Assembly: GCA_025210675.1 (NCBI GenBank)
Contig: JAOARU010000010.1
Span: 1 to 35,119, forward strand
Source of the DNA: Candidatus Altimarinota bacterium
Lineage (GTDB): Bacteria; Patescibacteriota; Gracilibacteria; CAIRYL01; GCA-016699755
Direction of reading: 5' to 3'
Length of the DNA stretch: 35,119 nucleotides
Shown here: in pieces, positions 1-35,119 of the stretch
How the letters are laid out: each line of letters starts with the position of its first letter
Position numbering within the stretch: the first letter of the stretch is position 1
The notes under the pieces: model-generated
Told to the model about the DNA's origin: nothing
Database searches by the model: none
The model's input: the letters and a program-made list of their open reading frames with translations, nothing else
Program-made: the position numbers and the translations under genes

Positions 1-149
1 ATCAAACGGTACAACCAATGGCTTAAATCGCCACTCCTTACCACACCGCTACTCACCCTGGTAGATTTCTGATTTTCTTGGGGATCAAACGGTACAACCA
101 ATGGCTTAAATCGCCACTCCTTACCACACCGCTACTAACCCTGGTAGAT
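1..149. repeat. Tandem repeat, 83-bp period, two copies of a 66-bp unit
   Basis: Bases 1-66 recur at 84-149 with one mismatch (C54 versus A137), separated by a 17-bp linker at 67-83. A decayed third partial copy follows directly at about 150-170: the stretch around AATGGCTTA recurs at 162-170 without the linker. The array may continue left of the window. I see no reading frame in it and it does not have the regular short-repeat/spacer form of a CRISPR. Its function is unknown. Confidence 0.85.
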
Positions 150-235
150 AAATAGTGCAATCAATGGCTTATATTAAGTATATTGCACTTTTGGAATCAT
201 ACACATTTTTTCTTAAAAAGCCAAATATTTTTTTG

Positions 236-241
236 TATAAT
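236..241 (+). promoter_or_regulatory. Perfect -10 box just before comEC
   Basis: TATAAT lies at 236-241, only 6 nt before the preferred comEC ATG at 248. A start point 6-7 nt downstream of the -10 would fall on or beside the A of the ATG, giving a leaderless or nearly leaderless mRNA. No convincing -35 is visible at 16-18 nt spacing. Confidence 0.5.
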
Positions 242-247
242 GATTTT

Positions 248-1681
248 ATGAAAAATAGATTTTTGCTTAGTTTGTGCTTTGTTGGCCTTGCTTGTGGGAT
301 ATTTTTTTTGGAAATTTTTGATATTTTTTCTTTGGATTTGCGTTTTTTGGTTATTTTTTTATTGCTTTTTTTGTATAAGCCTAAGAAGTATTTTTTGGTT
401 TATATTTTTTTGTTTTTGGGTATAGGAAGGGCTTTTTTGGATATTCATGAACCAAATCATTCTAGTATTGATTACTATATAGATGGCAAAAAGGCTAAAA
501 TTGAGGCTAGTGTTTGTGAAATGCCACAGAGGGCTATAGATAAGCAAAAAGTTGTTGTTTGTGCTGATAAGATTAATGATTATGAGATAGATTCAAAGAT
601 TTTGATAAATACAAATGCTTTTTTGGAGCTTGATTATGGTGATCGGGTGGATATTTATGGTGTGGTAAAAGAGCCTTTTGAGAATGAGGATTTTTCATAT
701 AAAAAATTTTTAGCAAAAGATGAGATTTATGGGGTTATGTATTATCCAAATGTGCAGATAGTTGATAAGAATCACTCTTTTTTGTCTTATTTGTTTAAAT
801 TTAAAGACAAGATGTCTGATGGATTGGAGCTTATTCCTTATCCAAATAGTGCTTTTTTGCAGGCTGTTTTGCTTGGTGAGAAAAATAATCTCCCAGATAA
901 TAGGCTTGATATGCTTAGAAAATCGGGTATTGCTCATATTGTGGCTCTTTCTGGGTTTCATGTGTCTATTTTGATTGCTGGACTTTTTGCTGTTTTGTCT
1001 TTTTTACCTAAGCGGGTAAATATGCTTATTTCCAGTGTTTTTGTGGTTTTGTTTTGTGTTATGGTTGGTAGTACTGCAAGTGTGGTCAGGGCTGGCATAA
1101 TGGGTGTTTTGGCGCTTTGGATATTGCATTCTGGGCGTAATAGGCATAGTGTTTTTCTTTTGCTTTTGGCGAGTTTTTTTATGCTTATGTGGAATACTAA
1201 GATTTTGCTTTATGATATTGGTTTTCAGTTTTCATTTTTGGGTGTGCTTGGAATTTGCATTTTTAATTCGATTTTTTCTAGGTTTGATTTTTTTAAAAAG
1301 ATGCCAAATTGGTTTGGTTTAAGGGATATTTTTGTAATTACTATTTCTGCGCAAATCATGATTTTGCCTTTGAGTGTTTTTCATTTTAAAGGGTTTTCTA
1401 TGGTTGGGCCCTTGGTGAATCCTTTGCTTTCTTTTCTTTTGCCTTTTTTAATGGGTGGGGGAGTTTTGCTTGTTTTGACTTCGTTTTTTACGCCTTTGGC
1501 AAAGTTTATTGGATTTTTTGTAAATATTGGTGTGAGTTTGTTTTTTGGTGTTATTGAGTTTTTTTCTGGTTTGCCTTTTGCTTATGTTCAGATTGAAAAT
1601 AGTTATTTTTTGATTTTTAATTTTGTTTTGATTTTTGGGATTTTGATTTGGAAAAGGGGTATTTTGAGAAAGTTAATTTGA
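248..1681 (+). CDS. comEC: ComEC/Rec2-type DNA uptake channel protein
   Basis: Polytopic inner-membrane protein of the ComEC family, which carries transforming single-stranded DNA across the cytoplasmic membrane. The open frame begins at 155, but I take the ATG at 248 (477 residues). It follows a TATAAT box and is directly followed by a positively charged, hydrophobic segment (MKNRFLLSLCFVGLACG); the upstream 31 codons look non-coding. An N-terminal two-helix region and soluble part (DUF4131-like, to about residue 170) precede the competence domain, with the conserved run LLGEKNNLP and the family signature GIAHIVALSGFHVSIL at about residues 225-245, then many membrane helices. The protein stops after the membrane domain and lacks the C-terminal metallo-beta-lactamase-like nuclease domain of longer ComEC proteins. 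It ends in TGA followed at once by TAA. Convergent with truB, 10 bp apart. Confidence 0.9.
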   Translation: MKNRFLLSLCFVGLACGIFFLEIFDIFSLDLRFLVIFLLLFLYKPKKYFLVYIFLFLGIGRAFLDIHEPNHSSIDYYIDGKKAKIEASVCEMPQRAIDKQKVVVCADKINDYEIDSKILINTNAFLELDYGDRVDIYGVVKEPFENEDFSYKKFLAKDEIYGVMYYPNVQIVDKNHSFLSYLFKFKDKMSDGLELIPYPNSAFLQAVLLGEKNNLPDNRLDMLRKSGIAHIVALSGFHVSILIAGLFAVLSFLPKRVNMLISSVFVVLFCVMVGSTASVVRAGIMGVLALWILHSGRNRHSVFLLLLASFFMLMWNTKILLYDIGFQFSFLGVLGICIFNSIFSRFDFFKKMPNWFGLRDIFVITISAQIMILPLSVFHFKGFSMVGPLVNPLLSFLLPFLMGGGVLLVLTSFFTPLAKFIGFFVNIGVSLFFGVIEFFSGLPFAYVQIENSYFLIFNFVLIFGILIWKRGILRKLI

Positions 1682-1691
1682 TAAATTTTGT

Positions 1692-2525
1692 TTAAATTAG
1701 TACTTTGTGAGGTTTGATGCAATGCTCAAGTCCTTTTGCTATGCAGATTAGTTCATTTTCGTAAAATAATGCTATGTCCTCAGTTATGCCTTTTGGATTT
1801 GGTAGTTTTTGACCGTGTTTTATTTTGTTTTTTGTGTCTTCATTTACATCTATGCAGTCTATATTGAGGTTGTTTTTTTGAAATGGGATTATGTTTTCTT
1901 TGGAGATTTCTGAGGCTTGATTAATGTTGAATTGACCAATTCTGTATCTATTTAGCTCTTCTAGGTATGCTCCTGTGCCTAATCTCTGTCCAATGTCATA
2001 TGCCAGGCTTCGTACATAAAAACCGCTAATTACGGATACGTTTATTTCTAGGTGGGGGTAGTTGTAGTTAAGGATTTTTATATCGTTTACTTTTGTTTTG
2101 CGAGCTTTTATTTGGATTTTTTCGCCTTTTCTTGCAAGTGAATAGGCTCTTTGTCCGTTGATTTTTATGGCTGAATGAGCTGGGGGAGTTTGCATTATTT
2201 CTCCTTGGAAGTTTTTTAGGATTTTTTGAATTTCTTTTATGTCTGGTTTTGTTTCTGAGATTTTTGTAATTTCACCGTCTCTATCATATGTGTCTGAGTT
2301 TTTGCCTAGGTGCAGTTTGGCAATATAGCTTTTGTCTTCTGAGATTATGTATTCTAGGAGTTTTGTGCCTTTTTCTACGCCCAAGATTAATAAGCCTTCA
2401 GCAAATGGATCAAGTGTGCCTGCGTGACCTATTTTTTTGGTGTTGAGGATTTTTCTTGCTTGCCTGATTATGTCAAATGATGTCAGTTTTTGTGGTTTTT
2501 TGACTATTAAGAAGCCGTTTTTCAT
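1692..2525 (-). CDS. truB: tRNA pseudouridine(55) synthase TruB
   Basis: Isomerises uridine 55 in the T-loop of tRNAs to pseudouridine. The 277-residue protein starts with the typical MKNGFLIVKKPQKLTSFDI, and GHAGTLDPFAEGLLIL at about residues 35-50 carries the catalytic aspartate. The middle motif HSAIKINGQRAYSLAR and the segment VISGFYVRSLAYDIG are also family-typical, and the length fits a bacterial TruB with a short C-terminal domain. It lies 27 nt downstream of obgE on the same strand and is probably cotranscribed with it. Confidence 0.95.
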   Translation of the reverse strand: MKNGFLIVKKPQKLTSFDIIRQARKILNTKKIGHAGTLDPFAEGLLILGVEKGTKLLEYIISEDKSYIAKLHLGKNSDTYDRDGEITKISETKPDIKEIQKILKNFQGEIMQTPPAHSAIKINGQRAYSLARKGEKIQIKARKTKVNDIKILNYNYPHLEINVSVISGFYVRSLAYDIGQRLGTGAYLEELNRYRIGQFNINQASEISKENIIPFQKNNLNIDCIDVNEDTKNKIKHGQKLPNPKGITEDIALFYENELICIAKGLEHCIKPHKVLI

Positions 2526-2552
2526 GATTTATGATAATTTGTTTTCCTTTTG

Positions 2553-3893
<1,341 letters not shown>

Positions 3894-3936
3894 TTATATA
3901 TAGATTTTTATGAAATCTTTTTGCAGATAAAAATTC

Positions 3937-3965
3937 TTGCATTTTTTTTAAAAATAGTCCAAAAT
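3937..3965 (+). promoter_or_regulatory. Putative rpmF promoter
   Basis: TTGCAT at 3937-3942 followed after 17 nt by CAAAAT at 3960-3965. The -35 sits in the context CTTGCA followed by a homopolymer run, as upstream of both tRNA genes near 34.5-34.8 kb (CTTGCAAAAAAA). That supports a preferred host -35 of the form CTTGCA. The -10 is weak. Confidence 0.4.
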
Positions 3966-3986
3966 GCTATGGACTTTTTATGAAAT

Positions 3987-4211
3987 ATGGCAGTACCAAA
4001 GAAGAAAACAGCTAAATCAAGGACTCGTGTAAGACATACAGCTTTTGTTAAAAAGACACAAAAGAAGATAATGGATAGAGTTTGCTTGTCTACTTGTAGT
4101 AATTGTGGCGAAAAGCGTCTTGCTCATCATGCCTGTGCTTCATGCGGTTTTTATAACGGTAGAGAGGTTGTAAAACAGCAAAAGGCTGAGGTAACACGTG
4201 TACAAGCTTAA
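3987..4211 (+). CDS. rpmF: Large ribosomal subunit protein bL32
   Basis: 74-residue zinc-ribbon ribosomal protein of the 50S subunit. It begins MAVPKKKTAKSRTRVRHTAF, the standard bL32 N-terminus. The two metal-binding pairs are CSNC (about residues 35-38) and CASC (about 49-52), so this is the Zn-binding (C+) form. It heads a probable rpmF-nusB-rnc cluster; nusB follows after 17 nt. The C-terminal VVKQQKAEVTRVQA is a little longer than in short versions but unremarkable. Confidence 0.97.
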   Translation: MAVPKKKTAKSRTRVRHTAFVKKTQKKIMDRVCLSTCSNCGEKRLAHHACASCGFYNGREVVKQQKAEVTRVQA

Positions 4212-4228
4212 TTTTTTATTATTATAAG

Positions 4229-4642
4229 TTGTCTAAACTAAGACACTTATCAAGAGTTGTTGCCTTTCAGTCTTTGGTCGCTTTGACTGTTAATGGCAAG
4301 CAGGAGGCTGAAAAGATTTTTAATTATGTACAAGATGAGTTTTCCCCTGAACTCAGGGATTCTGATTTTGCAAGAAAGATATTTTTTGGAGTGATTGCAA
4401 ATAGGGATTTTTTGGATAAGGAGATACAGGGTCTTGCGCCAAAATGGCCAATTTCTAAATTGTGTTCTATAGAACGATGCGTGCTTGAAATGGGGTGTTA
4501 TGAGCTTTTTGATGTTAAGGATACTCCTTTGGCAGTCGTAATTGATGAGTGTGTGGAGATAGCAAAAGAGTTTGGAGATGAGACAGCTGGTAAGTTTGTC
4601 AATGGTGTTTTGTCGAGTTTTGCTAAGAAATATAGGAATTAA
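4229..4642 (+). CDS. nusB: Transcription antitermination factor NusB
   Basis: All-alpha RNA-binding protein that with S10 (NusE) binds boxA and supports antitermination in rRNA operons. The 137 residues match the family length. MSKLRHLSRVVAFQSLVAL corresponds to the RR.aRe.a.qaL..l motif, and family-like segments include FARKIFFGVIANRDFLDKEI, LCSIERCVLEMGCYEL, VVIDECVEIAKEFGDETAGKFVNGVLSSF. The start is a TTG at 4229; no in-frame ATG or GTG lies between it and the conserved N-terminus. Its stop overlaps the rnc start by one base (TAATG). Confidence 0.93.
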   Translation: MSKLRHLSRVVAFQSLVALTVNGKQEAEKIFNYVQDEFSPELRDSDFARKIFFGVIANRDFLDKEIQGLAPKWPISKLCSIERCVLEMGCYELFDVKDTPLAVVIDECVEIAKEFGDETAGKFVNGVLSSFAKKYRN

Positions 4643-5361
4643 TGATTTTTTCTAAAAAAACCAATAACGGCAGTAGATTTGAGGCTCTTGAGAAAAAACT
4701 TGGGATCAGTATGAATAAAAAAGAGTTTTTTGATGAGGCTTTTACGCATAAGAGTTTTATTAATGAGAATCGCACTAAAAATTTAAAGTACAATGAGAGA
4801 CTTGAGTTTTTGGGTGATGCTGTGCTTGAGTTGCTTTGTACTCGTTTTCTTTTTGATAAATTTCCAAATGAGGAGGAGGGGGTGCTTACGGCTTATAGGA
4901 GTGCTTTGGTAAAGGGGCAAAATCTTGCGAGGGTGGCACGTGAGTTGGATCTTGGGGCTTTGCTTTTGATGTCAAAAGGTGAGGAAAAGTCAGGTGGTAG
5001 AAGTAAGTCTTATCTTTTGGCAAATGTATTTGAAGCGCTTGTTGGTGCTATATATTTGGATAGTTCTTTGGAGGAGGTGGATAGGATTTTGAGGAAGTTT
5101 TTGTTTCCAGAGATAAAAAATATTATCAAGCATAAGTTGCATAAAGATCCAAAATCACTTTTTCAGGAATATGCTCAAGAGAGGGTCAATACTACTCCGC
5201 ATTTTGAGCTTATTTCTGAGAAAGGCCCAGATCATAATAAGGTTTTTGTTGTGGGGGCATATCTGGGTGAGCGTTGTGTTGCAGAGGGTAGGGGTTCGAG
5301 CAAGCAAAAAGCAAGCTCTGATGCAGCAAAGAATGCAATTATAAATTTAAATTGGAATTAA
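4642..5361 (+). CDS. rnc: Ribonuclease III
   Basis: Double-strand-specific endoribonuclease that processes rRNA and structured mRNAs. The catalytic domain carries the signature NERLEFLGDAVLELL (about residues 50-64), with the acidic pair of the active site, and the second site ANVFEALVGAIYLD (about 130-143). A double-stranded RNA-binding domain follows at about 168-237 (DPKSLFQEYAQ ... GRGSSKQKASSDAAKNAI). The 239-residue length is typical. Translationally coupled to nusB by a one-base overlap, with the ATP-grasp gene starting one base after its stop. Confidence 0.97.
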   Translation: MIFSKKTNNGSRFEALEKKLGISMNKKEFFDEAFTHKSFINENRTKNLKYNERLEFLGDAVLELLCTRFLFDKFPNEEEGVLTAYRSALVKGQNLARVARELDLGALLLMSKGEEKSGGRSKSYLLANVFEALVGAIYLDSSLEEVDRILRKFLFPEIKNIIKHKLHKDPKSLFQEYAQERVNTTPHFELISEKGPDHNKVFVVGAYLGERCVAEGRGSSKQKASSDAAKNAIINLNWN

Positions 5362-5362
5362 T

Positions 5363-6301
5363 ATGAAAATTGGAATTGTTACTTTTTCAAGTAGGCACAA
5401 GGGTGACGTTAATTTGGTGGAAGCTTATCAATTGGCTAAAAAGGCTCGTGAAATGGGTCATGAGGCCACTGTTTATCAGTCTCGGTATTTTTCTTTTTCT
5501 TTTGATCAAAAGGAGTCAGCGCTTTATTATAAAGGAAGGCCTTTTGATAAGAGTAAGATAGATATTGCTATTTCTAGGGCAAGTATTTACAAGGATGTAG
5601 CTGAGAGATTGTCTGTGCTTAGAGAGTTTGAGATTATGGGGATACCTATTTTAAATAATTATAAGTCAGTGCTTTGGGCTAAGAATAAATTTCATACTTT
5701 TCAGCATTTAGCTGCAAAGGGTTTGCCTTTGATTAAGACTGTTCTTTTGTCTCATTCTGATTATATTAATTTTGCTGTTAAGAAGCTTGGTGGTTTTCCG
5801 CTTGTGGTCAAGGCTGCTTCAGGTGTAGAGGGTAAGGGGGTAACTATTTTTGAGTCTGAGAGGTCTTTTCGTTCTGGTATAGAGCTGATTTTGAAAGATG
5901 AGGATCGCATGGATAATATCTTGCTTCAGGAGTATGTAGAAGCTGGTGGTATTGATTATCGTGTTTTTGTAGTTGGTGATAAGGTTGTAGGTCAGATGAA
6001 GCGTAGTGCAAAAGAGGGGGATTTTAGGGCAAATATTTCTCAGGGAGGCAAGGGAGAAAAGGCTGATTTGTCAGATGAGGTTAGGCAGATTGCAATTGAT
6101 GCCACAAAGGCTTTAGGTTTGGATATTTCAGGTGTGGATATACTTTTAGCTAAGAATGGGCCTTTGATTTGTGAGGTAAATTCAAGTCCTGGTCTTAAAA
6201 TAAGTAGAATCACATCAACTGATATAGAGAGGGAGATTGTTAAGATGGCTGAGAAAAAATGTCAAAACCATGCACAAAAAGATAATTCAAAAATTAAATA
6301 G
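5363..6301 (+). CDS. RimK-family ATP-grasp ligase
   Basis: 312-residue ATP-grasp enzyme of the RimK/LysX group. These ligate an amino acid or peptide carboxylate through an acyl-phosphate, for example glutamate to ribosomal protein S6 in RimK. The N-terminal pre-ATP-grasp region runs to about residue 100. ATP-grasp motifs include KNKFHTFQHLAAKGLPLIKT, FPLVVKAASGVEGKGV (nucleotide-binding lysine and glycine loop), ILLQEYVEAGGIDYRVFVVG and the metal-binding end VDILLAKNGPLICEVNSSPG. The exact substrate cannot be read from sequence, so I give no symbol. Packed between rnc (1-nt gap) and tilS (32-nt overlap), so it is part of a translation-related operon. Confidence 0.85.
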   Translation: MKIGIVTFSSRHKGDVNLVEAYQLAKKAREMGHEATVYQSRYFSFSFDQKESALYYKGRPFDKSKIDIAISRASIYKDVAERLSVLREFEIMGIPILNNYKSVLWAKNKFHTFQHLAAKGLPLIKTVLLSHSDYINFAVKKLGGFPLVVKAASGVEGKGVTIFESERSFRSGIELILKDEDRMDNILLQEYVEAGGIDYRVFVVGDKVVGQMKRSAKEGDFRANISQGGKGEKADLSDEVRQIAIDATKALGLDISGVDILLAKNGPLICEVNSSPGLKISRITSTDIEREIVKMAEKKCQNHAQKDNSKIK

Positions 6302-7163
6302 GCTTTTTTCTTTTGATGACCAGGTGTTTTTGGCTTGTTCTGGTGGTGCGGATTCAGTTTTTTTGCTGGAAATGCTGCACTTGGCTGGTTTTAAAAATGT
6401 TACTGTGTTGCATTTTAATCATAATCTGAGAGGGGATTTGTCTGATGGTGATGAGGATTTTGTCGCTGAGCTTAGTTCTCATTGTGGGTTTGGTTTTGTA
6501 AGTGAAAAATGGCAAAAACCTTCTAAGTCAGAGGAGGATTGCAGAAAGGCTCGTTTTGATTTTTTTGATCGCAATAGGTCAAATAAGCCACTTCTTTTGG
6601 CGCATCATGCTGATGATGATGTTGAGACTTGTTTTTTTAATTTTTTACGGGGGACAGGTCTTAGGGGGCTTTCTGGGATAAGTGAGATTGATTTAAGAAG
6701 GCAGTTTTATAGGCCTTTGTTGGATGTTTCTAAGGCTGAGATATTGGAGTATATGGAATCAAATCAGCTCATGTATAGAGATGATGCGAGTAATTTTGAG
6801 AGTGAATATGCGAGGAACTATCTTCGTAATGAGATTTTTCCTTTGATTGAGAAAAAATTTCCTTATTTTAAGGGTTCTGTTAAGCGTCAGAAAAGTATTT
6901 ATCAAGATGTTGAGGATTTTTTGGCTATTGAGGCAGGTTGTTTTATTGATGGTGGGAATGAGTTTTCTAGGTCTGATTTTGCTAGGTTGCATAAAGCTCT
7001 TCAGAGGGCTGTTGTTCGTGGTATTTTTGATGTGAATTTAGATGCTAAAAATGTTGATGATTTGATTGATTTTATTGGAAATGGAGTGAGTAATAAAAAA
7101 ATGATTATCAAAAATAGGCAAATTTTAATATTTGGGGATAATTTTTTCTTTTCAAAACTTTAA
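6270..7163 (+). CDS. tilS: tRNA(Ile)-lysidine synthetase TilS (short form)
   Basis: Attaches lysine to C34 of the CAU-anticodon tRNA-Ile precursor so that it reads AUA. The PP-loop ATP-binding motif ACSGGADSVFLLEM is at about residues 20-33. Family motifs HFNHNLRG, ARFDFF, LLAHHADDDVETCFFNFLRGTGLRGL and YRDDASN with ARNYLRNEIFP follow. I chose the ATG at 6270 (297 residues) because the frame's earlier start at 6237 adds eleven residues lying inside the preceding gene. The chosen start still overlaps that gene by 32 nt. C-terminal TilS domains of longer homologues are absent. Confidence 0.93.
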   Translation: MHKKIIQKLNRLFSFDDQVFLACSGGADSVFLLEMLHLAGFKNVTVLHFNHNLRGDLSDGDEDFVAELSSHCGFGFVSEKWQKPSKSEEDCRKARFDFFDRNRSNKPLLLAHHADDDVETCFFNFLRGTGLRGLSGISEIDLRRQFYRPLLDVSKAEILEYMESNQLMYRDDASNFESEYARNYLRNEIFPLIEKKFPYFKGSVKRQKSIYQDVEDFLAIEAGCFIDGGNEFSRSDFARLHKALQRAVVRGIFDVNLDAKNVDDLIDFIGNGVSNKKMIIKNRQILIFGDNFFFSKL

Positions 7164-7183
7164 AACAATGGAAGAATAGGCGT

Positions 7184-8449
7184 ATGAAAAAAATAGCAGT
7201 TGTATTTTTTCCGGGAATGAATTGTGAGGTTGAGTCTTTGCGTGCTTTGTGTCGTAATGGGCTTGATGCTGAGATTGTTCGCTGGAATGAGGACAAAAGT
7301 GTCCTAGATAAATTTGATGGAGTATTGATTCCTGGGGGGTTTTCTTTTGAGGACAGGGGTAGAAGTGGAATTGTCTCATCAAAAGAGCCGATTTTAGATA
7401 AAATTCGTCAGATGGTGGATCAGTCAAAGCCTGTGATAGGGATTTGTAATGGTGCTCAGGTCTTGGTTGAGGGTGGTCTGGTGCCTAGTATTACAGATGG
7501 TGTTGATATGTCACTTGCACGTAATAAGCGTATCTCTGTTGAGGAGGAAGTGCTTGGTACGGGTTTTTATCATGATTGGGTGTATATTAAAAATACTGCT
7601 GATAAAAAAAGAACACCATTTAATAATTTTGATCAGGTCATAAAAGTGCCTATTGCTCATGGAGAGGGGAGATTTATCGCATCAGATAGTGTGATTGATT
7701 ATTTAAATCAAAATGACATGAGGATTTTTACTTATGTTGATCATAGTGGTAATGCGATAGATCAATTTCCAATTAATCCAAATGGAAGTGTTTTAAATCT
7801 GGCGGGAGTGAGTAATGTATATGGAAATGTGCTTGCAATGATGCCACATCCAGAGCGTACTGAAAATGGAGATGTGATTTTTGAGTCTTTAGCTAAGTGG
7901 TTTGAAGATGGCAAGGTGTATCTATCAGCTAAGCCAGAGCTTAATTTTGAAGATAGGCAAGGTGCTGTAAGGAAAAATTATGATATTGAATTTTATGTTG
8001 AGTTGAAAATCACAGATAATACTTGCAAGACTATTGAAAGGGCACTTGCTAAGACTACTAAAAAAGATGCAAAATTAAGTAGAAGGTTGTTTTGGGGTGT
8101 TAATGTTAGTGGCGATTTGCATGATTTGGCATTTCAGATGGCTAATTCGGGTGAGCTTTATAATGTAAATAAAGAAAATTGTGTAATTAAAATAGCTGAT
8201 AAGTATTATAAGGTAGTTGAAAATGCTTTAGAGGAGATAGAATTTGCATTAAGTGATAGTTTTATAGCATTTGATAAAGAGGATTTTATAGGTCAGGAAA
8301 AACAAGAAAAATTGGCTCATCATCTATCAATTAAAGATGTTCAGGTTAGATATGGTGTGGTTTGGGGATTTTCAGGTGTGAGTTTTGAGGAGGTTTCTGA
8401 GAGTTGTATTTTTACAAATCCTGTTGCAGGCTATCTAGTGAGACAATGA
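7184..8449 (+). CDS. purQ: PurQ-like glutamine amidotransferase with an extra C-terminal domain
   Basis: Residues 1 to about 250 match the glutaminase subunit of FGAM synthase (purine synthesis). They carry VLIPGGFSFED near residue 45, the nucleophile in GICNGAQVLVEGG at about residue 90, the glycine-histidine strand IAHGEGRF and the triad end MMPHPERT. Bacterial PurQ is usually about 220-230 residues. Here about 160 more follow, beginning YDIEFYVELKITDNTCKTIERAL, which I do not firmly recognise. Its start is faintly PurS-like, so a PurQ-PurS-type fusion is possible. No purL or other pur gene is nearby; it sits between tilS and a tRNA/rRNA methyltransferase, with an ATGA overlap to the latter. 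The amidotransferase call is firm, the pathway less so. Confidence 0.8.
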   Translation: MKKIAVVFFPGMNCEVESLRALCRNGLDAEIVRWNEDKSVLDKFDGVLIPGGFSFEDRGRSGIVSSKEPILDKIRQMVDQSKPVIGICNGAQVLVEGGLVPSITDGVDMSLARNKRISVEEEVLGTGFYHDWVYIKNTADKKRTPFNNFDQVIKVPIAHGEGRFIASDSVIDYLNQNDMRIFTYVDHSGNAIDQFPINPNGSVLNLAGVSNVYGNVLAMMPHPERTENGDVIFESLAKWFEDGKVYLSAKPELNFEDRQGAVRKNYDIEFYVELKITDNTCKTIERALAKTTKKDAKLSRRLFWGVNVSGDLHDLAFQMANSGELYNVNKENCVIKIADKYYKVVENALEEIEFALSDSFIAFDKEDFIGQEKQEKLAHHLSIKDVQVRYGVVWGFSGVSFEEVSESCIFTNPVAGYLVRQ

Positions 8450-8919
8450 TAAAACATTTTGCAGTAGTATTGCCGGATATTAGAAGCGGATTTAATGTGG
8501 GAGCATTTTTTAGGACAGCTGATGGATTGGGTGTTGATCATGTGTATTTGTCAGGATATACTCCTTATCCTCCGCATAAAGAAATCAGTAAAACAGCCCT
8601 TGGAGCAGATGATTTTGTGGAGTGGACTTATTATATGGAGACAGGGGATTTGCTTGAGTATTTGAAGCAAGAGGGGTATTTTTTTATTTCTCTTGAAAAA
8701 ATTCAAGGTTCAAAGCCGCTTGGAAAATTTGAATTTCAAGATCAGGAAAAGATTTGCTTGATCTTGGGAAATGAAATAGAAGGTGTATCAGAGGATATTT
8801 TAAAAATATCAGATGAGATTTTGGAAATTGAGATGAAGGGCAGAAAAGAATCGTTTAATGTGTCTGTTGCTGGAAGTATTGCCATGTATCAGTTGCTTTT
8901 AAAAGGTCAAAAAATATGA
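8446..8919 (+). CDS. SpoU/TrmH-family RNA 2'-O-methyltransferase
   Basis: SAM-dependent knotted methyltransferase acting on tRNA or rRNA. I start it at the ATG at 8446, which overlaps the PurQ-like stop as ATGA; the open frame goes back to 8404 but those codons lie inside the previous gene. The 157-residue product has the three SPOUT motifs: NVGAFFRTADGLGVDHVYLSG (motif 1, conserved Asn and Arg), ICLILGNEIEGVSEDIL (motif 2) and IEMKGRKESFNVSVAGSIAMYQLL (motif 3). The length fits a single-domain enzyme such as TrmL or TrmH; the target nucleotide cannot be told. Its stop overlaps the cysE start as ATGA. Confidence 0.9.
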   Translation: MIKHFAVVLPDIRSGFNVGAFFRTADGLGVDHVYLSGYTPYPPHKEISKTALGADDFVEWTYYMETGDLLEYLKQEGYFFISLEKIQGSKPLGKFEFQDQEKICLILGNEIEGVSEDILKISDEILEIEMKGRKESFNVSVAGSIAMYQLLLKGQKI

Positions 8920-9545
8920 TTATTTTGGAAGATATAAAGACAGCAATAAAAAGAGATCCTGCTCTTAGGAGTGGTTTTTTGAGTTTTTTTGAAGTATTTC
9001 TTTATCAAGGGGTTTATGCGATTGTATTGCATCGTATTGCTCATTTTATTTGGAAGTTGAAAATACCTTTTATTCCGAGGTTTGTTTCGCAGGTTTCAAG
9101 ATTTTTAACTCAAATTGAGATTCATCCTGGTGCAAAAATTGGGCGTAGGTTTTTTATAGATCATGGCTCAGGAGTGGTTGTGGGTGAGACTGCTGAGATA
9201 GGAGATGATGTTTTGATGTATCATCAGGTGACGCTTGGTGGTACTAGTCTGAATACTGGCAAGCGTCACCCGACTATTGGTAATGGCGTGATGATAGGCG
9301 CAGGGGCAAAGCTTTTTGGGCCTTTGGTGGTTGGTGATAATTCACAAATAGGAGGTGCAAGTGTTGTTACAAAAAATGTTCCAGCAAATTCGGTAGTGGT
9401 AGGAAATCCGGCTCGTATAATTAAGCAAAAAGGTGTAAAGGTGGTAGAAAAGGTAGATACGGCCAATTTGCCAGATCCAATTCGTCTTGAGTTTGAGCGT
9501 TTAAATGAAAAAATAAAAAAATTGGAAAAAAAGCTTGAAAGATAA
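8916..9545 (+). CDS. cysE: Serine O-acetyltransferase
   Basis: Transfers acetyl from acetyl-CoA to L-serine, the first committed step of cysteine synthesis. The 209-residue protein is of the short (EpsC-like) type. A helical N-terminus has QGVYAIVLHRIAHFIW, and the left-handed beta-helix of hexapeptide repeats starts at IHPGAKIGRRFFIDHGSG. Active-site-type residues are in FFIDHGSGVVVGETAEIGDDV and HQVTLGGTS. SVVTKNVPANSVVVGNPARII closes the helix, and a charged coiled tail (LNEKIKKLEKKLER) ends the chain. Last gene of the left-flank cluster, coupled to the methyltransferase gene by ATGA. Related acyltransferases share the fold, but the motif set favours CysE. Confidence 0.9.
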   Translation: MIILEDIKTAIKRDPALRSGFLSFFEVFLYQGVYAIVLHRIAHFIWKLKIPFIPRFVSQVSRFLTQIEIHPGAKIGRRFFIDHGSGVVVGETAEIGDDVLMYHQVTLGGTSLNTGKRHPTIGNGVMIGAGAKLFGPLVVGDNSQIGGASVVTKNVPANSVVVGNPARIIKQKGVKVVEKVDTANLPDPIRLEFERLNEKIKKLEKKLER

Positions 9546-9738
9546 GTAAAATTGAAATAATATATCTTTCGCACGTTAAAATGATTGGTTTATGGTTTTG
9601 GTTACTGGGTTTGCGATTTGTTTGCTTGGGTTATTGGGTTATTGAGGTTTAAGATAGTGAGTCGCTGAACACTTTTTTTGTTCAATATATAGGAAATAGT
9701 TTTATGGATAGCGAGAGGTGAGGTGATATGTGTAGGGT

Positions 9739-9764
9739 AACGCGGAGAGATGGCAGAGTGGTCG
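9739..9764 (+). repeat. Duplicate of the tRNA-Ser 5' end (26-bp direct repeat)
   Basis: These 26 bases are identical to 9868-9893, the first 21 nt of tRNA-Ser plus 5 nt upstream; identity stops after GTGGTCG. The 129-bp offset means about 103 bp of AT-rich sequence separates the copies. The fragment cannot form a tRNA. It may be an insertion/excision scar or a local duplication at an integration hotspot. The rest of the gap 9546-9872 shows no gene; TTGTTC followed by TATATA near 9680-9700 could be promoter-like. Confidence 0.85.
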
Positions 9765-9872
9765 CCATATGATTAGAGACGGTACTATAAACACTAGATT
9801 AATACATTAAAAACTCGGTTATTATCTCGATACTGTCGCAAGTCAGATTGAGATATATATATAACAAAACGC

Positions 9873-9962
9873 GGAGAGATGGCAGAGTGGTCGAATGCGA
9901 CGGTCTTGAAAACCGTTGTGGCGGCAACGTCACCGTGGGTTCGAATCCCACTCTCTCCGCCA
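9873..9962 (+). tRNA. tRNA-Ser(UGA), CCA encoded
   Basis: The acceptor stem GGAGAGA (9873-9879) pairs with TCTCTCC (9952-9958), followed by discriminator G9959 and an encoded CCA (9960-9962). The anticodon arm is ACGGT-CTTGAAA-ACCGT, giving anticodon TGA (serine, UCA codons). A long variable arm (GTGGCGGCAACGTCAC) and the T-arm GTGGGTTCGAATCCCAC complete a class II serine tRNA. It marks the boundary between housekeeping genes and the inserted element. Confidence 0.97.
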
Positions 9963-10119
9963 GAACATACACTAATGGCACCTGATTCCTTTCCACCCTA
10001 GTGGACAGTAATGAGGAGCTTTTGTGTATCTAAAGAATTTAAACCCTTTCTGGGATTGAGTTTAGTATTTCAAGGGTAGTAGACCTATAACCATATTTAG
10101 AATGAGCACTAAGGGCGGC
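9963..10119. other. Left edge of the inserted element, no gene seen
   Basis: The base composition changes here from T/G-rich host coding sequence to more balanced A/T-rich sequence. I see no ORF, tRNA or strong terminator. A weak inverted pair around 10049-10065 (ACCC / GGGA) lies downstream of the leftward genes and could be a poor terminator. Confidence 0.3.
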
Positions 10120-10494
10120 TTAGTATTTCCAAAAACCAATAGATATTAATGTCTTACGTACTGCCCAAAAGACAAAAACATGAATTAAAGGCCATGTTAC
10201 ACAATGAACAATTTCTCCTAATAAGTACTCAGGCAGTATTAAAACAAAGCTGTAATAGAAAAAATAAAGACCACTTCCAACAAAACTGTTAAAGAGAGGC
10301 GAAAAACCATTAGCTGAGTTGTAGTGTATTTTCCCATTTCTGGTTAGAAGCTCAAATAGAACCCAAGTTACGAGAATTACTCCAATCACTAAGTAGTGAC
10401 TTGATAGTTGGCTTATAATTTCCCAAGCAAAACTATTTATAGTTGAGTTTAGACTATTGGAGAGACTGCAAACATTTTCTAGCGAAGTATCCAT
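10120..10494 (-). CDS. Small multi-pass membrane protein, unknown
   Basis: 124 residues, not recognised. The hydrophilic N-terminus (about 20 residues) is followed by probable membrane segments at about 34-50 (LVIGVILVTWVLFEL), 66-86 (FNSFVGSGLYFFYYSFVLILP) and 92-110 (EIVHCVTWPLIHVFVFWAV), then a short basic tail. The ATG at 10494 follows the stop of the zinc/WYL-like frame after one base, so translation is probably coupled and the three leftward genes form one unit. In a helicase-nuclease cassette a small membrane protein could be an effector or anchor, but that is inference from context only. Confidence 0.7.
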   Translation of the reverse strand: MDTSLENVCSLSNSLNSTINSFAWEIISQLSSHYLVIGVILVTWVLFELLTRNGKIHYNSANGFSPLFNSFVGSGLYFFYYSFVLILPEYLLGEIVHCVTWPLIHVFVFWAVRKTLISIGFWKY

Positions 10495-10495
10495 A

Positions 10496-10960
10496 TTAAA
10501 CTTTTCTGATTCTATCTATTCGATATGTGTAAGCTCTTCTTCTATGACCATATCCAGAGAAGCATTGTATGTGATTCTCATCTATTATTCGGAAATTAGA
10601 GTAAGTAGTTGGACTTGTTTTGTCTTTGTAATAAAAACTTATGGTTCTACCAGATCTTTGGCATTGTTGTAAGTAAGAACGAATTTTTTCTATGGATACC
10701 TCTGGAGTAAAATTTTTATCAAAACTACTAATGGTTTCTAATCTTTTTCTTTTTACAGCTTCTAGGCCAAGTTTTTTTCTAAATGTATGAAGAATTCTAT
10801 TGTTTTCCTTTTCATAACAATACACACATAAATCAGTGTTTTTGAAAGGGAAATACTTTGCTTCATAAATCTCACCATGCCCTTCACAATAACGATTGTC
10901 TCCACTTCGGAGAGCATCAATATTTTGATGTAATTCTTCTAGAATTTCTGATTTTGAGAC
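10496..10960 (-). CDS. Zinc-ribbon plus WYL-like domain, probably a -1 frameshift extension of the helicase
   Basis: This frame has no ATG, GTG or TTG upstream of a GTG at 10825, which would cut through the metal site. Read from 10960, where a -1 shift in the helicase would enter, it gives 154 residues. First a cysteine/histidine cluster (CEGHGE, then CVYC about 26 residues later) suggests a zinc ribbon. After a basic helical stretch comes a C-terminal barrel-like segment (RTISFYYKD ... HIQCFSGYGHRRRAYTYRIDRIRKV) that resembles the end of WYL domains, which in other proteins bind ligands or nucleic acid and regulate defence genes. The WYL call is from pattern only. If the shift does not occur, the GTG form (109 residues) is the fallback. 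The next gene starts 1 nt after its stop. Confidence 0.6.
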   Translation of the reverse strand, partial: VSKSEILEELHQNIDALRSGDNRYCEGHGEIYEAKYFPFKNTDLCVYCYEKENNRILHTFRKKLGLEAVKRKRLETISSFDKNFTPEVSIEKIRSYLQQCQRSGRTISFYYKDKTSPTTYSNFRIIDENHIQCFSGYGHRRRAYTYRIDRIRKV

Positions 10961-13900
10961 TTTTTTTTTAGTAAAAGATTTGTAAGACGAACATTCAATG
11001 TTTCAATAGGATCTTCTCCTAAATTAAAACGGTTTATTCGAATAAATTTATATCCATAGCCTTCTAGAATTTTTTGACGATAGACGTCTTCATCTTTCAT
11101 ATAAAATTCGTAGTTTGAAGCGTTTACTTCAGATAAATCAGTAAAGTGTTCTTTAAATCCATCATATTCGATGATGATTTTTTGATTTTTAAAGATTAGT
11201 AGAAAATCAACTTTGTAAGCTGGATGACTATAAGTCTTATCTAGTTGTTTTAAGTATTTCCCAAGCTCAAATTGAGGAATAAACTCAATATCTTCTTTAT
11301 TGTTTTTATAGAATGGCGTTTCATAAAAGTATTTTTGAATTTTATGTTCCATCCCTGATTTTTCATCTGTTCCTCCAATAATTTGTTTCTTACCTTGTTC
11401 TAGCTCGTTCTGATAGTGAATTAAGGCAGTTTTTATTTCACCAGAGAATTCTTCAATTGGTTTACTCAGAACAAAGTGAATACATTCTTTTGCACGACTA
11501 AAGCCAACGTTTAACCGTTGAGCTTTAACGGTTCCCTCATATTCGTCATCACCAGCAGACAGATCTTTTGGAAAAATCCAAACGAGCTTATCTTTCTCTT
11601 TGGTTGCTACCATAGAATAAAATATATAATCACGTTCTTCTCCCTGACAGGTATCAAATGTCATAATTTTCAGTCGACATTTTTCAAATAACCAATCCCT
11701 TTCTGAAAGTGCATTTATTTTTTCCCATAGCAATGAGACTTGTTCTCTATGAGGAGTGATAATTCCCAAACTTTGTTCTATATCGTTCTCTTTAAGCTCT
11801 TTTAATTTTTCAATAATAAAGTTGGCCTCTAATTCGTTTGTATTTTTTGTTTCATCCAACAACCCATCATGATCTATAACCTCAAATTTTATAACTTCAT
11901 CGATAGGCTTTCCTCGAACCTTCATACATTGAAGCTGGTTACCATAGAAATACTTATCAGAATAAGAAATAATTTCTGGGTAACAACGGAAGTGCTTCTT
12001 GAGAAGACATTCATAATTACGGATAAATCGAGTGAACTTAAGAATTGAATTCTTTATATCAAAATTATCTTTAATTTTATTCATCCAACCGAATGTATCT
12101 TCTCCGTTTATTCGTTCGTCTTTAAAAGTTTTTTGAATATTGCTCTTATACTGTTGGTTTGTAACCTTGCTGGCATTATTCGACTTAACATTTGAAAATT
12201 GTTTATCGTCCCCAAGAATGACTATTTTCTTTCCTCTAATAAGTGCTGGTAACGCTTGAGCAATACTAACCTGAGAAGCTTCATCAATAATTATTAAATC
12301 AAACAGATCTTTCTCTAGGGGAATAAACTCTCCATAATCTCTAATTCCAGCAAGAATACAGGGGAAAGCTTTTTTTAAGTTTTCAAATAATCCTTTTGGG
12401 AATTTTTCTTTGTTTTTGATGATGTTTTTTAAGGTATTAGCCTCACTCGCATTGTTATCTACGTACTCAATGATTCTTTTGTCTAAGAAATGAGTCATTT
12501 CAGCGGTAACAAGTTCTTCAACTTCGTGTATAGACTTAGCATAAAGATCTTTAGGCTGATTTTTGAAACCCTCTTCAAGTAAATTTTTAACCCTTTTTAG
12601 TTCTAAATATTTTTGAAGATTTTCATTTTTAAGAAGATCTTTTGCCTTTTGGGACATACTTTTTAGTGACTCAAATTCTGACGGTTGTAGTTTTTTTATC
12701 GTATTGTTAAATTCTTCAGGATCTTCTAACTCTTTAAAAACATAAGAAAACAAGTCATAAGCCTTTTGAAGTGTTGTGATTTCTTTTTCAGGGTTTTCTA
12801 TTCCAAAAAATGGAAAGGTTTCTTTAAATTCTCTTGTGGCTTTTGTAATGTTTCCATCTTGGAATAAGTAGCCCAATAATGGTCGTTTAAGTTTTTCTAA
12901 TTTATTAATGTAAGTAAGGAAAACATCTAATGCACTTGCTGGATCTTCATCTTCAAAAGAGAACTGATCAAGAGTTGACGCTTCAAATTTATCAGAAAAG
13001 AATTTTTGAGCATTTATTATGATTTGCTCAATTTGTAACAAATTTTCTATATCTGACTTTTCACAATTTTCTAGAGTTAAATAATTGGATATCTGCTCTA
13101 ACAGATCTTTTTCATCTTTTGTGAGACTGGTAGTTACATCAATATTTTCAAAATAGAAGGATACATCCTCCATACTTATATTTTCATAGAACTTTATGTT
13201 TTCTTCTAAATTTTGTTTTGAAGCTTCAATTAAATCTACTTTTCTTCCAGTATATTGATCTTTTTTATGCTTATAAACTCTATAATGCTCCTTGAGCTGG
13301 TTCATTGTTTGTTCTCCAACTATTTTGTAGAATTTATTTCCTGTTTTCCCAAGTCTTAAAATTGGATTTTGAAAACCATCTTCATGGCGAACTTTATTTA
13401 ATGTTTCTGATATTTTATCTTCTACAACATCAAGGGCTTCTTTCTTATCCGAGAGAACCAAAACAGATTTTTCTTCTAATAAAGCCTTACAGATGATGGC
13501 TGTAATAGTATGACTTTTTCCTGTTCCAGGTGGACCTTCAAGAATTAGGAATTTGCAATTTTCTTTTTGTAAAGCCGTTAAGACCTGCTTTTGTTCATCA
13601 TTTAATGGAATAGGACTTTCAACCGTTAGTTTTTGAGCAATATCACTATTGTGCCATTCATCACCAACTTCTTCCATAAAAGCTCTTGGGTTCTCTTCCA
13701 CAAAACCATTTAGAAGTGTTGAAAAACTGGCTAGTAAATCTTCGTTTCCTAATATCTCTTCATAATCATTGATTAGTGCTTCATCTGAACGATCAAAAAG
13801 AAACAAATATGATTTATTTGAGAGATAAGTAAGTAGGTTTATACTCTTTTGCAAGTCTGATTTTTGGACATCAATACTTCGGTTTAACTCAAAGAAGTTT

Positions 13901-14931
13901 TCAATCTTTTGTATAATATTTGTCAGTGTTGGTAAAAAGGGATTCTCTTCGTTTATGTACAAAATACGCTCAAAGCTACCAGCCAGAGTGTCTTTTTTTC
14001 CAAATTGTTGATTAAATTCTTGAACAACAAAGTCTATTGCTTTGGTATTAACATATACTCTTTTTTCAAAATTAAAGATGAACTTATTTTCTTCCTTTTG
14101 AATCCCTACAGGAATATAAAACACTGGAAACTTTTCTTTTCCTAGAGCTATTTCATAAAAGTATAGATAGACCTCTGTCTTATCAATAAGTTGGTTGTTT
14201 CTATAAATTTGATATAAATCGTAGAAAGCATCACTTACCGATATCTCCTCGAAGAACTTTACCAAATTTTTCTTAAGAGTTGGTAAAGTTAAAATTGTTT
14301 TAAGAGACTCTTCGAGATTAAAATCTTCTTTTTCTTGAAAATATTGTTGTAACATTTCCATATATTGATTTTCAAAGACTGCAAAGAGAGCTTCAATTAT
14401 CTCTGCTTCTAATTGAAATTTGCTGTTTTCATCAGCTAAGTCTAAATTTTCTAAAGGCTTATCCAAATCATCTAAAAAGGGTAAAACAAAAATTCTTCCT
14501 AAAAACTGTTTAGTGTCATCTTTGGCTTCTTCTAAAAATTTGTCATATTCTTTGGCATATATTGCAAGCTTTTCTTCTAAGTCTGTTTGTATTTCTTTAA
14601 TAGCTTTTACAAGTGATTCTTCTTCTATTTTATCAACTCGACCTTTAATTAGTTTTAATAAAGCATCAGGAATATTGTTTGTATAACCACCTTTTTTAAT
14701 CGTTATTGAATCTTTTTTAAATCCACTATTGAAAAGAGTTACTAAATCTTTTTTTAGTTTAGGGTACTTTTCTAAATCAAAACCAACTTTTAAATCTTTA
14801 ACTGTTTTTTTAATTGTGTTTCGTTTTGGAATTCTTCGCTTTTTAAAATCTGTTTCCAAAAAACTCATAAAGTATTTACCAACTTCTTTTACAAATAGGT
14901 TCTCTGATGGATTTTTTATATTATTACTCAT
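10939..14931 (-). CDS. Large SF1 (Upf1-like) helicase with C-terminal PD-(D/E)XK-type nuclease domain
   Basis: 1330-residue protein. A long N-terminal region without known motifs precedes an SF1 helicase core. Motif I is LEGPPGTGKSHT (about 465); motif II DEASQ in LIIIDEASQVSIAQALPAL (about 882); motif III ILGDDKQFS. Later motifs are KHFRCYPEIISYSDKYFY, IMTFDTCQGEERDYIFYSM and RLNVGFSRAKECIHFV (about 1145). The AAA insert between Walker A and B has helical, coiled-coil-like sequence (about 560-830). The C-terminus (about 1225-1310) has AYKVDFLLIFKNQKIIIEYDG ending in GYGYKFIRIN, matching the DUF559/Vsr-like nuclease fold with D-ExK-type residues. Such helicase-nuclease fusions are frequent in prokaryotic defence loci; a defence role here is inference. 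Its frame ends at an A9 run that may shift into the next ORF. Confidence 0.82.
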   Translation of the reverse strand: MSNNIKNPSENLFVKEVGKYFMSFLETDFKKRRIPKRNTIKKTVKDLKVGFDLEKYPKLKKDLVTLFNSGFKKDSITIKKGGYTNNIPDALLKLIKGRVDKIEEESLVKAIKEIQTDLEEKLAIYAKEYDKFLEEAKDDTKQFLGRIFVLPFLDDLDKPLENLDLADENSKFQLEAEIIEALFAVFENQYMEMLQQYFQEKEDFNLEESLKTILTLPTLKKNLVKFFEEISVSDAFYDLYQIYRNNQLIDKTEVYLYFYEIALGKEKFPVFYIPVGIQKEENKFIFNFEKRVYVNTKAIDFVVQEFNQQFGKKDTLAGSFERILYINEENPFLPTLTNIIQKIENFFELNRSIDVQKSDLQKSINLLTYLSNKSYLFLFDRSDEALINDYEEILGNEDLLASFSTLLNGFVEENPRAFMEEVGDEWHNSDIAQKLTVESPIPLNDEQKQVLTALQKENCKFLILEGPPGTGKSHTITAIICKALLEEKSVLVLSDKKEALDVVEDKISETLNKVRHEDGFQNPILRLGKTGNKFYKIVGEQTMNQLKEHYRVYKHKKDQYTGRKVDLIEASKQNLEENIKFYENISMEDVSFYFENIDVTTSLTKDEKDLLEQISNYLTLENCEKSDIENLLQIEQIIINAQKFFSDKFEASTLDQFSFEDEDPASALDVFLTYINKLEKLKRPLLGYLFQDGNITKATREFKETFPFFGIENPEKEITTLQKAYDLFSYVFKELEDPEEFNNTIKKLQPSEFESLKSMSQKAKDLLKNENLQKYLELKRVKNLLEEGFKNQPKDLYAKSIHEVEELVTAEMTHFLDKRIIEYVDNNASEANTLKNIIKNKEKFPKGLFENLKKAFPCILAGIRDYGEFIPLEKDLFDLIIIDEASQVSIAQALPALIRGKKIVILGDDKQFSNVKSNNASKVTNQQYKSNIQKTFKDERINGEDTFGWMNKIKDNFDIKNSILKFTRFIRNYECLLKKHFRCYPEIISYSDKYFYGNQLQCMKVRGKPIDEVIKFEVIDHDGLLDETKNTNELEANFIIEKLKELKENDIEQSLGIITPHREQVSLLWEKINALSERDWLFEKCRLKIMTFDTCQGEERDYIFYSMVATKEKDKLVWIFPKDLSAGDDEYEGTVKAQRLNVGFSRAKECIHFVLSKPIEEFSGEIKTALIHYQNELEQGKKQIIGGTDEKSGMEHKIQKYFYETPFYKNNKEDIEFIPQFELGKYLKQLDKTYSHPAYKVDFLLIFKNQKIIIEYDGFKEHFTDLSEVNASNYEFYMKDEDVYRQKILEGYGYKFIRINRFNLGEDPIETLNVRLTNLLLKKKSQNQKF
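10960..10969 (-). promoter_or_regulatory. Candidate -1 ribosomal frameshift site (A9 run, A AAA AAG)
   Basis: Near the helicase 3' end the mRNA reads CTA AAA AAA AAG TCT in the helicase frame. A AAA AAG (10966 to 10960) is the same heptamer, in the same phase, as the E. coli dnaX frameshift site; A AAA AAA also occurs three bases earlier. The zero frame ends at TAG (10941-10939) six codons later, while the -1 frame stays open for 154 codons. A small hairpin TCTCC-GAAGT-GGAGA lies about 50 nt downstream. I see no strong Shine-Dalgarno-like stimulator upstream. Confidence 0.5.
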
Positions 14932-14961
14932 TATTCACTGATAAGTTCATCAATAGTTATT

Positions 14962-14981
14962 AACTCTCTTGGAAAAGAGTT
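14962..14981 (-). promoter_or_regulatory. Inverted repeat at the helicase start region
   Basis: AACTCT (14962-14967) and AGAGTT (14976-14981) form a six-base inverted repeat around CTTGGAAA, just downstream of a promoter-like pair and about 30 bp before the helicase ATG. It could be a repressor operator or a leader hairpin. Confidence 0.4.
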
Positions 14982-15008
14982 TTATATTAAAGATTTTGTT
15001 ATTGTCAT
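14981..15008 (-). promoter_or_regulatory. Putative promoter of the helicase cassette
   Basis: On the minus strand ATGACA (15008-15003), a 16-nt spacer and TATAAA (14986-14981), one mismatch from consensus in each box. It would start transcription near 14974, about 40 nt before the helicase ATG. A second candidate lies upstream: TTGTAA (15093-15088), 17 nt, TATTAT (15070-15065), close to the end of the recombinase gene. Confidence 0.45.
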
Positions 15009-15100
15009 TCTTTGACTTTTCTCTCTCTAATTCTAGGAAATTACATTCCCCATAAGATACAAACATAATAATGTTTTTATATAATTTTTACAAACGACCT

Positions 15101-16327
15101 TTACTCCAAAATAATTAATCCATTCTTAATCTTTAGCTTATCTTTAAAGCTTCTCAAAATATCAGATTTTTCTTTGTTTGATCCATCCTTGAGAATCCCG
15201 ACTAAGTACTCTTGAATCGTAATTGGATTGTCTGCGGATCTATATCGATTTATTTTTTCTAGATCATCCTTAATACGTCTATTAAGTCTTAAGTGTTCGG
15301 CTTTTACGGCTACTACAATTTTAGCTACTTCATCGAATAATTTCTCTTCCCGAATATACTTACACTGACATTTTCTCGTACCACCGTATTTGTTACATTT
15401 GTAGTAGGTGTATTCTTTGCCGTGTCGGTTTATGTGAGCGGTTCCACTTACGCCTGAGCCACAATCGGCACACTTTAAAATCTTGCTGAAGAAGAAATCT
15501 TTACGCCCCCATTTTCCTTTCTTACAGGTTTTCAGATTCGCTTGAGCTTTATCAAAAAGTTCTTTGGTAATGATTGGTTTATGAATTCCCTGATATATTA
15601 ATCCGCCATAACTGAACTCTCCATAATAAAAGGTTTCTTTTAGGATTTTGTAAGTCAGACTCAGTCCCACTACTTTTCCTGTGATACTTCTGAAGCCTTC
15701 ATCTTCTAAGTATTCTTTTACCTGTCTTCCGCTCAAGTTGTTGTGGGCGACATATTCAAAAGCCTTTTTAATAAACGGAGCACGTTCTTCGTCTAGTTCT
15801 ATCGTGCTGACTTCTCCATATTTTGCTCCTCGTACTAGTTTGTAACCAATTGGAACGGGTCCAGGTCTCACACCCATTTCGCATTTGGTTCGTTGCCCTC
15901 GTTTTACGTTCTTAGATCTATTATCGTTCTCTAGTTTTGCTTGAGAACAGAGAATCATGAGAAGGAATTTTTCATCTGGGGTATTAGTAAAACCTTGCCC
16001 ACTGGTTTTAATTTTTACTAGTACTTTCTGATCCATCATATCGACCAGTCTTCCTAAATCTCCAGCATTCCGACTCAGTCTATCTGGGGCCCATGTCAGA
16101 ATGGCATTAAACCGTCCTTCCTGTAGACCTTCCAAGAGCTGAATAAATCCTGCTCTTTTTCCAGAATCTTTGGCGGATTTACTTTCTTGTATTCGTTCTA
16201 CAATATTGAGTCCTTGTTTCTCCGCAATGCGTTCCATTTCGGTTATTTGTGACCCGATTGATAGAGCTTGTTTTTCATCTGATTCAGATGATTTACGAGC
16301 GTATAAACAGTAATTTAGTTCTTCCAT
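15101..16327 (-). CDS. Large serine recombinase (site-specific integrase)
   Basis: 408-residue recombinase that would catalyse integration and excision of the element through a serine-DNA intermediate. The N-terminal catalytic domain has YARKSSESDEKQALSIGSQ, with the nucleophilic serine near residue 13-14, and the arginine motif APDRLSRNAGDLGRLVDMM at about 80-98. The recombinase domain follows (KCEMGVRPGPVPIGYKLVRG onward, about 150-260). A zinc ribbon CADCGSGVSGTAH ... YYKCNKYGGTRKCQCKYI sits at about 285-325, then a coiled-coil-like tail. The length is short for a phage integrase (often 450-600), but all parts are present. Its ATG is preceded by a perfect 19-bp palindrome. It is the only recombinase in the window and probably mobilises this element. 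Confidence 0.93.
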   Translation of the reverse strand: MEELNYCLYARKSSESDEKQALSIGSQITEMERIAEKQGLNIVERIQESKSAKDSGKRAGFIQLLEGLQEGRFNAILTWAPDRLSRNAGDLGRLVDMMDQKVLVKIKTSGQGFTNTPDEKFLLMILCSQAKLENDNRSKNVKRGQRTKCEMGVRPGPVPIGYKLVRGAKYGEVSTIELDEERAPFIKKAFEYVAHNNLSGRQVKEYLEDEGFRSITGKVVGLSLTYKILKETFYYGEFSYGGLIYQGIHKPIITKELFDKAQANLKTCKKGKWGRKDFFFSKILKCADCGSGVSGTAHINRHGKEYTYYKCNKYGGTRKCQCKYIREEKLFDEVAKIVVAVKAEHLRLNRRIKDDLEKINRYRSADNPITIQEYLVGILKDGSNKEKSDILRSFKDKLKIKNGLIILE

Positions 16328-16331
16328 TTTT

Positions 16332-16350
16332 TGAATAAATTATTTATTCA
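16332..16350. promoter_or_regulatory. Perfect 19-bp palindrome upstream of the recombinase
   Basis: TGAATAAAT-T-ATTTATTCA is a perfect inverted repeat with 9-bp arms, 4 bp upstream of the recombinase ATG (16327). Its position over the translation start region fits an operator for self-repression or an mRNA hairpin blocking translation. Confidence 0.5.
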
Positions 16351-16368
16351 TATTAATGACAAACAAGG

Positions 16369-16460
16369 TTATTGAGTCTAGACTTTTTTCCCTCTAAAAG
16401 CTGATATAAAGACTTTTACAAAAATCCTGATTCTGCTATATTTATCTTGCGACTCAATAA
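16369..16460. promoter_or_regulatory. 10-bp inverted repeat flanking the divergent promoter region
   Basis: TTATTGAGTC (16369-16378) and GACTCAATAA (16451-16460) are exact reverse complements 72 bp apart and bracket the promoter of the structured RNA. A related copy, TTATTGGGTC, lies at 16570-16579 inside that RNA. The sites could be operators for one regulator, or the second and third could pair in the RNA. Confidence 0.5.
16415..16442 (+). promoter_or_regulatory. Strong promoter for structured RNA R1
   Basis: TTTACA (16415-16420), a 16-nt spacer and TATATT (16437-16442), with TGC directly before the -10 (extended -10, TGCTATATT). Predicted start near 16449, right at the 5' helix strand of the RNA. 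Confidence 0.65.
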
Positions 16461-16622
16461 TGATTTATTTTAAAAACCCTAACCGGCGAAAGGTGCTTGT
16501 ACCTACCCGAATGGATGCCCACAAGAATGAGGGCAGTTCTCTTCATTGAGGTATCCATAGGGTATGTTGTTATTGGGTCGCACCTTGACGCAACTGCCCT
16601 CACTTTGTGGTGATGGTTTTTT
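16451..16622 (+). ncRNA. Candidate pseudoknotted leader RNA or riboswitch-like element (R1)
   Basis: A GC-rich island between AT-rich sequence. Pairings found by eye: A, TGAGGGCAGTT (16528-16538) with AACTGCCCTCA (16592-16602), extended by CCACAA/TTGTGG (16519-16524 / 16605-16610); B, AAGGTGC (16490-16496) with GCACCTT (16580-16586); C, TACCC plus ATGGAT (16504-16516) with ATCCAT plus GGGTA (16553-16564); D, GACTCAATAA (16451-16460) with TTATTGGGTC (16570-16579, one G-U). B and C are nested, while A crosses both: a pseudoknot. D also crosses B. Helix A is followed after six bases by T6, GTG and T5, so it may end the transcript, 32 nt before the next ATG. It has its own promoter. I do not recognise it as a known family. 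Confidence 0.65.
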
Positions 16623-16653
16623 GTGTTTTTCAATTTTTTAATTTTTTCACATC

Positions 16654-17532
16654 ATGAAAAACAACACGCCAGTAGGAACGGATAAAACGCCTCCTAAAAA
16701 ATCTACATTTGTTTCAGTTTTACAATGGATATTTGTTTTAGGTATTGGATTACCAATGACTTTAGCTTTTATCTCAGGTTTTACCGAAGATGAAACTGCA
16801 TCTCCAAAAGAAGTAATAACAACAAGCGAAGATAAGGTTCAACCAGTTGAGTATACAATTATCAAATCAGAAGACGAAAGTCACAAAGCGCTTGGTAATA
16901 AATTACTTTCTCAGTATTCAGCGCAAGAACTAAACAATTTACCGATTGATAAAAAGTTTGGGTATAGCATCATTGTATCCCCACAGATAAAAGAAAAAGA
17001 AGTAGTACCAACCATTGATAAAATTATTAAAGACCTTACTTCAAAAGATGGTGATCTAGATGAAATAACCTTGTTTCTCTACAGTGATGAATCGATTGCT
17101 AAAAACGGACTCTATGATGTGGCTCGTGCCACATGGGCACCATACGGAAAGCTTGGAAACATGACTCCAGAAATTGCTAGAAGTAATGACCGTAGTTCAT
17201 ACAAAACAACTTATGATATCAAGGAAAACCTAGAAACCTATTTAGCTAAACGAGGTGAATCAGAGGAAAAATTTGTACTTACCGAAGAACAAAGAAGAAC
17301 TTTCTTTAAAGAAGTTGGAAAAGCAGAACGAAGAGCTTCAGATGAAGCTAATGCCAAATACCCAATTAATAACTGGGAAGATAAGGCTGAGCTCACAAGA
17401 AATATGGATTACCTCTATCAACTTGAAGAAAAGTATCGAGCAGAGGTTTTTAAAAAATATGGCATTACAGATAATCAATACACTGAAATCATCACAGAAG
17501 GAATGGAAGAAAACTGGGAAATTGGGTTCTAA
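16654..17532 (+). CDS. Membrane-anchored protein of unknown function
   Basis: 292 residues. A short basic, proline-rich N-terminus (DKTPPKKS) is followed by one membrane helix at about residues 20-41 (VLQWIFVLGIGLPMTLAFISGF), then an acidic, threonine/serine-rich linker and a soluble domain from about 65. That domain has alternating strand and helix character (FGYSIIVSPQIKEKEVVPTIDKII ... DEITLFLYSDESIAKNGLYDVARATWAPYGK), distantly recalling small DUFs of secreted or phage-encoded proteins. A helical charged tail follows. I do not recognise a function. It is the only rightward gene in this part of the element. Structured RNA R1 is its 5' leader, and its stop overlaps the terminase stop by four bases in convergent orientation (17529-17532). 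Confidence 0.75.
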   Translation: MKNNTPVGTDKTPPKKSTFVSVLQWIFVLGIGLPMTLAFISGFTEDETASPKEVITTSEDKVQPVEYTIIKSEDESHKALGNKLLSQYSAQELNNLPIDKKFGYSIIVSPQIKEKEVVPTIDKIIKDLTSKDGDLDEITLFLYSDESIAKNGLYDVARATWAPYGKLGNMTPEIARSNDRSSYKTTYDIKENLETYLAKRGESEEKFVLTEEQRRTFFKEVGKAERRASDEANAKYPINNWEDKAELTRNMDYLYQLEEKYRAEVFKKYGITDNQYTEIITEGMEENWEIGF

Positions 17533-18980
17533 AACCTCAAAAGTTCAATAGTGACTGTTCCCATTTTTTTATTTCTTTCACTGAAATAAATAACCATTTG
17601 GGAAAAAGCATCAGCCAGATCATCGTGTTTCTCAACGCCAAAATCGAGTATTTGATTTTCTAAATCTTTTATTCCAAACGTAGGAAACCAAACCTTCCCA
17701 GAGCGAATGGCTTGTCCACTCAAGGCAAGCCTTGCTCGTTTATCTCCTTTGGGGCTTACTGGTTCGATATTCATATCAGGACATTCACTTCTTAGTTGTT
17801 GTGTCAAAGCTTTCTGGTAACCAACTTCTTCAATCAGTACCGTTTGTTTTTGATTTTCACTTCCTGGTCGGTTGTACAGTTCTTGGATTTTGGAAACAGT
17901 CTCGGGGAAAGTTAATTTCTCATTGATAGGATATGGATGAATAAATAAGAATTCTTCTCCATCCAAAGTAAAAATCATACCAGTAACAATGGTTGTGTAG
18001 TCGGCTTTCTGACTTTCGGAAACGGCTAAATCCATACTTAGTAAAATTTCTTTTAGTACCGCTCCTTCTGGAATGTTATCAATATATTTCATCCACTCCT
18101 TAAAAATCACTTGCTCACAGGTCGGCATTAAATAGAGCATAAATTCTCTTTGAAATGTGGCTTCATCTGCAACTTTTCGCCTTAAGGCTTCGATGTCTGC
18201 CATAGTCTTAAATTTTCTAGGCCACAAAATTACGCCATCCTTAACCAGCGGAAATTCATGAAAACTCCCATCTTTTTCGCCTGACTCAATTTTTTCTTTG
18301 AATCGATTCAAGACGGCATCCCGATGAAGCAGATTTCCCACAATAACCATCTTGGTTGTAATTTGATCTCCTAGATTAAATACATCTCCTGACAGCCAGT
18401 TAAATATCTTGTCTCGTCCATCTTGAGTTCGTACAGAATCTAGATCCTCAATATCATCACAGATAAGTAGATCTGGTCGAGTGGCACGATGCTTGATTCC
18501 TCGAATTCATTGTTCGTTAGACGAAATCATAATTCGGGCATTATGTTTGGGAAGTACGATAGTACTACTGTTCCACTCGTTACTCTCTTCTCTGAATGGT
18601 CCGAGGTTATGAGCCAGTAGTTTGTTATGTTCCAACTCTGCTTTTAAGTTGGAAAAAATAAGCTTCGCTTGCTTTTGGGTTCGACTAAATATCACAACGA
18701 ATTTCTTTTGTTGCTTTCCCAGTATCGCCCAGATTGGATATGACATACTGACAATAGTTGATTTTCCAGAGCCACGGAAAGCCTGAATGATGACAAGTGA
18801 TTCATCATTTTCGGTGAGATCAATAATCTTTTTCTGAAAATCTGCCGTAGGACAGGTAATATAATCAGAAAAGTACATATGGAAGAACCAGTAATGGCTT
18901 TCTTTTGTAATGGCTCGTCGTAAAACTTCATCCTGAGCCATATTTTTTAGTAATTCTTGTTTTTTATTTTCATGTGTCAT
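17529..18980 (-). pseudogene. Phage terminase large subunit, interrupted by one in-frame UGA
   Basis: Packaging motor ATPase and nuclease. From the ATG at 18980 the frame reads 157 codons to TGA (18509-18507), then continues in the same frame without any other stop to TAG at 17529, 483 codons in all before the stop. The first part has the Walker A motif FRGSGKST (about 68-75) and RTQKQAKLI. Directly after the TGA come IRGIKHRATRPDLLICDDIED, the Walker B region (about 159-179), and later the RNase H-like nuclease domain (LSMDLAVSESQKADYTTIVTG, LIEEVGYQKALTQQL, KHDDLADAFSQMV). The residue before IRG is often glycine in this family, so GGA to TGA is a likely origin. Either a recent nonsense mutation or a read-through site. 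A separate start at 18350 (GTG/ATG) would give only the nuclease half. Confidence 0.85.
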
Positions 18981-19383
18981 TTTCTTCTAAGTTAGGAGCT
19001 ATTAAGGTGAGGGCTTGCTCTAATTGAGCCTGTTGTTCTTCATTTAAAGTTTCGTCTGTACTTCGTATATCAGCGGAAACCTTTACTCGGGTGGCATAGT
19101 CTTTGTGATGGTGCTTGAGCCAAAAGATAATGGCGGTTAGATTCTTATCCTTGATTGAAGATAGTAGTTGTGACTCTGCCATGTCGTTCATTAGATGTTT
19201 TCCCTCAAGCAGAGCTTTATCGCTCTGCTTTCGAAAGTCTGGATCTTCTTTACGCCAGCGGTAATAAGTCGCTCGACTGACACCACTTTTCTCACACACC
19301 AGCTGCACAATTGGTGTCTTTTGGAGATGAGATAGGATAACCGCTTTTTGTTGCTGTTGCCGTGTATCTATTTTCTTCTTCAT
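18970..19383 (-). CDS. HTH protein, probable small terminase subunit
   Basis: 137 residues. A helix-turn-helix of the phage small-terminase type sits at about residues 14-50 (LSHLQKTPIVQLVCEKSGVSRATYYRWRKEDPDFRKQSD). The rest is helical: MAESQLLSSIKDKNLTAIIFWLKHHHKDYATRV, which is typical of this family, then an acidic glutamine-rich tail. The small subunit recognises packaging sites on phage DNA and delivers it to the large subunit. It lies between the methyltransferase (ATGA overlap at 19383-19380) and the large terminase (11-nt overlap), which supports the assignment. Confidence 0.8.
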   Translation of the reverse strand: MKKKIDTRQQQQKAVILSHLQKTPIVQLVCEKSGVSRATYYRWRKEDPDFRKQSDKALLEGKHLMNDMAESQLLSSIKDKNLTAIIFWLKHHHKDYATRVKVSADIRSTDETLNEEQQAQLEQALTLIAPNLEENDT

Positions 19384-20135
19384 AGTTTTTTGGCTTTAAG
19401 AGCGGTTAGTTTTTCCCAACGATCAATGATTACTTGGCAGTACTCAGGTGAGAGTTCTACCATCAAACATTTTCGTTTGGTTTGTTCGCAAGCAATGAGC
19501 GTAGAGCCGCTTCCTCCAAAGCAGTCATAGACAAAATCTTTCGTTCTTGAAGAATTGAGAATTAGTCGCCTCAAGATTGAAATCGGCTTCATGGTCGGAT
19601 GTAGATCATTCTTTTTCGTCTTCGGACTAATCAGAATAGATTTATCTTTGGACTTCAGAAACTCATGAGTACCTCTCCAGCCATAGGCAATGAGTTCGTG
19701 CTGTGGCAAGTAGTCGAGTCTTCCAATGACGGCTCCTGTTTTTACCCACACTAAAAGCTGTGAGAATTTAAATCCTTGATCAAGTAAGGCTTCTCGCATT
19801 GGAAACATCATCTTGTCAGAATTGAAAATGTAGTACGTATTCTTTCGTTCTAAGAGATCTTTGATTGGATCGAGCCAACGGCTCGTAAAATCTTTAAACT
19901 CTTGATCTGACTGAATATGATCATTCTCTATGGGTACGTGTTCTTGTTTTGATTTCGTAAACCCCTTCTTTCCCTCTACAAGAGCAACTCCATACGGAAC
20001 ATCAGTCAAAATAAGTTTTATCTTATCCTCTCTAAGAAGCTTAGAAACAATTTCAGAATCAGTCGCATCTCCACAAACAAGCCGATGATCGCCTAACTGA
20101 AAAATATCGCCGTATTTAATTACATTTTTTGACAT
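19380..20135 (-). CDS. DNA adenine or cytosine-N4 methyltransferase (DNA_methylase N-4/N-6)
   Basis: 251-residue amino-methyltransferase. The catalytic motif reads DVPY (in LILTDVPYGVALVEG, about 41-55), a change from the usual DPPY. The C-terminal SAM-binding motif is FVYDCFGGSGSTLIACEQTKRKCLMVEL (about 202-229), preceded by HPTMKP. This is the beta-class order, catalytic motif before SAM motif. It has the same GDIFQLGDHRLVCGDATD entry as the C-terminal half of the neighbouring ParB-methyltransferase, so the two are paralogous. Its start overlaps that gene by 20 nt. Likely role: methylation of phage or element DNA against host restriction. V in place of P in the motif could alter activity. 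Confidence 0.88.
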   Translation of the reverse strand: MSKNVIKYGDIFQLGDHRLVCGDATDSEIVSKLLREDKIKLILTDVPYGVALVEGKKGFTKSKQEHVPIENDHIQSDQEFKDFTSRWLDPIKDLLERKNTYYIFNSDKMMFPMREALLDQGFKFSQLLVWVKTGAVIGRLDYLPQHELIAYGWRGTHEFLKSKDKSILISPKTKKNDLHPTMKPISILRRLILNSSRTKDFVYDCFGGSGSTLIACEQTKRKCLMVELSPEYCQVIIDRWEKLTALKAKKL

Positions 20136-21393
20136 GGTTTTTGGGGTTAAGAGCTAAATAACGTTGGATGATGACATCACAAAAACGAGGATCTTTTTCT
20201 ACCAAGAAGACTTTTCTCCCGAGTTGTTCACAAGCAATCAACGTAGATCCCGATCCTCCGAACATATCAAGCACATGGTCTCCAACTTTAGTACATCGCT
20301 TGAGAGGTTTTTCATGAAGCGTCACAGGTTTTTGTGTCGGGTGGAGGTATTCTGATGTCGGTAGTCGTTTTACCATCCAGATATCCAGCAGATCCATGAT
20401 GTCATCAATGGTGCGGTTACCTGTATCAATTTCAGGATTCAGAATTTCAGTAAAGTTCAGAGACTTATCTGATAAATACGGTTTACCAATTGTCCCATAC
20501 ACGCATGGTTCAAAACACTTATTAAACGCCACTTGAGGAGTGGTATTCTGATTGTTCTTGATCCACAAACACACTCTCTTGTTATCAATGCCGTGTTGCC
20601 GATACACATCCTGAAGTACGCCAATATATTTCTGGTCACACCAATAAAAAATATGAGCATTAGGTTCACAATGTTTTAATCCGCTTAGAAGTGTTGCTTC
20701 CAAAAATTTTCGGTACTCAGATTGAGTTAATTTGTCATCAACCTCTCCGCATTTGTACTTATCTTTTTCGCCTAAACCTTTCTGGTAATCATAGGAAATA
20801 TTATACGGAGGATCAGAATAGATAGTGTTGATTTTATTGTCTCCAACCAATCTTTTTACAGTTTCTGGATCTGTTGAATCTCCACAAACAAGAAAATGAT
20901 TTCCTAGTTGGAACATTTCTCCATCTTTGGTTCTGGGCTCTTCGATTTCTTCCAATTCCTTCTGAACATCAAACTCATCTTCTTCGAGTCCAAGACTTTC
21001 GTCCCAAATGATAGAAAGATCTGAATCATCAAACCCCACATCAAGTAGAAGCTCTATATCGAACTCCGCTAGGAGTTTGAAATTCCATTCTCCAGTATTA
21101 CGATTAAGACGCAGATTTAACTCCTTCTCTTTGGCTAGATCGGGAATATTTACAAAGACGACAGGAACTTCTTTGAAATTTAGCTTCTTGGCAACGTGCC
21201 AACGAAAATGTCCGCCAATAAGGATATTTTCTCGTCCTTTGGCTTTATTGACGATAAACGGATCAATTAGACCAAACTGAGAGAGACTTTCTGTTAAGCT
21301 CGCTTCTGCTTTTTCATCCCACTTTCGTGGGTTGTATTCGGCAGGTTTGAGCGAATTAACAGGTACGTAAGCGATGTTGATGTTCTTGTTCAT
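20116..21393 (-). CDS. ParB-like nuclease domain fused to DNA methyltransferase
   Basis: 425 residues. The N-terminal ParB/sulfiredoxin-type domain (about 1-110) has VPVNSLKPAEYNPRKW, SLSQFGLIDPFIVN and ILIGGHFRWHVAKKL (the GxxR box). After an acidic linker comes a beta-class amino-methyltransferase, with DPPY in TIYSDPPYNISYDY (about 190), HPTQKP and VLDMFGGSGSTLIACEQLGRKVFLVE (about 375-400). This two-domain arrangement is common in phages and integrative elements. First gene of the leftward packaging/methylation operon. Its leader contains structured RNA R2 and a TTGACA promoter. It starts at the ATG at 21393, with a U-rich stretch and no Shine-Dalgarno. Confidence 0.92.
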   Translation of the reverse strand: MNKNINIAYVPVNSLKPAEYNPRKWDEKAEASLTESLSQFGLIDPFIVNKAKGRENILIGGHFRWHVAKKLNFKEVPVVFVNIPDLAKEKELNLRLNRNTGEWNFKLLAEFDIELLLDVGFDDSDLSIIWDESLGLEEDEFDVQKELEEIEEPRTKDGEMFQLGNHFLVCGDSTDPETVKRLVGDNKINTIYSDPPYNISYDYQKGLGEKDKYKCGEVDDKLTQSEYRKFLEATLLSGLKHCEPNAHIFYWCDQKYIGVLQDVYRQHGIDNKRVCLWIKNNQNTTPQVAFNKCFEPCVYGTIGKPYLSDKSLNFTEILNPEIDTGNRTIDDIMDLLDIWMVKRLPTSEYLHPTQKPVTLHEKPLKRCTKVGDHVLDMFGGSGSTLIACEQLGRKVFLVEKDPRFCDVIIQRYLALNPKNHVKKCN

Positions 21394-21420
21394 GTGAATG
21401 AATTAAAAAATAAAATAAGA

Positions 21421-21610
21421 ACGTGCTCAGCATCTACAGAACTTCGAGAAGAGTTTTGGCTCTTTTTTTATTCCGTTGCTGAGCACGCCCCGTCTGGTAA
21501 GGCTCTTGCCTTCCAACATCGTGCTTGAAAATTTTTACCAATTTAGCAGCGCTTCTCGGTGAAGGTTTCCAAATTGATCAACCACAATTGTGTGCTTTTT
21601 TAAAAACTCT
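21421..21610 (-). ncRNA. Candidate pseudoknotted leader RNA (R2) before the methyltransferase operon
   Basis: Read on the minus strand. Helix A: CGTGCTCAGCA (21487-21477) pairs perfectly with TGCTGAGCACG (21432-21422). Helix B: CGAGAAG (21558-21552) pairs with CTTCTCG (21451-21445), crossing A, so a pseudoknot of the same order as R1. A possible helix D: AGTTTT (21608-21603) with AAAACT (21457-21452), its 3' strand directly before that of B, again as in R1. A competing pairing exists: AGCACG (21525-21520) can take CGTGCT (21487-21482) away from helix A. A short local hairpin AAGGC-AAGA-GCCTT lies between. Helix A is followed by a U-rich tract and the ParB-methyltransferase ATG 28 nt later. 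The promoter below would start inside the D helix region, so the exact 5' end is unsure. Confidence 0.55.
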
Positions 21611-21615
21611 GTCAA
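21583..21615 (-). promoter_or_regulatory. Promoter and palindromic operator of the methyltransferase/terminase operon
   Basis: On the minus strand TTGACA (21615-21610), a 17-nt spacer, then CACAAT (21592-21587), a moderate -10. The -10 lies inside the perfect palindrome CACAATTGTG (21583-21592), a good place for a repressor. Confidence 0.5.
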
Positions 21616-21733
21616 ACCGAAAACCTAGTCATAGAGAGAAAACTCGGGATAACTCGTAAAAGCTCCTTGACGAAAAACAGATGAAAAACCTTACAGAATT
21701 TAAGGGGTATCTATTCAAAATTTCTTCAAAGGG

Positions 21734-21739
21734 TAGAAT
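21734..21739 (+). promoter_or_regulatory. Putative -10 for the Zn/HTH gene
   Basis: TAGAAT about 30 nt before the ATG at 21769; the -35 region at 21710-21716 is poor. The interval 21616-21768 shows nothing else clear. Confidence 0.3.
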
Positions 21740-21768
21740 GAACTTATTCGTTTCTAAGCCCCAATATT

Positions 21769-22431
21769 ATGAAACTTGAAGAAAAGGCGATCGCAGAGTT
21801 CCAAAGAATTTACAAAAAAGAATACGGCAAGGAGCTACCCTATGAAGAAGCCGAAAAACAAGCTTATCATTTGATACGTTTTGCGGAGTTAATGGTGGAT
21901 ATGTATATGACTGATGAAAACAGAAAAGATCGGTTAAAAACAGAGCCCAAAGGATTCCCTCTAGATGGTGTTGGCTATACTTGTCCTATCTGTGGACAAA
22001 ATACACGAGAAGGAGAGGCATGGTTTGATAAATATGGTATCAAGTGTCTAACTTGTAAGAAAGGGATTGATCGAAAAGAGATTCCTGCCTCGATGGCTAA
22101 GTTTACTGATAAATGGTATTCAAAATATGATATGGAAAGTCGATTTGGCTTGAAAACTCCAACGCTCAGAAAGTGGGTTAGAAATGGAATTTTAAAGTCT
22201 AGATGTATCACTAATGATGGCAAAGGCGTACACGCTGAAATCTTTTTAATCAAAGATGACAAAGGTTTTCTTCCACCAAAAGAGTTAACTGAATCTCAAA
22301 CTGTTCAGGAAGAAAAAGATGGTCAAACGTGGATTCGTTCCGAACCATGCTACAGATTTGTTGATCCATACAAACGCTTAGAAGGATATGAAATTATGAA
22401 CTACTTAAATTTTGTTAAAGCAGATGAATAA
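21769..22431 (+). CDS. Zinc-ribbon/helix-turn-helix protein, mobile-element associated
   Basis: 220 residues. The N-terminal helical motif FQRIYKKEYGKELPYEEAEKQAYHLIRFAELM (about 9-40) is of a kind I have seen repeatedly in small proteins of Patescibacteria mobile regions (from memory). A zinc ribbon CPICGQ ... CLTCKK lies at about 70-95. A probable HTH follows, YDMESRFGLKTPTLRKWVRNGIL (about 120-142), similar to MerR/excisionase-type helices. The C-terminal region is unassigned. A DNA-binding regulator or excision factor for the element is plausible. Divergent from the methyltransferase operon and overlapping the next small ORF by 8 nt. Confidence 0.75.
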   Translation: MKLEEKAIAEFQRIYKKEYGKELPYEEAEKQAYHLIRFAELMVDMYMTDENRKDRLKTEPKGFPLDGVGYTCPICGQNTREGEAWFDKYGIKCLTCKKGIDRKEIPASMAKFTDKWYSKYDMESRFGLKTPTLRKWVRNGILKSRCITNDGKGVHAEIFLIKDDKGFLPPKELTESQTVQEEKDGQTWIRSEPCYRFVDPYKRLEGYEIMNYLNFVKADE

Positions 22432-22558
22432 ACCAGAATTTACTACTCCATCAGAAATGAAAAGACTCATAGAAATCTTAGAGGAGCAGCAAGACAAAGA
22501 ACGAACAACTCCTGAAGGCTATATTCGTCTGAAGAATGGAGAACTGGTGATGTTGTAG
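22424..22558 (+). CDS. Small 44-residue ORF
   Basis: ATG at 22424 lies in ATGAATAA, overlapping the end of the Zn/HTH gene by 8 nt, so translational coupling is likely. The product starts MNKPEFTTPSEMKRLIEIL and contains a charged helix (EEQQDKERTTPEGYIRLKNGELVML) with no known motif. Its clean codon flow and overlap support it as a real gene of unknown role. Confidence 0.55.
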   Translation: MNKPEFTTPSEMKRLIEILEEQQDKERTTPEGYIRLKNGELVML

Positions 22559-22582
22559 TTTCTTGGAATGCTAAAACGACTA

Positions 22583-22611
22583 TTCAAATCTCTTTTAAAA
22601 AGTAGTATAAA
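22583..22611 (+). promoter_or_regulatory. Putative promoter of the second helicase
   Basis: TTCAAA (22583-22588), a 17-nt spacer and TATAAA (22606-22611), about 28 nt before the helicase ATG. Confidence 0.4.
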
Positions 22612-22638
22612 TATATTGTTTTGTTCAATTATTTTTAA

Positions 22639-25341
22639 ATGCAAAAAATAGATAAAGCTATTTTGAATATAGATAAACTTCTTTGTTCTAATATTGATAA
22701 ATTTGATGATACAGAACGGGGTGTTTTATCTCAAAATATGTTGGCACACCTTCGAGATTTTGTTGAGCATATCTCTTTAAAAGTTTTTAGTAATGGGGAA
22801 GATATTGAAATTAACTATGAAAATATTCAACTAGGAAATTCTCATGTTGCAAGAATAGGGAAATTGAAATTCTTAAAAAAATTTCATAAATTACTACAAA
22901 AGTCTACTTCTCATTACACGTTTGATGAAGAAAACTCCGAAAGGTTGATGTTAAAGTACTATGAGTACTTATTAAAGATAAAATCGTTTCTTAAAAAGCA
23001 GTATGACTTAGAAGTACTAGGTAATATTAGTAGATTTCCCATAAATACAGATAAGGCTCTTAGTGAGTACTACGAAAAAATTGCAGAGAAGATAAATCAA
23101 CCTGTCTCTAAAAGATCTAAAATACCTTCTGGTGATAGGTATTATATTCAAAAAATAAAACCCTTTTTTGTGGGTTATGAAGTTTATTACGAAGTAACTT
23201 TTACTCGTGCCAGCAACAATATCAGTAAATTTGATAGAATTATTGCATTCACACGGTTTGATATTCCTCCAAATTATGCCGTAAAACTTTCAATTAGTAG
23301 TGATAACATAAGTGTCTTAGATAAATCTATGCCAATTCAAATTATTGATAATTGGGATATATCAATTCGACCATGTGAGCTTAATAATTTTGCTAAAATA
23401 TTTGGAAAAGATTTGAAAATGAGAGGAAACTCTCCTGAATCACGAGAGCTTATGTCTCTTCTGAAAAGATCTGGTCTGAATTTGTCAGAAATTATGAACC
23501 TTCCTGATTCTAATTATGAAGGTTTTAAAAATGCGTTGAAAATGAAAGTTAAAACTACTCATTTTCTAGACGTATTAGATGAGTGTCGAAATTTAATTAA
23601 AAACAAAAAACCAGGTCATAATATCATTGTTTATTTACTTTATCGATTAGATAACAAAATCATAAAAAAGCAGTACAATCCTATTTCTTGTGCTAAACTA
23701 TCAGATTTACATCTAGAGTATGGTTGTATTCCTTTTGAAGAGATGCCATTTAATACATCTCTAAAAAATCATAACCCTAAAATTTTAGATTTATTTGATT
23801 CTATTGACTCTAGTGATAGAGATCATGAGTTACTTGCAAGATTTGTTAAGAATAAAACAGAATCTAATGGATGCTTATATACTTCAAAGGAGGAATTATC
23901 ACATTTTGATAATACAGATGAACTTATTCAAAAATACAATAATTCACTTTATTTCTCTCATGGAAACAGGAAACTCGATAGTTACAAAGACCATGTTTAT
24001 ATAAGGGGATATGAAAATGATGTGCTTAGTATTATTAGCCAGCTCAAAGATTTATCAATAGAAGGATTCAAGGACTATTCTAAATCTGTTAATGCTTGGT
24101 TAAGCTTTTCTGATTATGATATTGATTGTGACCAGAAAAAGTTCTTTATGGAACAAATGTTTGAAGATTCTAGGGTGGCTCTAATTTATGGTGCAGCAGG
24201 TACTGGAAAATCAACTTTGATAAACCATATATCTAATTTTTTCAATGACGATAGAAAACTTTATTTAGCCAATACAAATCCTGCAGTAGATAATTTGAGA
24301 CGAAAAGTAAAAGCCTCTAATTGTGATTTTAAAACCATAGCGAAATTTTTAGCTCGAAGTAATCAAGACCGAGAATTTGATTTAATTGTTATTGATGAAT
24401 GCAGTACTGTTAGCAATTCTGATATGAGAAAAATACTCGAAAAAGCTTCTTTTTTGTCTTTAGTTTTAGTTGGAGATATATTTCAAATAGAATCTATTTT
24501 ATTTGGAAATTGGTTCAGTGTTATTCGTCCATTTGTACCACCTCATTCAGTTTTTGAACTGACAAAACCTTATAGAACAACAAATAAAAATCTACTAGAA
24601 TTATGGGATAAAGTTAGAAATATTGAAGATGATATTGTTGAGCATATAACGAAAAACAATTATTCAGCGAGACTTGATGAGTCAATTTTTGATTACACAC
24701 AAGATGACGAAATTATTCTTTGTTTAAATTATGATGGTCTTTATGGAATCAATAACATAAATAGATTTTTACAAAGTAATAATCAAAGCAAATCAGTTCG
24801 ATGGGGCATACAAACCTATAAGGTCAATGATCCTGTTTTATTTAATGAAACGGAACGTTTTTCTCCTTTGATTTACAATAATCTAAAAGGTCGAATTATT
24901 GATGTGGTTAGCTCTGACGATCAAATACAATTTGATATAGAAATTGATAAAGTAATCAATGGAATGGATGTATATGGTTACGACTTTGATCTTCTTGATA
25001 GTGAGTCAGAACACACATCATTAATTCGTTTCGTTGTTAATAAGCACAAGAGTACAGATGAGGATGATGATTCTGCAGATACTGTGATACCTTTTCAAGT
25101 TGCCTATGCTGTTTCAATTCATAAGGCGCAAGGTCTAGAGTATAATTCTGTTAAGATTGTGATAACAACCGAAACGGAAGAGTTAATCACTCATAATATT
25201 TTTTATACAGCCATTACTCGAGCTCGAGAAAATTTAAAAATATACTGGACTCCTGAAGCAGGACAAAAGATTTTAGAGTCTTTAGAAACCAAGAATAACA
25301 ACAAAGATATTGCGTTGATTAAAGCAAAAAATGATCTTTGA
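22639..25341 (+). CDS. SF1 helicase (RecD/UvrD-like) with a large unknown N-terminal region
   Basis: 900 residues. The C-terminal 400 form an SF1 helicase: motif I IYGAAGTGKSTLINHI (about 515-530), Ia LANTNPAVDNLRRKV, motif II LIVIDECSTV (about 582-591), motif III LVLVGDIFQIES, then KPYRTTN. The final motifs are VAYAVSIHKAQGLEYNSVKIVI (about 818-840) and FYTAITRARENLKIYWT (about 855-871). The first 500 residues are mostly helical and match nothing I know; no PD-(D/E)XK or HEPN signature is evident. It stands alone with its own promoter and a strong terminator. Single-gene helicases with long unknown N-termini occur among phage-defence genes. Defence or element replication are both possible. 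Confidence 0.8.
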   Translation: MQKIDKAILNIDKLLCSNIDKFDDTERGVLSQNMLAHLRDFVEHISLKVFSNGEDIEINYENIQLGNSHVARIGKLKFLKKFHKLLQKSTSHYTFDEENSERLMLKYYEYLLKIKSFLKKQYDLEVLGNISRFPINTDKALSEYYEKIAEKINQPVSKRSKIPSGDRYYIQKIKPFFVGYEVYYEVTFTRASNNISKFDRIIAFTRFDIPPNYAVKLSISSDNISVLDKSMPIQIIDNWDISIRPCELNNFAKIFGKDLKMRGNSPESRELMSLLKRSGLNLSEIMNLPDSNYEGFKNALKMKVKTTHFLDVLDECRNLIKNKKPGHNIIVYLLYRLDNKIIKKQYNPISCAKLSDLHLEYGCIPFEEMPFNTSLKNHNPKILDLFDSIDSSDRDHELLARFVKNKTESNGCLYTSKEELSHFDNTDELIQKYNNSLYFSHGNRKLDSYKDHVYIRGYENDVLSIISQLKDLSIEGFKDYSKSVNAWLSFSDYDIDCDQKKFFMEQMFEDSRVALIYGAAGTGKSTLINHISNFFNDDRKLYLANTNPAVDNLRRKVKASNCDFKTIAKFLARSNQDREFDLIVIDECSTVSNSDMRKILEKASFLSLVLVGDIFQIESILFGNWFSVIRPFVPPHSVFELTKPYRTTNKNLLELWDKVRNIEDDIVEHITKNNYSARLDESIFDYTQDDEIILCLNYDGLYGINNINRFLQSNNQSKSVRWGIQTYKVNDPVLFNETERFSPLIYNNLKGRIIDVVSSDDQIQFDIEIDKVINGMDVYGYDFDLLDSESEHTSLIRFVVNKHKSTDEDDDSADTVIPFQVAYAVSIHKAQGLEYNSVKIVITTETEELITHNIFYTAITRARENLKIYWTPEAGQKILESLETKNNNKDIALIKAKNDL

Positions 25342-25347
25342 TTTTTG

Positions 25348-25375
25348 AGACACTCTTTTTTATAGTGTCTTTTTT
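25348..25375 (+). terminator. Intrinsic terminator after the second helicase
   Basis: AGACACT (25348-25354) pairs with AGTGTCT (25364-25370), followed by T5. It begins 7 nt after the helicase stop and marks the right side of the element's gene content. Confidence 0.8.
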
Positions 25376-25420
25376 GTCTCATTTCTAAGAGCCTGAAATA
25401 TCAAAAAATATCTAGCTAAA

Positions 25421-25571
25421 GGGTAGGAGACCGAGCCTGCCCGCCATTTAAATGTTCTTGTGCCGAAGGCACGAGGTTATTTAAATGTGCGTGAGGAGTG
25501 GAGATAAGAACCCAAAGGTTCGACATCAAGGAGTTCGAGAGAAGCCGACGCATTTATGCGGAGATTTCCGA
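25421..25571. repeat. Modular hairpin-rich intergenic repeat, copy 1
   Basis: GC-richer, non-coding block in the gap 25342-25759. Parts in order: hairpin GGGTAGG/CCTGCCC (25421-25442); long hairpin with CATTTAAAT (25445-25453) and ATTTAAATG (25479-25487) around GTGCC-GAA-GGCAC; then GGTTCGAC, 21 bases and CGACGCATTTATGC (25517-25559), which includes the palindrome GCATTTATGC; then CGGA/TCCG (25559-25570). The GGTTCGAC/CGACGCATTTATGC module recurs at 35076-35119 after another long hairpin. The rest of the gap (25572-25732) holds no gene; GAGAGGGGATTTTTG near 25635-25649 resembles 34930-34943. Confidence 0.65.
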
Positions 25572-25732
25572 GAACGACGAAGATGATTTGCTGAACTCAG
25601 TCAAAGTGTGGCTTGTTTGAGTGCTATGGCTGATGAGAGGGGATTTTTGTTTTATGATTTATAAAATATTGTCTTTTATTTCTAGTATTGGTGTGTTTCC
25701 GATAAAATCAAGCATGCTTTTTATAAATGATG

Positions 25733-25738
25733 TATAAT
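25733..25738 (+). promoter_or_regulatory. -10 box of proA
   Basis: A perfect TATAAT 21 nt before the proA ATG, in the same TGTATAAT context as upstream of comEC. No good -35 at 16-18 nt. Confidence 0.45.
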
Positions 25739-25759
25739 AAAAATAGTTTTTAATTAATT

Positions 25760-26998
25760 ATGCTTTTAGATGATATAAAAAAAACTAATATATCTTCAAA
25801 GGATTTAGCTTTGATTTCTGATGATTTGGTGAATAAGGTGCTTCTTGAGATAAGTGAAGAGGTGCTTAAAAATGAGGATTTTTTGCTTAGTGCAAACAAA
25901 AAAGATTTAGAGAGAATGAGTGAAAATGATCCAAAATATGATCGCTTGAAGTTAACTCATGAGCGTCTTGAAGGTATTGCTCAGTCTATTCGTGATATTG
26001 CTTTCCAGGATACTCCTATTGGGACGGTGCTTGATCAAAAAGTGCTTGAAAATGGGATAAGTCTCAATAAGATTCGTGTACCATTGGGTGTTGTGGCTAT
26101 TGTTTTTGAGGCGAGACCAAATGTGTTTTTTGATTGTTTTGCTTTATGTTTCAAGACTAAAAATGCTTGTATTTTAAAGGGGTCTCAAGATGCAGAGGAT
26201 TCAAATGCTGCTATTTATAAGCTGATTAAAGATATACTTGAGCGTAATGGTGTTGATTCTGATATTGTACTTTTTCCATCTAGTGAAAGAGAGAGTTTGG
26301 CTGTGATTTTAAATGCTCAGGGTTTAGTGGATATAGCTATTCCTAGGGGTGGTAGAGGATTGATTGATTATGTTAGGGAAAATGCTTACATACCTGTGAT
26401 TGAAACAGGTGCGGGTATTGTGCATGTGTATATGGATAAAGGGGCTTCAGTGGATCAGGCAAAAGATATAGTTTATAATGCAAAAACAAGTCGTCCAAGT
26501 GTTTGTAATGCTTTGGATTGCTTGGTGATTCATGAAGGTAATTTGCCATTTTTGGTTGATATATGTGCTAAATTGGCTGATAAAAAAGTAGAAATTTTGG
26601 CTGATGAGGTGTCTTATGAAGTTTTGAAAAATTCTTATCCTTTTTTGAAAAAAGCGACTGAGGAGGATTTTGGGTGTGAGTTTTTGGGTTATCAGATGTC
26701 TATTAAGACGGTAGGTGATATAAAAGAAGCAGTTCAGCATATAGATAAGTATTCGTCTCGTCATACTGAGTGTATCTTGAGTAGGGATCAGGAAAATATA
26801 GATTATTTTACAAGTAGGATTGATGCTGCTGTTGTTTTTGTGAATGCTTCAACGAGATTTACCGATGGAGGAGTGTTTGGATTGGGTGCCGAGATTGGTA
26901 TTTCTACTCAAAAATTGCATGCTAGAGGTCCAATGGGAACTGAACACTTGACTACTTATAAGTGGGTTGGTTTTGGTGATGGTCAAGTAAGAAATTAA
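25760..26998 (+). CDS. proA: Glutamate-5-semialdehyde dehydrogenase (gamma-glutamyl phosphate reductase)
   Basis: NADPH-dependent reductase of proline synthesis. The 412-residue length is typical. Motifs: IRVPLGVVAIVFEARPNVFFD (about 110-130), LKGSQDAEDSNAAI, IPRGGRGLIDYVRENAYIPVIETGAGIVHVYMD, the catalytic-cysteine segment TSRPSVCNALDCLVIH (about 243-258), and the C-terminal VNASTRFTDGGVFGLGAEIGISTQKLHARGPMG. No proB or proC is in the window. T/G-rich coding strand shows the return to host sequence. First gene of a rightward run; gpmI follows after 17 nt. Confidence 0.96.
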   Translation: MLLDDIKKTNISSKDLALISDDLVNKVLLEISEEVLKNEDFLLSANKKDLERMSENDPKYDRLKLTHERLEGIAQSIRDIAFQDTPIGTVLDQKVLENGISLNKIRVPLGVVAIVFEARPNVFFDCFALCFKTKNACILKGSQDAEDSNAAIYKLIKDILERNGVDSDIVLFPSSERESLAVILNAQGLVDIAIPRGGRGLIDYVRENAYIPVIETGAGIVHVYMDKGASVDQAKDIVYNAKTSRPSVCNALDCLVIHEGNLPFLVDICAKLADKKVEILADEVSYEVLKNSYPFLKKATEEDFGCEFLGYQMSIKTVGDIKEAVQHIDKYSSRHTECILSRDQENIDYFTSRIDAAVVFVNASTRFTDGGVFGLGAEIGISTQKLHARGPMGTEHLTTYKWVGFGDGQVRN

Positions 26999-27015
26999 AA
27001 TTTATTTTGTGGATT

Positions 27016-28476
27016 ATGAAAAAGATAATGCTGGTGATTCTTGATGGATTTGGTGAAGCACCTGAGGGTAGGGGTAATGCTGTTAAAAATGCTAATATGC
27101 CTTATCTGAATAGTCTTAAAGAAAAATATCCTTTTACTTTTTTAAAAACAGAAGGCAATGCTTCTGGGCTTCCTGAGGGTCAAACTGGGGCTTCTGAGCC
27201 GGGGCATATCACTATTGGTGCAGGACGAAGGGTTAATCAGCCGCTTGAGGAGATTAATCAGGCTTTTAAAACAGATGATATATTGCAAAATTTTCATTTT
27301 AAGGAGTTTTTAGAGGCATCAAAGGGAAAAAGGGTACATCTGCTTGGTATGCTTTCTGATGGTGGAGTGCATTCACATATTGATCATTTAAATAAGCTTC
27401 TTGAGATATTTAATGAGCATGAGGTTTTTGTGCATGCGATTGGTGATGGTCGTGATGTGAGGGAGCAGAGTATTGCACGATATGTTTCTGAGGTAAGGGG
27501 TGGAAAAATGGCTTCTTTGGTGGGTAGGTATTATGCTATGGATCGTGATCAAAACTGGGATCGTGTGAAGGTGGCTTATGATTTGTATACAAAGGGTGAG
27601 GGTGAGAGGATTTCTGGGATTACAGATGAGATTTATCGAGATGTGGAGACTGATTATTATCTGCCTGCTTTTGTTTTTGATGATTTTGAGCCAATTTCTG
27701 ATGAGGATTTTGTGCTTTTTTATAATTTTCGTTCGGATCGAGCTCAGGAGTTGACGGAGGCTTTTACAGGTCCTGATTTTGCACATTTTGAAAGAGATGT
27801 GTTTTTTAAGAAGAATTTTTTGGCTTTTGGTCCTTATACATTGAATAATGCGCCAAATGCTTTTCCTCCTAGAAGTGTTAAAAATAATCTGGGTTTTTGT
27901 TGGCAAAAAAATGGCTTAAAGCAGCTTAGAATTGCTGAAACTGAAAAATTTGCACATGTTACTTTTTTCTTTAATTCACAGATAAAAGAGCCTTTTGCTG
28001 ATGAGGATCGTGTGTTGATATCTTCTCTTAAATGTGCTTCTTATGCTGAAAAGCCAAAAATGAGTGCCGGAGAAGTAACAGAGAGGTTGGTGTATGAGCT
28101 TGGTAGGGATTTTTATGATGTGGTGGTTTTGAATTATGCAAATGCTGATCTAGTGGGACATTCTGGGGTTTATGAGAAGGCAAAAGAAGCTTGTGAGTAT
28201 CTTGATCAGTGTCTTGCAAGGTTGATTCCAGTGGCTCAGGAAAAAGGTTTTGATATAATGATTACAGCAGATCATGGTAATTCTGATGAGATGATTTATC
28301 CTGATGGTAGTCCTAATCCTTCGCATTCTTTAAATCCAGTAATTTGTTTGCTTGTAACAGATAGGGAGGTGGTTTTTCATGAGCATGCAGAGCTTTCTGA
28401 TATTGCACCGACTCTTTTGGATATGCAGGGTCTTGGTATTCCTGATGATATGACTGGAAAAAGCTTTATAAAATAG
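27016..28476 (+). CDS. gpmI: 2,3-bisphosphoglycerate-independent phosphoglycerate mutase
   Basis: Interconverts 3- and 2-phosphoglycerate in glycolysis using two metal ions and a phosphoserine. I chose the ATG at 27016 (MKKIMLVILDGFGEAPEG, the normal N-terminus) rather than the in-frame TTG at 27007. The catalytic serine lies in EGQTGASEPGHITIGAGR (about 60-75), and other motifs are AIGDGRDV, YYAMDRDQNWDRV, NFRSDRAQELTEAF, NYANADLVGHSG and ITADHGNSDEM. The 486 residues are slightly shorter than the common length of about 510. Confidence 0.95.
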   Translation: MKKIMLVILDGFGEAPEGRGNAVKNANMPYLNSLKEKYPFTFLKTEGNASGLPEGQTGASEPGHITIGAGRRVNQPLEEINQAFKTDDILQNFHFKEFLEASKGKRVHLLGMLSDGGVHSHIDHLNKLLEIFNEHEVFVHAIGDGRDVREQSIARYVSEVRGGKMASLVGRYYAMDRDQNWDRVKVAYDLYTKGEGERISGITDEIYRDVETDYYLPAFVFDDFEPISDEDFVLFYNFRSDRAQELTEAFTGPDFAHFERDVFFKKNFLAFGPYTLNNAPNAFPPRSVKNNLGFCWQKNGLKQLRIAETEKFAHVTFFFNSQIKEPFADEDRVLISSLKCASYAEKPKMSAGEVTERLVYELGRDFYDVVVLNYANADLVGHSGVYEKAKEACEYLDQCLARLIPVAQEKGFDIMITADHGNSDEMIYPDGSPNPSHSLNPVICLLVTDREVVFHEHAELSDIAPTLLDMQGLGIPDDMTGKSFIK

Positions 28477-28489
28477 CTAAAATAGGCTC

Positions 28490-29512
28490 ATGAATTATGA
28501 TTGGCGTATTATCGGGCATGAAAAAGTCTTGGAAAGGCTTGAAAAAGACATAGAAAATCAAAATATAGCTTCGGCTTATTTGTTTGTTGGTGCTGAGGAG
28601 ATTGGTAAGTATCGTATTGCAAAAACATTTTGTAAGATTTTGCAGTCTGGGGGCGATTTTTCTTTTGATAATGAGGTTTCACGTCAGATTGATAAAAATA
28701 TTCATCCAAATGTGATTACAGTAGATGCTCTTTGGCAGAAGGATAAGATGGAAAAACTTGAGATTATTGCCAAGAAGTCTAATTTTGATCAGTCTGAGCG
28801 TAAAAGAAAGAAGATGAGCACTGATATAATCTCTATTGATGATGTGCATGCTTTTACAGCTCCTTTGTATGATAAGTCAGGTTATAATTATAAGATTTGT
28901 TTGATTAAAAATTTGCATCGTATGAATAATTCTTCAGCGAATGCTTTTTTGAAAATATTGGAAGAGCCTCCTAGGAATACTATATTTATCATGACTTGTA
29001 CGCATGAGCATTTGCTTCTTGAGACTATTATTTCTAGGGCTAGGGTTTTTCAGTTTAATTTGGTTAAGAGGGGTGTTCTTGAGGATTATTTTAATCAGAA
29101 TTATCCAAATTTAGGCACAGAAGATAGGGAAGAGATTATTACAATGACTCAAGGGAGGCCTTCGAGAATGGTTAGGTTTTTGAATGATCGTGATTTTTTG
29201 CTTTCTGAGAGGAATTTTTTTCATGATATTGCAGGGCTTTTATCGGGTGGTGATATGATATATCGCATGAAATATGCAGAAAAATTGAGTAAGGAAGATG
29301 ATCTTGAGGTGTTTTTTGATCGTTTTATACATTTTTTAAGGAGTTTGTTGATTGAAAAAATCAATAAAAAAAGTCTCCCATTATCTAAAAAACTTTCGTA
29401 TAATCAGATACGCACATTAATTGAAAATACTAGAGAAGCACATAGGAAGGTGCTTCAGAGTGTAAATAAGAGATTAGTGATTGAAAATTTATTTTTATCA
29501 TTTCCAGAGTAA
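28490..29512 (+). CDS. holB: DNA polymerase III delta' subunit (clamp loader)
   Basis: AAA+ protein of the replicative clamp loader. The N-terminus is WRIIGHEKVLERLEKDIENQNIASAYLFVGAEEIGKYRIAKTF. The Walker A position is degenerate (GAEEIGKY), as in delta' subunits that do not hydrolyse ATP. KICLIKNLHRMNNSSANAFLKILEEPPRNTIFIMTC and IISRARVFQF are the SRC-like and sensor regions. No zinc-binding cysteine cluster is present, unlike DnaX. It neighbours a PSP1 protein, an order (holB, yaaT) known from Gram-positive genomes. 340 residues. Confidence 0.88.
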   Translation: MNYDWRIIGHEKVLERLEKDIENQNIASAYLFVGAEEIGKYRIAKTFCKILQSGGDFSFDNEVSRQIDKNIHPNVITVDALWQKDKMEKLEIIAKKSNFDQSERKRKKMSTDIISIDDVHAFTAPLYDKSGYNYKICLIKNLHRMNNSSANAFLKILEEPPRNTIFIMTCTHEHLLLETIISRARVFQFNLVKRGVLEDYFNQNYPNLGTEDREEIITMTQGRPSRMVRFLNDRDFLLSERNFFHDIAGLLSGGDMIYRMKYAEKLSKEDDLEVFFDRFIHFLRSLLIEKINKKSLPLSKKLSYNQIRTLIENTREAHRKVLQSVNKRLVIENLFLSFPE

Positions 29513-29515
29513 TAT

Positions 29516-30328
29516 ATGAAAAAAGTTATAAGAATTTTTAGCTTTTTGCAGCAAAAAATGCACGAGTTACCAGTGCTCGATGAATATAGGGATTATCAGA
29601 GAGGGGATTATGTAATCATTATGATACCTGATATTGCTGAGGATTTGGCTATTGTCAGGTCAAATGATGTAGAGTCTTGCGGTGAGGTTAAAACTGATAT
29701 TAAGATTCTTAGAAAGGCAACAGATCAGGATAGGCTTAAAAAAGATGAGGCAGAGATTCAGGCTGAACAGGATTTTGTTGTGTTTAGGGAAAAAATAGCA
29801 AAATTCAAAAAGGAGATGTCACCGGTTGGTGCTAGGGTTTCTTTGGATCAGCGATTTTTTTATGCGACTTTTACAGCACCTGATAGGGTTGATTTTCGTG
29901 ATATGGTCAAGGAGTTTAGTTCTCAGGTGGGTAAAAAGGTGTTTTTTGAGCAGATTGGTGTTAGGGATCGTGCAAAAATAGTTGGTGATTTGGGAAAATG
30001 TGGCCAGACTCGTTGTTGTGGGAGTTTTTTGCCGACTTTGCCGAGTGTGAGTATGGAAAGTGCTAGGGTGCAAAATCTTAGCTCTCAGCAATTAGAGAAT
30101 ATTACAGGTGTATGTTGTAAGTTGAAGTGTTGTTTGAATTATGAGGTTGAAAATTATAAAGAAAATCGTAAGGATCTTCCAAAAATGAAGAAAAAGGTGT
30201 TTTATAATAATAGGGAAGGACGTGTTATGGGGCTTGATATTTTAAATAAAAGAGTTAAAATTCAATTTGATGATACAGGGGAATTCCTTGTGGTTGATAA
30301 TGAAAAAATTTCTAGAAAAGAACAATGA
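29516..30328 (+). CDS. PSP1 domain protein (YaaT-like)
   Basis: 270 residues. The conserved PSP1 C-terminal domain is visible: FFYATFTAPDRVDFRDMVKEFSSQ, then the cysteine-rich GKCGQTRCCGSFLP and TGVCCKLKCCLNYE, the family's hallmarks. In Bacillus, YaaT works with RicA and RicF (YmcA, YlbF) in an Fe-S-containing complex that affects RNase Y and sporulation; the role in this organism is unknown. It lies 3 nt after holB, and its TGA overlaps the next ATG (ATGA). Confidence 0.9.
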   Translation: MKKVIRIFSFLQQKMHELPVLDEYRDYQRGDYVIIMIPDIAEDLAIVRSNDVESCGEVKTDIKILRKATDQDRLKKDEAEIQAEQDFVVFREKIAKFKKEMSPVGARVSLDQRFFYATFTAPDRVDFRDMVKEFSSQVGKKVFFEQIGVRDRAKIVGDLGKCGQTRCCGSFLPTLPSVSMESARVQNLSSQQLENITGVCCKLKCCLNYEVENYKENRKDLPKMKKKVFYNNREGRVMGLDILNKRVKIQFDDTGEFLVVDNEKISRKEQ

Positions 30329-31164
30329 ATATACCTTTAGGATTTTGGATAGTGACTTTTTTTGGGTCGTTAGTTGGCATAATTGGCATTTTTACGAATC
30401 ATTGGTTTTCTTCTATTAAGGAGCTTCGCAAGATTGCTCAGAAGAGAATTGAGCAAAAAAAGGCGTCTTCACTTGAGGTTCGTGAAGAGCGAAAAAAAGA
30501 ACAGGTTAAAAAGAAGCTTGAGGAAATTAAGCAGCAGGAAGCCCAAGGTGTAGAGCCTGTTGCTGAAAAGGTTGAAACTCAAGAGGAAAAGGTAAATAGG
30601 CAAGAGATTGCAGCGCTTTTTAAGAGGGCTGATGCAATGTTGGCTAGGGGTATGGAAAAAGATGCAGAGAAGTTGTTTATACAGATTTTGGCGATTGATG
30701 ATACTCATTTAAAGGCAAATGTTGCTTTGAGCTTGCTTTATCTTAGGAGGGGTGAAAACACAAAAGCTGAGTCAATGCAGAGGAGGTTGGTTGAGCTTCG
30801 TCCTAGAGATCCTGCCATGCATACTAATTTAGGGCTTTCGCTTTTTAATCAAAAGAAATTAGATGAGGCTATTGAGTCATTTAAAAATGCAGTAGAGCTT
30901 GATCCAAAGCGCCCTGCTCGTCATGTAAATTTGGGCAAGGTTTATTTTGCTTCTGGTGATTTTGGTATGGCTACAGGTCATTTTGAGGAGGCTGTTCGTT
31001 TAGAGCCACGCAATGTTGAGTATTTATTTTTGTTATATGATACAAAAAAAGAGCAAAGGAAGTATCAAGAAGCTAAAGAGGTAATTGAGAAAGTACTGGA
31101 AATATCACCTTTTGATGAAGAAGCTCAGGAGGAATATAAGGGGTTAAAAATTATGGGATTTTAA
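30325..31164 (+). CDS. Membrane-anchored TPR protein
   Basis: 279 residues. One N-terminal membrane helix (FWIVTFFGSLVGIIGIFTNHW, about 7-27) precedes a lysine/glutamate-rich coiled-coil (about 40-90). Several tetratricopeptide repeats follow from about 92 to 275, for example AMHTNLGLSLFNQKKLDEAIESFKNAVELDPKRPARHVNLGKVYFASGDF. Likely a scaffold or interaction protein at the membrane; no enzymatic motif. Starts in ATGA overlap with the PSP1 gene. Confidence 0.85.
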   Translation: MNIPLGFWIVTFFGSLVGIIGIFTNHWFSSIKELRKIAQKRIEQKKASSLEVREERKKEQVKKKLEEIKQQEAQGVEPVAEKVETQEEKVNRQEIAALFKRADAMLARGMEKDAEKLFIQILAIDDTHLKANVALSLLYLRRGENTKAESMQRRLVELRPRDPAMHTNLGLSLFNQKKLDEAIESFKNAVELDPKRPARHVNLGKVYFASGDFGMATGHFEEAVRLEPRNVEYLFLLYDTKKEQRKYQEAKEVIEKVLEISPFDEEAQEEYKGLKIMGF

Positions 31165-31173
31165 ATTTAAAAA

Positions 31174-32379
31174 ATGAAAAAATTGTTTTTGTCTTTAGCT
31201 TTATTGTTATTTTTTTTCCAAATAGCACAAGCTCAGGAGATAGCTGAACCTGAAAATTGCGAGCAGCCTAGGATTCAGGTTTTTGTGCGTGAGGGGTGTG
31301 GTTTTTGCGAGAAAGAAGAGGAGTTCATTAAAAATGAATTATCGCATTTTGAGGCTGATTTTCTTGATATAGATGAGCCTCAAAATCGTTCTGTTTATAA
31401 TCGTGTTGCTGAGAGGTATGAGTTGAGCAGGGTGACGCCTATTACTATTGTTGGTGATCAGATAGTTATTGGTTTTAATGATTCTATTGCTGAGTTAATA
31501 AGGCAAAATCTTGAAAATAAGAGCAAGTTTTATACATTTGAAAAAGCTCTTGAGGAGGATATGTGTATAAGTGTTTATGGTAGAGAGTTGCCGAAATGTG
31601 CAGTGGATCAGGGTGAGGAGTTGTGTGAGGTGAATCCTCTTAGTAATATTAAAATACCATTTTTTGGTGTGGTGGATTTGAGTAAGTATACATATACTAC
31701 GCTTTCTGTGATATTGGGCTTTGTAGATGGATTTAATCCATGTGCAATGTGGGTTTTGGTGGCATTTTTAATTGCTTTGTTGCAGATTGGTGATCGCTTT
31801 AAGATGTTTGTTGCGGCGGGTGTATTTATATTTGCTGAGGCTGTGATGTATGCCTTGATATTGACTGTTTGGCTTTCGACATGGAGTTTTGTTGATATGG
31901 ATAAGTATACATCGCTTTTTGTGGGTCTTTTGGCGATTGGCGCGGGTGTGTTTTTCCTTTATGAAGGGCTTTATACAGATGGAACATGTAAGGTGGTTAA
32001 CCCAAAACAAAGAGTCAAGATATCTGCAAGAATTAAAGAGTTAGCAACAGGTCCTATGAATATTGGTTTTTTTGTGGGTCTTTTGGTTTTGGCGTTTTCA
32101 GTAAATATTATTGAATTTGCTTGTTCTATTGGTATACCGCAGACATTTACAGTGATTATTAAAAATGCTGAGTTTATTAAGCAGGCTTGGTATATATTTT
32201 TGTATATATTGTTTTATGTGGCTGATGATTTGATAGTGTTTGGTATTGCGCTTTATTCAGTTGAAAAAATAGGCGTGACGCATAAATACTCAAAAGCATC
32301 AAATATCATAGGAGGTGTATTGATGTTTGTTCTTGGGGTGATTTTGTTATTTGCTCCGCAGATTTTAATGGGCGCATGA
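31174..32379 (+). CDS. Thioredoxin-like/CcdA-DsbD-type membrane fusion protein
   Basis: 401 residues. A signal-like start (MKKLFLSLALLLFFFQIAQA) is followed by a glutaredoxin/thioredoxin-like domain with CGFC at residues 42-45 and a cis-proline-type TPITIVG. From about 165 there is a multi-helix membrane domain: ILGFVDGFNPCAMWVLVAFLIALLQIG carries the membrane cysteine-proline pair typical of CcdA/DsbD, and NIIEFACSIGIPQTF a second cysteine. This suggests electron transfer across the membrane to extracytoplasmic thiols, with the CxxC domain outside. Extra cysteines (CISV, KCAVDQGEELCEV) lie in the linker. Its stop overlaps the next start (ATGA). Confidence 0.85.
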   Translation: MKKLFLSLALLLFFFQIAQAQEIAEPENCEQPRIQVFVREGCGFCEKEEEFIKNELSHFEADFLDIDEPQNRSVYNRVAERYELSRVTPITIVGDQIVIGFNDSIAELIRQNLENKSKFYTFEKALEEDMCISVYGRELPKCAVDQGEELCEVNPLSNIKIPFFGVVDLSKYTYTTLSVILGFVDGFNPCAMWVLVAFLIALLQIGDRFKMFVAAGVFIFAEAVMYALILTVWLSTWSFVDMDKYTSLFVGLLAIGAGVFFLYEGLYTDGTCKVVNPKQRVKISARIKELATGPMNIGFFVGLLVLAFSVNIIEFACSIGIPQTFTVIIKNAEFIKQAWYIFLYILFYVADDLIVFGIALYSVEKIGVTHKYSKASNIIGGVLMFVLGVILLFAPQILMGA

Positions 32380-33137
32380 AGATATTTTTTATAGGAGATA
32401 TTGTTGGTAGGCCTGGTAGGAATGCGGTTAGGGAGTTTTTGCCTAAGGTTATTAAGGAATACAAGCCGGATTTGGTAATTGCAAATGTAGAAAATTTGTC
32501 TCATGGAAAAGGTTCAACTCAAAAAAATATCAATGAAATGAAAGAGCTTGGGGTAGGTGTTTTTACTGGGGGTAATCATAGTTTTGATATAGAAGAGGCT
32601 TATGAGACAGAGGATTTTTTGATGCGACCTGCAAATTTCCCAGATGCGTCAATAGGTAAGGGCTATGTGTTAAAAGATAAGGTTCTTGTGATTAATTTAA
32701 TAGGTAGGACATTTATGAATGTGGTGGCTGATTGTCCTTTTAGAAAGGTTGAAGAGATATTAATAGAGCATGCTGAAGATGATATTGAAGCTGTGATTGT
32801 TGATTTTCATGCTGAGGCAACTAGTGAAAAATACACTATGAAGCATTTTCTTGATGGAAAGGTGGCTGCTGTATTTGGTACGCATACGCACATACCTACT
32901 TGTGATTGGGATGTTACAGAGTCTGGAACTTTTTATGTGTCTGATGTAGGTATGACAGGAATCATGAAAAACACTACACTAGGCATTGAAAAAGAAGTTG
33001 TATTGAGTAGGTTTCTCAGGGGTATGCCAGTAAAACACGAGATAGAAAAGAGCGGCGAAAAGGTCTTGCAGGGTTTTTTGCTCGACATTTTTGATAAAAA
33101 GGTTCACAATTTTACCCGTCTAGAATTTACATTATGA
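32376..33137 (+). CDS. YmdB-type metallophosphoesterase (TIGR00282 family)
   Basis: 253 residues with the dinuclear metal site: FFIGDIVGRPGRNAV (GDxxGxxGR) at the N-terminus, ANVENLSHGKG, FTGGNHSFD (GNH motif), VDFHAEATSEK and GTHTHIPTCD. In Bacillus the homologue is a cyclic-nucleotide (2',3'-cAMP) phosphodiesterase affecting biofilm and RNase Y; the substrate here is not known. ATGA overlaps at both ends show tight coupling to the thioredoxin-like and protease genes. Confidence 0.92.
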   Translation: MKIFFIGDIVGRPGRNAVREFLPKVIKEYKPDLVIANVENLSHGKGSTQKNINEMKELGVGVFTGGNHSFDIEEAYETEDFLMRPANFPDASIGKGYVLKDKVLVINLIGRTFMNVVADCPFRKVEEILIEHAEDDIEAVIVDFHAEATSEKYTMKHFLDGKVAAVFGTHTHIPTCDWDVTESGTFYVSDVGMTGIMKNTTLGIEKEVVLSRFLRGMPVKHEIEKSGEKVLQGFLLDIFDKKVHNFTRLEFTL

Positions 33138-34354
33138 AATCAGCATATCGTAGCTTGGGGATATTATTTTTGCCAATTTTTGCATTTTTAATTGGACTTC
33201 AGATTGGGTCTGATATGAAGAGTGATATGTCTAATGCTCCTGTGCAAATTGAAAAAGGGTCAGGTGCTAAAAGTCAGATTGATGGTTATGATGTCAATAC
33301 AATTCTTATTGAAGAGATTATTGACACAATTAATGAAAAATACGTAGATGTTCATAGTTTAGATAAGAAAAAACTTAATTATGGTATCGCAAAGGGGATT
33401 ATTTATTCACTTGATGATATTTTTTCTGATTTCATGACTCCTGATGAGAGTAATGATTTTCAAGATACATTAGATGGAAGCCTTGAGGGAATTGGTGCAG
33501 AGTTAACTATGAGAAATGGTTTGGTTATGGTGGTATCTCCAATTCGTGGATCTCCTGCTTCTCGTTCGGGTTTATTGCCACAGGATATAATCATAAAAGT
33601 AGATGACAATGATGTTTCAGATAAGTCTTTGACTGAGATTGTTAGTGAGATTCGTGGAGAGCCTGGTACAAGTGTAAAATTGACTATTATCAGAAAAGGA
33701 CAAGAAGGTGAAATGGAGATTGAAATAATTAGAGAGAGAATAGTAGTAGAGAGTGTAGCTCTTGATATTAAGGGCAATATTGCTTTGATTGAAGTGAGGC
33801 AATTTGGTACAAATACTAAGGAGGAATTTGAAAAATATCTTTCAAAAGCGCTTTTGAAAGATATTGATGGGGTAATAATTGATTTAAGGTTTAATTCGGG
33901 TGGTTATCTTGAGAAAGCAAGAGATATAGTGTCTTGTTTTGTTGATGAGGGTAAGGTGGTGACTATTAAGAGCAAAGATGAGGTACGGCCTGTGTATGTA
34001 TCAGGTGAAAAAAAGACCAGCCTGCCTCTTGTATTGCTTCAAAATGGGGGAAGTGCGAGTGCTTCCGAGATTGTAGCTGGTGCGCTTCAGGATATGCAGA
34101 GAGCTACTATTGTGGGTAGTCAAAGTTTTGGAAAGGGGACTGTTCAAGAGATTATACCGCTTAGAAATGGTGGTAAGTTGAGATTGACTATTGCTAAGTG
34201 GTTTACTCCAGATGATAGAAATATAAATGGAGAGGGTATTACTCCTGATGTGGTTGTGGAAAATACAACAGAGGATTATGCAAATAATAGGGATCCGCAG
34301 TTGGATAAGGCAATAGAGGTTTTGAATGAGATGATTAAAAAAGGAGCAAATTAA
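33134..34354 (+). CDS. ctpA: C-terminal processing peptidase, S41 family
   Basis: 406 residues. The N-terminal membrane/signal helix is SLGILFLPIFAFLIGLQIG (about 7-25). A PDZ domain follows at about 105-190 (GSLEGIGAELTMRNGLVMVVSPIRGSPASRSGLLPQD). The protease core has VIIDLRFNSGGYLEKARDIVSCFVDEG, the nucleophile in LLQNGGSASASEIVAGALQD and the lysine in GSQSFGKGTVQ. It acts outside the membrane on unstructured or specific C-termini. Last gene of the rightward run; the 235 nt after it (34355-34589) hold no gene except a tRNA promoter. Confidence 0.95.
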   Translation: MKSAYRSLGILFLPIFAFLIGLQIGSDMKSDMSNAPVQIEKGSGAKSQIDGYDVNTILIEEIIDTINEKYVDVHSLDKKKLNYGIAKGIIYSLDDIFSDFMTPDESNDFQDTLDGSLEGIGAELTMRNGLVMVVSPIRGSPASRSGLLPQDIIIKVDDNDVSDKSLTEIVSEIRGEPGTSVKLTIIRKGQEGEMEIEIIRERIVVESVALDIKGNIALIEVRQFGTNTKEEFEKYLSKALLKDIDGVIIDLRFNSGGYLEKARDIVSCFVDEGKVVTIKSKDEVRPVYVSGEKKTSLPLVLLQNGGSASASEIVAGALQDMQRATIVGSQSFGKGTVQEIIPLRNGGKLRLTIAKWFTPDDRNINGEGITPDVVVENTTEDYANNRDPQLDKAIEVLNEMIKKGAN

Positions 34355-34551
34355 TTTAGTTAAGGTAAGATTGAGCATAAAAAAGAGGTAGTCGTGCTAT
34401 TTTTGTTTGATTTCTCTCTGGGTTAGTGTGATGCTATCTGTGGGATTAGGAGATGATTTTTTTAGTTTGCCTTTGGGTAGGGGCGGGTTGGTTTTAGGGA
34501 TCAGGTTGTTTTGTTTTATAGTGTTTTTTGTAAAATTTAAATATATTTTGC

Positions 34552-34580
34552 TTGCAAAAAAAAGTATTGTGTTTTAGAAT
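34552..34580 (+). promoter_or_regulatory. Promoter of tRNA-Gly
   Basis: TTGCAA (34552-34557), a 17-nt spacer and TAGAAT (34575-34580), about 9 nt before the tRNA. The same CTTGCAAAAAAAA box recurs at 34766-34778 before tRNA-Gln. Confidence 0.65.
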
Positions 34581-34589
34581 ATCGATCGT

Positions 34590-34665
34590 GCGGGTATAGC
34601 TCAGTTGGCTAGAGCCCCGGCCTTCCAAGCCGGTTGCACGGGTTCGAGTCCCGTTACCCGCTCCA
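34590..34665 (+). tRNA. tRNA-Gly(UCC), CCA encoded
   Basis: Acceptor GCGGGTA (34590-34596) with TACCCGC (34655-34661), discriminator T34662, CCA at 34663-34665. The anticodon arm CCGGC-CTTCCAA-GCCGG gives TCC. The T-arm is ACGGGTTCGAGTCCCGT. Confidence 0.96.
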
Positions 34666-34802
34666 AATATGTTATCATAAGTTTGATAGTTTTTTTGAGG
34701 TTACTTGTGAGTGAGCAACTTGTTTATATGGTGGTGTATAGTTTTCATAAAAAGTATTGTTTTTTCTTGCAAAAAAAATAAAAAGTGTAAAAATAAGATA
34801 GA

Positions 34803-34877
34803 TGCCCGGTAGCCAAGTGGTAAGGCAGGGGACTCTGAATCCTCTATGCGTAGGTTCGAATCCTACCCGGGCAGCCA
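34803..34877 (+). tRNA. tRNA-Gln(CUG), CCA encoded
   Basis: Acceptor TGCCCGG (34803-34809) with CCGGGCA (34867-34873), discriminator G34874, CCA at 34875-34877. The anticodon loop CTCTGAA gives CTG. The T-arm is GTAGGTTCGAATCCTAC. A TTGCAA -35 at 34767-34772 with a weak AT-rich -10 lies upstream. Confidence 0.94.
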
Positions 34878-34885
34878 GCTCTCAG

Positions 34886-35119
34886 CGAGAAAAGTGTCTC
34901 GGAACGATAGGCACGAAGTGCCAAAGTGGAGAGGGATTTTTGAGAAAAAATTATGAAGCGAAGCAGAATGATTTTATTCCAAAAATCAAACTTTTACCTA
35001 AGTTTCTTTTTTATTTTATCCCAGAGGGATAAAATAAAAAAATATCATGTTTGATGCGGGTAGAGTTTGAACCGTGGTTCGACCAGCGAACGGAGTGAGA
35101 GGAATCGACGCATTTATGC
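34886..35119. repeat. Modular hairpin-rich intergenic repeat, copy 2 (cut by window end)
   Basis: Non-coding after tRNA-Gln. Small hairpins CGAGA/TCTCG (34886-34901) and GGCAC-GAA-GTGCC (34910-34922) come first. Then a perfect 16-bp hairpin with a three-base loop, arms 35007-35022 and 35026-35041 (stem ends ATCCC/GGGAT). Then GGTTCGAC (35076-35083), 22 bases and CGACGCATTTATGC (35106-35119), matching copy 1 at 25517-25559. The apparent 76-codon frame starting in the tRNA is not a gene. Confidence 0.65.

Follow-up and report, generated by a model that had tools for sequence, protein, structure and literature searches.

The window, that is, the whole stretch of 35,119 nucleotides analysed here (contig JAOARU010000010.1 of a Candidatus Altimarinota bacterium with a 0.98-Mb genome), contains an element whose genes, read from right to left, encode two DNA methyltransferases, the small and the large terminase subunits and a large serine recombinase. 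The methyltransferases, terS and terL form the conserved block of the element (17529-21393, minus strand), the recombinase, or integrase, occupies 15101-16327 (minus strand), and genes of this set (MTase1-MTase2-TerS-TerL-Int) recur in about 25 to 30 of the regions compared from the same bacterial class. A single in-frame stop codon interrupts terL (17529-18980, minus strand), and in this copy the packaging module has a decayed look. Between the recombinase and terL lie a structured leader RNA, R1, divergent from the recombinase, and a rightward cargo gene (16654-17532, plus strand) that converges on terL. The cargo gene encodes a 292-aa protein with an N-terminal membrane segment (by eye) and no family match, and it gave no tblastn match in the related regions compared.

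Regarding the surroundings, the probable outer end of the element is marked by the motif GGGTAGGAGACCGAGCCTGCCCGCC (25421-25447, plus strand), which is also present at the far end of a related element, referred to here as G057, where PolyA_pol and PTPS genes flank the element; a related form stands beside int in G103, G108 and G199. The motif AAAGGGTAGGWGACC...CGCC at these outer ends (window 25421-25447; L087 9900; L048, L049 and L050 near int) is probably half of an attachment site. Compact elements of about 6-10 kb (window 15101-25447; L087 2864-9925; L106 7201-13373) combine an integrase and two methyltransferases with both terminase subunits, show no recognisable capsid genes, and are possibly phage satellites of this bacterial class. 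Within the window, a 900-aa protein (22639-25341, plus strand) matches the candidate phage-defence family PDC-S53 over its full length (1339 bits) and has a Dda/RecD-like helicase domain in its second half. A 1330-aa helicase with MkoA-, MkoC- and PDC-S37-like matches is encoded at 10939-14931 (minus strand), so that the integrase has defence-like genes to its left as well as to its right. Further to the left, a 39-nt direct repeat (9726-9764 and 9855-9893) covers the 5' part of a tRNA-Ser gene, with one copy truncated, and looks like an integration or duplication scar.

R1 extends from the start of its basal helix, P1, to the end of a T-run (16448-16622, plus strand). A promoter scan found an extended -10-like box, TGCTATATT, at 16434-16442 (10 of 12 matches together with TTTACA at 16415, a consensus match only), and P1 begins 6 nt past it. 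P1 is a 16-bp helix, TGCGACTCAATAATGA/TTGTTATTGGGTCGCA, beginning at TGCGACTC, with its arms at 16448-16463 and 16567-16582. It encloses a local hairpin, AGGTG-CTTG-TACCT (16491-16504), and the helix P3, whose arms are ATGGATGCC (16511-16519) and GGTATCCAT (16550-16558). The loop of P3 presents A5', TGAGGGCAGTT (16528-16538), which pairs perfectly over 11 bp with A3', AACTGCCCTCA (16592-16602), located past P1; only 2 of 2000 dinucleotide shuffles match this pairing, and helices A and P1 cross each other. A3' overlaps a terminator-like hairpin with a T6 run (16596-16622, -8.7 kcal/mol), at which a standard terminator scan made no call and which is the weakest of the three found in the family, its counterparts reaching about -14 kcal/mol. 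The minimum free energy (MFE) z of R1 is -3.45.

The first-pass annotation had described the same pseudoknot, made of helices D, B and A with B crossing A, in two leaders, R1 (plus strand, 16451-16622) and R2 (minus strand, 21610-21421). All the sequences it quoted for both leaders were found in the window, and in R1 helices A and D are real. Helix D is stronger than claimed and corresponds to P1, its 5' arm being D5' lengthened outward by TGC and its 3' arm D3' plus the GCA of B3'. Helix B (AAGGTGC/GCACCTT), the proposed crossing helix, is at chance level: with A fixed, 467 of 2000 shuffles of R1 gave a crossing helix of equal length. It also competes with P1 for the GCA, and three of its seven pairs are broken in G057, the closest homologue of R1, where the 5' arm is still paired, locally, in the small hairpin that contains it (five of five pairs in R1 and in G057, with two one-sided changes). 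Helix B is thus unsupported, and in the pseudoknot of R1 the helix that A crosses is therefore P1 and not B.

R2 is a different object. Its helix A pairs perfectly over 11 bp, which 21 of 2000 shuffles match, but it is nested, without crossing, inside a long hairpin (21418-21491, minus strand; MFE z -5.4) that has 15 pairs with the G-U extension and is followed by a U-rich stretch. Helix B of R2 (CGAGAAG/CTTCTCG) is at chance level, being equalled in 728 of 2000 shuffles with A fixed, and its helix D is AT-only and lies partly within a predicted promoter (TTGACA-like, TTGACA at 21615). A descriptor combining P1, A and terminator matched R1 and not R2. No DNA match to R2 was found among the 353 class genomes or among phage records, nor any R2-like leader before methyltransferase homologues in 25 genomes. 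We therefore discarded R2 as a homologue of R1, and with it the idea of one pseudoknot family controlling both arms of the element. R2 is a real, strong hairpin preceding a methyltransferase gene, and its plainest reading is a simple leader terminator or attenuator. That the leaders precede the main early genes is likewise unsupported: the gene behind R1 is a cargo gene lying between terL and the integrase, and R2 stands before the methyltransferase-terminase block. The TTTTTTAATT tail said to be common to both leaders is indeed present in both, but it also precedes other starts of the genome (4 of 419, with ~1.3 expected; R1 and R2 account for two of these four).

Besides R1, we identified three further members of its family, G057, G014 and G174, all in the same bacterial class. 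The four RNAs have a P1 helix with inner stems, an apical loop that holds A5' (core GGGCA), A3' (core UGYCC) just past P1 and an ATG within about 40 nt downstream of the structure; all begin beside a -10-like box, with similar spacing between box and P1 (by eye in the three relatives). The G057 RNA is 78% identical to R1 in DNA sequence across its whole length, with an MFE z of about -6, and adjoins a recombinase that is 85% identical. The G014 RNA, first spotted by eye among the int-upstream regions of about 30 relatives, is unlike R1 in sequence, yet it has the full set of P1, P2, P3, A and terminator (MFE z -6.0) and occupies the equivalent position in the same gene block. The complete plan of P1, A and terminator did not arise in 4000 dinucleotide shuffles of each of R1, G057 and G014. 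For G014 the two-helix descriptor sum is only 47.5, and the case for it consists of its inner stems, its position and its match to G174; a covariance model built from R1 and G057 gave it 11.2 bits, with an E of 0.011 over the 10 kb searched, which is weak alone.

The fourth member came from a search of 348 genomes with a covariance model made from G014 alone and without helix A (32.9 bits, E 5.4e-5 per genome). It lies at L251 1501-1649 (G174:C10 from 30204) and has an MFE z of about -6 with mononucleotide shuffles. Its helices are P1 TGACCTCATAGA/TCTATGAGGTCA, P2 TGCGC/GCGCA and P3 ACACACC/GGTGTGT, and we saw no terminator hairpin in it. Since the search model did not contain helix A, the finding of A in this RNA (A5' GGGGCATCC, A3' GGATGTCCC) is an independent confirmation of that helix. 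The link between R1/G057 and G014/G174 is weak by covariance model and otherwise consists of the shared plan, the GGGCA/UGYCC core and the locus; we consider it probable that all four belong to one family.

No further members appeared in the 353 class genomes, in a 315-genome sample of the phylum or in 24 genomes searched with laxer filters, nor, at the sensitivity available, in plasmid, phage and viral collections. Several candidates were set aside. A DNA match to the P1 5' arm in G047 is apparently due to chance, being an A+T-rich stretch with no structure match. The weak covariance-model matches (G309, G205, G138, G376 and others) are partial, covering about 40-90 nt of the 187-position model, and were treated as chance, as was a match in the own genome, at L208. 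Among the pattern matches in viral contigs, two fell within coding sequence and 40 others lacked a model or descriptor match. Across 1.83 Mb of related sequence, descriptor scores reached 58 (a stretch of host genome), most being at or near the randomised level (maximum 48), and none of these other matches had inner stems beside a cargo start. Rfam 15, with C4 antisense RNA and the known riboswitches among its families, matched nothing in the window at the gathering threshold except tRNAs, and permissive scans gave only chance-level matches for R1, R2 and G174 and none for the G057 and G014 loci. As no Rfam family matches any member, the RNA is filed under no known family. The claim of an undescribed structured leader thus stands for R1, which has homologues, and not for R2 as a member.

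The comparison of the members in pairs showed compensatory changes. Between R1 and G057, all 16 pairs of P1 are kept in both, with two A-U to G-C double changes; helix A keeps 10 of 10 gap-free pairs, its outermost U-A becoming C-G; and in the P2/P3 helix 87.5% of the cells are paired. When the partners were slid by one to three columns, pairing fell from 97% to 32-46%. Between G014 and G174, 51 of 52 cells of P1, P3 and A are paired (98%), with five double changes in 26 pairs. These include transversions, with a U-A pair of P1 turned into A-U and an A-U pair of A turned into U-A, for which there is no one-step route through G-U, and sliding the partners by one to three columns left no double changes. 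Selection on the terminator cannot explain the covariation of A in G174, since no terminator hairpin was seen there. The control shuffles are modest, with 58 of 500 and 12 of 500 reaching the observed covariation value, and as each comparison involves two sequences, the evidence is good but below R-scape grade. According to these results, the comparisons support a pseudoknot of A crossing P1 maintained by compensatory change in the R1 family, while for helix B, and for R2, the corresponding claim fell. We are highly confident that R1 is a genuine structured and conserved RNA.

The genes behind these RNAs are diverse. In the window, G057 and G014, the unit of RNA and cargo gene occupies the same place, beside int and converging on terL, with unrelated cargoes. 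The G057 cargo is a PD-(D/E)XK protein that matches the candidate defence family PDC-S26 (E 4e-128), a candidate phage-defence nuclease, and that of G014 is another membrane protein, not homologous to the R1 cargo. In G174 the downstream gene encodes a secreted SLH-domain (S-layer) protein, and there is no recombinase within 1.5 kb on either side, so the RNA family may extend beyond mobile elements. That an RNA is 78% conserved while the genes behind it are unrelated speaks for a general regulatory cassette and against the RNA partner of one protein. The R1 family is a small, apparently undescribed group of folded RNAs standing before cargo and surface-protein genes of ultra-small bacteria.

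The layout of these RNAs is attenuator-like, in line with the suggestion of attenuation that had been made for R1. An intrinsic terminator lies between the promoter-like box and the start codon in R1, G057 and G014, and in these three of the four members A3' doubles as the 5' arm of the terminator, followed by 6-7 T just before the start codon. Because A3' belongs to both, the pseudoknot and the terminator are mutually exclusive. The computed energies are comparable (-16 to -19 kcal/mol for the A duplex, 4-12 for opening the loop and -9 to -14.5 for the terminator) and would make each state accessible from the other. These folds, their covariation, the overlap of A3' with the terminator and the position before diverse cargo genes can be read directly from the sequences; from them we infer a promoter, an order of co-transcriptional folding, a direction of switching and the existence of a trigger.

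In our model, transcription would start at or beside the P1 5' arm, and P1, P2 and P3 would fold into a single long arm whose apical loop presents A5'. Once the polymerase has moved past P1, A3' would emerge and pair with the loop, forming the pseudoknot. If A forms first, A3' would already be occupied and the terminator hairpin kept from closing, which would favour read-through into the cargo gene. If instead the loop's own small stem, a ligand, a protein or an RNA masks the loop, A3' would pair with the downstream arm and transcription would stop at the U-run before the ATG. In G174, which has no terminator, the pseudoknot ends about 17 nt 5' of the ATG; acting near the ribosome binding region, it may affect translation. 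On this basis, the RNAs of the family probably switch their downstream genes on and off, and the reading of R1 as a cis-acting attenuator, one of four in a new family, is the one we favour, with some reserve.

One could argue that R1 is mainly a stand-alone small RNA of the element, terminated at the U-run and acting in trans like the phage RNAs CI or IsrK, with the downstream gene expressed by leakage only. Its promoter-like box and terminator would yield a compact product of ~175 nt, and there are precedents in IsrK of Gifsy-1, which occurs both in a terminated form, as an sRNA, and in a read-through form, as an mRNA, and in the P4 CI RNA, whose pairing leads to termination (PMC4825925). Yet the ATG follows closely behind the structure in all four members, G174 has no terminator and the complementarity is kept in cis; besides, no second copy of A5' or A3' (as 10- or 11-mers) was found in 766 kb of the host genome, and we consider such a role unlikely. 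A reading of the inverted repeats as DNA-level features, which would serve the serine recombinase as attachment site or operator, could draw on the short distance of about 100-330 bp between R1, G057 or G014 and the integrase start. Against it, the three G-U pairs of P1 kept in R1 and G057 would be mismatches in a DNA palindrome, the repeats are followed by a terminator and an ATG, about 40 other int-upstream regions that we examined lack an R1-type RNA, and G174 carries the same RNA with no recombinase within 1.5 kb on either side. We give this last possibility hardly any credit.

A further option is a ligand-binding riboswitch of a new class, with the GGGCA/UGYCC pseudoknot core as a small-molecule aptamer. 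The conserved core within a variable scaffold would suit it, as would the competition between pseudoknot and terminator, which resembles that of fluoride riboswitches (PMC11077080). However, the target genes (a candidate defence nuclease, membrane proteins and an SLH protein) are non-metabolic, their context suggests no metabolite, and four members are too few to infer a ligand. A new riboswitch class therefore seems to us doubtful, and slightly more so than a trans-acting RNA. A cis-acting attenuator remains our preferred reading.

Little is known of gene regulation in ultra-small, mostly uncultured bacteria and their phages. We can also conceive of a broader scenario, to which we assign a low probability, in which mobile elements of Patescibacteria place a new pseudoknot switch before interchangeable defence or surface genes, so that expression of the cargo awaits a specific signal, for example superinfection or contact with the host; a cellular S-layer gene would then have acquired the same switch. 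If true, a conserved RNA switch common to unrelated cargoes would show how elements silence defence and surface genes until they are needed, and it would offer an RNA sensor testable in a reporter without culturing the host. Among structured leaders without a known trigger, the R1 family is another orphan candidate.

Regarding known systems, our literature search on structured RNAs of these bacteria and on attenuators of defence genes, in which most subscription papers were outside coverage, returned nothing on this element. The R1 locus resembles the morons and defence hotspots of P2/P4-type prophages and satellites, where a small cargo locus, often an anti-phage system, is flanked by two conserved genes of the phage, but the accessible parts of the sources on these hotspots describe no conserved structured leader shared by unrelated cargoes, unlike in the R1 family (PMC9122126; PMC7067206). 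P4 CI and Gifsy-1 IsrK are prophage-borne leader RNAs that exert control by pairing and premature termination and occur in terminated and read-through forms; they pair with complementary sequences, located at another site of the transcript or in trans, and the genes under their control are those for replication, an antirepressor or an antiterminator (PMC4825925). The R1 family shares with them the prophage-borne leader and the layout of premature termination and read-through, but its pairing takes place inside one leader and the gene behind it is a swappable cargo. In the transcriptional fluoride (crcB) riboswitch, the pseudoknotted domain folds co-transcriptionally and competes with a downstream intrinsic terminator (PMC11077080). 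The R1 family differs from it in its non-metabolic target genes and in having no Rfam match. Its RNA is also longer, and its helices are different. Nevertheless, with a pseudoknot that competes with a downstream terminator, the fluoride riboswitch is the nearest well-studied design to that of the R1 family.
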